Source: Schwartzia succinivorans DSM 10502
GTDB taxonomy: Bacteria; Bacillota; Negativicutes; Selenomonadales; Selenomonadaceae
Assembly (NCBI RefSeq): GCF_900129225.1
Contig: NZ_FQUG01000008.1
Span: 1 to 64,000 of the forward strand
Length of the DNA stretch: 64,000 nt
Reading direction: 5' to 3'
Shown: piece by piece, positions 1 to 64,000 of the stretch
Layout of the letters: the number at the start of each line of letters is the position of its first letter
Position numbering within the stretch: the first letter of the stretch is position 1
Translations under genes and position numbers: made by a program
The notes under the pieces: model-generated
The model's input: only the letters and a program-made list of their open reading frames with translations
Told to the model about the DNA's origin: nothing
Databases searched by the model: none

Positions 1-191
1 ATATGGATATGATCTGGGCAACATTCTGCCTCAATAATTTTAACCTTTTTGCGTTCACACAAATCTCTCAAGATTTTTCCTACATCTTGTTTTAACTGGC
101 GATAAATTGCCTGTCTACGATACTTTGGTGCAAAAACAATATGATATTTGCAACGCCATTTGCTATGTGATAAACTTTTCACGTCGTTCAT
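1..191 (-). CDS. tnpA: IS200/IS605-family transposase TnpA, 3' part outside window
   Basis: A reading frame runs from an ATG at 191 to the left window edge (63 codons seen). It reads MNDVKSLSHSKWRCKYHIVF, then APKYRR, and later AECCPDHIH, which is the N-terminal half of a Y1 (HUH) transposase of the IS200/IS605 type; the terminal HIH is the metal-binding HUH motif. The catalytic tyrosine would lie outside the window. An AGGAGG ribosome binding site sits about 8 bases upstream of the ATG, and a subterminal hairpin follows at 282-300, as expected for the left end of these single-strand transposons. Whether the element is complete or has an associated tnpB cannot be seen. Confidence 0.85.
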   Translation of the reverse strand, partial: MNDVKSLSHSKWRCKYHIVFAPKYRRQAIYRQLKQDVGKILRDLCERKKVKIIEAECCPDHIH

Positions 192-281
192 CGACAAAAC
201 CTCCTATACTTTTTCTCCGCGGTTGCCAGACCACGCAGATTGTAGCATAGGAGGTTTTTTACTAAAAGAAATTTTTACTTA

Positions 282-300
282 CCACCAGCATAGCTGGTGG
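282..300. repeat. Subterminal hairpin of the IS200/IS605-type element
   Basis: CCACCAGC-ATA-GCTGGTGG is a perfect 8-bp stem with a 3-base loop, upstream of the tnpA start. In this family such hairpins are the sites bound by the Y1 transposase. The exact cleavage site is not resolvable from one copy. Confidence 0.65.
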
Positions 301-333
301 TTTAATATCGCCTATTCGGCTACCAATAAATAA

Positions 334-364
334 ACCGAAGATATTTAGTACAAACATCTTCGGT
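334..364 (-). terminator. Rho-independent-type terminator of the hsd operon
   Basis: Inverted repeat ACCGAAGAT / ATCTTCGGT around a 13-base loop, followed on the minus strand by TTTATTTATT, 37 bases past the hsdR stop codon. It separates the hsd operon from the IS element. Confidence 0.6.
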
Positions 365-400
365 AATTACCTATGGTAGTTATGGAGTTTTCTGTTTGGC

Positions 401-3400
401 CTACTTGTTTTTCTTCTTGTGTGGATTCTTTATAAGGCTATCCTTCCCATCTGCCTCGAGGTCTTTAACGATATCATCATAATCCGATGCCCATCTAATT
501 GTCAGCAGTTGATTGTAGATGTTGTTGTCCTGCGATGCTGTAGGATTAATGGATATGTTAGCCCTATCCAAGAGAGCTGTGCTGACGGGAAAGGGAACAT
601 GGATGCCCAAACACGCAGAAACCACATTCAAAGTATTAAGATTGCTCCCCTTTTGCATATTGGATATCGTCCGATTGTCGAGACCTGTAGTACTTCGCAG
701 AAGATCTGTGCTGCAACCGCAAATTCTGCGACTCATCAATTCTCTGAGCGAAGGCCCAAAATCCAAGCGATAAATCTCATCAAGCATTCTTTCGCTTATT
801 TCACTGACCAAACTGTAATGCTTTAAAATATCTTCATTGATTTCGTCAACATAGTGAAATGTTTTGTCAGCTTGGTCAGCCGGCAATTTTATATAGTGAA
901 GTTTCCCCTCATCATCCTCATAGAACTGCAAGAAGCATTTATCCTCGTTTTCTTCATCTTTTGCATAATCGGTAAGATGCCAATTTCCGTCTGGGTCTTT
1001 CTTGGCGTATTTCTTATCAAACGGACAAACTCGATCTTCGATGCAAGCATATGCACCTGATTTCATAAGTGCAGACAGTGCAGGACTTTCTTCGCACCAT
1101 TTTGCCAATTTTTTTGCTTTAACTTTTGTGGTTTTCTTCTTGTCATTTATATCGTCAGGTGGATTTGAGTCACCGCCGTTGCCTGAAACTGTTCCTTCAG
1201 CTTTTGTAGAATTTTTTTCGCTACCATAAGGTGCAAAATCCTCGTGCACTTCGTCATATCTATCATAACCTTCATTCAAAAGGAACATACGTAGATATTC
1301 ATCGATGTGCATTCTCAAATCTACTTCTTTGAGCTCGCTTCTTTCAACTCTGGTAAAAAAACGTCTTGCCTTGCCCAAATCAACAGATTTTACCAAATCC
1401 TCGAACCTTCCGAAGTCATCAATTGTTGTTTCGGTGACTTTGCGATGCAGGAGGTCACGGAGCTGCTCTTCATTACAGCCAAGCCTATGCACAACTCGCT
1501 TTATACGATTGCTTTCCTCCGCTTCCTTATATAAACTGATGTAGTCACGAAAGGTCTTGTCCTCGGTTACTTTCACTTTTCCGTCCTGTATATCTTGAAG
1601 GAACAATTTGGCATATTCCTGATCGTCACGTCCCAGCATGGCAAAGGATTTATGCAGGATTTTCAGCATCTTTTCCTTTTGCTCGGCGTCAGCACCATCA
1701 TCCATCACAATGTGCAAGTATTTTTTGAAGCGTGTATTCATATAGTCGGTATCAATGGCATCCGTATTGATTTCCGTCAAATGGGTATCAATATCAAAAG
1801 GAACATCGTCCTGTCCTCCGCCACCTCCGCCACTTACCAGTTCCTTGTATCGTCTGGCAAGTGTCAGATACTCCTCATGGGTAAAGCCAAGGACAATGGT
1901 TCGCTCGTCCTTTAATTCATCAAAAACATATTCATTCTGATCCCAATGGAAACCTTGAATGGATGCCGCCTCCAAATAGGTGTTGAAATCTGCGAACCAT
2001 TTAGCGAATTTTTTGCAGTCGGATTTTTCATGCGGTAGCTCACTAAAATCCTGAACACCGGCAACCTCGAACAATTCCCGAATATCCGCAAAGATGCGAT
2101 TCATGTTTTCCAGATTGTCCGGCAGTTTATCCACAAATAGCCCCTTGGGAATATTTCCGGAATAGGCTTTTACAGCCTCTTCGATATTGCGCTGCATGAG
2201 ATGCGGTCTGCGGTAATAGCGAATCGTGCCGAAAGGTTTATCTGGCCCGAATAAGCGATTGGTTCTGGAAAAAGCCTGTATCAGGTTTTCGTAGTCCATC
2301 ACCTTATCCATGTAAAGAGTATTTATCCATTTAGAATCATATCCAGTGAGCATTTGATTGACTACAATCAGGAGGTTAATCTGATCCTTTTTTTCGATAT
2401 AATTATACGGCTTTTTATGTGCTAAACGTAGCTGTACATCCTCGCGGAATTTATCGTAAGAGGGGATGGAGAACTCTACATCGAACATAGCTTTGTAATC
2501 TTCCAAGATTTCTACGATGCCATCTTCTTTCTCCAAAGAGCCTCCACCTTCATTATCGATGTTTGGGTCAAAAACCGCCGTTATATGAAGTCCTTTAAGA
2601 CAATCTTTTGCCATGCGATAATATTCTACCGCCTCTGGGATATTGGTGGTTGCAAAGATAGCGTGGAACTTCCCTGCCTGACTCAAAACCTCCCAGTTTC
2701 TGGCGATATCTTCGAGAACGGCTGCCTTATGTTCCCGTCTCGTGTATTGGGCATTTGGCACAAGTTCCTCGATGCCTTTTATGTAGCGTGTACCTTTTTG
2801 GAATCCCAGCATAGGCACTTCGGTTTTGTTCATGTAGCGATGATAGACCTTCGCTTTTCGCTTATCAGCCAAAACCTCCTCCACTGTGTTTGCTTTGGCT
2901 TTGTATAGTGCTACCGCCTTTCTTAAATCGGCATCACGATAAGTCATGACCATGTAGGGGTCAAAGCCTAACACATTTTTGTCCCGAATCCCATCGGCAA
3001 GGGTATAGCGATGGATTTCATCGCCGAAGATCGTGGTTGTAGTATTGCCCTTCTTTTCGTTTACATCCTGAATCGGCGTACCGGTAAAGCCAAAAATAAT
3101 GGCATACTTAAAGGTGTCCTTGATGTTTGTGAGCATTTCCCCGAAGGTGGAGCGATGGGCTTCATCGATGATAATGACGATTTTCTTGGCGACGATTTTA
3201 TTGAGGTCAGCGGTCTTGATATTTTCGTTGTCCTTGGTGATGTTGCTGAGTTTCTGTATGGAGGTCACAATCAGCGAATCATCCCGGCTGTTGCTCTTCA
3301 GCTTGGCCATCAGGACAGTACCGTCCTCCGTGCCGTGAACAATCGTGCGATTGCCGGAAAAGTCATTATAATCATCGAGAGCCTGCTTGCCGAGAGCGCG

Positions 3401-4378
3401 CCTGTCCACCAAAAAAATCACCTTGTCGGCATCCTGGAAACTGTCAATGAGCTGCGCCGCTTTGAAGCTGGTGAGAGTTTTGCCGGAGCCGGTGGTATGC
3501 CAGACATATCCTCCCAAGGGATTGAGATCACGCCAGTCCTTATGCTTTACCTTCTCGGCAATTTTGTCGGCGGCGTAATATTGGTAACTGCGCATAACCT
3601 TTAGAGTATTATCTTTTTCATCGGCTATGGTGTAAAAACCGATGAGCGTATGCGCCATGGGAATGTTGAGCAGTCTTGAAACTACGTCCTTCCAGTTGGT
3701 AAAGGGAATATTGTCCTCGTTCGCCCAATGAAAATAAAACGCCTTGTTAAATGGCTCATCGGGTCCCGGATTAGCAAAATAGACAGTCTCATCCGGCGTC
3801 ATGGCCACAAAAACCTGCACGAGGGAGAAAAACCCGGTGAACACGCCCTCGTGGGCATATTTCTCGATTTGGTTATAGGCTTGACTTACGGGGACATCGC
3901 TACGCTTGAGTTCGATATGGATAACGGGCATACCGTTGATTAAAAGCATGAGGTCGCCCCGACGGTCATTCAGGACAGGTGCAGTCTTAAACTTCGGCTG
4001 GCGGGCAATTTTATAGCTGCTCTCCCCATTGGCGATTTCATTGGGGTCATAAATTTTCAGGCTGACTTCTTTGCCATAGTGAAGTGTGTCATCAGGATTG
4101 TCCCGGCGAATGGACACACTTTTCCCGTTGATGAAGTCGTTTAACCGCCATGGGGTTCTGAGAGCGTATATCTGCTCCATAAGCTGCTGCATCTCGCTGT
4201 CCGTCAAGGGGCAGTCATTCAAGCTGTCAATCTGGCGGTTGTTTTGAAAGAGAATATCCGCCCAATTTTTTATAAGTTCATCTTCCGTAGGGTATTCGAT
4301 GATTCCCTGTTTCCATCCCCGGTCAATGAGGAGTTTGATAACGGCATCCTCGAATTCCTTTTCTGTGCGAAAGGTCAT
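401..4378 (-). CDS. hsdR: Type I restriction endonuclease subunit R with C-terminal extension
   Basis: ATP-driven DNA-translocating and cleaving subunit of a type I restriction-modification complex. A PD-(D/E)xK nuclease core is visible near residues 142-158 (RGDLML, then IELKR). Walker A TTGSGKT lies at about 295-301, DEAH at 405-408, and motif III FTGTP at about 431, typical of the superfamily 2 helicase-type motor. At 1325 residues it is some 250-300 longer than common HsdR proteins. The last ~120 residues contain TGLDNRTISNMQKG, then LGIHVPFP, and resemble a Cro/C1-type helix-turn-helix domain (inference). Start ATG follows AAGGAGG. hsdR is last in the operon, 12 bp after hsdS. Confidence 0.93.
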   Translation of the reverse strand: MTFRTEKEFEDAVIKLLIDRGWKQGIIEYPTEDELIKNWADILFQNNRQIDSLNDCPLTDSEMQQLMEQIYALRTPWRLNDFINGKSVSIRRDNPDDTLHYGKEVSLKIYDPNEIANGESSYKIARQPKFKTAPVLNDRRGDLMLLINGMPVIHIELKRSDVPVSQAYNQIEKYAHEGVFTGFFSLVQVFVAMTPDETVYFANPGPDEPFNKAFYFHWANEDNIPFTNWKDVVSRLLNIPMAHTLIGFYTIADEKDNTLKVMRSYQYYAADKIAEKVKHKDWRDLNPLGGYVWHTTGSGKTLTSFKAAQLIDSFQDADKVIFLVDRRALGKQALDDYNDFSGNRTIVHGTEDGTVLMAKLKSNSRDDSLIVTSIQKLSNITKDNENIKTADLNKIVAKKIVIIIDEAHRSTFGEMLTNIKDTFKYAIIFGFTGTPIQDVNEKKGNTTTTIFGDEIHRYTLADGIRDKNVLGFDPYMVMTYRDADLRKAVALYKAKANTVEEVLADKRKAKVYHRYMNKTEVPMLGFQKGTRYIKGIEELVPNAQYTRREHKAAVLEDIARNWEVLSQAGKFHAIFATTNIPEAVEYYRMAKDCLKGLHITAVFDPNIDNEGGGSLEKEDGIVEILEDYKAMFDVEFSIPSYDKFREDVQLRLAHKKPYNYIEKKDQINLLIVVNQMLTGYDSKWINTLYMDKVMDYENLIQAFSRTNRLFGPDKPFGTIRYYRRPHLMQRNIEEAVKAYSGNIPKGLFVDKLPDNLENMNRIFADIRELFEVAGVQDFSELPHEKSDCKKFAKWFADFNTYLEAASIQGFHWDQNEYVFDELKDERTIVLGFTHEEYLTLARRYKELVSGGGGGGQDDVPFDIDTHLTEINTDAIDTDYMNTRFKKYLHIVMDDGADAEQKEKMLKILHKSFAMLGRDDQEYAKLFLQDIQDGKVKVTEDKTFRDYISLYKEAEESNRIKRVVHRLGCNEEQLRDLLHRKVTETTIDDFGRFEDLVKSVDLGKARRFFTRVERSELKEVDLRMHIDEYLRMFLLNEGYDRYDEVHEDFAPYGSEKNSTKAEGTVSGNGGDSNPPDDINDKKKTTKVKAKKLAKWCEESPALSALMKSGAYACIEDRVCPFDKKYAKKDPDGNWHLTDYAKDEENEDKCFLQFYEDDEGKLHYIKLPADQADKTFHYVDEINEDILKHYSLVSEISERMLDEIYRLDFGPSLRELMSRRICGCSTDLLRSTTGLDNRTISNMQKGSNLNTLNVVSACLGIHVPFPVSTALLDRANISINPTASQDNNIYNQLLTIRWASDYDDIVKDLEADGKDSLIKNPHKKKNK

Positions 4379-4390
4379 ATTGCCGCCTCC

Positions 4391-5617
4391 TTAAACAAAC
4401 ATTTTTTGAAACAAAGCCGATTTCATTTGCTGTAGTTTCGTTATTTTTTGCTCTTGGGCTTCGATGAGGGTATCGAGGTTATCAAAGTAATCTGCTATTT
4501 TTTGTTGCTCGTTGGGCTGTGGTATTCGCAACTCATATCGAAGCATTTCGTTTATATCAAGCACCCTGTTTCTGCCAGCTCCACCGGGAGAGGACAATGC
4601 AAGATGCTGTCTAAACTGTTCTCCGGAAATAATGTATCTAAAAAACTTCGGTCTGTTATCATTCTGAAAGCTAAATTGTGGGAATCTATGTGACACGAGT
4701 TTTCCTGCGTCATTTTCATCAGTTATAGCAACGGCATGTTCCCATGCAAAAGTTATATTAACGATAAATTTGTCAGCAGAAACACGGTGCATCTGAGCCG
4801 TAGACAATTCCTCACCAGCCGATACATAAGTGTGAAAAGTCCCTTTTGCCCAACTGCGTATACCTAAGCGAAAATAACCATCGGTAGGCGTTTCAACTTT
4901 ATCCTCGAACAGTGTTACAATGTCACCAAATTTTACACGCTCCCACTCTCCCTCAAACCCCTCAAATCGAATCCGAGGGACGCTCTCTCCCTCCTGCGGA
5001 AACATCTTTTGCAGGAGGGAATTTTTTAGGACGAGGAGTTTGATGTGACGTTCTTGTTGGCATTTTATAGTGGTATCAATCGAACCGATATAATTGGTAA
5101 TTGCCCGCTGCTCATCATATTGTGGATGTATAAACTGCACCTGCTCTAAATCATCATTATGCAAATGTACAACAGTTTTACCATGTGCCATTTTTGCCAT
5201 ATCATCGTGAGCTTTCCCATAGGAAATAACCAATGCTAAAAATGCAGGGTCGATATTTTTATTAGGAGTTATGATGTTCAAATCCCCTCCTAATAAGATA
5301 TCTGGATTTTTTACAACCGATGCTACCGATATATCTTCCGCCGATTCGCCTGAAGCGGGAACAATAACTTCCCCACCACGGCTATATACCGAATTTTTCT
5401 TTGGCACAGCAAATGTATCGACATTGGAAATGATAGTTTCATGATTTGTATACATACGTCCATAGAGAATGATTGGATTACCTGCAGAAACTAAGTCTGA
5501 CTTTGAATATCCCGTTCCTTTTGAAAAGGTCGCAATCTCTTTCAGTTCACAACTTTCCCACTCTCCCTCAAATCCCTCCAACCGAATCTCAGGGACTTTT
5601 TTCTTTTCCATTGTCAT
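4391..5617 (-). CDS. hsdS: Type I restriction-modification specificity subunit S
   Basis: DNA-recognition subunit of the type I complex. The 408 residues form two half-subunits, each opening with an almost identical spacer (IRLEGFEGEWE near residue 10 and IRFEGFEGEWE near 215), followed by a target recognition domain and then a coiled-coil helix (IGSIDTTIKCQQ and FDNLDTLIEAQEQ, each ending in QKMF). This is the classical internally repeated HsdS architecture with two half-site recognition domains, so the recognition sequence should be bipartite. The start ATG at 5617 overlaps the hsdM stop by 4 bases (ATGA); an alternative in-frame ATG lies two codons downstream. There is no second or inverted partial hsdS nearby, so no sign of phase-variable shuffling within the window. 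Confidence 0.93.
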   Translation of the reverse strand: MTMEKKKVPEIRLEGFEGEWESCELKEIATFSKGTGYSKSDLVSAGNPIILYGRMYTNHETIISNVDTFAVPKKNSVYSRGGEVIVPASGESAEDISVASVVKNPDILLGGDLNIITPNKNIDPAFLALVISYGKAHDDMAKMAHGKTVVHLHNDDLEQVQFIHPQYDEQRAITNYIGSIDTTIKCQQERHIKLLVLKNSLLQKMFPQEGESVPRIRFEGFEGEWERVKFGDIVTLFEDKVETPTDGYFRLGIRSWAKGTFHTYVSAGEELSTAQMHRVSADKFIVNITFAWEHAVAITDENDAGKLVSHRFPQFSFQNDNRPKFFRYIISGEQFRQHLALSSPGGAGRNRVLDINEMLRYELRIPQPNEQQKIADYFDNLDTLIEAQEQKITKLQQMKSALFQKMFV

Positions 5618-8382
5618 TCCTCCAAAAGCCGCTGAAATTCTTTCAAACCTGCCATATCGAACTCGCTCCCTCGCAGTCCCTTGGTCATATCGGCGATGGT
5701 TTTCTCGGAAGATGTGCGCCGTTCTTCCACTTCGGCAAAAGTCACCTTGTATTTTTCAATCATGGCGTTTATCTTCTCGATAAGTTCCCCCACAATGATG
5801 TCCGGCATGGCGAGGATATCCGTCACCAAGGGAATAATCCACTTTTTCTCCAAAAGCATCTTAGCTTCATCATCGTCAAGATTTTCTATAGTTTCCTTGG
5901 TCTTTAGATGCAGTGCGTTCTTCATGGCGCGAATCTCAGCTTTCAGATTGGATTCCATATCTATGGCCTTTTGCACACGGAGCATCTTGTATTCAAAGCT
6001 GTCCTCCGGGAAATCATAGGTCAGCTTGATGGAGTCGATACGGTTCAAGACCTCGCGCTTGTTGTACACACCACTTGCAGCCTTCGTCATAGCATCCCAG
6101 TTGACAGCTGTCGTTTCTTCGATGTAGGCGAGCTTGTCCTTCTTTTTGCTGATGGTAAGATACTCTGCAAGAGCGCGGGTTTCTTCCGTTTCTATCTCCG
6201 AGAGGATTTCATCTACTACAACCTTGACTTCTTTGGGAACAAAGGCTGTATTGGCATCATTTAAAATAGAACCGCTTTTTTCTTCCTCCGTCATGGATTC
6301 AAGGACTTCATCGTAAATTGCCGACACTTCGCCAAGTTCCATTTCCTTGGCATTTAGCGCATCCAAATCCTCCGGCAAAAGTTCCCTTTGTACGAGGTCA
6401 AAGGGGAGAATATGTCCTCGCCAGCCCTTTTGTACTTCCACCTTTTCCCCTTCGCTGTTTTGCTTCAGCACCATGTTGGGGTCAACCAACATGACAGTGG
6501 AGAATCCTTCCGTCTGTATCATTTCCAAGTCGGTATGTATGCTCTGCCATGCATCACTTAAAATTTGATAGACCCGGTAGCGGTCAATGACTTTTACATC
6601 TGTCAGCCGTCCGAAAATATCATCGCAGATTTTCCCTTCCTCTCGGGGAAGCTCGATGCGCCTCCCGTTTTCAATCAGGTCGTTTTTCAGGCTTTCATGG
6701 AAGCCTGCGAATTTATCCTTATAATCCGCCTTATAGCGATGTACGGAATCATGGGACAATGCCTGCGTTTCGATATCCTCGCTTACTGGTTCAACGTACC
6801 GGTCGGAAATATCACGGAAGATGGATTCTCTAAGCCCCGGCAAAGCCTTCCAATAATCATCGAGGGTATCGAGTTCGCTTTTGGGAACGCCGCCGAACAT
6901 AATGGAGTGTACATCCCAAGGCTCTGTCGGCTCCGCTGAGGATACGTAGCGAGGGATGTTCAAATTGTAATCGTTGGCCTTGATTTCTTCCTTGGGCACG
7001 CGACGAGAGAAACGAGGGATTTCGGCTCTGTTTTTGATGGTATCGACAATACGCTTGATATCCGATGCCCGCAGCCTGTTGTTTTTGTCGGCTTTTTCAA
7101 ATCCCTTGGATGCGTCAATGATAAGGACATCCGTTTCCTCGCGCTTGCGTTTCAACACCATAATAATGGTGGCGATGCTTGTGCCAAAGAAAATATTGGC
7201 CGGCAATCCGATGATGGCATCAATGTTATTTTTCTCGATGAGATTGCGGCGGATTTCCCCTTCCTCATTGCCGCGAGTCAGCACACCGTGGGGGAGAACA
7301 ATGGCCATAATACCGTCTTCCTCCAGATGGTAGAGGTCATGCAGCAAAAAGGCAAAATCTGCCTTCCCTTTGGGTGCAACACCGTAGCCAACGAAGCGCG
7401 GATTGTGTTTCTTATCCTTGTTATCCCACTTTTGAGAGTAGGGAGGATTGGAGACCACGGCATCTACCCGCACCAGAGTATATTTGTCTGGGTCATCATC
7501 CTCAAAGAAAGGCCAGTCATCCTCCAAGGTATCGCCGTTACGCACGTTGATATTGCGCGGCTCGATACCGCGCATAACGAGGTTCATACGGGTGAGGTTG
7601 TAAGTATTTTCCTTGAGTTCCTGGGCATAATATTGCACTTTGTTGCTGTCCATGAACTTCGTGACGGAGTTGCCGATGTTTATAAGGAGCGATCCCGACC
7701 CGGAAGTGGGGTCGTAGATGCAAATTTCTTTTCTGCCGGACAAATGCCATGCCACAATCTCAGACATAAGGAGCGACACTTCATGGGGGGTGTAGAACTC
7801 GCCTGCCTTTTTCCCGGCATTGGCGGCAAACATACTGATGAGGTACTCATAGATAAAGCCCAACACATCATAATCCTGCTTGCCGTCCATGGGAATTTTC
7901 TCTATGAGCTTCAGGAGTTTATTTATGGCTTTTGTCTGCGCAGTTGCACTCTCTCCAAGTTTAGACAAACCGGTCTGAAGGGTTTTGAATATATCCTTGA
8001 AAAGCTTTTTGTGGGATTTTCCGATCAGACGGTCGAAGGCGGACAGTGCCTGCCGGACATTGGAAACATCAAAAGTAGTTTTCTTCTTGCTCTCATCATC
8101 GTCCTTGTTTGCTCCAATCCAAGTGGAGAACAAATTCTCGTAGGCGATGAAATAACCCAAATTACGCTGGGCATACCCCACCTGTTTCTTGTTGGACTCT
8201 GAAAGCGTTTCCATCTCATCTTCAGACATTCCTTTATCGGCAAAGAAACGCACTTCCTTGTCGGACAGGTATTTGTAGAAAATGAAGCCTAAAATAAAAT
8301 CCTTGTACTCATTGGCCTCGATTTTGGATCGCATTTGATTTGCAGACTCCCAAATGGTTGATGCCAATTGCTGTTTGTTCAT
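5614..8382 (-). CDS. hsdM: Type I restriction-modification DNA methyltransferase subunit M, long form
   Basis: N6-adenine methyltransferase subunit of the type I complex. An N-terminal HsdM helical domain (residues ~5-160) is followed by the methyltransferase fold: FYTPHEV near 196, SAM-binding motif DPTSGSGS at about 224-231, and catalytic NPPY at about 312-315. The protein is 922 residues, whereas many HsdM proteins have about 500. The extra C-terminal ~420 residues are largely helical, acidic/lysine-rich and end in a coiled-coil-like segment (IEKYKVTFAEVEERRTSSEK). Start ATG follows AAGGGG. It begins 76 bp after the small HTH gene and overlaps hsdS by 4 bases. Confidence 0.93.
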   Translation of the reverse strand: MNKQQLASTIWESANQMRSKIEANEYKDFILGFIFYKYLSDKEVRFFADKGMSEDEMETLSESNKKQVGYAQRNLGYFIAYENLFSTWIGANKDDDESKKKTTFDVSNVRQALSAFDRLIGKSHKKLFKDIFKTLQTGLSKLGESATAQTKAINKLLKLIEKIPMDGKQDYDVLGFIYEYLISMFAANAGKKAGEFYTPHEVSLLMSEIVAWHLSGRKEICIYDPTSGSGSLLINIGNSVTKFMDSNKVQYYAQELKENTYNLTRMNLVMRGIEPRNINVRNGDTLEDDWPFFEDDDPDKYTLVRVDAVVSNPPYSQKWDNKDKKHNPRFVGYGVAPKGKADFAFLLHDLYHLEEDGIMAIVLPHGVLTRGNEEGEIRRNLIEKNNIDAIIGLPANIFFGTSIATIIMVLKRKREETDVLIIDASKGFEKADKNNRLRASDIKRIVDTIKNRAEIPRFSRRVPKEEIKANDYNLNIPRYVSSAEPTEPWDVHSIMFGGVPKSELDTLDDYWKALPGLRESIFRDISDRYVEPVSEDIETQALSHDSVHRYKADYKDKFAGFHESLKNDLIENGRRIELPREEGKICDDIFGRLTDVKVIDRYRVYQILSDAWQSIHTDLEMIQTEGFSTVMLVDPNMVLKQNSEGEKVEVQKGWRGHILPFDLVQRELLPEDLDALNAKEMELGEVSAIYDEVLESMTEEEKSGSILNDANTAFVPKEVKVVVDEILSEIETEETRALAEYLTISKKKDKLAYIEETTAVNWDAMTKAASGVYNKREVLNRIDSIKLTYDFPEDSFEYKMLRVQKAIDMESNLKAEIRAMKNALHLKTKETIENLDDDEAKMLLEKKWIIPLVTDILAMPDIIVGELIEKINAMIEKYKVTFAEVEERRTSSEKTIADMTKGLRGSEFDMAGLKEFQRLLEE

Positions 8383-8458
8383 AAATCAATTCCCCTTGTG
8401 GTTACCTTAATTTGCAAGGCATACCGAAAATGCGGCAACCTTGTTATGCCCGTTGCTG

Positions 8459-8653
8459 TCAGTCTATGGCACTTTTGCCGCTGGCTATCCACTCGTCCAG
8501 TTCCGAACGCTTGAATTTCCATAACTTTCCTACACGGTGCGCCGGAATGTCCGGCTTGTTCTTTATCCATGTTCGTAACGTAACAGTTTTTATCCCGATG
8601 TATTCGGCGGCTTCGTCTATGCTGATATACTTATCATCTGAAGATTGCGTCAT
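8459..8653 (-). CDS. Excisionase/MerR-like helix-turn-helix DNA-binding protein
   Basis: A 64-residue protein that is nearly all one winged-helix domain of the excisionase (DNA-binding domain, excisionase family) type: YISIDEAAEYIGI, then TVTLRTWIKN and HRVGKLWKFKRSELDEWI. It is the first gene of the hsd operon behind a strong promoter, preceded by GGAAGG. Similar small proteins often accompany type I R-M loci and are thought to control methyltransferase expression, so autoregulation or timing of hsdM expression is a reasonable inference. No integrase is nearby that would support a true excisionase role. Confidence 0.82.
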   Translation of the reverse strand: MTQSSDDKYISIDEAAEYIGIKTVTLRTWIKNKPDIPAHRVGKLWKFKRSELDEWIASGKSAID

Positions 8654-8698
8654 CTACACCGCCTTCCTTTCTGCATTTAGACACGATAAATTGAGAAT

Positions 8699-8727
8699 AA
8701 TATACACTGTCGGTACTGTCATGTCAA
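8699..8727 (-). promoter_or_regulatory. Sigma-70-type promoter of the HTH-hsdMSR operon
   Basis: On the minus strand TTGACA (8722-8727), a 17-base spacer, then TATATT (8699-8704). An imperfect operator candidate overlaps it: ACTGT (8715-8719), 7 bases, ACAGT (8727-8731), with another direct ACTGT at 8706-8710. The small HTH protein is the obvious candidate ligand (inference). Confidence 0.75.
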
Positions 8728-8797
8728 CAGTTTTACTTTATTTGGTGATATTTCCTTATATTTTATGTGTAATGTTAAATTTTCATTATATTAACGA

Positions 8798-8821
8798 GGG
8801 GCTGTGAAAAAACACAGCCCC
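8798..8821 (-). terminator. Hairpin downstream of aspA
   Basis: Perfect 9-bp stem GGGGCTGTG / CACAGCCCC with an A6 loop (T6 on the minus strand), 16 bases beyond the aspA stop. The trailing U-tract is weak, so termination efficiency is uncertain. Confidence 0.55.
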
Positions 8822-8836
8822 TTTCATTCAAATTAT

Positions 8837-10279
8837 TTAATCCTTTTTCAAATGCGCGAGGCTGTTTCTGTACTCATGGTACGCTGCGCCTGCGATGCCC
8901 GGTGTGGTCATTTCCCGCGGCAGGAGAATATGGTCGAGCTGGTCTGCCGTGAGATATTCGTGCTCAAGCACCAGGTCACGGACAGGACGGCCTGTCTCGT
9001 ACGCTTCTTTTGCAAGCGCCGAGCAGTTCTCATATCCGATATGAGGCATGAGTGCCGTTATGATTCCTACGCTGTGCTCCACGAGCTCACGGCAGCGTTC
9101 CTCATTAACCTCGAGATTTACAAGCAGGTTGTCTACAAAGGTATTGATGGCATTGGTGAGGCAGCGCATTGAAAGGAACATGTTATAGGAAATGACAGGC
9201 TCCATTACATTGAGCTCAAACTGTCCGTTCTCAACGCCGAAGGTAACAGCAAGGTCGCAGGCGATTACCTGATAGCACGCCTGGTCAAGAACCTCGGCGA
9301 TGACAGGATTCACCTTGCCCGGCATGATGGAGGAACCCGGCTGACGCATTGGAAGCTTCAGTTCACCAAGACCGCAGCACGGTCCTGATGCCATAAGACG
9401 GAAATCGTTTGCCATTTTGATGAGCACCAGCGCCGTAACCTTTGTTGCTGCCGCCATATCCGCGAACAAATCCGTGTTGTTCGTGGCATCAGTAAGGTTT
9501 TCAGCCGTGTGGTATTCCTCTCCCGTTACCTCACTGAGACGTATGCGTACACGCTCGATATATTCAGGCTCCGCGTTAAGGCCCGTACCGATTGCCGTGC
9601 CGCCCATGTTCATTACGAGAAGGTTGCTGGCTGATGCTCCCTGAATACGGCGGATTCCGCGGCGTACAGCAGAAGCGTAGGACGCCATTTCCTGACCGAC
9701 TGTAATAGGAATAGCATCCTGCAGATGTGTACGTCCCATTTTTACAACGTCCTTAAACTCAACAGCCTTTTTGTCAAGCTCTACCGCAAGGCGCTTCAGC
9801 GCTTCGATGAGCTTCTTCGCCTTGTAACGCATACAAACCTTGATTGCCGTCGGAAAAACATCGTTGGTGGACTGTGCCATATTTGCGTGATTGTTAGGCG
9901 AAATGAACTGATACTCGCCTTTTTTATGCCCGGTAAGCTCAAGGGCACGGTTGGTCAGCACTTCGTTGACATTCATGTTCACCGACGTTCCCGCGCCGCC
10001 CTGAATCGGGTCAACAGGGAACTGGTCAAGAAGTGCTCCGCTGAGTATCTCATCCGCAGCAGCCACCAGCGCATTTCCTATCTCGGGCTTCATACGCCCC
10101 GTATCCATATTTGCGAGCGCCGCCGCTTTTTTTACCATTACAACGGCCTGTATAAATTCCTTATCTACCTCTTCTCCCGTTATATGGAAGTTTTCCATTG
10201 CACGTACTGTCTGCACTCCGTAATAGACCTCATCAGGTACTTCCATTTCTCCGAGAAAATCATGCTCTTTACGCATCAT
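8837..10279 (-). CDS. aspA: Aspartate ammonia-lyase
   Basis: Reversible deamination of L-aspartate to fumarate and ammonia in the cytoplasm, feeding fumarate respiration or succinate formation in anaerobes. The fumarase/aspartase superfamily signature GSSIMPGKVNP is present, together with GGAGTSVNMNVNE and MGRTHLQDA, and the length (480 residues) matches AspA. The start is placed at the tandem ATGATG at 10279, about 8 bases after GAAAGG. An upstream in-frame ATG would add 47 unrelated residues running through the neighbouring terminator and is unlikely. The gene is monocistronic between two hairpins. A fumarase assignment is less likely given the aspartase-like N-terminus (LGEMEVPDEVYYGVQT). 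Confidence 0.92.
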   Translation of the reverse strand: MMRKEHDFLGEMEVPDEVYYGVQTVRAMENFHITGEEVDKEFIQAVVMVKKAAALANMDTGRMKPEIGNALVAAADEILSGALLDQFPVDPIQGGAGTSVNMNVNEVLTNRALELTGHKKGEYQFISPNNHANMAQSTNDVFPTAIKVCMRYKAKKLIEALKRLAVELDKKAVEFKDVVKMGRTHLQDAIPITVGQEMASYASAVRRGIRRIQGASASNLLVMNMGGTAIGTGLNAEPEYIERVRIRLSEVTGEEYHTAENLTDATNNTDLFADMAAATKVTALVLIKMANDFRLMASGPCCGLGELKLPMRQPGSSIMPGKVNPVIAEVLDQACYQVIACDLAVTFGVENGQFELNVMEPVISYNMFLSMRCLTNAINTFVDNLLVNLEVNEERCRELVEHSVGIITALMPHIGYENCSALAKEAYETGRPVRDLVLEHEYLTADQLDHILLPREMTTPGIAGAAYHEYRNSLAHLKKD

Positions 10280-10350
10280 GTCACAACCTTTCATATCAAA
10301 TAATATTTTCTCCAAATGTTCATGGGTATATATTTCTATGCGCAGCAAAA

Positions 10351-10382
10351 AAATCCTGCCGGATTTTATTCCGACAGGATTT
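10351..10382 (-). terminator. Rho-independent terminator of the amino-acid binding protein gene
   Basis: On the minus strand an AAATCCTGTCGG arm, an 8-base loop, then CCGGCAGGATTT with a run of seven T. It lies just after the stop codon at 10396. Confidence 0.85.
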
Positions 10383-10395
10383 ATTAACGCAATTC

Positions 10396-11184
10396 TTATT
10401 TCGTTGTTGTACCGAACCATTTAGCGAAGATTTTGTCATACTCTCCGTTTTCATGGAGCTTCTTAAGAGCCTCGTTGACCTTCTTCTGCATCTCTGCATC
10501 CTTCTTGGACATTGCGATACCATAGTCCTCAGAGGTCAGGAGATCATCAAGTGCACGGACATCCGTAACACCGCTCTTCTTGATGTAGTAGTCGTTGACC
10601 GGACGGTCATTTACAACAGCATCAACGCCGCCTGCCTTGAGTTCAAGGAATGTGTCTGCGGAGCTGTTGAACTCTTTGACTTCGATGCCTTCAATCTTGC
10701 GGCATTCCTTTGCGCTGGTCGTTCCAATCTGAACAGCGACCTTTTTGCCCTTGAGGTCAGCGAACTTGTTGATTTCCTTGTTATCCTTCTTGACGATAAT
10801 CGTAAGACCGGATTTGTAATACGGGTCGGAGAAGTTGACCTTCTGCTTACGCTCGTCATTGATTGTCATACCGGAAATGATGACATCAAGATTGCCGGAC
10901 TCCATAGCAGGAATCAGACCGTCGAAATTGACGTTCTGGATTTCAGCCTTATAGCCCATCTCTTTTGCGACTGCACGGATGAGGTCCATATCAAAGCCCT
11001 CATACTCTTTGCCGTTTACGTTCTGGAATTCAAACGGAGCAAAATCCGCGTTTGTACCTACACGGAGAACCTTCTCGGAACCCTGCTTTGCACCGCTGTC
11101 CTTCTTGGCCGAATCTCCGCCGCAGCCTGCAGCAAATACAGCCAGCGAAAGAATTGCCATGCAGATCAACATGAACTTCTTCAT
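10396..11184 (-). CDS. Polar amino acid (cystine-type) ABC transporter substrate-binding lipoprotein
   Basis: Periplasmic solute-binding protein of family 3 (SBP_bac_3). A lipoprotein signal peptide MKKFMLICMAILSLAVFAAG ends in a lipobox with the modified Cys (AAGCGGD). The mature part has the classic ligand-binding start RVGTNADFAPFEF and then GFDMDLIRAVAKEMG, as in binding proteins for cystine, glutamine or other polar amino acids. The start is the ATG at 11184 after GGGAG; the longer frame upstream has no signal peptide. No permease or ATPase gene adjoins, so it is an orphan that must use components encoded elsewhere. Substrate is not determinable from sequence alone. Confidence 0.88.
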   Translation of the reverse strand: MKKFMLICMAILSLAVFAAGCGGDSAKKDSGAKQGSEKVLRVGTNADFAPFEFQNVNGKEYEGFDMDLIRAVAKEMGYKAEIQNVNFDGLIPAMESGNLDVIISGMTINDERKQKVNFSDPYYKSGLTIIVKKDNKEINKFADLKGKKVAVQIGTTSAKECRKIEGIEVKEFNSSADTFLELKAGGVDAVVNDRPVNDYYIKKSGVTDVRALDDLLTSEDYGIAMSKKDAEMQKKVNEALKKLHENGEYDKIFAKWFGTTTK

Positions 11185-11240
11185 TAAAAACCACTCTCCC
11201 AGTAAATTTTTGAGGTTGCCCCCATTACTGCAAACAAGAA

Positions 11241-11262
11241 AAGCCCGGAGCAAACCGGGCTT
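11241..11262 (-). terminator. Rho-independent terminator after the zinc-ribbon gene
   Basis: Stem AAGCCCGG / CCGGGCTT with a 6-base loop, followed on the minus strand by TTCTTG. It lies 20 bases past the stop of the zinc-ribbon gene. Confidence 0.75.
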
Positions 11263-11281
11263 CACAGCCTTTATTATATCG

Positions 11282-11572
11282 TCAGTGCCCTCTGCGTTTG
11301 TTGAAGCAGTCGCGGCAGTATACCGGACGATCATCCTTCGGCTCGAACGGAACCTCTGTCTCGCGTCCGCAGTCAGCGCATACTACAGTAAACATCTGGC
11401 GCTGTGTCTGCTCTCCACCCTCACGGGTACGACGGCGCTTATCGCGGCAGTCGCGGCAGCGGACTGGCTCATTCTCAAAGCCTTTTTCCGCGTAAAATTC
11501 CTGTTCGCCTGCGCTGAAGATGAACTCCTTGCCACAGTCTTTGCACGTTAACGTTTTGTCTTCGAAAGCCAT
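11282..11572 (-). CDS. Small protein with two zinc-ribbon motifs
   Basis: The 96-residue protein carries two four-cysteine zinc-ribbon units: CKDC ... CRDC in the N-terminal half and CADC ... CRDC in the C-terminal half, separated by a basic linker (RDKRRRTREGG). The C-terminal unit is the pattern of the probable zinc-ribbon domain family common in firmicutes and related to CxxC-CxxC RNA/DNA-binding ribbons. The highly basic linker and tail (FNKRRGH) suggest nucleic-acid or ribosome contact, but no function is established. It may be cotranscribed with the YjfB-like gene 42 bp upstream and ends at its own terminator. Confidence 0.8.
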   Translation of the reverse strand: MAFEDKTLTCKDCGKEFIFSAGEQEFYAEKGFENEPVRCRDCRDKRRRTREGGEQTQRQMFTVVCADCGRETEVPFEPKDDRPVYCRDCFNKRRGH

Positions 11573-11614
11573 GAAATAATCCCCTCACATTGTGTAGAAC
11601 GGTCCTGCTGCCTA

Positions 11615-11812
11615 TCAGGCAAGCACATCTATCATTGTCCCCAGATTAGGATCGAGGCTTTCGGTCATACTGGATAACATGGTTTCCAGACCCTGCTCGG
11701 ATGAATCCATCGCTTCCTTCAGCACAGCCACACCAAGGTTCTGCTGTACCTGAGCCTGATGCATTCCTACACTCATAGCAGCTATACTCATATCCAAGTC
11801 CAAAACGCTCAT
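11615..11812 (-). CDS. YjfB-family putative motility protein
   Basis: A 65-residue helical protein with the pattern of the YjfB family (IAAMSVGMHQAQVQQNLGVA, then KEAMDSSEQG), a short conserved protein often found near motility genes and annotated as a putative motility protein; its function is not established. The called ATG directly abuts AAGGGG, which is too close. Initiation at the TTG three codons in, or at the Met of MSIAAM, would give better spacing, so the true N-terminus may be up to seven residues shorter. It lies between the O-GlcNAc-transferase-like gene and the zinc-ribbon gene, close to a chemotaxis receptor, consistent with a motility-linked cluster. Confidence 0.78.
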   Translation of the reverse strand: MSVLDLDMSIAAMSVGMHQAQVQQNLGVAVLKEAMDSSEQGLETMLSSMTESLDPNLGTMIDVLA

Positions 11813-11856
11813 CCCCTTTCATGAAGCAATAATATCAAATCTCATTATATGTGAAT

Positions 11857-13566
11857 TTACGAAAAAGTGCAATAGTCTTTCCAGATATGGCGATAAAGGT
11901 CCTCTATATCCTTCATATAGGGAATTCCGTCCATAAGCCGTGATTTTTTCACAACCGCCCGAAGGCCTGAATGGAACTTCTCAAGGATCTCCATCGAGTT
12001 GGCTATCTGCACTGCTTTCCGCACATAATCAACATCACTTTTTGCCACCAGCTCAGGAAGTCCCGCGTTTTCCAGGATAGTCGCTCCATACCGCGAGCCG
12101 TGGGTAATTCCCTTTCTGGTGATAACCGGTACGCCCATTATCAGCGCCTCACAGGTGGTAAGTCCTCCGTTAAAGGGCGTTGTATCGAGAGCTATGTCCA
12201 CATCCCGATACTGCTCAAGATAGTCGGGACTGTAGGGACGGAATTCAACACGTTCAGTGTTGATACCGATATCCGCAAGACGGCTTTTCGCTTCCTCGAT
12301 ACCATCAGGAATGCTTGCAATCTTCCCCTTTATAATAAACCTCGAATCAGGAACAGCTTCAAGGACTCCGCGCCACAAAAGCAGCGTCTCACGGGTGACC
12401 TTTGCAAAATTATTGAAGCTGCCAAAGGTTACGTACCCGTTGCGCTTGGCAGGCGGCTCCTCTGCAACAGGCGGAAGCTCATGCACTATATCCGGCGAAT
12501 AACAGAGATGGCAGTAGGGAACGCGGGCGATTTTTTCCGTAAATCCAAGCACCGCTTCCCCGGGTGGCTGACATATATAATCGGAAAGAAAATAATCCGC
12601 CTCGCGAAGGCCGCTGGAATTCACATCACCGATTGCCACCATCTGTACAGGCGCAGGACGATATGTCAGCACAGGAAGCGCCGAGCCCTGGGAATGTCCC
12701 GAAAAGTCCACCAGTATATCCACGCGGTCATGATAAATCTGCTGGGCGACTTCCTTCGGTGAAAGCCCTTCCACATCGCGCCACGCCGCCGCAAAGCGAT
12801 GAAAGCGCTTTGTCACATCATCCTTGCGTCCGAGATGATAACAGAAAACGGAAAACTCCAGCTTGGAGTAATCCCGAAGGAAAGGCGTCAAAAAATTCGC
12901 CACGGCATGCTCACGAAAATCAGGTGAGAGATAGCCTATCCGAAGCTTTCTCTTCTGCACTCCCTCAGGCCTTGTGTGGGGGAATTTTACCCGTATTCCG
13001 AAGAATGCGTTGTATCCCTCTCTCAGGGCGATATGGCGTTTATCCTGAGCCTGATAATTCATCAGGAAAAGTGCCTTGCTGTAGAGGTCTGCCTTGGCAT
13101 CCTTATCCTTTACCAGTGCGCTGACTGCCATGCATATATCAGAGGCTTCCTTCGCACGGCCGAGAAGATAGCAGGTATCCGTCAGAAGCCGTCCTGCCCG
13201 TTCAAGAATCGTATATTTATAGGAAGGAATTTCTCCCTCCGCCACTTCACCGAGCCGCCACAGCCTGTTCAGAAGCGGCACCGCCGCCCTCAGCTCAAAA
13301 TTCCCCACGGCAAGCTCCGCCGCCGTAAGAAGAATACGCCAGTTATACGGGTCTGATGCGGATACTCTTTTTACCAGCCGCTCCGCTGTCTCTTCGTCGC
13401 CTATATAGTATGAAGCCTGCGCCAATAGCGCAAGTCCGTCCAAATCATCCAGATTATGTGAAAGAATTTCACGGGCACAGGCGCGCATTCCCTTGAAATC
13501 GCCTGTCAAAAAGAAAGTGTCCGCCGATGTAAGCCATGCTTCCTTTTCTTCCTGATTCGCTTCCAA
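11857..13566 (-). CDS. O-GlcNAc-transferase-like (GT41, SPINDLY-type) glycosyltransferase
   Basis: N-terminal ~180 residues form TPR-like helical repeats. The C-terminal half is a GT41 catalytic domain: RIGYLSPDFREHAV, then VDFSGHSQGS, TFGSFNNFAKVT, and the donor-binding segment LDTTPFNGGLTTCEALIMG followed by VPVIT and HGSRYG. This is the bacterial counterpart of O-linked GlcNAc transferase, predicted cytosolic, transferring a sugar from a nucleotide-sugar to Ser/Thr. A TTG at 13566 lies 8 bases after GGGGAGG and is the better start; the GTG at 13575 touches the ribosome binding site. The YjfB-like gene downstream and the chemotaxis receptor upstream suggest flagellin or another surface protein as acceptor (inference). 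Confidence 0.85.
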   Translation of the reverse strand: MEANQEEKEAWLTSADTFFLTGDFKGMRACAREILSHNLDDLDGLALLAQASYYIGDEETAERLVKRVSASDPYNWRILLTAAELAVGNFELRAAVPLLNRLWRLGEVAEGEIPSYKYTILERAGRLLTDTCYLLGRAKEASDICMAVSALVKDKDAKADLYSKALFLMNYQAQDKRHIALREGYNAFFGIRVKFPHTRPEGVQKRKLRIGYLSPDFREHAVANFLTPFLRDYSKLEFSVFCYHLGRKDDVTKRFHRFAAAWRDVEGLSPKEVAQQIYHDRVDILVDFSGHSQGSALPVLTYRPAPVQMVAIGDVNSSGLREADYFLSDYICQPPGEAVLGFTEKIARVPYCHLCYSPDIVHELPPVAEEPPAKRNGYVTFGSFNNFAKVTRETLLLWRGVLEAVPDSRFIIKGKIASIPDGIEEAKSRLADIGINTERVEFRPYSPDYLEQYRDVDIALDTTPFNGGLTTCEALIMGVPVITRKGITHGSRYGATILENAGLPELVAKSDVDYVRKAVQIANSMEILEKFHSGLRAVVKKSRLMDGIPYMKDIEDLYRHIWKDYCTFS

Positions 13567-13661
13567 AAACCGCACCTCCCCCCTATCTTAAAGTTATTCG
13601 CCGCCGCTTCCATTTTTTCCTGCATATAATGCATATTTTATAACACAGTTTTTAACAAAAA

Positions 13662-13689
13662 AATCCCCCGGCACAATGACCGGGGGATT
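13662..13689 (-). terminator. Rho-independent terminator of the chemotaxis receptor gene
   Basis: 10-bp stem AATCCCCCGG / CCGGGGGATT with an 8-base loop, followed by T7 on the minus strand. Confidence 0.9.
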
Positions 13690-13708
13690 GGCAATGACTG
13701 ATGTTTGC

Positions 13709-15424
13709 TTAGAAGCGGAAGCTCTGCAGGGAATTCTGCAGTCCCTGAGCAAGCTCTGCCAGTGAACCGCTGGCGGAAGCAATTTCTCCTGCCGACGCGG
13801 ACTGCTCCTCTGCGATAGCGGAAACATTCTGCATCTCGTCGGAAACCTTCGTTCCCTGTTCATCAATCTCGCTGATCTGCGTGGTGATGTTCTGGGCATC
13901 CTGTGCGACACTCTGAATCGAGGAGCTCATTTCGGAAACCTCACCCGTAACCATATCGACATTGTCACGGATTTCATCAAAGGTTGCGCGCAGTCCTTCA
14001 ACTGCCTGTGCACCTACGGATACAGCCTTTGTTCCTTCACGCATGGACGCTACGGCGCTGGTTGTATCGTCCTGAATGGAGCCGATGAGCTCTGCAATCT
14101 GCTGAGCCGCTGTCTGAGACTGCTCAGCCAGCTTTCTTACCTCTTCAGCAACTACAGCGAAGCCGCGGCCATGCTCACCTGCACGGGCAGCCTCAATCGC
14201 CGCGTTAAGTGCAAGGAGGTTTGTCTGACCTGCGATACCGGAAATCGTCTCAACGATTGTACCGATTTCCTGAGAACGCTCACCAAGCTTATCAACAATA
14301 CCTGCCGACTCGCCGACAGTCTTTTCAACGCTCTTAATCTGATCAACAGCGGAAATGATTGCATTGCTTCCTGCCGTTGCCTTATCAAATGCAGCACATG
14401 CCTGATCGGAAATCTTTTCAGCTTCCGCACGCAGGCCCTCGATGGAATCGGATACCTTGTTGATGGACTCAGCACTGGATGCGACACCTATCTGCTGCTG
14501 TGCTACAGCGCCTGCAGCACGGGTAACCGCCTGTGCCGACTGCTCCGATGCCTGTGCCGACTGCGAGGAGCTTGCAGTAAGCTCTTCAGAGGAAGCGGCA
14601 ATCTGCTCGGAAGAATTTCTGATCTGACGCATCAGCTTGTTAAGACTTGCGCGCATAGCCATGAAGGATGTTTCCATGTCACCGAACTCATCGCCGCGTG
14701 TTACTTCGTGAGTTGTTTCACGGAAATCGCCCTCGCTGAGTTTCTTGCAGCTGTCCATGATTTCATTCAACGGGCTTGTAATCTCACGCGCAATCAGGAT
14801 GCTTGCAGCTACCAGAACAATGAGTGCAATGGCACACTCGATAAGCATGTTGCGGGATGCTGCCGCGGATTCCTCCACGTTATTCTGGTACATCTTCTCG
14901 GAGTTTGTCATTACCGCCGTCTGCTTTGCTTCAAGCACCTTACGGATAGCGGTTGTATCCTGGCTGCCCTTTGTGGAGTAGAGCTTCTGAGCGCCTTCGC
15001 GGTCACCCTTTTCATTAAGGGCAAGAATCTCTCTCATAGTACCGGAGAACTTAAGCCATACAGTCTTCATCTCTTCGATGGAAGCCATATTGGACCCCGG
15101 TGCCAAACGGCTCTTGTAATCTTCCCATGTTGCGAGGTAATTCTTGTCTACCTCGTCCATGTCTTTTTTCAAATCAGCGAAACGCTCGGGTGTCGTTGCA
15201 CTCATGGAAAGCGCCGCGCGGGACTGCATATCACGCATTAAATACTTCATCTGACCTGCGTTATAGCCGTTTTTAAGACGCTGATTGTACATGACGTCAA
15301 TCTTCTGCTGGGCGCTCTGTATAGTGGAATATCCTCCATGTCCGACCACTGCCAGCGCAATTGCCGCGATTACAGCAAGAATCAAAATCTTGAACGCGAC
15401 TCTCAGGTTGTTAAATAATCCCAT
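13709..15424 (-). CDS. Methyl-accepting chemotaxis protein
   Basis: Membrane chemoreceptor signalling to CheA/CheW. A transmembrane helix near residues 12-30 ([16 protein letters not shown]) is followed by a periplasmic four-helix-bundle sensor (~33-190), a second transmembrane helix (~195-215, [16 protein letters not shown]), a HAMP domain ([20 protein letters not shown]), and a cytoplasmic signalling domain with the invariant hairpin tip ([20 protein letters not shown], then [18 protein letters not shown]). At 571 residues the length is standard. The receptor is monocistronic with its own terminator. The ligand is unknown; four-helix-bundle sensors bind diverse small molecules. Confidence 0.93.
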
Positions 15425-15593
15425 AAAAACTCCTCCCTCTCCCCTTCCATTGCAGGAAGAAAATTGTATATGTTTTTATTATGTACGAGTTTATATACTA
15501 TATTTCGACACTATCATGAATTATCCTTCTTATTTTTATTGTTATAAAAAATTTTTTCTTCTTTTAATTTTCACCTAACTGCGCAAAGAAAAA

Positions 15594-15620
15594 ACCGCTG
15601 ACGCGTTTTGCATCAGCGGT
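15594..15620 (-). terminator. Rho-independent terminator of the EAL gene
   Basis: Stem ACCGCTGA / TCAGCGGT with an 11-base loop, followed on the minus strand by TTTTTTC. Confidence 0.85.
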
Positions 15621-15641
15621 AAATTAATTTCAATATGCGGT

Positions 15642-18536
15642 TTAGTTTACAGCCTTTCTGACAAGAAAATCCGAAAACTGTTCTTCATCCATCGGCTCGG
15701 CATAAAGGAAGCCCTGGCCAAGCATGCAGCCGTTTTCACGCAGCATCTGCTCCTGCTCCCTCGTCTCAATACCCTCGCAAAGAACAGTCATTCCAAGACG
15801 ACGTCCGAAATCAATAACGCCGCGAAGGATGGTAAGTCCCTTGCTGTCCTTTTCGGCTGCCAGAAGCACAGCACGGTCAATCTTTATCGTATCCATCGGA
15901 AGTGTCTGCAGCATAGCAATGGAGGAATATCCGGTGCAGAAATCATCCATGGCAAGCCTGTAGCCCATGCTGCGAAGCTCCCTCGCTATGTGCACAGCAT
16001 CCTCTCTGGCTGCCTGTGTCTCATAATCAACGAAAGCGGTCTCTGTGATTTCAAGCTCAATAAGTCCCTTTGGCAATGGTATTTTCTCAGCAAGCTGCCG
16101 CATCCTGTCAAGATATCCCGTCTCAGCAACATGCTTTCCTGACTGATTGACGGAGACAGGAACAACCGGAAGACCTGCATCTATCCTTCCTTTAAGGTAA
16201 CGCATCGTTTTTTCAAGAACGTAATAATCAAGCTCCAGTATGAGACTTGTACGCTCCAGCACAGGAACAAAGCCTGCCGGCTGTACCTCTCCCATCGCGC
16301 TGCTGTTCCAGCGCACCAGTGCCTCCGCTCCCGCAGCCTCGTTTGTGTACAGGTCATATTTAGGCTGATACCATACCTCAAACTCTCCTGCTTCAAGGGA
16401 TTTACGGAACATTGATTCAATCTGCTGATGTCTTGCACGCTTTGCCATCAGATTTTCATCATAAATGCAGTAGAGAGCGCCGGATTCATCAGCCTCCGCC
16501 TGGGCAATTTCCACCTGCTGTATAAGCTCGAGCGCGGAGATCTCTCCCGTCGGCGGCACCTGTACAATGCCCACGTTATACTGCATGCTGACCGGGAACA
16601 AAGTGCTTTTGACATGAATGTCCGACTCAAATTCCGCAAGAATCCGCTGAAGCTGTGTCCTGTCCGAGAAAACGCAGAAAACATAGCTCTGGTTAAGCGT
16701 ACCGGGGGTTGCGTATCTGTAAAACCACGGATAATGCGCGTGCATGGAAGCCAGAATTTCCTTCTGCAGCACCGCGGCCTCATGCCTTGAGCATACTGCC
16801 ATGAGTCTATCAAAATGACAGACGTTGTTGAGCATTATATATAGTCTGCCGTCTTCCCTGGCTTCCCTGTTTTCTTCAATAAGCAGCGGCAGATTTTCCT
16901 CGAACCACCTCAGGTTGTAAAGTCCGCTTTTGGAATGGCGGTAAGCAGCATACTGAAGCCGCTCGTAATTTTTCTGACGCTGTCTGTAGATATACACAAC
17001 GACGCCTATGATGAAGGACGAAAAAAGTATAACTGCCGTAAGCGTCCTTATGGGATAATAATAAACAAAGGTACGCCAGCTGTGCTCCGGTGTAATGGCA
17101 AGGGCAGACTCATCAATAAGTGCCTGAGTAGCCCCTGTGCCGATATGTGAAATTTCCTTATTAAGAATACGGACGAGAATCGGATCCGTTCTTCGGCAGA
17201 CACCCATTGCAACATCCTGCAGCATTACGCTCTGCCCCGTGGAATAAAGGACAGCATATTCAGGCTGTGTCAAAAGAAGCTGTGCCAAAAGAATTTTTGC
17301 GTAACACATATCAACAAGTCCGCTTCTTACAGCCTCAATGGCATCCCTGTCCGTACCGTAGTATACAATCTGCTCCTTCGGGAAATTCTTTTCAATATAC
17401 TGCTTTGTAAAAAAAACACCTCGAACCGCAGCAACGCGGGGATTTTTCGTAACGCCCCTGTCTCTCCTTATTATTCCGGTATAGGAAGCATCCATATACG
17501 GAAAGGTAAACCACATATCATTTTCCTTCGCCCATGCGGGATCCGAATAAACGCTGGCGACCATATCCGCCCTTCCGTCATGGACCATTTCCATAGACTC
17601 GGAATAGGTCTTTGCCGGAATCATTCTGAATTCCACGCCCAGGTCAAGTCCTGCCCGCTTAAAATAATCAGGGTAAATTCCATGAACCTCATCCCCTGCC
17701 ATGTACGCGTAAGGTGCCTGACCTGCATAAACAGACACGCGGATTACCGGATGGTTTTTTAGATATTCCTTCTCATCACGCTGAAGGAAAAGCGGCTGGC
17801 CTCCGAAATTTCTGTTTTCGGGCGTAGCCCCCCACATTTTTTCCGGTCCCAGTGAACGTATCTTCTCCATAGCCTGAATAATCCGGGTTTTAAGCTCTTC
17901 CTTTCCGGCAGGCATTGCAAGATAAAAATTCTCCAAAAAGAGACTGCAGCGTGCTTCCTCCTCAGGCAGATATTCAAATCCGCTGACGGCAATGCCCTCA
18001 ATGCTTCCGATTTCCCACGCCTTAATAAGCTCGTCAAGTGAATCAAATGCCACCGGAATATAATCAGTATCCGCGTAAGCGGCATGCTCATACAATGTCT
18101 TTTTCAGAATTTCTTCATTGTGAAACTTAGTGCAATAACCGATTCGCGGATGCACTCCTATATCCTCGGAAAAATAGAGGTTACACGGCATTCTCATTAT
18201 GGAGCGCACAGTGCGCAGAAAACCGTCATCGGCCTCGCTGTCGCGCTTTGCCACAATAGTCATGTCAATTTCTCCGTCAGCAAGCCTCTGCATATTTTCA
18301 TCAAGTGTCCCGGTTACATAAACAGGTGAAAACTCCGCGTATATCGCCAAGCCCTCGATATGACTGTACAGGATTCCGCTGTAGACGCCCCGTCCGTCAT
18401 CTTCAAATGCGCCGGGTGCACAGGTAACACCTATTCTAAGCTCAGGAAGCTCGCCCGCCGACACCGCCGACGCAGTAAAAAAGAGCAGAAAAAAAAGAAC
18501 CGCTGCGGTTTTTATGTTAAACGGGTACTTCCTCAC
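15642..18536 (-). CDS. EAL-domain c-di-GMP phosphodiesterase with tandem periplasmic solute-binding sensors
   Basis: Predicted inner-membrane sensor that degrades c-di-GMP. A signal peptide (AAVLFFLLFFTASAVSA) leads to two family-3 solute-binding domains (about residues 30-255 and 270-490), one transmembrane helix (~505-530, TLTAVILFSSFIIGVVVYIY), a degenerate GGDEF-like region without the GGDEF motif, and a C-terminal EAL domain. Key EAL residues are present: GAEALVRW, ELEITETAF, DDFCTGYSS (Cys replaces the usual Gly), CEGIET and QGFLYAEPM, so phosphodiesterase activity is likely. GTG at 18536 is preferred because AGGAAGGAAGAG lies 4 bases upstream and the signal peptide starts there; the ATG at 18584 has a poor site. 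Confidence 0.9.
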   Translation of the reverse strand: MRKYPFNIKTAAVLFFLLFFTASAVSAGELPELRIGVTCAPGAFEDDGRGVYSGILYSHIEGLAIYAEFSPVYVTGTLDENMQRLADGEIDMTIVAKRDSEADDGFLRTVRSIMRMPCNLYFSEDIGVHPRIGYCTKFHNEEILKKTLYEHAAYADTDYIPVAFDSLDELIKAWEIGSIEGIAVSGFEYLPEEEARCSLFLENFYLAMPAGKEELKTRIIQAMEKIRSLGPEKMWGATPENRNFGGQPLFLQRDEKEYLKNHPVIRVSVYAGQAPYAYMAGDEVHGIYPDYFKRAGLDLGVEFRMIPAKTYSESMEMVHDGRADMVASVYSDPAWAKENDMWFTFPYMDASYTGIIRRDRGVTKNPRVAAVRGVFFTKQYIEKNFPKEQIVYYGTDRDAIEAVRSGLVDMCYAKILLAQLLLTQPEYAVLYSTGQSVMLQDVAMGVCRRTDPILVRILNKEISHIGTGATQALIDESALAITPEHSWRTFVYYYPIRTLTAVILFSSFIIGVVVYIYRQRQKNYERLQYAAYRHSKSGLYNLRWFEENLPLLIEENREAREDGRLYIMLNNVCHFDRLMAVCSRHEAAVLQKEILASMHAHYPWFYRYATPGTLNQSYVFCVFSDRTQLQRILAEFESDIHVKSTLFPVSMQYNVGIVQVPPTGEISALELIQQVEIAQAEADESGALYCIYDENLMAKRARHQQIESMFRKSLEAGEFEVWYQPKYDLYTNEAAGAEALVRWNSSAMGEVQPAGFVPVLERTSLILELDYYVLEKTMRYLKGRIDAGLPVVPVSVNQSGKHVAETGYLDRMRQLAEKIPLPKGLIELEITETAFVDYETQAAREDAVHIARELRSMGYRLAMDDFCTGYSSIAMLQTLPMDTIKIDRAVLLAAEKDSKGLTILRGVIDFGRRLGMTVLCEGIETREQEQMLRENGCMLGQGFLYAEPMDEEQFSDFLVRKAVN

Positions 18537-18692
18537 GGTTCTCTTCCTTCCTGCTCCAATGCATTCATATACATGATAATTCATCCCTAAATTATCATAC
18601 GTATATTATATAGGTACTTTTTAATCATTTCTATACTAAATCCCAAAATTACATACGAAATTTATTTTTCATCATCAAAAAGGATTTTCCCA

Positions 18693-18721
18693 TTGACATC
18701 GAAAAACGGCTTCACTATAAT
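18693..18721 (+). promoter_or_regulatory. Sigma-70-type promoter of the iron-type ABC operon
   Basis: TTGACA (18693-18698), 17-base spacer, TATAAT (18716-18721): essentially consensus. An imperfect palindrome at 18742-18767 (CTGAAAAGGG ... CCCTTTCAG) lies in the leader before the binding-protein gene and could act as operator or mRNA-stabilising hairpin. No convincing Fur box is seen. Confidence 0.85.
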
Positions 18722-18796
18722 TTTAGTCAAATAAGAATAGTCTGAAAAGGGAAGCTTTCCCTTTCAGGCAAACCATTTCACCGAAGGAGTGAGCGT

Positions 18797-19831
18797 ATGA
18801 AAAAGGGTCTCGTATTATTTCTCATTGCGGTCATGGCACTTTCGACTGCACTCTTGACTGGCTGCGGCGGCGGACCGAAGCAGGAGTCAAAGGATGGCGG
18901 TGCCGCAAAAGGCAACAAGCTCGTCATCTACACATCCATGAAGGAGTCGCTGATCAGCGGCATCGTTGAAGGATTCAAGAAAAAGAATCCGGGCATCGAG
19001 GTTGACTATCAGTCCGCAGGCGCAGGCAAGCTTATGGCTAAGATTGCCGCAGAGCGTCAGAGCGGCCACATCCTCGCAGATGTCATCTGGACCTCTGAGG
19101 TTCCTGACTTCTACATGATGAAGAAGGAAGGCATCCTTGAAGTCTACAAGCCTTCCAATCTCAAGGAAATCCTGAATCCGTTTGATGATTACGACGGCTC
19201 CTTCACGGCAGCACGTCTCGGTACTCTCGGTATCGCAGTCAACACGGACAAGATCAAAGAATTCCCGACAGCTTGGGAAGACCTCGCAACGAAGCCTGAA
19301 TACAACAAAGCATTCGGTATCGCTGACCCGGCTCTCTCCGGCACATCCTACATGAGCGTTGCTCTCCTTGAGCATCAGTTCGGCTGGGATTACTTCAACC
19401 GTCTGGCTGCCAACGGCACACGCATTGGCAAAGGCTCCGGCCAGGTTGTCGATGATACGTCCTCCGGCGAGCTCTCCGCATGCCTCGCAGTTGACTACAT
19501 CACAAACAACAAGATTGCAAAGGGCGCACATCTCCAGATGGTATACCCGAAAGAGCTCATCATGGTTCCGAGTCCGGTTGCTATCTTCAAAGGCTCCAAG
19601 AACCTCGATGCCGCAAAGAAATTTGTTGATTACCTGCTGAGCCAGGAAGCACAGCAGAAGGTTGCTGACGCTGGTACGGTTCCTGTCCGCACAGATGTTA
19701 AGCAAAATCCGAAGCACAACCTTCCGAAACCGGAGGACGCTATGAAGAACGGCATCAAGGTCGTTTACACGGAAATCCTCCCGCAGAAGGAAGCTACGAT
19801 TCAGAAATTCACGGAAATCATCAAGAAATAA
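18797..19831 (+). CDS. Iron(III)/organophosphate-type ABC transporter substrate-binding lipoprotein
   Basis: Periplasmic binding protein of the FbpA/FutA/AfuA branch (SBP family 1). A lipoprotein signal ends in LLTGCGGG; the mature protein starts KLVIYTSMKESLISGIVEGF, the characteristic opening of ferric-iron-type binding proteins, and contains ILADVIWTSE and SYMSVALLEHQFGWDYF. Length (344) is normal. GAAGGAG precedes the ATG by 7 bases. It heads an operon with two ATPases and a fused permease. Members of this branch bind Fe3+, 2-aminoethylphosphonate or hexose phosphates. The paired tyrosines of FbpA are not obvious here, so the substrate is left open. Confidence 0.85.
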   Translation: MKKGLVLFLIAVMALSTALLTGCGGGPKQESKDGGAAKGNKLVIYTSMKESLISGIVEGFKKKNPGIEVDYQSAGAGKLMAKIAAERQSGHILADVIWTSEVPDFYMMKKEGILEVYKPSNLKEILNPFDDYDGSFTAARLGTLGIAVNTDKIKEFPTAWEDLATKPEYNKAFGIADPALSGTSYMSVALLEHQFGWDYFNRLAANGTRIGKGSGQVVDDTSSGELSACLAVDYITNNKIAKGAHLQMVYPKELIMVPSPVAIFKGSKNLDAAKKFVDYLLSQEAQQKVADAGTVPVRTDVKQNPKHNLPKPEDAMKNGIKVVYTEILPQKEATIQKFTEIIKK

Positions 19832-19857
19832 CCCTTGCGTGATTCCGCAGAAAAAAG

Positions 19858-19885
19858 ACGACGGGGCGGGAAATCGCCCCGTCGT
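19858..19885 (+). terminator. Partial terminator between binding protein and ABC ATPase
   Basis: 11-bp stem ACGACGGGGCG / CGCCCCGTCGT with a 6-base loop, followed by TTTCATT. Such hairpins after a binding-protein gene usually allow more binding protein than transporter to be made. Confidence 0.75.
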
Positions 19886-19905
19886 TTTCATTAAGGAGGC
19901 CTCTT

Positions 19906-21000
19906 ATGGACATCATCCGCATGGAGGGCATAACAAAGGGGTATCCGGATCATCCGGTGCTCAATGACCTGACGCTTTCCATAAAAAAAGGCGAATGCTT
20001 CACACTGCTCGGTCCCTCGGGCTGCGGCAAAACGGTACTGCTTCGTCTTATCGCCGGCTTCGAATCGCCGGAAACAGGCAAAATCTTTATTGATGACATC
20101 CCTGTCAACGACATGGAAGAGGGAATCGACGTCCCTCCCGAAAACCGCGGTCTCGGCGTTGTTTTCCAGGACTATGCGGTCTGGCCGCACATGACGGTAT
20201 TTGAAAACATCGCTTATCCTCTGAAAATCGCAAATGTTCCAAAGGACGAAATTCAGCAGCGTGTCATGGAAATGGTAGATATCGTAGGCATGAAGGGACT
20301 CGACAAACGTTATCCCTCCGAGCTTTCAGGCGGCCAGCAGCAGCGTGTCGCTCTCGCCCGCGCCCTCGTCGGCAAGCCCTCCCTTATGCTTCTCGATGAA
20401 CCTCTGTCAAACCTTGACGCAAATCTCCGTGAGGAAATGCGTTTTGAAATCAAAGAGCTTCAGAGGAAGCTGGGCGTCACTGTCCTTTACGTCACACACG
20501 ACCAGGAAATCGGTCTTGCCATCTCCGACCGTGTCGCAATCATGGACGAAAACGGCGTAATCCAGCAGATAGGCACCCCGTGGGAAATCTTCGAGCAGCC
20601 TGCGAACCCCTTCGTATTCAACTTCATGGGTATCGCAAACTTCATTGATGTTCGCCGCGACGGCACGAACTTCTTCGTAGGCACAGGCACCCAGCCAATG
20701 CCCTGGGATGAAAAGCCTGAAGGTGAAGCTGTGGACTGGGTCGCAGCCTTCCGCCCGTCTGATGTAACAATTTCCCGTGAGGACAAAGGACTTCACGGCA
20801 TTGTACGCCGTGCAAACTTCCTCGGGGCCATGATGGACTATCTCATTGAAATCGACGGAGCCTTCCTCCGCACAAGCCTTGAGACACATCACGCAATCGC
20901 CCGCGACCTGATACTGAAAGCAGGCGATACCATAAACGTCCAGTTCCTCTCTCTGCACTGGTTCGAAAAAGAAACCTTGAAAGGAGTGCGTAACGAATGA
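19906..21000 (+). CDS. ABC transporter ATPase 1 (Fe3+-type, FbpC-like)
   Basis: Nucleotide-binding subunit. Walker A GPSGCGKT (residues ~37-44), Q-loop in VVFQDYAVWPHMTV, signature LSGGQQQRVALARAL, Walker B LMLLDEPLSNLD and H-loop VTHDQEIG are all intact, followed by a C-terminal regulatory TOBE-like region (ANFIDVRRDGTNFFVG onward). Preceded by AAGGAGG. The stop overlaps the permease start (ATGA), so the two are translationally coupled. The second ATPase of this operon is a paralogue, so the complex may use a heterodimer of nucleotide-binding domains. Confidence 0.92.
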   Translation: MDIIRMEGITKGYPDHPVLNDLTLSIKKGECFTLLGPSGCGKTVLLRLIAGFESPETGKIFIDDIPVNDMEEGIDVPPENRGLGVVFQDYAVWPHMTVFENIAYPLKIANVPKDEIQQRVMEMVDIVGMKGLDKRYPSELSGGQQQRVALARALVGKPSLMLLDEPLSNLDANLREEMRFEIKELQRKLGVTVLYVTHDQEIGLAISDRVAIMDENGVIQQIGTPWEIFEQPANPFVFNFMGIANFIDVRRDGTNFFVGTGTQPMPWDEKPEGEAVDWVAAFRPSDVTISREDKGLHGIVRRANFLGAMMDYLIEIDGAFLRTSLETHHAIARDLILKAGDTINVQFLSLHWFEKETLKGVRNE

Positions 21001-22688
21001 GTCAGGTAAAAACAAAAAGCTCCTTCGGCGTGGCACAGCTCATTCTGTTCCTGTCCATAGCCGTTCTCGTTGTCGTCGTCGCATTCCCGGTGCTTCTGAT
21101 TCTGTTCAACGCGTTCTGGGTTGAAGACCATTTCAACTTCGACGGCGCGATTATGATTTTGCAGCAGCCCGCGACATATCAGGCACTAAAAAATTCTCTT
21201 ATCATCGCGGCTATGTCTACAATCGGAAGTACCATTGTAGGTACCTTCTTTGCATGGCTCGTAACACGCACGGACCTGCCACACAAGAAATTTATGAAGG
21301 CGATGTTCCTTGTGCCATTCATGCTGCCGTCCTTTATCGGTGCTATGGCATGGAAAATGCTTCTCTCCCCTAACGCCGGATTCATCAACCAGTTCTTTAT
21401 GCAGCATCTCGGCTTTACGGGACCGGTTTTCAACATTTACAGCTATCTGGGCATCAGTCTTGTTGAGGTCATGTACCTCTTCCCCTTCGTATTCATTCAG
21501 GTCTGCGGTGCTCTTGAGCGCATGGACCCGACACTTGAGGAATCTGCCCGCATTTCAGGCGCAGGACTTTTCACAATCACAAGAAAAATCACAATTCCTC
21601 TCGTTCTTCCGTCCATCCTTTCCGGTGCGCTGCTCATCATGCTGTACTCAATGGCACACTTCGGTACTGTTGCTGTCCTGGGTATTGAAAACGGTATATA
21701 CAACATACCGACACTCATATACGAGCGTATCCACCAGAGCGGCGGCTCCTTCGATGCCATCCGTACAGGTACGGTTCTCGCGACAGTGCTCGTAATCTCT
21801 GCAGCACTCATCATCTGGGCTCAGAGGAAAATCCTCGGCTCCGGTCATTACCAGATTATCGGCGGCAAGAGCTTCCGTCCTATGGAGCTCAAGCTCCGTG
21901 GTCTCCGTATGCCGATGATGATTTTCTGCTTCCTCTACATCGGATTCACGATTCTCCTGCCTACGGTAGTCATATTCCTTGTGGGAAGCCTCAAGACCTA
22001 CGGTCTTTCCTTCTCGCCGGAGAACCTGTCGCTGGATAACTTCAAGTTCATCCTGTTCGAGTATGCCGTAACACGCGATGCTATCGTAAACAGCGTAACG
22101 CTGGGCTTCACCGCCGCCATCATCACAATGTTTGCCGGTGTCATGATTTCCTACGTTATCGTAAAAATGAAGGTTCGCGGCAAAGGCATCCTCGAATTCC
22201 TCGGAATGCTTCCGTTCTCCGTCCCGGGCTCCGTTATCGCCCTCGGTGTTATCCTCGCCTGGAGCGGACAGTTCGGTGTCAACTTCTACAACACGGTATG
22301 GATTATCCTGCTGGCATACATAGCCCGCTATATGGCATTCTCCCTGAAGGCGAACTCCGCGGCTCTGGAGCAGGTGCATGACTCTCTGGTTGAAGCCTCC
22401 CGTGCCTGCGGTGCTACCATGTGGCAGTCCCTGAAGGATATTGTCCTGCCGCTGGTAAAACCCGGTATGCTGGCAGCCTTCTTCCTAATCTTCCTGCCGT
22501 CACTCCGTGAGCTGACAGTATCAATCATGCTCTACGCACCGACGACACGTACAATCGGTGTTGCCATCTATACTCTTAATGAGGATGGCGAAACCGTTAT
22601 CTCGGCAGCACTTGCAGCCATCGCGCTGATTATCATCGTAATCGGCCAGTTCATCATCAACCATTTCTCGAAGAAGGCAGGTGTGTAA
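20997..22688 (+). CDS. ABC transporter permease, fused two-domain (FbpB-like)
   Basis: Integral membrane permease of 563 residues with about 12 hydrophobic segments, comprising two binding-protein-dependent permease domains in one chain. EAA-type loops that contact the ATPases are visible in both halves (LEESARISGAGLFTITRKIT near residue 180 and LVEASRACGATMWQSLKDI near 465). This fused arrangement is typical of ferric-iron permeases. Translation is coupled to the ATPase upstream by ATGA overlap, and the second ATPase starts 3 bases after the stop. Two distinct ATP-binding subunits for one two-domain permease are consistent with one ATPase per half (inference). Confidence 0.92.
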   Translation: MSQVKTKSSFGVAQLILFLSIAVLVVVVAFPVLLILFNAFWVEDHFNFDGAIMILQQPATYQALKNSLIIAAMSTIGSTIVGTFFAWLVTRTDLPHKKFMKAMFLVPFMLPSFIGAMAWKMLLSPNAGFINQFFMQHLGFTGPVFNIYSYLGISLVEVMYLFPFVFIQVCGALERMDPTLEESARISGAGLFTITRKITIPLVLPSILSGALLIMLYSMAHFGTVAVLGIENGIYNIPTLIYERIHQSGGSFDAIRTGTVLATVLVISAALIIWAQRKILGSGHYQIIGGKSFRPMELKLRGLRMPMMIFCFLYIGFTILLPTVVIFLVGSLKTYGLSFSPENLSLDNFKFILFEYAVTRDAIVNSVTLGFTAAIITMFAGVMISYVIVKMKVRGKGILEFLGMLPFSVPGSVIALGVILAWSGQFGVNFYNTVWIILLAYIARYMAFSLKANSAALEQVHDSLVEASRACGATMWQSLKDIVLPLVKPGMLAAFFLIFLPSLRELTVSIMLYAPTTRTIGVAIYTLNEDGETVISAALAAIALIIIVIGQFIINHFSKKAGV

Positions 22689-22691
22689 AGA

Positions 22692-23759
22692 GTGTCATAC
22701 GTACGTTTAGTAAATGTAACCAAGCGCTTCGGTGATGTCACTGCAGTAGACAACCTCAACTACGAAATCGGAAAAGGCGAATGCTTCTCCATGCTCGGTC
22801 CCTCCGGATGTGGAAAGACAACGACCCTCCGGATGGTAGCCGGCTTCGAGGACCTTTCCGACGGTGAGGTATGGGTAGGCGACCGCCTGCTGTCCTCCCC
22901 GAAGAAAAATCACTATGTTCCGCCCGAAAAGCGCAACTTCGGTATGGTGTTCCAGGCATTTGCAGTATGGCCGCACCTTTCCGTATATGAAAATGTCGCA
23001 TTCCCTCTCCGCATCCGTAAGCTGGATGAAAAGGAAATCGATCAGCGCACTATGGACGCGCTGAAAGCGACGAACCTTGTCAAAGCAAAGGACGAAAGCC
23101 CGGATTTCCTTTCCGGCGGCGGTAAGCAGCGAGTTGCTCTCGCCCGCGCGCTGGCAATCAATCCTGATGTCATGCTCCTTGACGAGCCGCTCTCCAGCCT
23201 TGACCCGCATCTCCGTGAGGAAATGCGTTTCGAAATCAAGGACCTGCAGCAGAAATACGGATTTTCCATCATCTACGTAACACATGACCAGTCAGAGGCT
23301 ATGGCCCTCTCGGACCGTATCCTCGTAATGAAGCTGGGTGTGGTACAGCAGATTGATACGCCGCTGAACATCTATAACAACCCGGCGAACAAATTCGTAT
23401 TCAGCTTCATCGGTCTGTCGAACTTCCTGTCGGTGAAGAACGACGGAAGCCTCGTACTGCCGAACCACGAAGGCAATATCCCGCAGAGCTTCACTCTTCC
23501 GGAACGCCTTGTTGGCGAAGCTGACCTTTCTCTCGCAAGCCGTCCTTCCGAAATCGACTTCACCACCATGGAAGACCCCGAAGGTCTCCACGGTGTCGTA
23601 ACGAGAAAAGCATTCCTCGGAGAGATTGTCGATTATCAGATTAAGATTGGCGACCAGTTCATGCGCGTTCAGAAGAGCCGCAGAGACAAAGGCCCCGAGC
23701 CCGGTGAAAACTGCGCGCTCCACCTTCTCCGCCCCTTCTGGTACGCGGAAAACGAATAA
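22692..23759 (+). CDS. ABC transporter ATPase 2 (Fe3+-type), GTG start
   Basis: Nucleotide-binding subunit paralogous to the first ATPase of the operon. Walker A GPSGCGKT (~36-43), VFQAFAVWPHLSV, Walker B VMLLDEPLSSLD and VTHDQSEAM are intact. The signature motif reads LSGGGKQRVALARAL instead of the usual LSGGQQQ; the core SGG and R remain. The last 192 bases (23568-23759, starting at an internal ATG) are duplicated with 97% identity at 25208-25399, beyond an inserted gene. The GTG start, 3 bases after the permease stop, implies coupling. Confidence 0.9.
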   Translation: MSYVRLVNVTKRFGDVTAVDNLNYEIGKGECFSMLGPSGCGKTTTLRMVAGFEDLSDGEVWVGDRLLSSPKKNHYVPPEKRNFGMVFQAFAVWPHLSVYENVAFPLRIRKLDEKEIDQRTMDALKATNLVKAKDESPDFLSGGGKQRVALARALAINPDVMLLDEPLSSLDPHLREEMRFEIKDLQQKYGFSIIYVTHDQSEAMALSDRILVMKLGVVQQIDTPLNIYNNPANKFVFSFIGLSNFLSVKNDGSLVLPNHEGNIPQSFTLPERLVGEADLSLASRPSEIDFTTMEDPEGLHGVVTRKAFLGEIVDYQIKIGDQFMRVQKSRRDKGPEPGENCALHLLRPFWYAENE

Positions 23760-23767
23760 TACATGTA

Positions 23768-23810
23768 AACATAAAAATGGAGCTGCCAAGAGCAGCTCCA
23801 TTTTTATGTT
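23768..23810. terminator. Bidirectional terminator between ABC operon and AlbA_2 gene
   Basis: Near-perfect 19-bp stem from AACATAAAAATGGAGCTGC with a 5-base loop, with A/T runs at both flanks, between convergent genes. Confidence 0.9.
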
Positions 23811-23831
23811 TGTGGCATATATTTATTTACT

Positions 23832-25085
23832 TTACATTTTTGAGTATTTTGTTCCTCGTCCTTTTCCAATCTTCTGAATATGTTTACCGGCTACAAGCAC
23901 CTTTAAAACTCTTATTACCTTATCCCTGCTCCATGACAGCCTTTCAGCAATTTCGCTGCTGCTGTACCTCATTCCGTTATCAAACAGGTCGAGTACAGCC
24001 TGTTCATCAACCGTTACTGAAAAATTACTTTTTTTCACAGGCAGGAAAACAGTAATTGAATTGTCCGTAACAGTAAAGGTCGGTTTAGTCTTATATTCCT
24101 TGTATGTCTCCCGAATTCTTCTTATACCTGTTCCAAACATTTCAATGTAGTGTAATCTGAAAAACAGATTCCCAATTACCGGATTCCTCAAGGAAGAAAT
24201 ACTTCCGTTAAGATACTCCTCCACAGTCATTCCATTTGGAAGTCCCCCCGGTGAAGAAACATCTATATGGTCCGCAAACATAGAAATTCGAATATTGGCA
24301 TTAACATCCCACGTCCTGTGAACTATGGCATTTGCAACTGCTTCACGAAATGCCGCTTCGGGAATCAGTTCAACTGTTTCCCGGGTAATGCCGGTAATTT
24401 GCTCATATTGATAATACCTTTTATATACTTTCACCGCTTGTTCAAACTGCTCAAGTATGGATACTCCAGCTATTGTTTCTCTGTCAAGAATCTCACTGAT
24501 ACTATTTCCAAATCTGGCAATATCTATCCCCGGAAACGAATTTTCATCTGAAATCAGTGCTGCGGCATTCGTATATTGATCCTTTTCCAGCATCAATCCT
24601 AATGTTTTTACGGTATCTTCTGTAATCTTCGTGACGCCAAGTTTCTCTTGTAATATCTGCTCCAAATAATTAAATGTCAGCTTTTTTTCTTTGCAGGGTA
24701 ACGATTCGAAATAAAGATTGCTGCCTTCCAGCGTCAATCTCTTTAACTCAATCTGATCTACTTCTACTGTTGCTGTGCCATTTCTTTTATATGCTTTTCC
24801 TTTATAAAGGTATGGCTTAAACTTCCCCTCTTCTACTTCAAGGGTAATTACCTTCGTTCGCCTGTTTACTGATAAGCTATAGTTTGGTTTTGGTGAAATA
24901 GAGTCATTGATTTTGTTTTCTATGTTCAGACAAACCTCATCAGGGTTTTTAACCCCTAGATTTTCGCCATTGTCTGATACTCCAAAGAGAATTTTTCCCT
25001 GTCCATAATTAGCAAATGCGCTTACCGTTTTCAAAAACGTACTGGTTATATCGGATTTGAATTCTAACGCTCTGCTCTCTCTCAT
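23832..25085 (-). CDS. AlbA_2 (Schlafen-like) / RecG-like ATP-binding domain protein with C-terminal winged helix
   Basis: The 417 residues start with an AlbA_2 domain (ESRALEFKSDITSTFLKTVS, then AFANYGQGKILFGVSDNGE), the putative DNA-binding/Schlafen-like fold. Next comes a GHKL-like ATP-binding segment (FREAVANAIVHRTWD, then ISSPGG-like DVSSPGGLPNGM) and a C-terminal winged helix (YSSSEIAERLSWSRDKVIRVL). Such proteins are annotated as ATP-binding or transcriptional-regulator-like; functions proposed include regulation and phage defence, none proven here. It lies on the opposite strand to its neighbours, between two copies of the ABC-ATPase 3' end, so it is probably acquired. A near-consensus promoter and GGAGG site precede the ATG. 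Confidence 0.82.
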   Translation of the reverse strand: MRESRALEFKSDITSTFLKTVSAFANYGQGKILFGVSDNGENLGVKNPDEVCLNIENKINDSISPKPNYSLSVNRRTKVITLEVEEGKFKPYLYKGKAYKRNGTATVEVDQIELKRLTLEGSNLYFESLPCKEKKLTFNYLEQILQEKLGVTKITEDTVKTLGLMLEKDQYTNAAALISDENSFPGIDIARFGNSISEILDRETIAGVSILEQFEQAVKVYKRYYQYEQITGITRETVELIPEAAFREAVANAIVHRTWDVNANIRISMFADHIDVSSPGGLPNGMTVEEYLNGSISSLRNPVIGNLFFRLHYIEMFGTGIRRIRETYKEYKTKPTFTVTDNSITVFLPVKKSNFSVTVDEQAVLDLFDNGMRYSSSEIAERLSWSRDKVIRVLKVLVAGKHIQKIGKGRGTKYSKM

Positions 25086-25112
25086 TAACTTTTCCTCCTT
25101 CCACTACAAATT

Positions 25113-25141
25113 ATTATAAAAATAATGCAGCATAAATGCAA
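25113..25141 (-). promoter_or_regulatory. Promoter of the AlbA_2 gene
   Basis: On the minus strand TTGCAT (25136-25141), 17 bases, TATAAT (25113-25118). The -35 region lies inside the first of two 28-bp repeats, a layout suited to repression or autoregulation. Confidence 0.75.
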
Positions 25142-25199
25142 CGATAATTTTTTCGTTGCAAAATAGTATGCCATAAATGCGACGCATTTTTTTTCGTTG
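25131..25199. repeat. Two direct 28-bp repeats with internal palindrome (operator candidate)
   Basis: Copies at 25131-25158 and 25172-25199, 41 bp apart start to start (about four helical turns), 23 of 28 positions identical, both shaped CATAAATGC-R-ACG ... TTTTCGTTG. Copy 1 contains the inverted pair CAACG / CGTTG. Copy 1 overlaps the -35 element of the AlbA_2 gene. Binding by its winged-helix protein is inference. Confidence 0.6.
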
Positions 25200-25207
25200 T
25201 AAAAATA

Positions 25208-25399
25208 ATGGAAGACCCTGAAGGCCTCCACGGTGTCGTAACGAGAAAAGCATTCCTCGGAGAAATTGTCGATTATCAGATTAAGATTGGCGACCAGTTC
25301 ATGCGTGTTCAGAAGAGCCGCAGAGACAAAGGCCCCGAGCCCGGTGAAAACTGCGCGCTCCACCTTCTCCGCCCCTTCTGGTACGCAGAAAACGAATAA
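25208..25399 (+). pseudogene. Detached duplicate of the 3' end of ABC ATPase 2
   Basis: A 192-bp segment encoding exactly the same 63 residues as the C-terminus of ATPase 2, but with five nucleotide differences, all at synonymous positions. There is no ribosome binding site and no N-terminal domain, so it is not expected to be functional. It borders the AlbA_2 insertion and is followed by a strong terminator that may have been the original end of the ABC operon. Confidence 0.88.
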
Positions 25400-25412
25400 G
25401 CCCCATATCAAG

Positions 25413-25446
25413 GAACCCCCTGCCGCAATGCTGTGGCAGGGGGTTC
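25413..25446. terminator. Bidirectional terminator after the duplicated ATPase tail
   Basis: 12-bp perfect stem GAACCCCCTGCC / GGCAGGGGGTTC with a 10-base loop, overlapping the end region of the convergent GH84 gene. Confidence 0.8.
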
Positions 25447-25449
25447 TGT

Positions 25450-26862
25450 TTAACTTGAATCTTTTTCCGTGTACCGCAGAGCTTCCTCGATAAAAGCACG
25501 GCAGACTGATTCGGAGAGCTTTGTTTTATCTTCCTTGTCCATTATTTCTTTTAATTTTCCCCGAAGTCTTCTTTCCATCTTTTTCGCATTTTTCTCATCG
25601 CCCTTCCGCCTCGCATCAAGCATATCGAGCGCAAGGCTGTCAGCTGCGGCAAGACGCGCCAAATGTTTCAGATGGCCCTTGCATTCGCGGCGCTGCGTAT
25701 CCGGCAGCCTTTTTCGCAGTATATCAGCCGCCTCTTTAATTGCCACAAATTTTTCACGAAGCCCGGCAAGGCAAATGTCAGCATCAGTGCCTTTTGACCA
25801 CGCATTCCAGAAATCGTTCATATCTGCACGCAGCATATCATCATCATTACGTCCAATACGCGCCCAGCTGTTTTCCATGTGCTGGCTCTGCGCAGCAAAA
25901 AGCTCCATCTGCGGCGATAGCGCACCGTACTGCTCCATGATTGCCTTTTTCCATGCAGTCTCCGGATTATAGCCGTCCGGGTCAATAGCATACTCCGCTC
26001 CTGCAGCAAGAGCGATTTTCGACAACTCCGGCGCAGGCATAGGATTAAAAAAGATTGCCGGAATTCCGGAATCCTTTGGCAATACTTCTACGGGACCAAG
26101 CGCAAGTTTTTCCGGCATGTAGTCATTGACCGGGTAATTCCACCAAAGACCGGGCTTACGTCCATAAATACGGGCTGCACTATTAACAGTCTCCGCAGAC
26201 AGTTCTCCTATTGCAACTCCATCCCCGGTAAAAAGCAATATCACTTCTTTAGGCAATCCTTTTGCAAAATCCCTGGTATATGCATTTATCTCTCCTGCTT
26301 TCTGCATATCCGACAGAAAATATTCCGTCGGCACAGTCATTAGATGAGAGACATCTCCATGTGCCGCTACAAAATGCTCCTCAAGCCAGCGAAGAAGCTC
26401 TGCCTGCCCGGTGCCGTTCTTTTCTTCGATGTCATCAAAAAATACAGCAAAATCCCGTACACCTATGGAATAAACGGATTCCATTTTTTCCAGGAGCTTT
26501 TTCCGATCAGCCGCTCCATGCAGCAGGCTGTATGAAAAATCCAATCCCGGCGAAATCGCAAAAATGAATTTAATATTATTCGCCCGCGACACCCGAACAA
26601 GAGCCTCTATTTTTTTCATTTGCGCTTTTGGATATGGTTCGCGCCATTTTTCCCTATGATATGGATCATCCTTCGGTGCGTAAATATATGAGTTGAGTCC
26701 ATGTGTTCCACAAAATTCTATCATGTCAATACGCTGTTCCTGTGTCCACGGACGTCCATAAAAGCCCTCGACAATCCCACGCACAGGAATTGGCTCAGCG
26801 AAACCCTTTCCCTGGAGCAAAACCACGAGCAGCAGACAACCCACAATTTTTTTCATATTCAT
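25450..26862 (-). CDS. GH84 beta-N-acetylglucosaminidase (O-GlcNAcase/hyaluronidase family), exported
   Basis: A signal peptide (KKIVGCLLLVVLLQGKGFA) precedes a GH84 catalytic barrel. The family opening GIVEGFYGRPWT is present, followed by YIYAPKDDPYHR and the catalytic Asp pair in FFDDIEE (about residue 145), the substrate-assisted pair of O-GlcNAcases. The remainder is a helical C-terminal region (~300-470). At 470 residues it is a minimal GH84 protein without obvious carbohydrate-binding or anchoring modules. It would release N-acetylglucosamine from glycoconjugates in the periplasm or outside the cell. AAGGGG precedes the start; a second ATG lies two codons later. It is monocistronic, convergent to the ABC operon. 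The substrate (host mucin-type glycan versus own glycoprotein) is not known. Confidence 0.88.
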   Translation of the reverse strand: MNMKKIVGCLLLVVLLQGKGFAEPIPVRGIVEGFYGRPWTQEQRIDMIEFCGTHGLNSYIYAPKDDPYHREKWREPYPKAQMKKIEALVRVSRANNIKFIFAISPGLDFSYSLLHGAADRKKLLEKMESVYSIGVRDFAVFFDDIEEKNGTGQAELLRWLEEHFVAAHGDVSHLMTVPTEYFLSDMQKAGEINAYTRDFAKGLPKEVILLFTGDGVAIGELSAETVNSAARIYGRKPGLWWNYPVNDYMPEKLALGPVEVLPKDSGIPAIFFNPMPAPELSKIALAAGAEYAIDPDGYNPETAWKKAIMEQYGALSPQMELFAAQSQHMENSWARIGRNDDDMLRADMNDFWNAWSKGTDADICLAGLREKFVAIKEAADILRKRLPDTQRRECKGHLKHLARLAAADSLALDMLDARRKGDEKNAKKMERRLRGKLKEIMDKEDKTKLSESVCRAFIEEALRYTEKDSS

Positions 26863-27130
26863 ACATTTATCCCCTTAAAAGCAATCATCCTAATACGTAT
26901 CAATAACTTTTTCCGTCACCCGCACGAAAAATATTCTTTCAAAAAGGTGTTGTGGAAAATAACCTTTAGGAATATCCGGTCGAACCTTTTCAAGTTCATC
27001 CCAAAAATTCTTTTTCAGATTCTGTCAGGGGAGATATCTTGAGGTGTAATTCGATGACCATATACACAACTCGAAAGATGGCTACCGCTTCCTAATTGAG
27101 ATATGAAAGAAATAACAGACAGCAAGCATA
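26863..27130. other. Intergenic region without recognised gene
   Basis: The AT-rich stretch between the GH84 start and the hairpin behind the carbonic anhydrase gene must hold the GH84 promoter. A reading-frame fragment at 26962-27042 has no start or family resemblance I recognise. No RNA gene or repeat is seen. Confidence 0.5.
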
Positions 27131-27174
27131 TAATAGAAGGACCGTATACCCAAAAGTATGCGGTCCTCCTATTA
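27131..27174 (-). terminator. Terminator-like hairpin after the carbonic anhydrase gene
   Basis: 19-base arms TAATAGAAGGACCGTATAC and GTATGCGGTCCTCCTATTA, pairing with two or three mismatches, 9 bases past the stop codon. Confidence 0.65.
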
Positions 27175-27182
27175 CATACGGC

Positions 27183-27740
27183 TCAGATAATCTTTTCCCC
27201 GTGATAAACTTCGCCTTCAATGTCCGGTTTGACACCATAGCCTATGGCCCACTCGGATTTATATTTAATTGCCTGTGCGTGGATTGCATCCATGCGGTCA
27301 TGGGTGCGGATAACCTTGCCCGGAACACCCACAACAAGTGAATTCGGCGGAACTACCATATTTTCACTTACCAGAGCGCCTGCGGCAATTATGGAGCCAC
27401 GGCCGATTTTCGCACCCGTAAGAATCGTTGCGTTCATTCCAACAAGAACATGGTCCTCAATCTCACAGCCATGGACGCATGCGCAGTGTCCGATTGTTAC
27501 ATAATCTCCGATGATGCACGGATTGTCATCAGCAACATGAAGACATGTAAGATCCTGCACGTTGGAGCATTCACCTACGGAAATATAGTTAACATCGCCA
27601 CGGGCAACGACTCCCGGCCAAAGGCTGGAATGTTTTCCTACACGGACATCTCCCGAGAGAAATACCTGCGGAGCAACAAATGCCTCGTCATGAATCTTTG
27701 GCGATTTTCCCTGAAAAGCATTACTTTTTAATGTGTACAC
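27183..27740 (-). CDS. Gamma-carbonic anhydrase family protein (left-handed beta-helix)
   Basis: A 185-residue hexapeptide-repeat protein: VFLSGDVRVGKHSSLWPGVV, then ARGDVNYISVGECSNVQDLT, DYVTIGHCACVHGCEIEDHV, and VGVPGKVIR near the end. The family's metal-ligand histidines are visible in CLHVADDNP and TIGHCACVHGC. These proteins trimerise and bind Zn or Fe; many hydrate CO2, while others are acyltransferase-like or of unknown role, so activity is not assured. The start is GTG at 27740, 7 bases after AGGAGG. A candidate promoter (TTGTTT, 16 bases, TATACT) lies between it and cdd, so it may be transcribed separately from the salvage operon upstream. Confidence 0.88.
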   Translation of the reverse strand: MYTLKSNAFQGKSPKIHDEAFVAPQVFLSGDVRVGKHSSLWPGVVARGDVNYISVGECSNVQDLTCLHVADDNPCIIGDYVTIGHCACVHGCEIEDHVLVGMNATILTGAKIGRGSIIAAGALVSENMVVPPNSLVVGVPGKVIRTHDRMDAIHAQAIKYKSEWAIGYGVKPDIEGEVYHGEKII

Positions 27741-27823
27741 AGCTCATACCTCCTGCTATTTACATTATTTATTATCTGCAATTTTAGTATAACTTATATT
27801 TAAGGAAAAACAATGAAAATTTC

Positions 27824-28219
27824 TCATTCCATATTTTCTTTTGAAAAAGCCTTTGGCAAAAGCTCCCCTATCGTCATTTCCTCCGTATCTCCGTTGAGAT
27901 TCGACATTATAATGCGCGATACACCGAATTCAGCCATAACCTGAAGGCAGGAACCGCAGGGAGCAGCAGGATTCGGGGAATCAGATACGACAGCTATGGC
28001 ATCAAACTCGGTTTCTCCTGATGAAACTGCCCGATAAATTGCCGTGCGCTCCGCACACATGGTTGATGAGAACGAACTGTTCTCTATGTTGCAGCCACCG
28101 TACATCTTTCCGTCCTTTGTCCTTATTGCCGCGCCAACCTTGAAATTCGAGTAAGGCGCGTAAGCAAATCCTCTGACACGGGCTGCCTCGTCCAATAAAG
28201 CCTTATCTTCCTCAGTCAT
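27824..28219 (-). CDS. cdd: Cytidine deaminase
   Basis: Deaminates cytidine and deoxycytidine to uridine and deoxyuridine. The zinc site is complete: Cys and catalytic Glu in MCAERTA and the second Cys pair in PCGSC. GGCNIENSSF, which contacts the nucleoside, is also intact. The 131-residue length is typical of the tetrameric enzyme. The start is the ATG at 28219, 8 bases after AGGAGG; a longer frame reaching 28237 overlaps the pdp stop and lacks a ribosome binding site. It is last of the cotranscribed set GNAT-deoB-pdp-cdd, which together salvage pyrimidine nucleosides into free bases and pentose phosphates. Confidence 0.93.
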   Translation of the reverse strand: MTEEDKALLDEAARVRGFAYAPYSNFKVGAAIRTKDGKMYGGCNIENSSFSSTMCAERTAIYRAVSSGETEFDAIAVVSDSPNPAAPCGSCLQVMAEFGVSRIIMSNLNGDTEEMTIGELLPKAFSKENME

Positions 28220-28233
28220 GCTGTGTTCCTCCT

Positions 28234-29559
28234 TCACTCATACCATTCTGTTTTGTCCTTTTCAACTCTTGCCAATACCTCTCCCATACACTCAGGCTTT
28301 TCATCTTCCCAGAAAACAGCCTTTTGAAGTGTTGCCTTTGCAGCAGGAAGTCTTGTCTCGTCATTTGCATAAAGTGTGATGTAGGGTTCTCCCTTTCTGA
28401 CAAAATCGCCGGTCTTTTTATGCAGGTATATCCCGGCTGCCATGTCAAGGGTATCTCCCAGTTTTTCGCGGCCCGCGCCAAGCTGCATGGATGCGATTCC
28501 TATTTTTTCCGCGTCCATACCTCCAAGATAGCATTCCCTTTCCGCCACCAGTGTTTCCTCTACTGATGCCTTCGGGAAACGTGATGTATCCTCAAGATAG
28601 GAAATGTTTCCACCCTGTGCCTCAACCATCTCAAGGAGCTTCTTGTAGGCACTTCCGTCTTCAAGAACACTCTCTGCCATTTTGCGGCAGGCCTTGCGGC
28701 CTCCTTTTTCTGAGAGGTAAATCATATCTGCCGCAAGCGCCAGCGATACCTCCCGAAGATCCGCAGGGCCTCCGCCCTTCAAAACCTCAACGGCCTCCTT
28801 AACCTCTATGGAATTTCCAACGGCACGGCCCAGAGGTGCATCCATATTGGTAATCAGCGCAACTGTACGGCGTCCGGCAGATTCACCGATGTCCACCATT
28901 GTCTGCGCAAGCTCCACAGCCTCGCTTTTCATTTTCATGAAGGCTCCGCTTCCGACCGTAACATCCAGAAGTATCGCATCGCTGCCTGCCGCCAGCTTCT
29001 TGCTCATTATGGACGAAGCGATAAGAGGAATGCTGTCCACGCTGCCCGTTACATCCCTCAGAGCATACATGAGTTTATCCGCGGGAGCAAGCTCGGCAGA
29101 CTGTCCTATTACGGAAAGCCCGTATTTTTTTACATTTTCGCGGAACTTTTTTTCGCTCAGCTCTGTACGAAAGCCGGGGATTGATTCAAGCTTGTCCAGC
29201 GTTCCTCCGGTATGCCCGAGTCCCCGGCCGCTCATTTTCGCAACTACGCAGCCGCAGGCGGCGGCAATGGGTGCCACTATAAGCGTCGTCTTGTCCCCGA
29301 CACCGCCTGTACTGTGCTTATCGACCTTTATTCCGGGAATATCCGAAAGGTCTACCGTATCTCCGGACCGAAGCATCGCCATTGTGAGGGATGAGGTTTC
29401 TTCATTATCCATTCCCTGAAACCATACCGCCATGAGCCATGCGGACATCTGCTCCACGGGAATTTCCCCTTTGGTAAAGCCTTCGACGATGAAGCCTATT
29501 TCTTCCGCCGACAATGCTTCCCCCCGTTTTTTCTTAACGATAAGGTCGTACATGCGCAT
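28234..29559 (-). CDS. pdp: Pyrimidine-nucleoside (thymidine/uridine) phosphorylase
   Basis: Phosphorolysis of thymidine, deoxyuridine or uridine to base and (deoxy)ribose-1-phosphate. The family signature is seen in VDKHSTGGVGDKTTL, then KMSGRGLGHTGGTLDKLES and the lysine-containing YALRDVTGSVDSIPLI. Length (441) matches the dimeric enzyme family; the second half carries the C-terminal PYNP domain (PYITLYANDETRLPAAK). The start is ATG at 29559 after GGGAGG. Deoxyribose-1-phosphate made here is the substrate of the phosphopentomutase encoded 17 bp upstream. Broad pyrimidine specificity (Pdp) versus thymidine-only (DeoA) cannot be decided from sequence. Confidence 0.92.
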   Translation of the reverse strand: MRMYDLIVKKKRGEALSAEEIGFIVEGFTKGEIPVEQMSAWLMAVWFQGMDNEETSSLTMAMLRSGDTVDLSDIPGIKVDKHSTGGVGDKTTLIVAPIAAACGCVVAKMSGRGLGHTGGTLDKLESIPGFRTELSEKKFRENVKKYGLSVIGQSAELAPADKLMYALRDVTGSVDSIPLIASSIMSKKLAAGSDAILLDVTVGSGAFMKMKSEAVELAQTMVDIGESAGRRTVALITNMDAPLGRAVGNSIEVKEAVEVLKGGGPADLREVSLALAADMIYLSEKGGRKACRKMAESVLEDGSAYKKLLEMVEAQGGNISYLEDTSRFPKASVEETLVAERECYLGGMDAEKIGIASMQLGAGREKLGDTLDMAAGIYLHKKTGDFVRKGEPYITLYANDETRLPAAKATLQKAVFWEDEKPECMGEVLARVEKDKTEWYE

Positions 29560-29576
29560 AACGCAGGCCTCCCGAT

Positions 29577-30755
29577 TTAATGTTTAATCTTCGACCAGAA
29601 GCTTGTACCCGGAGTTTTCAGCTCTACTCCGAACATCTCCGCAACGGTTGCCGCTACATCAGCAAAGGTCGGGCGCGTACCCAGGTCAACCCCTGCCTTT
29701 ATGCCTTCCCCGTAAACCAGCAGCGGAACATATTCACGGGTGTGGTCTGTCCCCGCGGCCCCCGGGTCGCAGCCGTGGTCTGCTGTAATCATGAGGATAT
29801 CATCCTTCTTCATGCGTTCGCAGAACGTACCGAGCTGACGGTCAAATACCGTCGCCGCATGCGCGTATCCGTCTATGTCACGGCGGTGTCCGTATTTCAT
29901 ATCAAAATCCACGAGGTTCGTGAAGCAGAGTCCCGTGAAATCCTCATCAAGCACGGCGATTGTCTTTTCCATTCCGTCTTCGTTGCCGTCCATAGGAATG
30001 TGACGCCCTACGCCCTTTCCTGCAAAGATGTCACGGATTTTTCCGACACCGATTGTAGAGAAGCCTGCCTTCGAAAGGGCATCCAGCATTGTATCAACAG
30101 GCGGCACCAGCGAATAGTCGTGGCGTCCCGATGTGCGTGTGTATTTCGGCCATGTACCCACAAACGGACGGGCAATGACTCTGCCAACGCCCCAAGGGCC
30201 CTGCATTACCTCTCTTGCCTTCAGGCATGCTTCATAAAGCTGTTCCTCTGAAAGGACGCTGTTATGCGCCGCAATCTGCAGCACGCTGTCAGCCGATGTG
30301 TAGACGATAAGGGCGCCTGTTTCTATGTGCTCGCGGCCGAAATCATGGATAACCTGTGTCCCGGAATACGGCTTGTTGCAGAGCACCTTTCTTCCGAGAG
30401 CTTTTTCAAGCGCATCTATGCACTCCTTCGGGAATCCATCCGGAAAGAGCGGCATTCCCTGCTCCGACACGATGCCTGCAATTTCCCAGTGCCCTGTAGT
30501 CGTATCCTTTCCACGGGATTTTTCCTGCAGACGTGCGAAGGCTGCCTTTGGATGCTCAACGCGCATGCCCACATCCACGCCCTCAATATTGAAAAGTCCC
30601 ATGTGGGCAAGATGCGGTGCCGCAAATTCCTTTGAATGAAGAATGGTCTGGAGAGTATGGCATTCTCCGTCGCCAAACTCCGCCGCGTCCGGCTCTGCTC
30701 CTATGCCGAAGCTGTCAAGAACAATAATAAAAAGCCGTTTTGGCTGTGTAGTCAT
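29577..30755 (-). CDS. deoB: Phosphopentomutase
   Basis: Interconverts (deoxy)ribose-1-phosphate and -5-phosphate. An alkaline-phosphatase-superfamily metalloenzyme with the metal-binding motifs VLDSFGIGAEPDA near the N-terminus and TADHGCDPGAAGTDHTREYV near the C-terminus, plus TTGHWEIAG around the catalytic Thr. The 392-residue length is typical of DeoB. Start ATG follows GAAGGGGG. It is the second gene of the nucleoside-salvage operon, 3 bp after the GNAT gene. Confidence 0.95.
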   Translation of the reverse strand: MTTQPKRLFIIVLDSFGIGAEPDAAEFGDGECHTLQTILHSKEFAAPHLAHMGLFNIEGVDVGMRVEHPKAAFARLQEKSRGKDTTTGHWEIAGIVSEQGMPLFPDGFPKECIDALEKALGRKVLCNKPYSGTQVIHDFGREHIETGALIVYTSADSVLQIAAHNSVLSEEQLYEACLKAREVMQGPWGVGRVIARPFVGTWPKYTRTSGRHDYSLVPPVDTMLDALSKAGFSTIGVGKIRDIFAGKGVGRHIPMDGNEDGMEKTIAVLDEDFTGLCFTNLVDFDMKYGHRRDIDGYAHAATVFDRQLGTFCERMKKDDILMITADHGCDPGAAGTDHTREYVPLLVYGEGIKAGVDLGTRPTFADVAATVAEMFGVELKTPGTSFWSKIKH

Positions 30756-30758
30756 AAG

Positions 30759-31289
30759 TTATTCCCCCTTCGATTTTTTCCTCGCAAAATATTCCCGGTC
30801 AAGAATAGCAAGTATCACAAGATTTTCGTATTTCCCGTTCACCAGCATGGTCTCACGCAAAAGAGCCTCACGCTGAAGCCCTGCTGCCTCGTAAACATGC
30901 AGGGCACGTTCGTTGTAATCCTTGCAGTCCAGCCAGCCCCGATGAAACTTCATATCCTCAAAGGACCACTCCTCAAGAAGCTCCATCGTCTCATGCCCGT
31001 AGCCCCTGCCCTTGGCATCAATAATGACCTTTCTCCACTCCACCTCATGGTCAGGGTTGTTAAGGTTGCCTATCATCAAAAAGCCCACAGCGTTCCCTGT
31101 ATCCTTCTCCTCCACGATAAAATGAACCATGGACTCGCTGTTGAGACCTTTTTCGTGTACTTCTCTGGACTCAGGAAGAATAAACCGCACGTTTTCCGGA
31201 CGGTTTTCCGCTTCCATAATATAATCAAGATCCTTGAGCTCCGCCACACGCAGTCTGAGCCTTTTTCCTTCCTTCACAATCTTTCCCAA
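30759..31289 (-). CDS. GNAT-family N-acetyltransferase
   Basis: Acetyl-CoA-dependent acetyltransferase of the RimJ/RimL-like GNAT group. A GNAT core is visible with the pyrophosphate-binding loop in DAKGRGYGHETMELL (about residues 95-109), followed by HRGWLDCKDYNERALHVYEAAG, the usual beta-strand and Asn-x-x-Ala region of RimJ-like enzymes. The acceptor substrate cannot be inferred. It starts at TTG (31289), 8 bases after AGGAGG, and is the first gene of a tightly packed operon with deoB, pdp and cdd, which is not itself evidence for a role in nucleoside metabolism. Confidence 0.85.
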   Translation of the reverse strand: MGKIVKEGKRLRLRVAELKDLDYIMEAENRPENVRFILPESREVHEKGLNSESMVHFIVEEKDTGNAVGFLMIGNLNNPDHEVEWRKVIIDAKGRGYGHETMELLEEWSFEDMKFHRGWLDCKDYNERALHVYEAAGLQREALLRETMLVNGKYENLVILAILDREYFARKKSKGE

Positions 31290-31453
31290 GTATTTCGCCT
31301 CCTGAAACCTCTCTCTTTCTATTTAGACAAAAACACGAAAATTCCTGCCTTCTCTTTTTCTTTTTCTATATATATACTAAAATATAAATATATAAATAAC
31401 ATGAAATTCTTTTCTACGATTAAAATTCATCTGTTTTTAAGGAGGAACTTAAT

Positions 31454-32515
31454 TTGACCGATACTTTATTCGGCATTATCATCGACTGGCAGCTTATAAA
31501 GGATGCCCTTCTGCTTCCGGCATTAATCCTTGGACTGTCGCTTGTCGTCGGCTTTGCCCTTAACTCTTTTCTGAAGCACTATATAAACACACATCTGGAC
31601 ATCCCACAGGACAGCGCTCTTGCTTTTTTCCTCGCCGCAGTGAAGGGACTTCCGCGGCTCTGGTGCTTTGGCATAGGCGTTTACTGGACCATACGCACGC
31701 TGAACATGCCTGAGCCTGTGGAGCAGCTTCTTTCATATGCTCTCTTTGCCATCATAGTTTTCTCCATCACACGGGTTGCCGCCCGCGTCGCGGAGCATGT
31801 GATGCAGATTCACACACAGGCTTTGACGAGCACGAACTCCTCCAGTACACTGCTTTCAAATTTCGTAAATCTCACAGTATACAGCTTCGGCCTCGTGATA
31901 ATATTGGGCTACTTCGGCATATCAATAGCTCCAATCCTGACGGCTCTCGGTGTCGGAGGTCTTGCCGTAGCTCTCGGACTTCAGGATTCTCTCGCAAACC
32001 TCTTCGCAGGACTTCATCTTATACTTTCAAAGCAGGTCTGCATAGGCGACCACATCAGTCTTGCCTCCGGAGAAACAGGAGAGGTCGTCGACATACGCTG
32101 GCGCTACACAATCCTGAAAACCGTGACAAATAATACTATCATAATACCTAACAAGAGCATTTCATCAGTCATACTTACAAACTTCGATTCACCAAGCCCC
32201 CATCTGGCGATTGTAATTCCCGTCGGCGTAAGCTACGACAGCGACCTTGAGCAGGTGGAGAGAGTCACCCTCGAGGTTGCCCGGAACGCCATGCAGGAGG
32301 TCGTCGGAGACTCCGGCGAAACCATCGGAGAGCCGAAGGTATTCTTTCACACCTTCGGAGATTCCTCCATCAACTTCGATGTCATTCTGCATGCCAAACA
32401 GCTGTCCAACAAAAACATGCTCAAGCACGTCTTCATAAAGGACCTCACAAAGAGATACCGGGAGGAAAATATAACAATCCCGTATCCGATAAGAACGATT
32501 CTGCAGGATAAATAA
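31454..32515 (+). CDS. mscS: Small-conductance mechanosensitive channel, MscS family
   Basis: Membrane-tension-gated channel. N-terminal transmembrane helices (residues ~12-35, 60-80, 90-112, and TM3 around 135-190 with the Gly/Ala-rich pore segment ALGVGGLAVALGLQDSLANL) are followed by the beta-domain (GDHISLASGETGEVVDIRWR) and an alpha/beta vestibule ending in ITIPYPIRT, all standard MscS features. The length of 353 residues is slightly longer than E. coli MscS. The start is TTG at 31454 after GGAGG. It is transcribed divergently from the salvage operon and ends at a terminator shared with the autotransporter. Confidence 0.93.
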   Translation: MTDTLFGIIIDWQLIKDALLLPALILGLSLVVGFALNSFLKHYINTHLDIPQDSALAFFLAAVKGLPRLWCFGIGVYWTIRTLNMPEPVEQLLSYALFAIIVFSITRVAARVAEHVMQIHTQALTSTNSSSTLLSNFVNLTVYSFGLVIILGYFGISIAPILTALGVGGLAVALGLQDSLANLFAGLHLILSKQVCIGDHISLASGETGEVVDIRWRYTILKTVTNNTIIIPNKSISSVILTNFDSPSPHLAIVIPVGVSYDSDLEQVERVTLEVARNAMQEVVGDSGETIGEPKVFFHTFGDSSINFDVILHAKQLSNKNMLKHVFIKDLTKRYREENITIPYPIRTILQDK

Positions 32516-32609
32516 TCCAAAACGAAGCTGTCGCAAGGCGTCGCATAATTAAATACTAATAATCACAGCCCCACTATTTTCATTACCATTTTTACATCAC
32601 TTACGACAA

Positions 32610-32658
32610 AAAAAGGAGCAGTCAATAATGCCTTGGCATTATATAACTGCTCCTTTTT
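32610..32658. terminator. Bidirectional terminator between mscS and the autotransporter
   Basis: 13-bp outer stem AAAAAGGAGCAGT / ACTGCTCCTTTTT enclosing a smaller AATGCC / GGCATT hairpin, between convergent genes; poly-A and poly-T flanks serve both directions. Confidence 0.9.
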
Positions 32659-32683
32659 CATGCTCTTAATACACTTAATACTC

Positions 32684-35600
32684 TTAGAACGCGAAGTTCA
32701 TGGACACGCCGCCCTTGAAGCCCTTCTTGTGGCCTGCGTAGCCTGTCATATCGAGGCTCAGGCTCCACGGGGAATCCGCCGACTCCTTGAAGGTCGCACC
32801 CAGCTCAAGTCTTGCGCTTCCGCCGCTTGTGTCAGCTCCGCGGATTGTCATTCCGTTTACGCTGCCCTCTGCCTTGCCGTCGAATTCATGCTCATAGGAA
32901 AGGTCTCCGTAGAAGTTCCATTTGTCACGCTTCATGGTGTATCTTGCACCCGCACGGAGGATATGGCTGTTTACAGCATCAAGGTCATATTTGTCCCCGT
33001 CTGCCGTAAAGTCAATTCCGTTCTTATGGTTGAAGAAGTATCTGCCGTAGACCTCAACAGTATCGCCGTTCTTCACTGCTACCTGCTTTCCTGCTCCCAG
33101 ATGGAAGCCCAGGTAATTCGAGCGCTCATTGTAGCCGTAGGTCTGGTCTCCTGCGCGGAGAAGATTCGATGTATCTTCGCGGACACTGCCCACACGGATG
33201 CTTCCCTCATAGTAGAGTCCGTCCTTGTTCGTAATTCTTCCGAGAAGTCCGCCGCCTGTGTAGTCTACCTTGCCGTCGCCGCGCTCAGCGCCGTTGTGCG
33301 TGGTGAAGCTGCCCTTGCCGTGCTCCACGAATGCGCCGTAGTCAATGGTGGAGTTTCCCTTCTCCGTCTTCTTGCCGACGGAGACGATTCCGTTCCACAT
33401 ATTGACGTTCACATGGCTGCCCGTCTCCTGCTCGATGGAGCTTCCGCCCAGTTTGGCGTAGGAGTATACACCGTCTGCTCCGATGTTTTCCTTGCGGAAC
33501 ATTCTTTCTGTCGCGGAGTTGATGAAGTCGTTTCCTGCGTTAATAGCAACCATGCCTGCCTCGGATGCCATGACCGTGTTGTGTGTCTGCTCGCTGAGGC
33601 CGACGCTCTCTATCTCATAGAGTACATTGCCTGTTGTCGCATCCTTTGTGACTTTTCCTGTACCCGTCAGGGCCGTACCCATAGTGTACTCGGAAGCCTC
33701 TGTTACAGTCGCTGCCTTGTTTGCTGCGCTGCTCTGGTCGAGAAGCGTCATGGTGTCGCCCTTGGAGACCTTCGTTGCTCCGCTGAAGGCTATGTTGGAC
33801 GCGCTTACGGTTGCATGTGAGAGGTCGCTTGCGGTGCCGTCGCTTATTGTGACAGCAGCCTTGCTTGTGCTCCACGGTGCCGCCTTGAAGTTCACCGTCT
33901 CAAAGTTTGAGATGTTCTTTACGCTCTGTCCTCCGCCTGTCCATGCGGAGGCTGCGCCAACGTTCAGTATGTTGCCGGTGTATTCCTTGTTGCCGCCGAA
34001 GAGTCCTGTGCTTGAAATATCTGCAGTACCGGAAAGGTTCACCGTGTTGTTCTTTGTTGTGCCGCTCTCACTGTAGCCGCCGTATACTCCGCCGTCGATG
34101 GTAAGACCGCCCAGTGTTGAGGATGCAAAGGTATTGCCCAGCACTGTTCCGCCGCTGAGGTTTACGGTGTTGCTGTCAGCCGCAGTGGTGCCGCCGTAAC
34201 CGCCGATTACGCTGCCGTTTACTGTGCCGCCTGTCATGGTAACAATATTTCCCGCAGCAGTTTCTTCTGCAAATGCACCAAAGGCATGCTCCTGCACCGT
34301 GCCGTTCGCAACCGTAACGGTATTGTTCACAGCCTCCGCGCAGCCGCCGCCGATGATACCGAGAACTGTTCCGTCCTCAAAATTGACACTGTCTTCAGAG
34401 GAGCGTATTTTGCTCTTGCCGCCGTAGAGATAATCCCGTATATTGACATTTCTTGCTGTTACCGTGTTATTCGAAGCAGTGCCTGTCTCGCTGTAGCCGC
34501 CGTAGACAGCTCCATCTACCGTACCGCCTGTGACCTCCGCGGTATTGGAGGATGCCTCGCCGCTGCCGCTCTTTCCGCCGTAGACGTTTCCTTTAACGTC
34601 GCTGTTCGTGACGCTTGCGGTGTTGGAGGTGACATCTCCGCCGCTCTTTCCGCCGTAGACATTTCCGTCTACCTCACCGCCGGAAACATTTGCCGTGTTC
34701 TGTACAGATGTTCCGTTTGTGCTTGAGCCGCCTGTTACGTCTCCGCCTACCTTGCTTCCGCCTGTGACGTTTGCAGTGTTGCCTGTGGTATTTCCGCCGT
34801 CGGAATGTCCACCCATGACGTCACCCTCGACCTCACTGCCGCCTTTGACGTTTGCAGTGTTTCCGGTGGACGGGCCGTTGTCGCTCCTGCCTCCGATTAC
34901 GTCACCGCCTGTGCCGTCGTCATTGGTCTTGATCTTTGCGCCGTTCTCTACATTGGTTTCGTTCTCCTTGGCAGTACCATTTCCTGTAGCCTCGCCGCCT
35001 GTTACGTCTCCCTTCTTTTCGCCGCCGCTTACATCGCCGCCTTCTTTGATGGCATCCTTATCTGCCGCAGGAGCTTCGTCTGTTCCGCGGTCAACCACAT
35101 ACCAGAGCTTTCCGCCTTCCCAGTATGCATGGCCTTTGCCTGTCTTGCCGTTGGAGAGGGTAAATACTCCGCCTCTTGTCTTGTTTACGCTGTCGCCGAA
35201 GTTGGAGACAAGCTCCATTTTATCTCCTGCAGAGAGGGAATCCATTCCGCTGAAGGTAATGTTAGAAGCATCTACAACAGCTTTGGTGAATACTTCTGTG
35301 CCTTCGCGTGTGTAACCGCTTCCCCAGCCAACAGTACTGAAGTTAAGTCCCATTGCGGAGTTGTCTGCTACGGTGTAGAGAACATTTCCGCCCGACGCGG
35401 AGACATTTCCTGTTACTTTTCCGTCTACGCTGAGTCCTGCAGCCTTTTCGTAGGAGTAGTTGTTTGCCCCTGCTTCCTTACCTGCTATGTCGTTTAATGT
35501 TCCGTTGCCCTTGAGGAGCGTCATGGAGTCTCCGACTGCTGCGCCCTTCTTCTGATCCTGTGTCATGGAGATGGAGAAGCTGCCCGTGTTCAGCGTGCTT

Positions 35601-38600
35601 ACATTGCTGTAGTCGTAGAATGCTCCGCTCTTATCGAGATAGACGCCGTCCTTTGTATATACAGCGCTTCCCAGAACTATGCTTGAAATACTTGCAGCGC
35701 CTACACGGTAAATAAGACTCTGCCCGTCGTCGCTGGCAATGACACCCTTCGCCTGCTGTCCCGAAAGGGTAATACCGCTGTCCGTCTCGCTGTATGTGCC
35801 CGACGGCTTGTATTTTATGCTGTCGTCTATTTTCGCATTGGTAAAGAAGTCGTCTACATTCGAAAGCAGTATTGTGTAATCTGCTACCGCTCCTGTTGGT
35901 GGCTGAGTAAATCCGCTTCCCGTGACAGATATTCCTTCCGTATTCTTCGTCCAGTGATTTGTTGAAACATTATAAGGAGTCCCGTTGTAGTCCCAGTTGG
36001 AAATATTAACGCTATCGACACTCTTGCCCGTTACACTGTATTTGACTTTCTCTGACTCTGTTGTGACATTTCCTGTGACCGTACCGCCGATAGTCACACC
36101 GTTAGCTGCATTGTAACCAACGGACTGACTGCGCGGCGAGCCTGTAACAGTAAGACCGTTTCCAAGGCCTGTCGCATTGGAAATAAGCGTAGTACCGCTT
36201 GTCCCCGGGTTAAGGCTGTTAATAGTGTCATTGTCAAAGGTAAATGTGAGCTTGGACGCGTCAATGCCTCCGTTGCCTACGTTATTGAAATCGTATGCAG
36301 CGGACATATTACGGGACGTACCCCATGTCATGCCGCCCAAATCTACTTTGTCCACCTTCGTATGCTCTGCTTTATAAAGGAGTTTCTTCTTATCCGTGTC
36401 ATCTACCTTTACGCCGCCGGACTTCATACCCGAAAGAGTAACTCCCTCGACCTCGTCTCCCGAGACGCGCTCGTTGTCCTTGTATGCCTTTGTTCCCGTC
36501 ACATTTCCAAACTCAAGGCCGTCTCCTGTGAGTGTCATGATAGTCGTATCTGTAGAAGGTGTTGTGGTAAAGACTCCCGCATCTACATCAATACCGCCGC
36601 CTGATGTGCTTGGCCCCCAGCTGCTATCTATGGTTACGCCTGAACCCTTCCAGCCTGTAAGGTCTAACTTATCCAGACTCTTTCCTGTGACCTTATAATC
36701 CACCGTTCCCGTCGTGCCTGTGGAAGACGTGGACACATCACCCGTCAGCGTACCCGTGAGCTTTATGCCCTGAGTGCTGTCGGTATAGCTTACCGTCTGA
36801 CTGCGAGGCGAACCTGATACAAGAATATCTCCTCCGAGATTTTTCGCACCTGTAAGAAGCGACCATGTTGTGTCCTTTGCCACAGTATTAACAGTATCTC
36901 CTGTAAAAGTAAAGCTCAGATTATTTGCATTGACCGATGTCACTCCTCCGAAATCATAGTTGGTTTCTGCCGCACGTCCCGTGCCCCATGTCATGCCTCC
37001 GAGGTCAATGCTTGTGGCATTTTTTGTCTCAACTTTATATGTCAGCTTTTTGCTGTCGTCGGATTTCTTGATACCTCCGGACTTTGTACCCGAAAGTGTT
37101 ACGCCGTTCTTCTCATCTCCGCTGAAAGACCCTCCTTCGCTATATGCCTTGTCGCCTGTTACCTCACCGAAAACAAGACTGCCTGTCGGATCAAGCGTGA
37201 AAATATCTACGTCTCCACCTGTAGTCGGCGTATCAAAATTTCCCGTATCTACAGCTATTCCCGTGGTTGTCCCCGGTTCCCAGCTTGTATCGATGTTTCC
37301 CACTGCCGTGCCGTTCCAGTTAGAAAGGTCAACATTTTCCAGAGTTTTTCCTGTTACTGTATATTCTACCTTTCCTACCCCTGCTGTAGCAGATGTAGAG
37401 ACTGTTCCTGTCATAGTACCGGACAGCTTCACGCCTGTTCCATCTGTATAGCTGATAGACTGGCTGTGAGGTGTGCCCGTCACAGTAAGATTTGCAGCTA
37501 AGTTTGTGGCATCTGAAAGAAGTGCAATAGTATCATTTTTCTTTACGGTGTTTGCACTGTCAGGCGACTTAAATCCAGTAAAGTTCAGGTTTGAAGCATC
37601 CACTCCTGTAGTATTTGCAAAATTATAAGAGGTGTCTACTGTGCGCCCATCGCCCCAGGTCACATCCCCAAGGGAGACACTTCGCGTATCCATTGCCCCT
37701 GCAAAAAATTGCAGTTTTGCACCGTCATCTGATGCCTTAACACCGCCACTCTTATAGCCAGTAAGGGTGACACCCTTATCTATATCATCAACAAGCTCTG
37801 TTCCCGGATTATATTTTTTATTTCCCTTAATTTGGTTATCGTTAAAGAATCCTGCAGTTGCGGTAATAATATCCTTATTCGAAGTCGGATTTGTAAAATT
37901 ATCAGCGTTGATGGACTCGTTCCCTGTTCCTCCGGTCAGCCCTGATGACCAACCATCATCCAGAGTAATGCCCGTACCCGTCCACCCTGCAAGGTCAACC
38001 GATGTAAGAGTACCGCTGTTAAGTGTATATTTAACATTACCGCCTGAAACAGATAAATCACCTGTTGCCGTACCATTTAAAGTCATTCCGTTGGTGGTAA
38101 CTTTAGCATTGACTACACCCTTACCTTCTCCAATGGGTTCAACATGACCATTAGTTATATTAGTCGCTCCGGAAAGAAGTGTCATGGACTGCCCGGTTCC
38201 TGCCAATGGATCTGCAGTGAACGTGGTCGTACCACTAAATGTTAATCCGGACGCATCAATTGCCGTATTTCCATCAAAAGAAAACGTATTGGCAGCAACA
38301 ACACGTGCGGCAGTAGACGAATTCCACGCCACCGTCCCAAGCGTCACTTTCGAAACACTATCGGCATTTTTATAGACAATGTCATGATTGCTGTTTGCCA
38401 CATACATTGATTGTTTATTCTTGTATGTAAATGCCACATCGGTCCTCGTCTCAGCAGTGGACTCCTCGTCTTCCTTAACTGTTTGTTCTGCTGTGGTAAG
38501 ACCATTAATTACAGTTTCTTCTGTATCGCCATTTTTACGTACAACTTTTATACCCGAGAAATCAGTTCCGGCATGGAAAAGTGTCATGGTTCCTGTAGAA

Positions 38601-39523
38601 GCATCATCTGCAAGAGTAAAGTCCGTAATATCTATTTTATCAGGTCTATTATTGGTAGAATCGTTACCTTTAGTGATTTTTCCTGTGGTCGTAAATGCCG
38701 CAGTATTGCCGGGTGTAAATTGCACACCTTCCGTAACTTTAAGTACCTGAAAACACATAGCGTTAGTAGAACCAAGATTAATACCATTAGTGCCGATACT
38801 CAGGACGTTGTTTGTCGATTTGTTCGCACCCGAAGTATTCCCGCCCCAAAGTTCTTTTATAGTTCCTGTAAATTGCCCATTTATGGCAACAGTATTACCA
38901 TCTGCTGCACCCCCAGAAGTGGACTGACCACCCATTATCCAATCTATATCGAAATTTCCGCCTTCGATAATAACACTGTTACCGATTACATCGCCAGAAC
39001 TCTGCCCCCCCCGTATTTTACCAGCACTATCACCCCTAATAGTTACAACACAGCCTCTTACGGACGATGTGCTACCAGAGGAGCAAAAGCCGCCAATGAT
39101 ACTCCCTACGTTACCACCATTAACGATAACAGTACAATTTTCAACAGTACCACCAACTTTCGTATTATACCCGCAATACAATTGAGGAAGTTTTCCTGAG
39201 CCGGCACTGACAACTACGTGACGATTTTTAAAACTTGTAGCAGAACCAACTGCTGCAGAAAGTATACATGAATTTGTGTAATAGTCATTTCCGGTGTACG
39301 AAAAAGTCACCGTATCGCCCTCACTCTGAGTAGATGGGTGAACAACATCTTGGCTCTCCACACGCGTTTTAGTCAGCCCCGACCCCGGTGCAGACGATGG
39401 ACCACTAGCATTATAGCTACCACCTTCCGCCACAGGCGAAAAAAACATTCCATTGCTCAGCATAAGGCCCGTCAATATCAATGAAGTAAGTTTTCTTTCC
39501 CGCTCTCTTTCTTTCCTGCTCAT
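32684..39523 (-). CDS. Giant type V autotransporter adhesin-like protein
   Basis: A 2279-residue outer-membrane protein. A basic N-terminus with a long hydrophobic signal (KLTSLILTGLMLSNGMFF) is followed by a passenger rich in Gly, Thr, Ser, Asn and Asp. Roughly residues 560-1230 hold three tandem units of about 220 residues (each with LGGMTWGTGR or LGDVTWGDGR, then SQSVSY-like and TGKSLDKLDL-like segments). Residues ~1490-1800 hold shorter ~25-residue beta-helix repeats (VDGNVYGGKSGG, SNTAEVTGG). The last ~285 residues form the autotransporter beta-barrel (GVYSYAKLGGSS ... SMNFAF), ending in Phe as required for BAM recognition. No catalytic domain is recognised, so adhesion or surface coating is inferred. 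ATG follows GGGGG. Confidence 0.9.
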   Translation of the reverse strand: MSRKERERERKLTSLILTGLMLSNGMFFSPVAEGGSYNASGPSSAPGSGLTKTRVESQDVVHPSTQSEGDTVTFSYTGNDYYTNSCILSAAVGSATSFKNRHVVVSAGSGKLPQLYCGYNTKVGGTVENCTVIVNGGNVGSIIGGFCSSGSTSSVRGCVVTIRGDSAGKIRGGQSSGDVIGNSVIIEGGNFDIDWIMGGQSTSGGAADGNTVAINGQFTGTIKELWGGNTSGANKSTNNVLSIGTNGINLGSTNAMCFQVLKVTEGVQFTPGNTAAFTTTGKITKGNDSTNNRPDKIDITDFTLADDASTGTMTLFHAGTDFSGIKVVRKNGDTEETVINGLTTAEQTVKEDEESTAETRTDVAFTYKNKQSMYVANSNHDIVYKNADSVSKVTLGTVAWNSSTAARVVAANTFSFDGNTAIDASGLTFSGTTTFTADPLAGTGQSMTLLSGATNITNGHVEPIGEGKGVVNAKVTTNGMTLNGTATGDLSVSGGNVKYTLNSGTLTSVDLAGWTGTGITLDDGWSSGLTGGTGNESINADNFTNPTSNKDIITATAGFFNDNQIKGNKKYNPGTELVDDIDKGVTLTGYKSGGVKASDDGAKLQFFAGAMDTRSVSLGDVTWGDGRTVDTSYNFANTTGVDASNLNFTGFKSPDSANTVKKNDTIALLSDATNLAANLTVTGTPHSQSISYTDGTGVKLSGTMTGTVSTSATAGVGKVEYTVTGKTLENVDLSNWNGTAVGNIDTSWEPGTTTGIAVDTGNFDTPTTGGDVDIFTLDPTGSLVFGEVTGDKAYSEGGSFSGDEKNGVTLSGTKSGGIKKSDDSKKLTYKVETKNATSIDLGGMTWGTGRAAETNYDFGGVTSVNANNLSFTFTGDTVNTVAKDTTWSLLTGAKNLGGDILVSGSPRSQTVSYTDSTQGIKLTGTLTGDVSTSSTGTTGTVDYKVTGKSLDKLDLTGWKGSGVTIDSSWGPSTSGGGIDVDAGVFTTTPSTDTTIMTLTGDGLEFGNVTGTKAYKDNERVSGDEVEGVTLSGMKSGGVKVDDTDKKKLLYKAEHTKVDKVDLGGMTWGTSRNMSAAYDFNNVGNGGIDASKLTFTFDNDTINSLNPGTSGTTLISNATGLGNGLTVTGSPRSQSVGYNAANGVTIGGTVTGNVTTESEKVKYSVTGKSVDSVNISNWDYNGTPYNVSTNHWTKNTEGISVTGSGFTQPPTGAVADYTILLSNVDDFFTNAKIDDSIKYKPSGTYSETDSGITLSGQQAKGVIASDDGQSLIYRVGAASISSIVLGSAVYTKDGVYLDKSGAFYDYSNVSTLNTGSFSISMTQDQKKGAAVGDSMTLLKGNGTLNDIAGKEAGANNYSYEKAAGLSVDGKVTGNVSASGGNVLYTVADNSAMGLNFSTVGWGSGYTREGTEVFTKAVVDASNITFSGMDSLSAGDKMELVSNFGDSVNKTRGGVFTLSNGKTGKGHAYWEGGKLWYVVDRGTDEAPAADKDAIKEGGDVSGGEKKGDVTGGEATGNGTAKENETNVENGAKIKTNDDGTGGDVIGGRSDNGPSTGNTANVKGGSEVEGDVMGGHSDGGNTTGNTANVTGGSKVGGDVTGGSSTNGTSVQNTANVSGGEVDGNVYGGKSGGDVTSNTASVTNSDVKGNVYGGKSGSGEASSNTAEVTGGTVDGAVYGGYSETGTASNNTVTARNVNIRDYLYGGKSKIRSSEDSVNFEDGTVLGIIGGGCAEAVNNTVTVANGTVQEHAFGAFAEETAAGNIVTMTGGTVNGSVIGGYGGTTAADSNTVNLSGGTVLGNTFASSTLGGLTIDGGVYGGYSESGTTKNNTVNLSGTADISSTGLFGGNKEYTGNILNVGAASAWTGGGQSVKNISNFETVNFKAAPWSTSKAAVTISDGTASDLSHATVSASNIAFSGATKVSKGDTMTLLDQSSAANKAATVTEASEYTMGTALTGTGKVTKDATTGNVLYEIESVGLSEQTHNTVMASEAGMVAINAGNDFINSATERMFRKENIGADGVYSYAKLGGSSIEQETGSHVNVNMWNGIVSVGKKTEKGNSTIDYGAFVEHGKGSFTTHNGAERGDGKVDYTGGGLLGRITNKDGLYYEGSIRVGSVREDTSNLLRAGDQTYGYNERSNYLGFHLGAGKQVAVKNGDTVEVYGRYFFNHKNGIDFTADGDKYDLDAVNSHILRAGARYTMKRDKWNFYGDLSYEHEFDGKAEGSVNGMTIRGADTSGGSARLELGATFKESADSPWSLSLDMTGYAGHKKGFKGGVSMNFAF

Positions 39524-39577
39524 GATGTAATACCCCCTCTATGTTCATGATATTTTGTACAAGTTACCCAATACAAA

Positions 39578-39636
39578 AAGCCTTCCCTCATAAGACAGAG
39601 CAGCCCAAAGGCTCACCTGTCCCTGAAGAAAGGCTT
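39578..39636 (-). terminator. Terminator-like hairpin in the autotransporter leader
   Basis: Minus strand: AAGCC(TTTCTTCAGGGACAG) pairs with CTGTCTTATGAGGGAA-GGCTT, containing an inner GAGCC / GGGCTGCTC arm and followed by TTTTTGTATT. It lies between the leader peptide and the autotransporter start, about 55 bases before the ATG, so it either ends the leader transcript or attenuates the operon. Confidence 0.65.
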
Positions 39637-39670
39637 ATACGTTTCCTTTTATGGTTGTGGATAAAGTGCT

Positions 39671-39766
39671 TTACCGAGGTACGGTTGTACCCCCCCGAAG
39701 GACATTTTCAGACATGAAAAAAGCGCAGGAAATCACTGCTGCCGCCTGTAAAGTCCATGTCTTCAT
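39671..39766 (-). CDS. 31-residue leader peptide upstream of the autotransporter
   Basis: The small open frame begins with ATG at 39766, 4 bases after GGAAGGAGAGGGA, an excellent ribosome binding site. It encodes MKTWTLQAAAVISCAFF then MSENVLRGGTTVPR: a basic start, a hydrophobic stretch and a possible signal-type cleavage region. It stops 35 bases before the terminator-like hairpin at 39578-39636. It may be a regulatory leader, a small membrane or secreted peptide, or the remnant of a longer surface-protein gene; similarity to known peptides was not recognised. Confidence 0.5.
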   Translation of the reverse strand: MKTWTLQAAAVISCAFFMSENVLRGGTTVPR

Positions 39767-40200
39767 GCTCTCCCTCTCCTTCCGTGGAGTGTAATGATAA
39801 CTAAAATTATATTTATATGTAAAAATTCGACACAGACAACAAAAATCCTTCTTAATATAATAGAAATATTCTTAAAATTTCATTTGGGAATTATTTTTTG
39901 AAATCGGATTATTTTTTAGATTTCGCCACATCTAAACACAGTATGCGACGGGGCGTCGCCCCTTCGCCCTTCCCCACCGCAGGAACTACGTTCCCGCTGG
40001 ACACCCTCCTTTTTTAACGCTTCGCTTTTTTCCTTTTCCCGCGGCCAGCTCTATTCTATGGCTATATTGCACGTCGCCCGCGAATCTACTGTCGTGGTAG
40101 AGCCGATTAGCGGCTGGCGTTACATAGAAGCTATGTGGCTTTACGTCGAGCTAAATGCGTCAGCTCTATACCATAGGCTTACCACTAATCAACTTCAGTA

Positions 40201-40440
40201 ATACAGTAAAGACGCGGGAGACGGAGTGTGCAGCCTGCCACGAGTGTAACGCCGCGGGTTCCCTGAGCGACGTGAGGAGCGGTTAAAGGGGGCCATGGGG
40301 GACTCCCCCCATGTGGGGAAGCCAGAAGGGGCAAAGCCCCGTCTGAAAGAAATTTATGGCTAAAACGTGCATCAAATATATGGAAGTTATTTGTGGAAAT
40401 CAGATAAATATCTTTAGACTTCGCTACATCACTCCCTCCG
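40201..40440. repeat. Long repeat unit, copy 1 of 3
   Basis: Begins ATACAGTAAAGACGCGGGAG and ends CTACATCACTCCCTCCG. It contains a GGGGGACTCCCCCC-type palindrome near 40297-40310 and the conserved AT-rich block beginning TTTATGGCTAAAACGTGC at about 40353. Similarity extends about 20 bases upstream. Confidence 0.8.
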
Positions 40441-40652
40441 CCACGCTACGCGTGCCACCTCCCTCTCTGAGGGAGGCTCTTATGCCCCCTTCCGGGAGGG
40501 TGTCAACATGCCGGTGGCATGTTGGCTTACAGCCGAAGGCTGTCGGGGGGAGTAAGCGCAATGGGACTTGCCATGTCCGAAACTTGTACGAAAGCTGAAA
40601 CGAGTATAACTTATTTGCCGAAATATAAAGCTTATCACTAATCAGCTTCACC

Positions 40653-40889
40653 AATACAGTAACGACGCGGGAGACGGAGTGTGCAGCTTACCACGAGTGT
40701 AACGCCGCGGGTTCCCCGAGCCGTCAGGCGGTTAAAGGGGGCCATGGGGGACTCCCCCCATGTGGGGAAGCCAGAAGGGGCAAAGCCCCGTCTGAGAGAA
40801 ATTTATGGCTAAAACGTGCATCAAATATATGGAAGTTATTTGTGGAGATCAGATAAATATCTTTAGACTTCGCTACATCACTCCCTCCG
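40653..40889. repeat. Long repeat unit, copy 2 of 3
   Basis: Very similar to copy 1 over the full length; the main difference is a few bases after the CCGCGGGTTCCC motif (CGAGCCGTCAGGCGG instead of TGAGCGACGTGAGGAGCGG). Confidence 0.8.
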
Positions 40890-41376
40890 ACGCTACGCGC
40901 CACCTCCCTCCAGGAGGGAGGCAGTTAAAAGCCCCCATCTTTGAGGGGGGTGGCAGCCGAAGGCTGTCGGGGGGAGCAATCGCGACGAGCATTAAAGCTG
41001 AAACAAATATAGAAAATATAGGACTAAATTTAGCCAATAGGATAAAAATTTTTGGACATGTTATAGCCCAATACAGTATGCGACGGGGCGTCGCCCCTTC
41101 GCCCTTCCCCACCGCAGGAACTACGTTCCCGCTAAGTTGACATGCCCCCGGCATGTCAACACCTACCTTCAACGCTTCGCTTTTTTCCTTTTCCCGCGGC
41201 CAGCTCTATTCACTCCCTCCGTCACGCTACGCGTGCCACCTCCCTCCGTGAGGGAGGCTCTTATGCGCGTCAACCCGCGAATTTACTGTCGTGGTAGAGC
41301 CAATCAGGAGCAGAGCTTTACATTGAACTAAATGCGTCAGCTATGTCATTGGCTTTACCGCTAATCAGCTTCACCA

Positions 41377-41612
41377 ATACAGTTACGACGCGGGAGACGG
41401 AGTGTGCAGCCTGCCACGAGTGTAACGCCGCGGGTTCCCCGAGCCGTCAGGCGGTTAAAGGGGGCCATGGGGGTCTCCCCCCATGTGGGGAAGCCAGAAG
41501 GGGCAAAGCCCCGTCTGAGAGAAATTTATGGCTAAAACGTGCATAGAATATATGAGAGTTATTTGTGGAAATCAGATAAATATCTTTAGACTTCGCTACA
41601 TCACTCCCTCCG
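41377..41612. repeat. Long repeat unit, copy 3 of 3
   Basis: Closest to copy 2 (same CGAGCCGTCAGGCGG segment), with a handful of substitutions in the AT-rich block (ATAGAATATATGAGAG). It is followed by a further palindromic element. Confidence 0.8.
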
Positions 41613-41982
41613 TCACGCTTTCAACGTGCCAAGCCAACATGCCACCGGCATGTTGACACCTCAAAGAGCACTCCCTCCGACGCTACGCGCCACCTCCCTC
41701 TAAGAGGGAGGCAGTTAAAAGCCCCCTTCTGGGAGGGGGGTGGCAGTTATGCACGTCAGCCCGCGAATTTACTGTCGTGGCAGGGCCAGTTTGTGGTTAG
41801 CTTTAAATAGAAGTAAATGTGCCAGCTATATCATGTGCAAACCTCCTTAACCATAAAAAAGGGGCTGTGAAATAGTCTTGGATAAAATTTTGAGTAAGTA
41901 CAAACAGCGAAAAATGTGATATGATATAACAAACAACAATGAATTTTGTGATTTTAGCAACAAAAACATGGAGAATTTTGTG

Positions 41983-43332
41983 ATGAAGCGATTAAGACGA
42001 AAAATAGATACCATTCTACTGGAATGGGCTGCAAACAAAGAACATATGCCGCTTATCATCAAGGGAGCACGGCAAATAGGCAAGACAGAGGCAATAAGCC
42101 ACTTTGCCGGTCAACACTACCGGAATGTCGTTGCCATAAACTTTGTCCTGCAAAAGGAATACCGCAGCATCTTCGATAATGGTTATGAAGTGGATGCTGT
42201 CCTGAGGAATATTTCTTTTTTGAATCCTGCCTTGAAAATAGAGCCGGGCAATACGCTGATTTTCTTTGATGAAATTCAGGCGTGTCCGGATTGTGCTACC
42301 AGCCTGAAGGCCTTCAAGCTGGATGGAAGATATGATGTCATATGTTCAGGCTCCCTTATGGGTATCAGTTATCAGGAGATTGAATCCAATAGCGTAGGTT
42401 ATAAGGAAGATTTCACAATGTATCCGCTGGATTTTGAGGAATACTTGTGGGGCAAGGGATATTCAGATGAACAGGTGGAAATGCTGTATCATCATATGAA
42501 GGAATTGGAGCCGCTTCCCGGTACAGCTATGTCTGTACTGCGTGAAGCATTTCGTGAGTATCTTATTCTTGGCGGTATGCCGGCGGTAGTGTGGTCGTTC
42601 ATTCAGAAAGGCAATTACAGCGGCACACTTGCCATCCAAAAACAGCTGCTTTTAGACTACGAGGAAGACATTACAAAGTATGCCCAAGGGTTAGATCAGA
42701 CGAAAATCCTGAACGTCTATCGTAAGATACCGGTATTCCTTGGCAAAGATAACAAGAAATTTCAGATTTCCAAGGTCGCCCATGGAGCAAGAAGCCGTGA
42801 ATATGTTGGCGTACCCGACTGGCTGAAAAACGCAGGTATTGTCAATATCTGTTATTGCCTGGAGCACCCTGAATTACCGTTGAAGGGTAACTTTGACCCT
42901 GACAATTATCGAATGTATTTTGGCGATACAGGCCTGCTTATTGCTTCATTGGATGATGAAGCTCAGGCGGATTTACGCAAAAACAAAAACTTTGGTGTTT
43001 ACAAGGGAGCCTTATTTGAAAATATTGTGGCGCAGATGCTGGCTGCGCAAGGTTATGGGCTGTACTTTTTCCGCAACAGAAAGGCTACTATGGAAATGGA
43101 TTTCTTCATCCGCGATGCAGACTCGTTGATTCCTGTGGAGGTTAAGGCAAAGAATGGAGCAACAAAATCTTTGAATTCCTTGATTGATAATGCTGATTAT
43201 CCTGATATCAGATACGGAATAAAATTGTGTGATATGAATATCGGCTGTAATGATAAGTTCATAACATTCCCGTATGCACTAACGTTCTTATTAAAGCGTT
43301 GGATCATGGAACGAATACAGGACAGTAAGTAA
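41983..43332 (+). CDS. DUF4143-type AAA ATPase (AAA_14) 1
   Basis: P-loop ATPase with an N-terminal AAA_14 domain (Walker A IIKGARQIGKT near residue 24, Walker B TLIFFDEIQ near 95, sensor-like VICSGSLMG near 118). The C-terminal DUF4143 domain has a nuclease-like core (EMDFFIRD, then IPVEVKAKNG near 380). Proteins of this kind are widespread, often patchily distributed and of unknown function; a DNA-related or toxin-like role has been suggested but not shown. ATG at 41983 has GGAG at good spacing; the ATG at 41968 does not. Close to a repeat island and isolated from neighbours in function, it is probably accessory. A second, divergent member lies at 48444-49661. Confidence 0.85.
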   Translation: MKRLRRKIDTILLEWAANKEHMPLIIKGARQIGKTEAISHFAGQHYRNVVAINFVLQKEYRSIFDNGYEVDAVLRNISFLNPALKIEPGNTLIFFDEIQACPDCATSLKAFKLDGRYDVICSGSLMGISYQEIESNSVGYKEDFTMYPLDFEEYLWGKGYSDEQVEMLYHHMKELEPLPGTAMSVLREAFREYLILGGMPAVVWSFIQKGNYSGTLAIQKQLLLDYEEDITKYAQGLDQTKILNVYRKIPVFLGKDNKKFQISKVAHGARSREYVGVPDWLKNAGIVNICYCLEHPELPLKGNFDPDNYRMYFGDTGLLIASLDDEAQADLRKNKNFGVYKGALFENIVAQMLAAQGYGLYFFRNRKATMEMDFFIRDADSLIPVEVKAKNGATKSLNSLIDNADYPDIRYGIKLCDMNIGCNDKFITFPYALTFLLKRWIMERIQDSK

Positions 43333-43353
43333 TGATGCCGGTTCCACAAACTG

Positions 43354-43396
43354 AAGGGGCTGCTTAAGTGATTTCTCACTCAGGCAGCAGTCCCTT
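43354..43396 (+). terminator. Terminator of the first DUF4143-type ATPase gene
   Basis: Long imperfect stem (AAGGGGCTGCTTAAGTGA pairing with TCACTCAGGCAGCAGTCCCTT) followed by TTTTTCC. Confidence 0.75.
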
Positions 43397-43511
43397 TTTC
43401 CGCCCAATACTTTTTTGAAATTTTTTTGATTTCGTTGCAGGAGCAAAATAAATCAGGGCCTTTTTTCCTTTTATTTTTCCACAATTCAAAAATATTATGC
43501 ACATGCATAGC

Positions 43512-43604
43512 TGTGGATAAAGTGGATAACTTTTTAGGAAATTGATTTTTTCTTATATTTGCGCCATTTCATAAAAGCCTGAAAATCTTTTTGATTGTGG
43601 ATAA
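43512..43604 (-). promoter_or_regulatory. Two DnaA-box 9-mers upstream of nrdD
   Basis: TGTGGATAA (reverse complement of the consensus TTATCCACA) occurs perfectly at 43512-43520 and 43596-43604, with a near match GTGGATAAC at 43522-43530. DnaA is known to act at ribonucleotide reductase promoters in E. coli, so regulation of nrdD by DnaA is plausible inference. There is no AT-rich unwinding array or replication gene to suggest an origin. Confidence 0.5.
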
Positions 43605-43619
43605 CTTTATATACCCGAA

Positions 43620-43670
43620 TACCCATATATAGACTCAATCGTTGACCTTCCCCACTATATATTGTATAAT
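43620..43670 (+). promoter_or_regulatory. nrdD promoter with tandem NrdR-box-like sites
   Basis: TTGACC (43642-43647), 17-base spacer, TATAAT (43665-43670). Two sites resembling the NrdR box (core CTATATATAG) flank and overlap it: CCATATATAG core at 43623-43632 and CTATATATTG core at 43655-43664, each one mismatch from the core, exactly 32 bp apart (three helical turns). Known NrdR boxes come as tandem 16-bp sites with such spacing, so repression by NrdR/dATP is likely. Confidence 0.72.
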
Positions 43671-43733
43671 CCAATCAGATTGACCAAGAAAGAACGCGGC
43701 AGTCTGCCGCAGGGGGAATAGAGGCGAGTTTTA

Positions 43734-46001
43734 TTGACAAAAATAAAGCAGATTCGCAAGCGAAACGGAGACGTTGCTGTATTTGATGTGGAGAAAATTA
43801 CCAACGCCATCCGCAAAGCCAACATGGAATCCACGGACCATACTTTTACGGAGAAGGAGCTGGCGGCACTAACCAAAAATGTTATTGAGCAGGTAGCCGA
43901 CAAGGAAATCCCCGGCGTAGAGTATATCCAGGATGCTGTTGAGCGTGCACTTATCAAGAAGAACTACGCGTCCACAGCAAAGGCTTACATTCTTTACCGC
44001 GCAGCACACACAAGAATCCGCGAGGCAGAGGTTGACCTCATGGATATCTATGACGAGCTGACCTACAAAAACGCGAAGGATGCGGACCTGAAGCGTGAGA
44101 ACGCTAACATTGATGCCGACACTGCAATGGGCACAATGCTGAAATACGGCTCAGAGGGTTCAAAGTATTTCATAACACACCGTATTCTTCCGAAGGATAT
44201 CGCGGCTGCTCACCTGAACGGCGACATTCACATCCATGACATGGATTTCTACATGCTCACGGAAACCTGCTGTCAGATTGACCTTTTGAAGCTGTTCAAG
44301 AACGGCTTTTCTACCGGTCACGGCTGCCTGCGGGAGCCTAACGACATCCGCTCCTATGCGGCGCTCGGCTGTATCGCGATTCAGGCGAACCAGAACGAAA
44401 TGCACGGCGGCCAGTCGATTCCGAACTTCGACTACTCCATGGCTCCGGGCGTAAGAAAGACGTTCAAAAAGCAGTATTTCGCACACCTGGCCGAGTATTT
44501 CTGTGCCATGTTCGGCATGAAGCTTGAGGACGCGACTCTTCTCGCCAAGGAAATCAAAAACCGTATAACACTCGAAATCACACTCGGAAATGTTGATACA
44601 TATAAGCAGAGAGTGATGGAATTTCTGCCGGCACATCAGGCTCGCCACGGTTTCCAGACCATAACGGCTGAAAACGCGGCAAAGGCTCACGATTTTGCTG
44701 TACAGACAGCCATTGCATCCACTGACCACGCTACATATCAGGCAATGGAGGCTTTCATCCACAATCTTAACACGATGAACTCCCGCGCCGGTGCACAGGT
44801 TCCATTCAGCTCCGTAAACTACGGAACGGATACTTCTCCTGAGGCACGCATGGTCATGAAAAATCTGCTCAAGGCTACATCAGCAGGTCTCGGTGAGGGT
44901 GAAACCCCGATTTTCCCTGTCCAGATTTTCAAGGTCAAGGAGGGTGTCAACTACAATCCGGGAGACCCGAATTACGATATTTTCCAGGAGGCAATCAAGA
45001 CAAGCGCAAAGCGGCTGTTCCCGAATTTCAGCTTCCTTGATGCTCCCTTCAATAAACAGTATTATCACGCAGGGAACTACGACTCCGAGGTGGCGTACAT
45101 GGGCTGCCGCACGCGAGTCATGGGCAACGTCTACGACCCGAACCGTGAGGTCACAAGCGGCCGCGGAAACCTAAGCTTTACAAGCGTAAATCTTCCGCGT
45201 CTTGCCATCGAAGCAAAGGGCGACCTTGACGAGTTCTACAAGGGTCTTGATGAAATGACGGACCTCATCATACGCCAGCTTCTGCACCGCTTTAAGATTC
45301 AGTGCTCGAAGAAATGCAGAAACTATCCGTTCCTCATGGGACAGGGCGTATGGATTGATTCCGAAAAGCTCGGGCCTGATGATTCAGTCGCTGAGATTCT
45401 GAAGCACGGTACGCTTACCATGGGCTTCATCGGTCTCGCAGAATGTCTCACAGCACTCATTGGAAAGCATCACGGCGAATCCGATAAGGCTCAGCGCCTC
45501 GGTCTCGCTATCGTCAGCCACATGCGCAAGCGTATGGACGAGGAATCAAAGCGCACAGGACTGAATTTCGGTCTTATCGCAACTCCTGCAGAGGGACTTT
45601 CCGGACGCTTCCTGCGTATTGACCGCCAGCGTTACGGCAAAATCAAGGGCGTAACGGACCGCGCTTACTACACAAACAGCTTCCATGTCCCTGTGTATTT
45701 CCCGATTGCGGCTGCGAAGAAAATCCAGATTGAAGGACCATACCACAATCTGACAAACGCAGGCCACATCAGCTACGTAGAGATGGACGGAGATCCTTCG
45801 AAGAACCTCAAGGCCTTCGAAGCAATTATCCGCTGCATGCACGATAACGGCATCGGTTACGGCTCCGTAAATCATCCGGTAGACAGAGATCCGGTCTGCG
45901 GCTATAACGGAATTATTGATAATGTATGTCCGCGCTGCGGAAGAAGCGCAGAGGAGCACCATCACCATATAGTCATCCCCCGCGCATCCTGCTGCGACTG
46001 A
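43734..46001 (+). CDS. nrdD: Anaerobic (class III) ribonucleoside-triphosphate reductase, large chain lacking the glycyl-radical loop
   Basis: Reduces ribonucleotides to deoxyribonucleotides without oxygen. An N-terminal ATP-cone (IRKRNGDVAVFDVEKITNAI, residues ~5-95) senses ATP/dATP; the ten-stranded barrel follows with DIHIHDMDFYM, CCQIDLLKLF and QNEMHGGQSIPNFDY. The C-terminus has the zinc-ribbon region (PVCGYNGIIDNVCPRCGR) but then ends in AEEHHHHIVIPRASCCD. The usual glycyl-radical segment (RxxGYL plus tail) is absent; it is encoded by the next gene. The first Cys of the zinc site, often CPVCGY, is D here. The start is TTG at 43734. Repression through NrdR is indicated by the upstream boxes. 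Confidence 0.9.
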   Translation: MTKIKQIRKRNGDVAVFDVEKITNAIRKANMESTDHTFTEKELAALTKNVIEQVADKEIPGVEYIQDAVERALIKKNYASTAKAYILYRAAHTRIREAEVDLMDIYDELTYKNAKDADLKRENANIDADTAMGTMLKYGSEGSKYFITHRILPKDIAAAHLNGDIHIHDMDFYMLTETCCQIDLLKLFKNGFSTGHGCLREPNDIRSYAALGCIAIQANQNEMHGGQSIPNFDYSMAPGVRKTFKKQYFAHLAEYFCAMFGMKLEDATLLAKEIKNRITLEITLGNVDTYKQRVMEFLPAHQARHGFQTITAENAAKAHDFAVQTAIASTDHATYQAMEAFIHNLNTMNSRAGAQVPFSSVNYGTDTSPEARMVMKNLLKATSAGLGEGETPIFPVQIFKVKEGVNYNPGDPNYDIFQEAIKTSAKRLFPNFSFLDAPFNKQYYHAGNYDSEVAYMGCRTRVMGNVYDPNREVTSGRGNLSFTSVNLPRLAIEAKGDLDEFYKGLDEMTDLIIRQLLHRFKIQCSKKCRNYPFLMGQGVWIDSEKLGPDDSVAEILKHGTLTMGFIGLAECLTALIGKHHGESDKAQRLGLAIVSHMRKRMDEESKRTGLNFGLIATPAEGLSGRFLRIDRQRYGKIKGVTDRAYYTNSFHVPVYFPIAAAKKIQIEGPYHNLTNAGHISYVEMDGDPSKNLKAFEAIIRCMHDNGIGYGSVNHPVDRDPVCGYNGIIDNVCPRCGRSAEEHHHHIVIPRASCCD

Positions 46002-46027
46002 AAATAAAATTGAAAGGAAGGACTCTA

Positions 46028-46318
46028 ATGAACGTAAACGGAATTGAAGTAACAATAAAGGGTATTGACGATATTTCTGAAAAAGAAATTCTTACATATA
46101 TGAACTACATTGAAGAGCAGAACATCGGAGAAACTCTCGAATCTCTCGAAATCTCCGGCGCTCCCGACGGAAATGTAGCCCTCGACTACACGCTCCGTCC
46201 GCAGGAGTTTGAGCGTATCCGCCGTATAACCGGATACCTCGTTGGAACCATCGACCGCTGGAACAACGCCAAGCGTGCCGAGGAGCATGACCGTGTAAAG
46301 CACAGTCTCATGCACTGA
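46028..46318 (+). CDS. Stand-alone glycyl-radical domain subunit of the anaerobic ribonucleotide reductase
   Basis: A 96-residue protein in two parts. Residues ~1-57 (NVNGIEVTIKGIDDISEKEI onward) match nothing I recognise and are predicted to be a small alpha/beta domain. Residues ~58-94 read FERIRRITGYLVGTIDRWNN then AKRAEEHDRVKH, which is the C-terminal glycyl-radical loop normally found at the end of NrdD; Gly of ITGYL would carry the radical. An own ribosome binding site (AAGGAAGG) precedes the ATG, 26 bases after the large-chain stop. It is therefore inferred to dock on the large chain and be activated by NrdG, in the manner that YfiD/GrcA complements pyruvate formate-lyase. Confidence 0.85.
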   Translation: MNVNGIEVTIKGIDDISEKEILTYMNYIEEQNIGETLESLEISGAPDGNVALDYTLRPQEFERIRRITGYLVGTIDRWNNAKRAEEHDRVKHSLMH

Positions 46319-46391
46319 TTTTGCCAACCACTCTCCCCTCTATAGAACTTGCAATGGATTTTGGCAATCTTTGATTCCAAAACCGACGCAC

Positions 46392-46421
46392 AAGGCCTTT
46401 CCCAAGCATTGGAAAGGCCTT
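46392..46421 (+). terminator. Terminator between the radical-domain gene and nrdG
   Basis: 11-bp perfect stem AAGGCCTTTCC / GGAAAGGCCTT with an 8-base loop, followed by CCTTTTT. nrdG therefore depends on readthrough or on an unseen promoter. Confidence 0.85.
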
Positions 46422-46466
46422 CCTTTTTGAACAAAACGAAACACCCGAACCATTGGAGGCAAGATT

Positions 46467-46967
46467 ATGAAGCTACGTATTGCCGGCATCGTCGATGATT
46501 CGATTGTCGATGGAGAAGGCTATCGCTTTACCGTATTCACACAGGGTTGTCCGCATCACTGCGAGGGCTGCCATAACCCCGAAACCTGGGACCCTCAGGG
46601 GGGCCGCATTGAGGATACAGATAAACTTCTTTCCGAAATTCTGCAAAATCCGCTGCTTCAGGGAGTCACCTTCAGCGGCGGCGAGCCATTTGCTCAGGCT
46701 GCTCCTCTCGCGGAGCTTGCAAAAAAGATACATTCTCACGGGCTGGACATCTGGAGCTACACAGGCTATACCTACGAAAAACTCTGTTCCTCCGATGACC
46801 CTGCTGTCCATGCGCTTCTTGACGAGCTGGACGTTCTTGTGGACGGCCCCTTCGTGCTTTCGCAAAAGGACCTTACTCTGGAATTCCGCGGCTCAAAAAA
46901 TCAGCGCGTAATCGACATGAACGCAACGAGAAAAGAAGGCCGTATCGTACTGAAATACAATGACTGA
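46467..46967 (+). CDS. nrdG: Anaerobic ribonucleoside-triphosphate reductase activating protein
   Basis: Radical-SAM enzyme that makes the glycyl radical on the class III reductase using S-adenosylmethionine and a [4Fe-4S] cluster. The CxxxCxxC cluster motif is CPHHCEGC (residues ~28-35), followed by HNPETWD, the SAM-binding GGEPF motif (SGGEPFAQ) and DGPFVLSQKDLTLEFRGSKN, all standard for NrdG. At 166 residues the length is typical. GGAGG precedes the ATG. In this genome its substrate glycine is predicted to sit on the separate 96-residue subunit, so NrdG must recognise that protein or the assembled complex. Confidence 0.93.
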   Translation: MKLRIAGIVDDSIVDGEGYRFTVFTQGCPHHCEGCHNPETWDPQGGRIEDTDKLLSEILQNPLLQGVTFSGGEPFAQAAPLAELAKKIHSHGLDIWSYTGYTYEKLCSSDDPAVHALLDELDVLVDGPFVLSQKDLTLEFRGSKNQRVIDMNATRKEGRIVLKYND

Positions 46968-47023
46968 TTTGGAAGACGCCCTTATCTGTGCTAAAATGAA
47001 GTGACACGAAAGGAGGCGCGCCA

Positions 47024-47671
47024 ATGATTCCATTACAGGCAATTGCGATAGCAGGCGTTGTGCTTTTGATATTCATAGCCCATCGTTTATGCCCGGACCG
47101 CAAAATATTTGCCCTTTTCACCGTAATTATACTGACAGCCTCCGGTGCGCTCTTTTTCTACAGTGCAAAGCCGGTGGAGCCTGAGCCTATGAGCGCGGAG
47201 GAACGCGCCGAGCTTGCTGTCCAGCAGGAGCTTGTGGCTGACTGGTTCGCTTCCTATCAGTTTTACCTTGAGCGCCTGGACAGAAACTGGCAGAAATATC
47301 ACCGCATACTCTCGGATTTCGAGGCTGATGTAATAAGCATACAGATTGCAAGGTCACGTCTGATTCACCTTGAGGAAAGCTCCCGTGCTCTCGCCGTAGA
47401 GGTAGAAAAGCTTGAGCCTCCCAACGGGCTGCACGCAGAAAATTACGACCTGGCAGCTTCTATTTTCATAAAGGTCAGAAGCTACGCACAGGCACAGCAC
47501 CATGCAATTTCCGCAACGGCGCAGGCTGCTGACCCTGAGACAATGCCCACTGACATTCAGGAGGAGCAGAGCCGCCGGCTTCGTGAGACCATGATACGGG
47601 AATCACCTGCAGGACTTTTCACAGGCGCGGAGCTTGCCGCCCTCAGAGACCATGTCTCCATCAAGGAATGA
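47024..47671 (+). CDS. Hypothetical membrane protein with two N-terminal transmembrane helices
   Basis: No family recognised. The first ~50 residues contain two hydrophobic helices (AIAIAGVVLLIFIAHRL and IFALFTVIILTASGALFFY). The rest (~55-215) is hydrophilic, helical and charged, with coiled-coil-like character (EERAELAVQQELVADWF, SRLIHLEESSRALAVEVEKL). It probably sits in the inner membrane with its C-terminal domain on one side as a helical bundle. AAAGGAGG precedes the ATG. It follows nrdG by 56 bp and precedes yigZ by 9 bp, so yigZ is likely cotranscribed; no functional link is evident. Confidence 0.75.
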   Translation: MIPLQAIAIAGVVLLIFIAHRLCPDRKIFALFTVIILTASGALFFYSAKPVEPEPMSAEERAELAVQQELVADWFASYQFYLERLDRNWQKYHRILSDFEADVISIQIARSRLIHLEESSRALAVEVEKLEPPNGLHAENYDLAASIFIKVRSYAQAQHHAISATAQAADPETMPTDIQEEQSRRLRETMIRESPAGLFTGAELAALRDHVSIKE

Positions 47672-47680
47672 GGAGCTTTT

Positions 47681-48304
47681 ATGATACGTACCATCACAGA
47701 GGGAAGCACAGCGGAGTTCACTGTTCAGCGTTCCCGTTTCATTGCCTGTACTGCCTCCGTAAAGACCGAGGAAGAGGCACAGGCATTTTTGACCGCACAG
47801 AAAAAGAAATATTATGATGCACGCCATCACTGCTCCGCCTGGATTCTTGGCCGCGACGGCGCAAAGCAGAAGGCCTCTGATGACGGAGAGCCCAGCGGTA
47901 CCGCAGGCGCGCCGATCCTTGATATCCTGAAGCACGGCGGCTTTACTGATTCCATTATTGTCGTCACCAGATATTTCGGTGGCATAAAGCTTGGCACCGG
48001 CGGTCTTACCAGAGCCTACGGACATGCCGCACAGCTTGGCATCGAAGCCGCAAAAACGGCTAAGGTCATGACCATGGAACGTGTCACCGTTCGCATCGCC
48101 TATCCGCTTCTCGGCGCGGTAGAGAACGAACTCCGCCAAAGCGGCATACGCATAGAGGATTCCTCCTACGCGGAGGATGTAACCCTTACACTTCTTTTGA
48201 CAGAGGAGCAGCAGGCTCCCTTCCGCCAAAAGCTCGCGGACCTCACAGCAGGACAGGCAGAGCTTACGGAAGATGGAATGCAGGAGGTACTTCTCCCCGA
48301 ATAA
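47681..48304 (+). CDS. yigZ: YigZ/IMPACT-family protein
   Basis: A two-domain protein of the YigZ/IMPACT (UPF0029) family. The N-terminal UPF0029 fold is marked by RHHCSAWILG, SDDGEPSGTAGAPIL and VVTRYFGGIKLGTGGL, all strongly conserved family motifs, and the C-terminal ~60 residues match the DUF1949-type ferredoxin-like domain. Length (207) is typical. Bacterial members are thought to bind RNA or ribosomes and some have been linked to translation control; the exact role is not settled. The ATG is preceded by GAGGAG; a terminator directly follows the stop. Confidence 0.9.
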   Translation: MIRTITEGSTAEFTVQRSRFIACTASVKTEEEAQAFLTAQKKKYYDARHHCSAWILGRDGAKQKASDDGEPSGTAGAPILDILKHGGFTDSIIVVTRYFGGIKLGTGGLTRAYGHAAQLGIEAAKTAKVMTMERVTVRIAYPLLGAVENELRQSGIRIEDSSYAEDVTLTLLLTEEQQAPFRQKLADLTAGQAELTEDGMQEVLLPE

Positions 48305-48342
48305 AAACGCTGCGCACAAGATTTTCCTGTACGCAGCGTTTT
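48304..48342 (+). terminator. Terminator of yigZ
   Basis: 11-bp stem AAAACGCTGCG / CGCAGCGTTTT with a 17-base loop, followed by TT, overlapping the yigZ stop. Confidence 0.85.
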
Positions 48343-48356
48343 TTATGACAAATCTT

Positions 48357-48403
48357 ATCCTATTCCCCAAACTTTTATTTTTCAGGTTTTTGGGGAATAG
48401 GAT
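48357..48403. repeat. CCCCAAA palindrome, copy A
   Basis: ATCCTATTCCCCAAAC arm, loop TTTTATTTTTCAG, GTTTTTGGGGAATAGGAT arm: about a 16-bp stem. It lies between the yigZ terminator and the stop of the second DUF4143-type ATPase gene. Confidence 0.85.
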
Positions 48404-48443
48404 TTTTATTTTATTTAAAAAGACCTGTAAAACAGCATGTAAA

Positions 48444-49661
48444 TCATGCCTTTTCCAAGGCATATTCATCCAGCAAAAAATCAAGCATGTTCATCTTTTT
48501 GTACCCATTCCCCAAATCAGTAAACGGATCATCATCCATAGTAATGACAATTTTCTTGTACCCGTCGTCCAGTTTGCGGAAGGAACTGACTTCTCTTTCC
48601 CGAGTTTTTTCGTCAATCAATGTGTACGAAACCTGTATATAGTAGGTATCCTTCATATTTCTTGCAATGAAATCAATCTCTTTTTGTTCATTCCTGCCAA
48701 TATCTACTATGTATCCTCTGTGCAGCAGTTCTGTATATACGATATTTTCTATGGTATGGGTAGGCTCTATCTGTCGGAAGTTCAGAAAAGCATTGCGAAG
48801 CCCTATATCAACTGCGTAATATTTGTACAGAGTTTTCAGGTAAGCCTTGCCTTTAATATCATATCTGTCCGCCCGATAAAACAGGAACGAATCACAAAGA
48901 TTTTCTATGTAGCTTCCAACTGTCTTGTGGTCAACTGTCGCATGTCCGTTACTTCTGAGCGTATCTGTTATCTTACGGCTGGATACATAGGCTCCGATGC
49001 TCGAACACAGTAAGCTCAAAAGCGCCTGCAGTACTTCTTTGTTGCGGATACCATAGCGCTCGACAATATCGTCAATAACAACGGTTTCAGCTATAGTACG
49101 CAAATATTCTGCTTTCTGCATTGGTTCAGGTTCCTGCAAAAGATATGGCATGCCGCCGTACATCATGTAATCATTAAAGGCTTTACGCTTATCTCCCTGA
49201 CAGTAGCTGTAATATTCGCTGAAGCTCAGCGGAAACATTTTAAGCTCTATCCCTCGCCCACGAAACCTTGTGTTTATGTCCGTCGACAAAAACTTTGAGT
49301 TCGAACCGGTTATATATACATCACAGTCAAAATCACGTTTGATGCCGTTTACAACATCCTCAAAGTTTTCTACCAGCTGAATCTCATCCAAAAATATATA
49401 GCAGCGGCCCTTTCCCTGCATCTGCTGCGCAAGGTATTTATAAAGTGCTGCCGGCTCTTTCAAGTCTGCATTTTTTATGTTGTCGATTGCGACCTTGATG
49501 ATATGGTCAGCCGGTATTCCATCTTCCAGCAGCCGTTTATGGTATAAATCAAAGAGAAGTGTCGATTTTCCACAGCGTCTGATACCTGTTATAATTTTCA
49601 CTAAATCTTTATCTTTATGTTTGTAAAGACGCTCCAAATATAAATCGCGGTTAAGTATCAT
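48444..49661 (-). CDS. DUF4143-type AAA ATPase (AAA_14) 2
   Basis: A 405-residue P-loop ATPase of the same general class as the one at 41983 but of a different subfamily. Walker A IITGIRRCGKST (~residue 23-34), Walker B CYIFLDEIQ (~90), sensor VYITGSNS, followed by a winged-helix-like middle and a C-terminal DUF4143-type domain (EIDFIARNMKDTYYIQVSY), in which the usual nuclease-like E-V-K triad appears as QVS. The function of the family is unknown. It has AGGAGG before the ATG. Palindrome copies lie immediately outside both ends, suggesting a mobile or recombining cassette. Confidence 0.85.
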   Translation of the reverse strand: MILNRDLYLERLYKHKDKDLVKIITGIRRCGKSTLLFDLYHKRLLEDGIPADHIIKVAIDNIKNADLKEPAALYKYLAQQMQGKGRCYIFLDEIQLVENFEDVVNGIKRDFDCDVYITGSNSKFLSTDINTRFRGRGIELKMFPLSFSEYYSYCQGDKRKAFNDYMMYGGMPYLLQEPEPMQKAEYLRTIAETVVIDDIVERYGIRNKEVLQALLSLLCSSIGAYVSSRKITDTLRSNGHATVDHKTVGSYIENLCDSFLFYRADRYDIKGKAYLKTLYKYYAVDIGLRNAFLNFRQIEPTHTIENIVYTELLHRGYIVDIGRNEQKEIDFIARNMKDTYYIQVSYTLIDEKTREREVSSFRKLDDGYKKIVITMDDDPFTDLGNGYKKMNMLDFLLDEYALEKA

Positions 49662-49685
49662 GTTTCCACCTCCTCTTCATAAGTA

Positions 49686-49732
49686 TATTCCCCAAAAATC
49701 CTTTTTTCAAGTTTTTGGGGAATAGGATTTTT
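49686..49732. repeat. CCCCAAA palindrome, copy B
   Basis: TATTCCCCAAAAATCC ... GTTTTTGGGGAATAGGATTTTT; the outer five bases of the left arm are missing compared with copy A. It lies in the 5' leader of the ATPase gene. Confidence 0.8.
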
Positions 49733-49765
49733 GGTTTCAAGCGTTTGTCCTTCCATACATATCAA

Positions 49766-49804
49766 AAAGGCACTATGCACAGGGATTCTGTACATAGTGC
49801 CTTT
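49766..49804 (-). terminator. Terminator of the suf operon
   Basis: 12-bp stem AAAGGCACTATG / CATAGTGCCTTT with a CACAGGGATTCTGTA loop, then T-rich sequence on the minus strand. Confidence 0.8.
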
Positions 49805-49822
49805 AGCATTTTATGTCGTAAA

Positions 49823-49870
49823 TCTATTCCCCAAACTTTTATTTTTCAGGTTTTTGGGGAATAGAATTTT
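49823..49870. repeat. CCCCAAA palindrome, copy C
   Basis: TCTATTCCCCAAACTTTTAT ... TTTGGGGAATAGAATTTT, nearly identical to copy A including the loop. It overlaps the last bases of sufU and lies between that gene and the operon terminator. Confidence 0.85.
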
Positions 49871-50303
49871 ATTCCTTTTTCTCCTCCAGCGCGTTATCCA
49901 GCGTGTGCCATGAAAGCACGGCGCATTTCACGCGGGCAGGAAGGTTTGAGATGTTCTTAAGGGCTATGGCATCCCCAAGGTCCTCAAGCGCATCATCATC
50001 CGTAATGTCGCCTTTTATCATGCCGAGGAACATTTCCGAAAGACGCTTTGCCTCGTCCACGGATTCCCCCTTGATAAGGTCAATCATCATTGACGTGGAG
50101 GCCTGTGATATGGCACAGCCCACACCCGTGAATGACGCGTCCTTTACAACGCCGTTCTCCACCTCAAGCTCCAGCGTGATTTCATCGCCGCAGCTTGGAT
50201 TGCGGCCTTTAAGCGTTACCGTCGGTGAGGCGAGATGATGCCTGTTCTCGGGATTTCTGCTCTCCTCTGCGATAAGCTCAGTATATATATTTTCAAGCCC
50301 CAA
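49869..50303 (-). CDS. sufU: SufU-type iron-sulfur cluster assembly protein
   Basis: Zinc-dependent sulfurtransferase partner of SufS. The three family cysteines are seen in NPSCGDEI, VGCAISQAS and VKCAVLSWHTL (the last two with the catalytic/zinc role), plus the SufU-specific insertion region (LIKGESVDEAKRLSEMF). The 144-residue length is typical. It starts at TTG (50303), 9 bases after GGGAGG, overlapping the end of sufS by 11 bases, so translation is coupled to it. In firmicutes SufU accepts sulfur from SufS rather than acting as the IscU scaffold. Confidence 0.92.
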   Translation of the reverse strand: MGLENIYTELIAEESRNPENRHHLASPTVTLKGRNPSCGDEITLELEVENGVVKDASFTGVGCAISQASTSMMIDLIKGESVDEAKRLSEMFLGMIKGDITDDDALEDLGDAIALKNISNLPARVKCAVLSWHTLDNALEEKKE

Positions 50304-51531
50304 GGTGCATGACCTCCCTTACTTTTTTGAGTGCCTCAACCCAGCGGTCTACGTCCTCTCTGGTGTTGTAGAAATAGAAGCTTGCGCGGCAGGTTGCGTT
50401 CTGTCCCAGGTACCGCATAAGCGGCTGAGCGCAGTGATGTCCCGCACGGACGGCCACCCCCTCCGCGTCAAGAATCGTCGCCACGTCATGGGGATGGACG
50501 TCCTTCACATTGAAGGTAATGATGCCTGTCTTATTGTCACGCTTCGTATCGCAGCCGTAAAGCTCAATAAACGGCAGCTCCCGGAGCTGCGGCAGGGCGT
50601 AGTCAACCAAATCCTTTTCAATCGCCGTAATGCGGTCAAAGGTGAGTTTTTCGAGATAATCAACAGCTGCAGTAAGTCCTGCGGCCCCTCCCACATTCTG
50701 CGTTCCTGCTTCAAATTTAGCAGGAAGCTCGGCGTAGGTAGTCGTCTGTTCCTCTACATACTCAATCATATCTCCGCCCATGAGGAACGGCGGCATGGCG
50801 TCAAGAAGCTTTTCCTTTCCGTAAAGAACACCGATTCCCATAGGCGACAGCATTTTATGTCCCGAAAAAGCGAAGAAGTCCGCGTCAATTGCCTGAACAT
50901 CAACCGCCATGTGAGCAACGCTCTGGGAGCCGTCAACCACTACAACAGCGCCCACGCTGTGTGCCTTGTCGGCAACCTCCTTTACAGGGTTTACAAGGCC
51001 CAGGACATTAGATACCTGCGTAACCGCAACCAGCTTTGTTTTTTCCGTAATCTTCGTCTGTATATCTTCCTCGGACAGGTTTCCGTCCTCTTCAAGGTAG
51101 ATATATTTCAGCACAGCGCCCTTTGCGTGGGCAACATGCTGCCACGGTACAAGGTTGCTGTGATGCTCGGAAATCGTTATTACGATTTCGTCGCCCTCCT
51201 TGATATTCGAAAGCCCATAGCTGTACGCGATGAGATTCAGCGCCTCTGTGGCATTTTTCGTGAAAATAATCTCATTTGATTTTTTCGCGTTGATAAACTT
51301 ACGCACGCGCTCACGTGCATTTTCGTATATATCCGTAGCCTCAACGGAGAGAGCGTATGCTCCGCGGTGAGGGTTCGCGTTGCAGCCGCCGTAGTAGCCG
51401 CATACGGCATGAATCATGCTCTCCGGCTTCTGTGTTGTCGCGCCGTTGTCGAGATAGACAATGGGTTTGCCGTTCATATTCTGTGCCAGAAGAGGAAAAT
51501 CCTTGCGAAATTCCTGTGCATCATTTATCAT
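50293..51531 (-). CDS. sufS: Cysteine desulfurase SufS
   Basis: PLP enzyme that mobilises sulfur from cysteine as a Cys-bound persulfide. The PLP lysine lies in FFAFSGHKMLSPMGIG, the Asp-containing VDGSQSVAHM and the catalytic Cys in RAGHHCAQPLM. LDNGATTQKP near the N-terminus is typical of group II (SufS/CsdA) enzymes. The start is ATG 51531, 9 bases after AGGGAG; an upstream TTG at 51537 is too near the ribosome binding site. It overlaps the end of sufD by 11 bases. Length (412) is standard. Confidence 0.95.
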   Translation of the reverse strand: MINDAQEFRKDFPLLAQNMNGKPIVYLDNGATTQKPESMIHAVCGYYGGCNANPHRGAYALSVEATDIYENARERVRKFINAKKSNEIIFTKNATEALNLIAYSYGLSNIKEGDEIVITISEHHSNLVPWQHVAHAKGAVLKYIYLEEDGNLSEEDIQTKITEKTKLVAVTQVSNVLGLVNPVKEVADKAHSVGAVVVVDGSQSVAHMAVDVQAIDADFFAFSGHKMLSPMGIGVLYGKEKLLDAMPPFLMGGDMIEYVEEQTTTYAELPAKFEAGTQNVGGAAGLTAAVDYLEKLTFDRITAIEKDLVDYALPQLRELPFIELYGCDTKRDNKTGIITFNVKDVHPHDVATILDAEGVAVRAGHHCAQPLMRYLGQNATCRASFYFYNTREDVDRWVEALKKVREVMHLGA

Positions 51532-52369
51532 CGGCAATTCTCCCTTCTATTTCTTCCCTTATTTCTCCTGCCAGCTCTTTATCAGGTATACGTGTAAGCA
51601 CCGGCGCAAGAGCCGCTTCTACAACAAGCTTCTTAGCTTCCTCCATATCAATGCCGCGGCTCATGAGGTAAAACAGCTTTCCCTCATCCATCTTTCCGAT
51701 GCTCACAGCATGATGTCCGTCAACATCCGCCTCACCGGAAAGCATGAGCGGAACGGAACGGTTTCTTACCTTCGGTGAAAGCAGCATTACTTCCTCTCGC
51801 TCACGGCCCACAGAGCCTTCAGAGCCCTTTATGAAATCAAGCGTACCGCGGAATACCTTCTCACTTTCCCCGGTCATGGCACCGTGCACCATCATTGTCG
51901 CATCGGTGTGGCGGCCTTCCTGCCGTATGATATAGTTCATATCCACACGGCGTTTTCCGTCGGCAAAGTAAAGCGCTGAAACATCAGCACGGCTTCCTTC
52001 TCCCGCGAGATTTACAAAAAGCTTTGAAGCCGCCTCGCTTCCGCCTGCCTCTACAGCAGTATAACGGAACAGCGCGTCCTTTTCGCAGACTGCCTCGACA
52101 ACATCCGCGTGTGGATGGTCTCCCGAAAGCACCGCACGGATGAGATGAAACTCAGCGCCCTCCTCAAGCTCCACACGAATCTTTCCTGCAAGCTCCTCGC
52201 GGTAGACTACAACCGCCTCCGCCTTCGTTCCCTTGGGTACTGTTATAAGACGCCCGCCGCCGGCCTCATCAAGGACACAGGCAGGCATTTTTGCTTCGTT
52301 TACACCGAGCCAGCGCCATGTGCGCATGGGAATCTCGCTGAAAACAATCTGTTCTTTTGTATCTGTCAT
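51521..52369 (-). CDS. sufD: SufD, Fe-S cluster assembly scaffold component
   Basis: Beta-helical partner of SufB in the SufBCD complex. The C-terminal SufBD domain is visible (YIIRQEGRHTDATMMVHGAM, ERREEVMLLSPKVRNRSVPL-like region, then GEADVDGHHAVSIGKMDEGK, where the conserved His lies, and YLMSRGIDMEEAKKLVVEA). At 282 residues it is shorter than E. coli SufD (423), having a reduced N-terminal half. The start ATG shares one base with the sufB stop (TGATG), so the two proteins are coupled. It fits the SufD role rather than a second SufB because the SufB-specific cysteine region is absent. Confidence 0.88.
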   Translation of the reverse strand: MTDTKEQIVFSEIPMRTWRWLGVNEAKMPACVLDEAGGGRLITVPKGTKAEAVVVYREELAGKIRVELEEGAEFHLIRAVLSGDHPHADVVEAVCEKDALFRYTAVEAGGSEAASKLFVNLAGEGSRADVSALYFADGKRRVDMNYIIRQEGRHTDATMMVHGAMTGESEKVFRGTLDFIKGSEGSVGREREEVMLLSPKVRNRSVPLMLSGEADVDGHHAVSIGKMDEGKLFYLMSRGIDMEEAKKLVVEAALAPVLTRIPDKELAGEIREEIEGRIADDK

Positions 52370-53775
52370 CAGCCCATCGTCCCTTCCAGCTCAATATTGA
52401 TAAGATTATTCATCTCAACCGCGTACTCCAGCGGCAGAGCCTTCGCAATCGGCTCAACAAAGCCCCGTACAATCATAGCACGGGCCTCGTCCTCGCTGAT
52501 ACCGCGGCTCATGAGATAATAGACCGCCTCGTCGCTGATGCGGCCGATTTTTGCCTCGTGTCCGATATCCGCTTCATCACCCTGAATATCCATTGTCGGA
52601 AGCGTGTCAGAGCGTGATTCGCTGTCCAGCATCAGGGATTCGCAGTTCACCGAGCATTTGGCAAATGGCGCGTTGGATGTGACCTTTACGCCGCTTCTGT
52701 ATGTGGCGATACCGCCGTCCTTTGAGATGGTACGGGTATTGATTGTCGCAGAGGTATGCGGAGCCGCGTGCACCACCGTTGCCCCGGTATCAAGATTCTG
52801 TCCGTGTCCTGCAAAGGTAACACCCGTGAACTCGCATTTCGCGTTCTCGCCGTGAAGAATACTCGTCGGATAAAGCATTGAAACGTGGGAGCCGAATGAA
52901 CCCGATACCCATTCGATGATACCGTCCTTTTCGACAAGGGCACGTTTCGTATTGAGATTCATCATGTTGCGGGACCAGTTTTCAATAGTGGAATAGCGCA
53001 GCCGCGCGCCTTCCTTTACGAAAAGCTCAACACAGCCCGCATGAAGATTCGTTACGTTGTACTTAGGCGCGGAGCATCCCTCGATGAAATGAAGGCTTGC
53101 ACCCTTTTCCAGTATGATGAGCGTATGCTCGAACTGTCCTGCTCCCGCGGCGTTCAGACGGAAATAGGACTGCAGAGGAATCTTCACCTGCACTCCCTCG
53201 GGAACATAGACAAAGGAACCGCCCGACCAGACAGCACCGTGAAGCGCAGCGAATTTGTGATCCTTCGGCGGAACCAGCTTCATGAAGTATTCCTTTACAA
53301 TATCCTCATACTCCCTAAGCGCTGTTTCCATATCTGTATAAACTACGCCCTGCTTCGTAAGACTCTCCTGAATGCTGTGGTAAACCACCTCGGAGTCATA
53401 CTGGGCACCGACACCTGCGAGAGATGTCTTTTCCGCATCGGGAATACCGAGGCGGTCAAAGGTGTCCTTTATATCCTCCGGTACCTCGTCCCAGCTTCCC
53501 ACCATCTTTGCGTCAGGACGCACGTAGGTCACGATGTTATCCATGTTAAGCTCGGAAAGGTCAGGTCCCCATGTAGGAAGCTCCGTATGATTGTAGACAT
53601 CGAGGGCCTTCAGACGGAACTCCGTCATCCACTCAGGGTCATTTTTCCGTGCCGAGATATCCCGGACAATTTCCTCCGTAAGACCACTATCCGACTTGTA
53701 AACGGAGCGGTCTTCATTTCGTATGTCATAGAGCGTGCGCTCTATATCCTCTATAAAAGTTTTCTTCTTTGCCAT
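52369..53775 (-). CDS. sufB: SufB, Fe-S cluster scaffold component
   Basis: Scaffold subunit on which nascent Fe-S clusters assemble within SufBC2D. Recognised by VYVPEGVQVKIPLQSYFRLN, ASLHFIEGCSAPKYN, SVNCESLMLDSESRSDTLPT and GHEAKIGRISDEAVYYLMSRG. The conserved Cys near the C-terminal part (CSVNCESL) is the proposed cluster/sulfur site. Length 468 agrees with the family. It is followed directly by sufD with a 1-base stop/start overlap and preceded by sufC with a 9-bp gap. Confidence 0.95.
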   Translation of the reverse strand: MAKKKTFIEDIERTLYDIRNEDRSVYKSDSGLTEEIVRDISARKNDPEWMTEFRLKALDVYNHTELPTWGPDLSELNMDNIVTYVRPDAKMVGSWDEVPEDIKDTFDRLGIPDAEKTSLAGVGAQYDSEVVYHSIQESLTKQGVVYTDMETALREYEDIVKEYFMKLVPPKDHKFAALHGAVWSGGSFVYVPEGVQVKIPLQSYFRLNAAGAGQFEHTLIILEKGASLHFIEGCSAPKYNVTNLHAGCVELFVKEGARLRYSTIENWSRNMMNLNTKRALVEKDGIIEWVSGSFGSHVSMLYPTSILHGENAKCEFTGVTFAGHGQNLDTGATVVHAAPHTSATINTRTISKDGGIATYRSGVKVTSNAPFAKCSVNCESLMLDSESRSDTLPTMDIQGDEADIGHEAKIGRISDEAVYYLMSRGISEDEARAMIVRGFVEPIAKALPLEYAVEMNNLINIELEGTMG

Positions 53776-53784
53776 GACCGCACC

Positions 53785-54534
53785 TCATTCTGCCTGTCCG
53801 ATAAGATGCGTAAAGCCATTGCGGTTGATTTCGTCAATAAGCTCCGCGCCGCCCTCAGCAACAATGCTTCCCTTCACGAGAACATGAACACGGTCTACCT
53901 TGAGCTCCGACAAAATGCGCGCGTTGTGGGTGATGATGATGCAGGCATTTTCCTCGTTATGGAATGCGCTTACACCCTTTGAAACAATCTGCACCGCGTC
54001 AACGTCAAGACCTGAATCCGTCTCATCAAGAAGAGCCAGCTTCGGCTGCAGCATAAGAAGCTGGAGAATCTCCGTGCGCTTCTTCTCACCACCGGAAAAA
54101 CCTACATTGAGATAGCGGTCAGCATACTCAGGGTTCATCTGCAGCTTTTCCATAGCAGCTTTAAGCTCTTTTTTGAAGGCGGTAATTTTTATTTTCTGTC
54201 CCGTGACGGCCTGCTTTGCCGTGCGGAGCATATTCTCCACAGTGATTCCGGGAATCTCCTCAGGCGTCTGGAAGGACAGGAAAAGTCCCTGACGTGCGCG
54301 CTCGAAGGTAGGCATTGACGTGAGGTCTTCGCCCTCAAATGTCATTGTGCCTTCCGTTACCTGATATTTCGGATGTCCCATGATAACATTCATAAGGGTG
54401 GATTTTCCCGAACCGTTCGGTCCAAGGAGTACATGCACCTCACCCTTTTTCACATTGAGGCTGAGCCCCTTTAATATCTCGCGGCCTTCAACGCCCGCAT
54501 GCAAATCATGGATGGCCAGTAAATCTTTTTCCAC
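53785..54534 (-). CDS. sufC: SufC, Fe-S assembly ATPase
   Basis: Cytosolic ABC-type ATPase that drives SufBD. Walker A GPNGSGKST (residues ~39-47), signature FSGGEKKRTEILQLL, Walker B LALLDETDSGLD, H-loop ITHNARIL; GHPKYQVTEG is characteristic of SufC. The start is GTG at 54534, 5 bases after AGGAGATAGA. First gene of sufCBDSU, the usual firmicute order, behind a promoter about 60 bases upstream. Confidence 0.95.
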   Translation of the reverse strand: MEKDLLAIHDLHAGVEGREILKGLSLNVKKGEVHVLLGPNGSGKSTLMNVIMGHPKYQVTEGTMTFEGEDLTSMPTFERARQGLFLSFQTPEEIPGITVENMLRTAKQAVTGQKIKITAFKKELKAAMEKLQMNPEYADRYLNVGFSGGEKKRTEILQLLMLQPKLALLDETDSGLDVDAVQIVSKGVSAFHNEENACIIITHNARILSELKVDRVHVLVKGSIVAEGGAELIDEINRNGFTHLIGQAE

Positions 54535-54593
54535 AAAAATCTATCTCCTTTTATTTCGTTACTTTTATTCTAACAAGTTTAGTTGCACTTATT

Positions 54594-54621
54594 ATTATAA
54601 CAGGATTTTTTCGTTTGTCAG
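54594..54621 (-). promoter_or_regulatory. Promoter of the suf operon
   Basis: Minus strand CTGACA (54616-54621), 16-base spacer, TATAAT (54594-54599). A partly symmetric AACTAAACTTGTTAGA lies downstream at about 54566-54581 and might bind a Rrf2-type regulator; this is only a guess. Confidence 0.65.
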
Positions 54622-54696
54622 TATTATTTATCACATATTTCATTAAAAATAGAAAAAATTCATGAACCGCTTCCGAATATATGAGCAAATAACAAA

Positions 54697-54724
54697 GACA
54701 GCCTCCCAACTTCGGGAAGCTGTC
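54697..54724 (-). terminator. Terminator of the methyltransferase gene
   Basis: 11-base arms GACAGCCTCCC / GGGAAGCTGTC with one mismatch and a 6-base loop, followed on the minus strand by TTTGTTATTT. Confidence 0.7.
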
Positions 54725-54732
54725 AAAACCGT

Positions 54733-56382
54733 TCAGTCCGAGTTTCCTGCTCTCATACCGTCTCCGCCCATGATTTTCAGGAGCTGGCGGTTCTTCATCA
54801 TATCCGTCGGGTCCATATCTGCCCAGTTGTAGAACATGTGATACACGTCATATCTGCGGCGCTCAGACACAAAGCTCTGCTCCTCCATGGCCATTATATC
54901 CCAAAGGGCTTCTATGCCAAAGCTTTTCGCTATTTCCTTCACGGGCATGATTCGCTCCAGGGCATCAGCCGATTCATATACAGCCAGGAACATCTGATAT
55001 TTTGCAGGACAGTTTTCTCTCGTGAGTCCCTGATTGAAAAATATCAGACGGCTGCCGTCGATAAAGATATTCTCCGGTACCATATTTATGTACGCCTTTT
55101 TCAAAATAACTCCCCAGTCAGCAGCAGGGTACTGCGGCAAAAGGAAATTGTCTTCATCAAAGGCAGGAGGAGATGACTGCAGAATCGCCGCCCAAAGGCG
55201 GTTCAAAACCTGCATCACAAGCTCCCCTTCCTCAGGCGTCCGCTGCGTCAGCCATTCGGAAAGAGTAGGAAGCTCCATCCTCTTCATAACGAAACCGCCA
55301 TCCCGAAGCTCAAAGGGAACAGTCTCTATGCCACGCTCTCTAAGCATCCGCATATTTTCATCAAGCTCCCGTATTCCCTGCTTTGCAGCCGCAGTGAGAG
55401 GCCGCTTCACCACAGAACCGTCCTTCATGATACAGGTAGCGATATTATAGGCAGGCGCACGGTCTGTCGCAAGCGTCGCCCCGATAACCTGGGAAAAATC
55501 CTCCTGCATGGCACACTCCACCAGGAAGGAATTGGCCATCATCGGAAACATCCCGTTGTCAATGATATCGGGATAAAGCCGAAGCTCAGAAAGCACACGG
55601 GTATCAGGCTCATGGTCGTAGGGAACGAAGTTATCACTGATATCGCGCTTTGGAAGATAATCGTCGGTAAAAATCAGCTGCGGAATGCGAAAATCCGGAA
55701 GCGGATAATAAAACTTCCTGTATGTAAAGCCCGCTTCCCGAAAGATTGACTCAAGCTCCTTTTTTGAAAAAAGGCAACCCCTTCCCGTGCCGCCACCCAG
55801 CTCTCCGAATGGCTCTCCTGAATAAGGATCTCTCGCGCCGCAGAAAAATTTCAGTCCGAGACGGTTGTCAATTGCAATAAGGACCTTGCCCTGCGGAGCA
55901 AGAAAATCCTGCAGAAACCTCATATACTCCACATAAGGAGCATGCTCAGTGCTTCCATTTCCAAGACCGGCGAAGGAATCCACCATAACGATGACATCAA
56001 ATTTCCGCCTGAAGGGAATATCGAACATGCTTCCAACGTAAACATCGAGATTATCCCTGTCCTGCCATCGCTTCACCGTCGTATGGGCACGAAACATGGA
56101 ATGCTCCACCACTGTCACATGAGCTGCCTTGTCACACAGCATTCCCGTAAGTGCACCAAACTCACAGCCCAGCTCAAGAACCTGCGCATTCTTTGGAAAG
56201 TCATACCAGCCGAGAAGGCCTGTACGCATATCCGAGAGCTGGTAGAAAACCTCCCAGCGGTCATCCGTCACAAGGGCTTCATCATAATTTCCACGGCTTT
56301 GTGTTATATATTTATCAATGACCTGGTCTACCTGCGGAACCTTTTTAAGCGGCCCCGAAAAGCTGGTATGAAGCTCAGCCAT
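54733..56382 (-). CDS. SAM-dependent methyltransferase, long two-domain form
   Basis: The class I methyltransferase domain occupies residues ~50-240, with motif I VLELGCEFGALTG (~70), then acidic VTVVEHS and the Gly-rich VLIAIDNRLGLKFF. A distinct C-terminal half (~290-549) follows, with no family I can name; fragments such as MKDGSVVKRP and FELRDGGFVMKRM recall kinase-like or capsule-biosynthesis proteins. Such fused methyltransferases are often found in glycan-synthesis loci, but none is nearby. GGAGG precedes the ATG. It is monocistronic between suf and the CBS gene. Confidence 0.75.
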   Translation of the reverse strand: MAELHTSFSGPLKKVPQVDQVIDKYITQSRGNYDEALVTDDRWEVFYQLSDMRTGLLGWYDFPKNAQVLELGCEFGALTGMLCDKAAHVTVVEHSMFRAHTTVKRWQDRDNLDVYVGSMFDIPFRRKFDVIVMVDSFAGLGNGSTEHAPYVEYMRFLQDFLAPQGKVLIAIDNRLGLKFFCGARDPYSGEPFGELGGGTGRGCLFSKKELESIFREAGFTYRKFYYPLPDFRIPQLIFTDDYLPKRDISDNFVPYDHEPDTRVLSELRLYPDIIDNGMFPMMANSFLVECAMQEDFSQVIGATLATDRAPAYNIATCIMKDGSVVKRPLTAAAKQGIRELDENMRMLRERGIETVPFELRDGGFVMKRMELPTLSEWLTQRTPEEGELVMQVLNRLWAAILQSSPPAFDEDNFLLPQYPAADWGVILKKAYINMVPENIFIDGSRLIFFNQGLTRENCPAKYQMFLAVYESADALERIMPVKEIAKSFGIEALWDIMAMEEQSFVSERRRYDVYHMFYNWADMDPTDMMKNRQLLKIMGGDGMRAGNSD

Positions 56383-56477
56383 ACAGTACCTCCATAAATC
56401 TTAATTAAATAAGAATAAACTTTTTCATATTAAGAGAATTTTAACACCATTGACGAGGTTTTACCATAGCGGAATAA

Positions 56478-56511
56478 AAAGACCATCCGCAGATTTTCAC
56501 GAATGGTCTTT
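56478..56511 (-). terminator. Terminator of the CBS-domain gene
   Basis: 12-base arms AAAGACCATCCG / CGAATGGTCTTT with one mismatch, followed by TTTTATT on the minus strand. Confidence 0.85.
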
Positions 56512-56575
56512 GGCTGTTTTTCTTTTCTGTTTTATCCGATACTAAGCACCTGTAACGTCCTGAATAAGTTTCACC

Positions 56576-57040
56576 TTATTTGTCCTTCAGCTGCTCAAGC
56601 AGCAGCTTTGTAAACGCGTTGCGGCTTATGACACCAACCAGCTTTCCCTCACGCGTCACAAACACTCTCTTGATTTTCTTTTCAAACATATATCTTCCCG
56701 CAGTTTCCAGACTGTCGGATTCATCTACCGTTATGGCAGGAGACGTCATTATGTCCTCCGCTTTCTCCGCCATGTACTTACGTGTCGCGTCAACGTAGTC
56801 CTGCATGTTCTGACTCTTCTGGATTCCACGGGCGCAAATCTGCCACACATTTGGCTCATTGGGTTTGATTTCCTTCCGCATAAGGTCAAGCTCGCTAACA
56901 ACGCCAATCACCCGATTGTCATCATCCACAACAGGAAAACCGGAAATTCCCTTCTGAATCATGAGTTCGGCAATTTCCTTGATAGACACTCCCCTTTTCA
57001 GCGTAATAACATTCGTTTCCATAAAGTTCTTTGCCAGCAT
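56576..57040 (-). CDS. CBS-domain pair protein
   Basis: A 154-residue protein made of two cystathionine-beta-synthase domains: NFMETNVITLKRGVSIKEIA with GFPVVDDDNRVIGVVSELDL, then DIMTSPAITVDESDSLETAG with RVFVTREGKLVGVISRN. Such Bateman modules bind adenine nucleotides and act as energy sensors, usually attached to transporters or enzymes; here nothing else is fused. GGAGGAGG precedes the ATG. It lies 44 bp after the flavin reductase-rubredoxin gene and is likely cotranscribed with it. Partner unknown. Confidence 0.88.
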   Translation of the reverse strand: MLAKNFMETNVITLKRGVSIKEIAELMIQKGISGFPVVDDDNRVIGVVSELDLMRKEIKPNEPNVWQICARGIQKSQNMQDYVDATRKYMAEKAEDIMTSPAITVDESDSLETAGRYMFEKKIKRVFVTREGKLVGVISRNAFTKLLLEQLKDK

Positions 57041-57084
57041 AAAAAACCTCCTCCGAATTAACTATCCTCCAAATTATGCCTGTA

Positions 57085-57708
57085 TTACTGTCCCTCGTAA
57101 ACAGGCTCAAAATCATCTGCGCCATGGCCGCAGAGGGGACACGAAAAGTCCGCGGGAAGCTCAGGACTCTCATGAACATATCCGCAGATGCGGCAGCGCC
57201 ACGCAATGATTTTTCGGTCGTCCTTCTTCGCCTCCGGCTTCGGCTTCACATGTGCCTGATAATCCGCGTATGTCAGCGGAGGATTCTGACTCAGCACCTT
57301 CGCGTCCGTCACCTCTGCCACAAAAAGCATGTGGCTTCCCAGGTCCTGACTTGATACAACCCTTCCGCTAAGCACCGCGCATGCTGCCCAGCCCATATAT
57401 GGAATCCCCTCGGCATCTACAGGCATCTGCAAATCCTTGAACTTGTCCACGTCATGTCCCGACTGGAATCCGAAATGCTTTATCGTATCGAAGGTAACTG
57501 TATTGTCCAGCATGGACAAAGTAAAAAGTCCGCTCTTTTTTATAAGCTCACAGGTGTAATTCGTAGAAATAGAAGCTATCGCTATGCGTGTAGGATTCGA
57601 TGCTACCTGCATGCAGGTATTGGTAATACAGCCGTTTTTTCTGTCCCCGTCCCTTGAAGCCAGCATAAATACACCGTAGCTCAGCTTGTAAAGTGCCTTG
57701 TTGTCCAT
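57085..57708 (-). CDS. Flavin reductase-rubredoxin fusion (high-molecular-weight rubredoxin type)
   Basis: N-terminal ~155 residues are an FMN-binding flavin-reductase-like domain (KLSYGVFMLASRDG, CMQVASNPTRIAIAS, HFGFQSGHDVDKF). The C-terminal ~45 residues form a rubredoxin with an intact Fe(Cys)4 site (CRICGYVHES and CPLCGHGADDFEPV). This matches the Hrb-type proteins of anaerobes, which accept electrons from NAD(P)H:rubredoxin oxidoreductase and pass them to flavodiiron proteins reducing O2 or NO, so a role in oxygen tolerance is likely. The partners are not in the window. Start ATG after AGGCGGACAGG. Confidence 0.88.
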   Translation of the reverse strand: MDNKALYKLSYGVFMLASRDGDRKNGCITNTCMQVASNPTRIAIASISTNYTCELIKKSGLFTLSMLDNTVTFDTIKHFGFQSGHDVDKFKDLQMPVDAEGIPYMGWAACAVLSGRVVSSQDLGSHMLFVAEVTDAKVLSQNPPLTYADYQAHVKPKPEAKKDDRKIIAWRCRICGYVHESPELPADFSCPLCGHGADDFEPVYEGQ

Positions 57709-57861
57709 CCTGTCCGCCTCCGTGTTTATGTAATTTATTTTTCTTTTTATTATTCCACAAAGTACATCAAAATTCCTCTGTCAGATTTGTCAACAGGGAC
57801 AATTATAACGGTTTTCACAGTTTTATGGTATATAGTACCTATATACTTTTATGCAAAAAGA

Positions 57862-57889
57862 ATACCTGCGCCCCTATGAGCGCAGGTAT
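57862..57889 (-). terminator. Terminator of the TonB receptor gene
   Basis: Perfect 10-bp stem ATACCTGCGC / GCGCAGGTAT, 8-base loop, then TTCTTTTTGC on the minus strand. Confidence 0.88.
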
Positions 57890-57928
57890 GTGAATGCATA
57901 TTTACAATTTTTTAATTAAATTTTTAAT

Positions 57929-59944
57929 TCAGAATTTTTGGGTTACACTCAGCATATAGTTGATACCAGGGCCATAATATGCGGAGCTGGAGTGTGTAAG
58001 CACATCGTGGCGGTCAAGAACGTTATCAATGGAAAGATTGATTTCCGTCAGCTCTGTAGGAGCATAGCCCACCGTAAGAGAAGTCAGAAGATACGGCTTC
58101 GTGCGGAAGGAGTGCTCAGAGCTTCCTGTTTGAACACGGTCAGCAAGATACGTTGCCGTAAGCGCCGCATGCCATTTATCCTTCTTATAGCGTACACCGC
58201 CCTCAAGCTGAAATTTACCATACTTACGGTCCCAGTATTTTTTCGTAGCCTTCTCTCCACTCTGCTTCTCCTCAGGATTCTGCCATGTAAAGCCGTAGTT
58301 ATAAGAGAACCCGTTCTTTCCCTCTATATCGCAGGAAACCTCAATACCAGTGTTCTTGAAATCCGCATTCATATACTTCCACGTGTTATTTGCCTTTTCA
58401 AATGATGCAGTAATTTTATCTTTAACATCCTGATGGAAAAGCGCCGCCTTCCAGAGGTGCTTTCCGGAAGCACGCTTCCAACCAAGCTCGTAATTAATGC
58501 CCTTCTGCGGCTTCAAATCCGGGTTAGGCTTATACTGGTAATCTTCTGCCTTATACATAGCTGCTAAAGTAGGCATAATAAAGGACTGTGCAACATTTAT
58601 ATACATGCTGTTGTCCTTGTCAAACTTATAGAGATATTGCCCGGCCATGCTGAGATTATTATAATTCTGTCCTTTTTCCGCAGAAGTCGTCCATGTTTCA
58701 CGCGCGCCAAAGGTGAAGCTGTTTTTATCATCGAAGCGCTGTTCCCAGTTTGCAAAAGCACCCCAGTTATTACGTCCTACATCTCTAACAGCTTTGTTCT
58801 CCGTATAAACGGTAGCCAAATACTGATAAACCTCATGCTGCCCCGAAAAACCGGCGATAAGTGTGGACTTTTTACCAAAGTTCCAGTTTCTCTGGGCATC
58901 AAAACCGTAGGTCATATTCTTTTCGCGGGTATTGTAAAACTTTTTCGTAGGCTTTGTCAGTTTCGTCTCATACCATGTCGGCCCGGCAGATTCAACAGTT
59001 CCGGTATTAAAGTACAAGCTTCCACGCCAGTTCTTATCATGGTAGTTGACCTGAGCCATATCGCGAATTGTTTGATAGTTCCTGTTGTTAAAGTGCTCTC
59101 CCTCCTTTGCCTTTGTCTTTCCTGTAACAGTCAGGGAAGTTATATACTTGTCGTAGTCAATCTCTGTCTCATAATGACCATAAAGGAAATCAAGATGATC
59201 ATTTACCTTATAGTTCATACTGATGCTCTCGTTCTTGATATTATTGAAGTCCGTCGCATAGGTGCCGTAATTCTTTTTTCCATCAAGAATATCACCGCTA
59301 GTTAACCCTTTAAGGCTTTTCCATTTATTGCAGTCATAGGAAACAGAGAATCCCTCCATACCTGCATTAATATGATATTTCTGCTGACCGTAGTTGCCAA
59401 AGCCAACAGTGACTGAGTTCGGCGCATCCTTCTTTGTTATGATGTTGATAACGCCGGACATTGCCTCACTTCCATAAAGGATAGAACCGCCGCCCTTTAC
59501 AATCTCGATACGTTCAATACTGTCTGCAGGTATTTCCTGCAGATTATATTGGCCTCGCCATGAAACAGGATTTCCATTAACCAGAACAAGCGCGCCCTCA
59601 TCATTGCCACGGATACCGATTTCATTCGTCATTGAACCCATAGCAGAACCCAAAGGGCCTGTGGACTTATAAATGATACCGTTAACATTTCGGATTGCAT
59701 CCAATGCGTTATGCGCACCCTGTGCCTTGATATCCTCAGCCGTAACGACCTCCGTAGACTCAGGAATATCCACCTCACGCTTTTCAGTACGGGTAGCCGT
59801 GACCACCACATCATCCAGAGTGTACGAATCCAGCTCTGCTGTCCCCTCTGCCGCTGCTTCCTCTGCGTATGCCGCCATCGGCTGCAGTGTCATTGCCGAC
59901 ACAGCCATAGCAGCAAGAAGCATCTGCTTTTTCTTGCTTTTCAT
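57929..59944 (-). CDS. TonB-dependent outer-membrane receptor
   Basis: Active transporter for a siderophore, heme, cobalamin or other ligand across the outer membrane. A signal peptide (QMLLAAMAVSAMTLQPMAAYA) is followed by a TonB-box-like DDVVVTATRTEKREVDIPES, the plug domain (IGIRGNDEGALVLVNGNPVS, IERIEIVKGGGSILYGSEAM with the SGVINIITKK block) and a 22-stranded barrel ending in LSVTQKF with C-terminal Phe. The arrangement resembles CirA/FepA-like receptors. ATG at 59944 is preferred (AAAGGG upstream); a GTG start at 59956 would add four residues. No transporter genes adjoin, so the ligand is not evident. Confidence 0.9.
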   Translation of the reverse strand: MKSKKKQMLLAAMAVSAMTLQPMAAYAEEAAAEGTAELDSYTLDDVVVTATRTEKREVDIPESTEVVTAEDIKAQGAHNALDAIRNVNGIIYKSTGPLGSAMGSMTNEIGIRGNDEGALVLVNGNPVSWRGQYNLQEIPADSIERIEIVKGGGSILYGSEAMSGVINIITKKDAPNSVTVGFGNYGQQKYHINAGMEGFSVSYDCNKWKSLKGLTSGDILDGKKNYGTYATDFNNIKNESISMNYKVNDHLDFLYGHYETEIDYDKYITSLTVTGKTKAKEGEHFNNRNYQTIRDMAQVNYHDKNWRGSLYFNTGTVESAGPTWYETKLTKPTKKFYNTREKNMTYGFDAQRNWNFGKKSTLIAGFSGQHEVYQYLATVYTENKAVRDVGRNNWGAFANWEQRFDDKNSFTFGARETWTTSAEKGQNYNNLSMAGQYLYKFDKDNSMYINVAQSFIMPTLAAMYKAEDYQYKPNPDLKPQKGINYELGWKRASGKHLWKAALFHQDVKDKITASFEKANNTWKYMNADFKNTGIEVSCDIEGKNGFSYNYGFTWQNPEEKQSGEKATKKYWDRKYGKFQLEGGVRYKKDKWHAALTATYLADRVQTGSSEHSFRTKPYLLTSLTVGYAPTELTEINLSIDNVLDRHDVLTHSSSAYYGPGINYMLSVTQKF

Positions 59945-60145
59945 TTTCCCTTTCACTCTCTTTCACATAAAACTTAGAATCAATCTCAGATAAATTGACC
60001 CCAACGAGTCTACATGTTAGACCATATACCTGCTATATACTCAAAATACTTATTATTTATGGATAATGTATACTAAATGCATTCTATTTATGAATATCAC
60101 ATGAAAAATTCATTTCTATAGAGAACGCGCCGCAATAAACAAATA

Positions 60146-60176
60146 AAGCGGCCCTCTCCCGAAGGAGAAGACCGCC
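60146..60176 (-). terminator. Terminator of the HD-GYP gene
   Basis: Minus strand GGCGGTCTTCTCC-TTCG-GGAGAGGGCCGC with mismatches, a stable UUCG tetraloop-like tip, followed by TTTATTT. Confidence 0.8.
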
Positions 60177-60205
60177 ATTTCATATCAATTCATGCAGATA
60201 CCTGC

Positions 60206-62362
60206 TCAACGCTTGTCCCGCATATTATAATCCTTGTCCTCGTCAATCATGGCAAGCATGATATCCGCAAAGGTCGGGTCGAACTGACCACCCTTACCCT
60301 TTTCAATCTCTCCACGGATTACCTCCTGTGGCAGAGTGTTTCTGTAGCTTCGGTTGCTGCTCATGGCATCATAGGCATCAGCAACGGCGATAATACGCGC
60401 CTCTTCAGGAATGTCCTTACCTGCAAGCCCGTCAGGATATCCCCTGCCGTTATACCGCTCATGGTGCCAGCGGGCACCTGCCGAAAGCTCAGGCATCTCA
60501 CGGATATTCTCAAGAATACGGCTTCCGATTCCCGGATGCGCCTTAATCATCTCAAATTCCTCATCGGTAAGCTTACCCGTCTTATTGATGACAGCATCGG
60601 GAACACCAATTTTCCCGACATCATGAAGAAGTCCCATCATATATACCTTGCTCTGGGCATTTTCATCATATCCGAAGCGCCTTGCAATCTCCCTTGAATA
60701 CTCGGCAACCCGGCGGGAATGACCGTTCGTATACGCGTCCTTGGCATCGATTGCGTCCGCCAGGGAAGCCACGACATGAATCAGGCGTTCACGCTCGCGC
60801 TTCGATTTTCTTGCAAAGAACCACGTCACCAATGCCGCCAGCGCAGCTACAATGAGCGCAAACAGCCACTGATTGTCCATAAACATATCGTAAAGCGTAT
60901 ATGAGTAAAGATTCTCTACATAATTATATACAATTTTTTCAGGACGCTCCTTGCCTACGACGTTAAGTCCACGGTTCAGAAGCTTCAAAAGGCCGCTGTT
61001 TCCTACATGAACACCGAAAGCCCGTTCTTCACTGTGAGGCAGAGGCTTCATGGAAAGCTCGCGGAACCTTCTGTTTTTCAGTATGCTTCCTGCGCGGAAC
61101 TCATTCAGGGTTGTGGCCTGCACACGCCCGTCACGCACTGCCGCAAGACAGTCCTCGGTAGAGGAAAACTCTACGATTTCGGCATTTGGGAAATTAGCCT
61201 TCACATAATAGTACTGCATGCGGTTATTCGTGTTTACAGCAAAGCTTGAAACCTCATCACCGCTGTGCATGCCTCTGTATATAAGCTCTGTTCTTGAGTA
61301 CAGAACCGCATTGGTCGGGCTTACACCGTTTTCCTCAAGGAAATAAATACCGCCGCCAACCGGGAATGCCACGTCCAGCGTCCGATTTTCCAAATCTGCA
61401 ATCATATCATCATAGCTGTCATAAGCCTTGTATTCGATTTTAAGATTTTGGATATCCATTGCCTCCAGCATGCTTGGGAGCAAATCCTTCAGAAGCCCCG
61501 TTACATTTCCGGTCTCATCCATATCACTGTACGGGAGATAGTTCTTAAGGTATCCTATTTTCAGCGTATCGTGATACTTCAGCCATTCCTGCTCATCAGA
61601 TGAAAAAGCCTTGCTGGAAATTGCTGCCGGATAATATTTCATGCGCAGCAGATAAAGATAAAATGGCTCCTCTGCGGCAAGCTTCCGCTGTGCATTATTG
61701 AGCTCCTTCAAAAGCTCCTTATTTCTTATATTTACACACAGATAATAATCCGTGGAACCGAAGGTACAAAGAAGCTCCGCATGCGCCCTTCCGTACGTTC
61801 CGCTTCCCTCTGCGGCAATAACATTGATGACATTGTTATCAAAGGCATCAAGCAAATCCTGATAATCCCCAAACGTTACAACTGTCGCATTCACCCCATG
61901 GTCCTTCAGGAACTTATCCAGTGCTCCCACCATGGCACCATCAAGCACGCCAATCCGTTTATCCGTAAGCGTTGACAAATCACTCGTTATGCTTTCGTCA
62001 ACTGCATGCTTTATGAGACTATAGGTTTCACTGCCCATTGCTGCGGCAGGATATCCTATAAGCCCTTTGCGGTCATCCGTCTTTGCCAGTCCTGCCAAAA
62101 AGTCGATTTCCCCGTCCAAAAGCTTCTGATAAAGCTCGTTATAGCTGCCATATACATACTCATACTTCCAGCCTGTATACTCGGAAAGCTTGCGGTAATA
62201 CTCATAAGCGTAACCGCGCTTGATTACGCCGTCCTCAGCACCCTCCTGAAAAATCTCATTTTCATAGTACCCCACACGAACAACGGCAGGCTCCTCAGCA
62301 GACACGGTCTGCGTCAACACGGCAATCCATATGAAAAACAAAATCGAAAAAATACGTTTCAT
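60206..62362 (-). CDS. HD-GYP c-di-GMP phosphodiesterase with tandem periplasmic solute-binding sensors
   Basis: A signal peptide (RIFSILFFIWIAVLTQTVSA) is followed by two family-3 solute-binding domains (~25-255 and ~270-490, e.g. VRVGYYENEIFQEG and LKIGYLKNYLPYS) and a transmembrane helix (~505-525). A cytoplasmic HD-GYP domain follows with the expected motifs: NGHSRRVAEYS, LLHDVGKIGVPD, KAHPGIGSRIL, WHHERYNGRGYPDGL and AVADAYDAMSS. It should hydrolyse c-di-GMP when the periplasmic sensors bind a ligand. ATG follows GGGAGGGGG. The same sensor design occurs on the EAL protein at 15642-18536. Confidence 0.9.
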   Translation of the reverse strand: MKRIFSILFFIWIAVLTQTVSAEEPAVVRVGYYENEIFQEGAEDGVIKRGYAYEYYRKLSEYTGWKYEYVYGSYNELYQKLLDGEIDFLAGLAKTDDRKGLIGYPAAAMGSETYSLIKHAVDESITSDLSTLTDKRIGVLDGAMVGALDKFLKDHGVNATVVTFGDYQDLLDAFDNNVINVIAAEGSGTYGRAHAELLCTFGSTDYYLCVNIRNKELLKELNNAQRKLAAEEPFYLYLLRMKYYPAAISSKAFSSDEQEWLKYHDTLKIGYLKNYLPYSDMDETGNVTGLLKDLLPSMLEAMDIQNLKIEYKAYDSYDDMIADLENRTLDVAFPVGGGIYFLEENGVSPTNAVLYSRTELIYRGMHSGDEVSSFAVNTNNRMQYYYVKANFPNAEIVEFSSTEDCLAAVRDGRVQATTLNEFRAGSILKNRRFRELSMKPLPHSEERAFGVHVGNSGLLKLLNRGLNVVGKERPEKIVYNYVENLYSYTLYDMFMDNQWLFALIVAALAALVTWFFARKSKRERERLIHVVASLADAIDAKDAYTNGHSRRVAEYSREIARRFGYDENAQSKVYMMGLLHDVGKIGVPDAVINKTGKLTDEEFEMIKAHPGIGSRILENIREMPELSAGARWHHERYNGRGYPDGLAGKDIPEEARIIAVADAYDAMSSNRSYRNTLPQEVIRGEIEKGKGGQFDPTFADIMLAMIDEDKDYNMRDKR

Positions 62363-62495
62363 AAGAAGCCCCCTCCCCTTTTTATTATTATATTGTATAC
62401 TATTTTACTCAATAACTTAATATGTATATTAAAATGTTTCTGTGAAAAATTACCCTGCTGCATTCGCCTTTTTTCACATAAAAAGCAAAATAAAA

Positions 62496-62528
62496 GGCTT
62501 TCACACAATCAGATTCTGTGTGAAAGCC
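62496..62528 (-). terminator. Terminator after the small Cys-containing protein gene
   Basis: Perfect 12-bp stem GGCTTTCACACA / TGTGTGAAAGCC with a 9-base loop, followed on the minus strand by TTTTATTTT. Confidence 0.9.
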
Positions 62529-62545
62529 CGTATGTTCATCAGTTA

Positions 62546-62911
62546 TTACTTAAGCAGAAATTCCTCATGAATCAGAAGAACAGCGCCCGGTTTACATGCA
62601 GGACAGATGCAGTACTCTTCGCCGTCGGCCTTTGCCTTTTCAAACTGCTTTTTCATCTCGGCAGCTTTTTCAGCACCAAACATATCCTTTGCAACATCGG
62701 ATTCCGTGAACGCAATCGTCTGGTCGATGGTGTTCACATCCAGCTTAAGCTCATCAAGAAGCTTCTTCGTTACGTCCATAAGCTCGTCCGTATCGCATTT
62801 TTTGAGCCATTCCTCAGCGACAGGCTTCAGCTCCGCGCAGCAGCTTGGCGCATTCACAATCTCCGTAACAAGCCCCTTCATCCAATCCTTTACATCAGGT
62901 GTCATATCCAT
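62546..62911 (-). CDS. Conserved small acidic protein with SCC and CxCPxC motifs
   Basis: A 121-residue helical protein without a signal peptide. It has an SCC pair near the N-terminus (APSCCAEL) and YCICPACKPG near the C-terminus, so zinc or redox binding is possible. The middle is rich in Lys/Glu (LLDELKLDVNTIDQTIAFTE). I recall similar proteins in Negativicutes carrying a heat-shock-type label, without experimental basis that I know of. AGGAGG precedes the ATG by 4 bases; a second in-frame ATG lies two codons on. Confidence 0.72.
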   Translation of the reverse strand: MDMTPDVKDWMKGLVTEIVNAPSCCAELKPVAEEWLKKCDTDELMDVTKKLLDELKLDVNTIDQTIAFTESDVAKDMFGAEKAAEMKKQFEKAKADGEEYCICPACKPGAVLLIHEEFLLK

Positions 62912-62982
62912 TCAACCTCCTAAATATATGTATATATGGAAAACTACGCATTGCTCATATAATGATTATAATGCCTTTAATC

Positions 62983-63084
62983 AAAGTTTGCCATAGGCAA
63001 ACTTTCCTCTGCGGCATTTCAACGAGGCGGGAGATATGCTCACCGCCTGTTATTTGTCTTAACCCCCACTTACAGAAGTGGGGG
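62983..63084. mobile_element. Two-hairpin element resembling an IS200/IS605 end pair (PATE-like)
   Basis: A perfect 10-bp hairpin AAAGTTTGCC-ATA-GGCAAACTTT (62983-63005) and a 9-bp hairpin CCCCCACTT-ACAG-AAGTGGGGG (63063-63084) bracket about 57 bases that contain a third stem (GGCGG ... CCGCC near 63025-63048). Y1-transposase elements have such unequal subterminal hairpins at their two ends. No tnpA or tnpB lies between, so this would be a non-autonomous or remnant element, or a terminator pair for the flanking genes. Confidence 0.5.
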
Positions 63085-63137
63085 ACATCTTGGGGCCGAG
63101 TTATACCATTTTACCGCGCAGTAAAAACACTGTATTT

Positions 63138-64000
63138 TCACGACCTCCGCAAATATTTTACAGCAGAAAGCCCGGCTTCGGCGCCTTCATGCACTGCCTT
63201 TGCAATCTGCAAAAGTCCTCCCGTGCAGTCCCCTGCCGCGAATACTCCGGGGATATTTGTCGCCATGTGTTCGTCCACCCGTATGCTGCTGCCCTCAAGC
63301 AGGATTCCCATGGTACGTGCTATTGATGTGCTTCCTGCCGTACCGAGAGCGACAAACACTCCATCAAGTTTAAGAACTGTTCCGTCCTCAAAACGGACAC
63401 CGCTGACCTTTTCACCGCCTTCCACCGCCGCCAGCTTTTTGGTAATAACCTCAAGGCCGTCAGGCGCGCCCTCAGGAGCGGCTTCTCCATCGGTCAAAAG
63501 AGTCACTGTATCCGCGTGCGGCAGAAGCACCGATGCCTCATGCAGCGCGTAATCTCCTGCTCCGATAACTGCCGTTCTTTTGTTTCTATAGAAAAACGCA
63601 TCGCAGACAGCACAGTAGCTTACACCGTGTCCCTCAAGCCCTGTTAATCCTGCTATTTTCGGGGTAATACGCGATGCCCCTGCCGCAAGGATAACCACCT
63701 TTGCTTCAATTTTTCCATTTTTTGTTTCAGCGGTGAAGTCGGTCAAAGTATCGTTCATGCGGACAGAAAGCAATTCTGTCCTCTCCACATGTACTCCAAG
63801 ACGCTCCGCATTTTTCATTCCGCTGTCAAGAATTGCTTTACCCGTCACAGGCTCTGCAAACCCATAATAATTTTCTATTTTCTCTGCCTTCAAAAGAGCG
63901 CTGGTTCCGTTTGTGACAACGGTCACGTCCATGCCTCCGCGCTTTGCATATACCGCCGCGGATATTCCTGCAGGACCTGCGCCCAAAATTAAAATATCTG
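63138..64000 (-). CDS. Thioredoxin-reductase-like FAD-dependent oxidoreductase, N-terminal residues outside window
   Basis: The frame is open to the right edge; the first visible residues are DILILGAGPAGISAAVYAKR, the FAD-binding Rossmann motif at the usual N-terminus, so only a few residues are missing. A second nucleotide-binding motif (VIGAGDYALHEASVLL) and the redox-active disulfide YCAVCDAFFYR are present, then GVFAAGDCTGG near the C-terminus (FAD binding). At about 287 visible residues it has thioredoxin-reductase size. GAGDYA replaces the more common GGGNSA. It could be thioredoxin reductase or a related NAD(P)H-dependent disulfide reductase. Confidence 0.85.
   Translation of the reverse strand, partial: DILILGAGPAGISAAVYAKRGGMDVTVVTNGTSALLKAEKIENYYGFAEPVTGKAILDSGMKNAERLGVHVERTELLSVRMNDTLTDFTAETKNGKIEAKVVILAAGASRITPKIAGLTGLEGHGVSYCAVCDAFFYRNKRTAVIGAGDYALHEASVLLPHADTVTLLTDGEAAPEGAPDGLEVITKKLAAVEGGEKVSGVRFEDGTVLKLDGVFVALGTAGSTSIARTMGILLEGSSIRVDEHMATNIPGVFAAGDCTGGLLQIAKAVHEGAEAGLSAVKYLRRS

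Follow-up and report, generated by a model that had tools for sequence, protein, structure and literature searches.

An autonomous glycyl radical cofactor of pyruvate formate-lyase was reportedly described by Wagner in 2001. In the portions of the source available to us, YfiD/GrcA and Y06I of phage T4 are both autonomous glycyl radical cofactors of this enzyme, and it is considered possible that further glycyl radical enzymes have spare parts (PMC8683613). As far as such partly available sources go, spare-part proteins have been validated only for pyruvate formate-lyase, and in class III ribonucleotide reductases (RNRs) the radical glycine is part of the catalytic chain.

We analysed a window of 64,000 nucleotides (the whole stretch of DNA under study) from Schwartzia succinivorans, in which nrdD is followed by a small gene and by nrdG (Table 1). 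The original prediction held that this NrdD has no glycyl-radical segment and that the next gene, encoding 96 residues, carries it; both the coordinates and the content were confirmed. By hmmscan, NrdD (755 aa) covers positions 1-531 of the 562 in PF13597 (NRDD; E 9e-189, 629 bits vs a cut-off of 26.2), and residues 60-92 of the small protein cover positions 532-562 (E 8e-8). Hence, the two proteins are exactly complementary. The NCBIfam model NF005497 (746 positions) is divided in a similar way, with positions 2-710 on NrdD (1063 bits, cut-off 764) and 710-744 on the small protein. NrdD stops just past the zinc ribbon; the radical glycine loop is absent from this chain and is present on the next gene, whose product is a stand-alone protein with the glycyl-radical segment RRITGYL. 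Unlike YfiD/GrcA, the small protein partners NrdD and not pyruvate formate-lyase: it matches PF13597, and no match was obtained by hmmscan at E up to 1 to PF01228 (Gly_radical), which we take to be the family of GrcA. The split had been placed at a domain boundary, which proved to be wrong. Given that the glycyl-radical domain of Prevotella copri NrdD spans residues 676-739 and includes both the Zn site and Gly711 (PMC11226230, in the part available), the cut lies inside the glycyl-radical domain and separates the Zn ribbon from the glycyl loop.

Translation of nrdD starts at a TTG (43734). Between its stop codon and the ATG at 46028 lie 26 bp containing AAGGAAGG, and this ATG opens the 96-aa ORF in another frame; the ribosome-binding site and start codon of the small gene are its own, as had been claimed. 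The promoter-like site upstream of nrdD is only suggestive, because the region holds 5 such sites in total vs 4.2 expected. For terminator-like hairpins, the region total is 5 found vs 3.8 expected. No Rfam match was found near the locus, nor in two interrupted nrdD loci.

Table 1. Features of the nrdD-nrdG locus (window coordinates)
Feature	Position	Strand	Remarks
NrdR-like box pair	43620..43667 (boxes 43620-43635, 43652-43667)	.	16-bp spacer; overlaps promoter-like site
Promoter-like site TTGACC-17-TATAAT 5' of nrdD	43642..43670	+	11/12 matches
nrdD, class III catalytic chain without glycyl loop, 755 aa	43734..46001	+	PF13597 1-531/562, ATP-cone PF03477, NF005497
Cys458 codon, expected thiyl-radical cysteine, finger loop MGCRTRV	45105..45107	+	aligned with MGCRTRV of 8p23
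Zinc-ribbon-like Cys 722, 732, 735 and short tail HHIVIPRASCCD, chain end	45897..45998	+	
Small glycyl-radical subunit gene, 96 aa	46028..46318	+	
N-terminal domain of small protein, residues 1-58, predicted beta-alpha-beta-beta	46028..46201	+	AlphaFold pLDDT 81-88
Glycyl-radical segment FERIRRITGYLVGTIDRWNNAKRAEEHDRVKH, small protein residues 59-96	46202..46315	+	NRDD 532-562
Gly69 codon, expected radical glycine	46232..46234	+	invariant in 26/26 aligned rows
Terminator-like hairpin between small gene and nrdG	46392..46421	+	11-pair stem and T run
nrdG, radical-SAM activase, 166 aa	46467..46967	+	TIGR02491, 158.9 bits vs cut-off 126.1

The locus shares with one-chain NrdD/NrdG systems (P. copri 8p23, T4 1h78, S. 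thermophilus 9d3x) the ATP-cone (not in the T4 chain), the barrel, the finger-loop cysteine, the zinc ribbon and NrdG; unlike in those enzymes, the glycyl loop and the C-terminal tail are on a second gene. Like YfiD/GrcA and Y06I, the second protein is small, joins an N-terminal part of its own to a C-terminal glycyl-radical segment, occurs in bacteria and phages, and would provide the radical in trans, which is here an inference. Its N-terminal part is predicted to be folded, in contrast to the disordered one of YfiD (PMC8683613, in part). A further difference from the YfiD/GrcA case is that the main chain in Selenomonadaceae lacks such a segment, which makes the small protein look obligate in this family. 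An RNR in two chains is also found in the class II NrdJa/NrdJb of Pseudomonas, although in that enzyme it is the C-terminal domains that are separate and a glycyl radical plays no part, while here the second chain is the radical-bearing segment (PMC9669993, available portions). Phage nrdD genes likewise come in pieces, split by introns, inteins and homing endonucleases; those are interruptions of a coding sequence, whereas the second piece in the present case brings an N-terminal domain of its own and is in many instances unlinked (PMC3653736, available portions). We found no account of a glycyl-radical subunit distinct from NrdD in the open-licence PubMed Central literature (subscription papers and RNRdb were outside its scope), including the available portions of PMC11528403, PMC9531940, PMC9669993, PMC4390871, PMC11226230, PMC8683613, PMC12288474, PMC3653736, PMC4493059, PMC11194802 and PMC12051234.

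Among Selenomonadaceae, the 96-aa query has matches in 178/189 genomes (97/99 good ones), at least three of which (G127, G140 and G141) match only via the radical segment of a full-length NrdD. NrdD has matches in 181/189 genomes, and the NrdDs listed mostly end at PF13597 position 529-540, exceptions apart; some of our counts are lower bounds, taken among the matches listed. The search for co-occurrence of the truncated NrdD and the 96-aa protein that had been proposed shows the small gene to be nearly universal in the family and most of the NrdDs listed to be truncated. Exceptions include G127 and the one-contig genomes G140 and G141, which keep an intact NrdD without a glycine-bearing small protein; hence, not every member of the family has the split. 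The small gene and nrdD are unlinked in many genera, being on other contigs or far apart, and the small gene there precedes nrdG. Overall, nrdG lies directly 3' of the small gene in 48/60 Selenomonadaceae loci, 28 of which have no nrdD in front. Many Selenomonadaceae also hold a conserved glycine-less twin (paralog) of the small protein.

It might be argued that the small protein serves merely as a spare part for emergencies, and that the truncated NrdD normally uses another radical source, be it a residue or a protein. The coexistence of such proteins with intact NrdD in other taxa fits an auxiliary role, and some glycine is found past the fifth tail residue in 20 of the 33 truncated NrdD tails. 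However, none of the 33 tails contains TGY, and 13 of them, among which is that of the window, lack glycine beyond the fifth residue. Furthermore, seven one-contig genomes (G025, G033, G035, G037, G039, G146 and G177) have exactly two PF13597 matches each. We consider this explanation very unlikely.

The same seven genomes bear on a second possibility, namely that the truncated NrdD is decaying and inactive and the small protein a leftover or a protein with another role. Class I/II RNRs (PF02867) were detected in only 20/189 Selenomonadaceae genomes (20/99 good ones), and the seven have neither PF02867 nor a further NrdD; in them, truncated NrdD and the small protein are the only detectable RNR. 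The genome of Schwartzia succinivorans contains a single NrdD, so that a second full-length copy, which would have refuted the prediction, was not found. It also contains a class II NrdJ, which could make the class III enzyme dispensable there. Given its presence, the pair is not the sole RNR of this species, and essentiality is unproven there. Decay is nevertheless very unlikely, since purifying selection is strong on both nrdD and the small gene (for the small gene of the window vs that of locus L033, dN is 0.018 and dS 1.77), NrdD is found in 29/30 genera of the family, and NrdR-like sites are kept in many loci.

These sites were scored against a consensus, and the pair in the window only just reaches the threshold, with a score of 24 out of 32; a box spacing of 15-16 bp is given in the available part of PMC12051234. 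NrdR-like pairs were found upstream of 17/29 unlinked small genes, 0/21 linked small genes and 11/19 linked nrdDs, vs 12/1500 random windows, with 3/80 loci left out (less than 250 bp upstream or no mapped start). Unlinked small genes and nrdDs hence share such sites, although the threshold is reached in only part of each group.

Production of a single polypeptide by stop-codon readthrough or frameshifting is extremely unlikely. The two genes are only 26 bp apart in the window, and the frames are in register in 8/22 adjacent pairs, with about 1/3 expected by chance. In the window, however, the frames differ and the small gene has its own initiation signals, and in many genera fusion is impossible because the two genes lie on separate contigs or at a large distance from each other. 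The unlinked genes also bear out the claim that the split is not a frameshift; together with conservation and purifying selection, they led us to reject frameshift, assembly error and pseudogene. An assembly or sequencing artefact, for which no supporting point was found, can practically be ruled out, as the arrangement recurs in well over 100 genomes, including Selenomonas, Anaerovibrio and Pectinatus isolates and one-contig genomes.

Conservation, selection and regulation, together with the genomes in which no other RNR is detectable, lend strong support to the view that a truncated class III reductase has its glycyl-radical subunit as a second protein. That the two chains form a functional class III RNR, with the 96-aa protein supplying the glycyl loop in trans, is in our view highly probable; there are no biochemical data, and docking, activation by NrdG and exchange are inferred. 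In such an enzyme, NrdD would give the ATP-cone, barrel, substrate site, radical cysteine and zinc ribbon, while the strand FERIRRI and the loop TGYLVG of the small protein would insert into the barrel, at the site of the fused loop in ordinary NrdD. NrdG would abstract a hydrogen from Gly69, and the radical would then be passed to Cys458. Upon cleavage of the glycyl chain by oxygen, only the cheap 96-aa piece would need replacement.

Structure prediction does not show this docking, since the radical segment has a pLDDT of only 32-39 in an AlphaFold model of a read-through NrdD-linker-small chain. Fold comparison places Gly836 of this model on T4 NrdD residue 580 in 3/5 entries (1hk8, 1h79 and 1h78; offset 256), but one or two residues away from it in T4 1h7a and 1h7b; in P. 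copri 8p23 the register is lost. We regard this comparison as weak evidence. For the small protein alone, AlphaFold gives a confident N-terminal domain and leaves the radical segment unresolved. Foldseek returned no match to this model at E up to 0.001; the best rows, including tRNA-splicing endonuclease and YfiA/HPF domains, are too weak to use.

Beyond Selenomonadaceae, full-length NrdD and the small protein occur together in other Negativicutes, a few Clostridia, one erysipelotrich and Coriobacteriia; Anaerotignum and Massilibacillus exemplify this type. The prediction that the small protein is the partner of the truncated NrdD is supported, but such a protein is not peculiar to that pair, as the wider family coexists with intact NrdDs. 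That Clostridia are rich in the small protein was rejected: its N-terminal domain is in only 4 of 148 evenly drawn genomes, and the other 40 matching genomes have the radical segment alone, mostly within ORFs of at least 600 aa. On viral contigs, the small gene is found either by itself or next to a truncated nrdD, and none of the 28 matching plasmid records covers 80% of the query. NrdD is independently truncated in genome G251, and one NrdD main chain of G255 has a Gly-to-Ser change. An NrdD tree, from which 12/81 ORFs were left out (near-duplicates, fragments broken off at a contig end or by a frameshift, and members of other NrdD subclasses), indicates repeated changes, and loss of the main-chain radical segment apparently took place several times.

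By analogy with YfiD/GrcA, the small protein is probably a member of an NrdD-type family of spare parts that coexists elsewhere with intact NrdD, where repair of the latter by lone copies is inferred. In Selenomonadaceae, the main chain would have lost its own segment, turning the spare part into an obligate, exchangeable radical subunit. Read jointly, class III RNR would have its own spare-part system across several bacterial classes and phages; the spare part would have become an obligate radical subunit at least twice after loss of the main-chain glycyl loop (Selenomonadaceae and the genus to which G251 belongs would have lost it by truncation, with G255 and its Gly-to-Ser change in one main chain as a third genome); a phage moron would revive or capture the host reductase; and the glycine-less twin may be a cap or competitor at the docking site. 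This joint reading could equally well prove right or wrong. The small protein itself provides a concrete and widespread candidate spare part for a DNA-precursor enzyme. Genomes with both an intact NrdD and a small protein look like intermediates, those with an obligate two-chain enzyme like end states, and phages have versions of their own. The way in which strict anaerobes sustain DNA synthesis after oxygen exposure becomes testable, and a naturally separable radical subunit would allow EPR, exchange and half-site experiments that are barred to the fused enzyme.

The similarity of radical segments was compared in 23 hand-picked pairs, leaving out G201, G234, G248, G251, G255, G270 and second copies; species kinship confounds this test. 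In G234, G248, G255 and G270, the NrdD and the small protein that were sampled are of different types, and each genome has further PF13597 matches. At 11 loci with a lone small gene outside Selenomonadaceae, for which only the first residues of each ORF were considered, no neighbour recurs across the set. Two related loci with a lone small gene, L098 and L165, have two flanking genes in common.

At the locus, the class III reductase is divided between two adjacent genes: the nrdD product covers positions 1-531 of the 562 in Pfam PF13597 (NRDD), residues 60-92 of the small protein cover 532-562 in the same profile search, and the NCBIfam NrdD profile NF005497 is likewise divided between them. 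The NrdD chain has an ATP-cone, and Cys458 in its MGCRTRV motif is the finger-loop cysteine when aligned with P. copri NrdD (8p23). Little of the chain is left past the zinc ribbon: a short tail that ends in HHIVIPRASCCD. The RRITGYL of the small protein contains Gly69. The original prediction placed the split at a domain boundary, which must be corrected: in P. copri the zinc site and the Gly711 loop belong to one and the same glycyl-radical domain, as described in PMC11226230, and hence the cut falls inside that domain. Among the 33 truncated NrdDs of our tree, the tails extend 16 to 29 residues past the last ribbon cysteine, and no TGY motif was found in them. Most contain a short hydrophobic-x-R stretch (VIPR, TIKR, VPRM) at about the position of the FERIRRI that precedes the glycine in fused NrdD, and 13 of the 33, including that of the window, lack any glycine beyond the fifth tail residue. 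By inference, truncated NrdD resembles a genetically encoded counterpart of an oxygen-cleaved glycyl radical enzyme.

Features of the window and of compared loci (L and G numbers denote our loci and genomes)
Feature	Location	Strand	Remarks
nrdD	43734-46001	+	TTG start, 755 aa
small gene	46028-46318	+	96 aa
nrdG	46467-46967	+	
TGTGGATAA sites upstream of nrdD	43512-43520, 43596-43604		
small gene directly behind full-length nrdD	L101:3604-6444 (G198)		
apparently the same order	G428:C10:30575-31032		
truncated NrdD of other type, and small radical protein elsewhere	L175:2444-4453, L174 (G251)		670-aa frame
NrdD with RRITSYL	L200, G255:C1:331800-335100		
nrdD in pieces	L137, L142 (G211)		
glycine-less paralogs	L163, L164, L203-L232 (G172:C59:6043-6276 and others)		about 78 aa

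A promoter-like site and an NrdR-like box pair with a 16-bp spacer lie upstream of nrdD, and a terminator-like hairpin separates the small gene from nrdG; the counts of promoter-like and terminator-like sites are inside the chance range for the region. Separately, the DnaA-box-like motif TGTGGATAA has four sites in the window against 0.5 expected for its whole length, two of them just upstream of nrdD.

The small protein is conserved across the Selenomonadaceae, with matches in 178 of 189 genomes (97 of the 99 good ones, 28 of 30 genera), and NrdD is matched in 181 of 189. The assignment to Selenomonadaceae follows from the named loci, which are from Schwartzia, Selenomonas, Anaerovibrio, Mitsuokella, Pectinatus and Megamonas. 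The 178 include three genomes (G127, G140, G141) whose only match is to the radical segment within an NrdD of full length, as well as weak matches in one genus, g11, inspected only in part for stand-alone status. When the window is compared with L033, its nearest relative, the small gene shows dN 0.018 and dS 1.77, and the amino-acid sequence of its radical segment is unchanged; for nrdD, dN is 0.037 and dS 1.35. Among the matches listed, full-length NrdDs occur in G127, G140 and G141, and full-length rows also in G063, G067, G070, G074 and G111, with truncated copies besides in G067 and G111. Among these same matches, G041 (Mitsuokella) has a second NrdD of another subclass, and three are irregular: that of G130 runs up to 548 past two stop codons, that of G014 begins at 20, and that of G179 stops at 478 at a contig end.

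PF02867, the class I/II large subunit, is present in 20 of the 189 genomes and in 20 of the 99 good ones; the control search detected it in 11 of the 14 genomes known to have it. Of the nine one-contig genomes, G140 and G141 hold an intact NrdD together with PF02867. It was not found in the other seven (G025, G033, G035, G037, G039, G146 and G177), each of which has exactly two PF13597 matches, NrdD and the small protein, the latter assigned by search with the 96-aa query. The NrdD profile ends at 531-540 in six of them; in the seventh, G035, the 755-aa ORF aligns with the truncated query up to residue 750. Truncation was read directly in the sequences of G025, G039, G146 and G177. Since the pair is the only detectable reductase route in these seven genomes, supply of the glycine in trans is the simplest explanation. 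The genome of the window also has a class II NrdJ (L032, TIGR02504). The comparative evidence as a whole gives good support to the view that the small protein is needed.

Among 60 Selenomonadaceae small-gene loci, the small gene is flanked by nrdD in front and by nrdG behind in 20, by nrdD alone in one, and by a following nrdG alone in 28. The script rule detected neither gene in the other 11; it missed the nrdG of one locus (L058). In Selenomonas-type genomes nrdD lies far from the small gene; in one-contig G146 it is at 2.72 Mb, and the small gene with nrdG at 0.93 Mb (L148, L149). NrdR-like box pairs, defined from a consensus (score of at least 24 of 32, within 250 bp upstream), precede 17 of 29 unlinked small genes and none of the 21 linked ones, which are inside the operon. 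They also precede 11 of 19 linked nrdDs, 1 of 10 lone Selenomonadaceae small genes and 3 of 17 of other taxa, against a background of 12 in 1500 random windows of the same loci and 1 in 1450 shuffles. A small gene that has left the nrdD operon thus often retains an apparent site for the RNR regulator. The 15-16 bp box spacing agrees with NrdR sites in PMC12051234.

Outside the family the small protein also accompanies intact NrdD. A PF13597 scan of 25 genomes holding small-protein loci found it together with full-length NrdD (1-562) in Anaerotignum (Clostridia), Massilimicrobiota (Erysipelotrichia), Raoultibacter (Coriobacteriia), Massilibacillus, and Ruminococcus and Clostridia MAGs; where NrdD is full-length, the small protein is mostly elsewhere in the genome. 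In a wider sample of 150 Negativicutes genomes drawn evenly, NrdDs outside Selenomonadaceae are full-length, among the matches listed, apart from single copies in three genomes, G251, G308 and G326; G251 and G308 have a full-length row besides, and G326 has further PF13597 matches. By hand count, at least 57 of 121 non-Selenomonadaceae genomes hold a stand-alone small protein, which is uncommon in Clostridia (4 of 148 genomes). The radical segment is of two types, RIRRITGYLVG and RVRRITGYLS, with near variants. In 23 hand-picked same-genome pairs, small protein and NrdD agree in type and resemble each other more closely than shuffled partners do (0 of 10000), a result confounded by relatedness; in four genomes left out (G234, G248, G255, G270), the NrdD and the small protein examined differ in type, and each of these genomes has further PF13597 matches. 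In G198 the small gene lies directly behind a full-length nrdD with its own radical segment, and G428 looks to have the same order; this arrangement is apparently an intermediate from spare part to obligate subunit.

A tree of 69 NrdDs (35 full, 33 truncated, one Gly-to-Ser), with the radical segment left out, requires seven switches of state, full versus not full, of which well-supported branches force at least six with the label 'full' or five with the label 'truncated'. The full-length NrdDs of G217, G229 and Massilibacillus cluster among the truncated ones, and these genomes also hold the small protein. The simplest reading is repeated loss of the radical segment following a spare-part stage; for G140 and G127, re-fusion remains possible. 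In G251, a truncated NrdD of the other type has nrdG directly downstream; this truncation is independent of that in Selenomonadaceae. The small radical protein is encoded elsewhere in this genome, which also has a full NrdD from a different subclass (L196). In a single genome, G255, serine replaces the radical glycine in an NrdD of the second type; small proteins and another full-length NrdD are also present.

The N-terminal domain of the small protein is predicted to be beta-alpha-beta-beta (pLDDT 81-88), and structure comparison gave no convincing fold match for it. In an AlphaFold model of one read-through chain the radical segment has pLDDT of only 32-39; when the model is superposed on T4 NrdD, three of the five entries place its Gly836 on residue 580, which is compatible with canonical docking without showing it. 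We propose that the small protein would dock on NrdD by a strand and a loop, that its glycyl radical would be generated by NrdG, and that catalysis would then be the same as in one-chain NrdD; a damaged small subunit could be swapped out instead of the entire 755-aa chain. For the docking, activation and exchange steps, the inference rests on analogy with YfiD. According to PMC8683613, only YfiD and Y06I are validated spare parts, and others may exist. No description of a separate NrdD-type glycyl-radical subunit was found in the open literature searched. The small protein would work like YfiD, as a spare part, but it belongs to another sequence family, serves a different enzyme and is apparently an obligate subunit.

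Relatives of the small protein are encoded by 393 candidate stretches in IMG/VR. Among the best 80 of these 393, 68 are stand-alone by script and 12 fused or unclear; 60 of the 68 have neither nrdD nor nrdG within the DNA stretch examined, five have both and three have nrdD only. Read by eye, eight viral NrdDs lack the radical segment (L242, L243, L258, L264, L268, L272, L276 and L277, including two near-copy pairs), and two are full-length (L306, L311). Phage genes were checked in L235, L238 and L242 only. In L235 and L238 an endolysin gene precedes the small gene, which in L238 is followed by an integrase and a repressor-like gene; this is a typical place for prophage cargo. The contig stretch L235 is the one on which Anaerovibrio slackiae has its second small gene (L087). 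In a phage collection 16 records match, and the two covering 80% of the query are both unannotated faecal phage contigs. The viral small genes parallel T4, which carries Y06I, a protein that restores pyruvate formate-lyase (PMC8683613). A reverse transcriptase gene (PHROG 1423), possibly of a diversity-generating element, lies less than 5 kb from the small gene and endolysin in both L235 and L238.

A conserved glycine-less paralog, with the same kind of N-terminal domain and FERIRRI but without TGYLVG, was matched in 61 of the 189 genomes of the Selenomonadaceae (57 with E of 4e-11 or better); a search of the window's genome gave no match. GYL is present in none of 31 aligned copies, 26 of which end in RAVNN, and the paralog might act at the docking site as a cap or competitor. 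In G211, nrdD is in pieces about 1 kb apart, near-continuous on the profile (157/154, 471/471). No Rfam match was found in these loci; the gaps hold ORFs that by their motifs resemble HNH and LAGLIDADG homing endonucleases, which suggests introns. Several nrdD matches per genome also occur in other genomes of genus g11.
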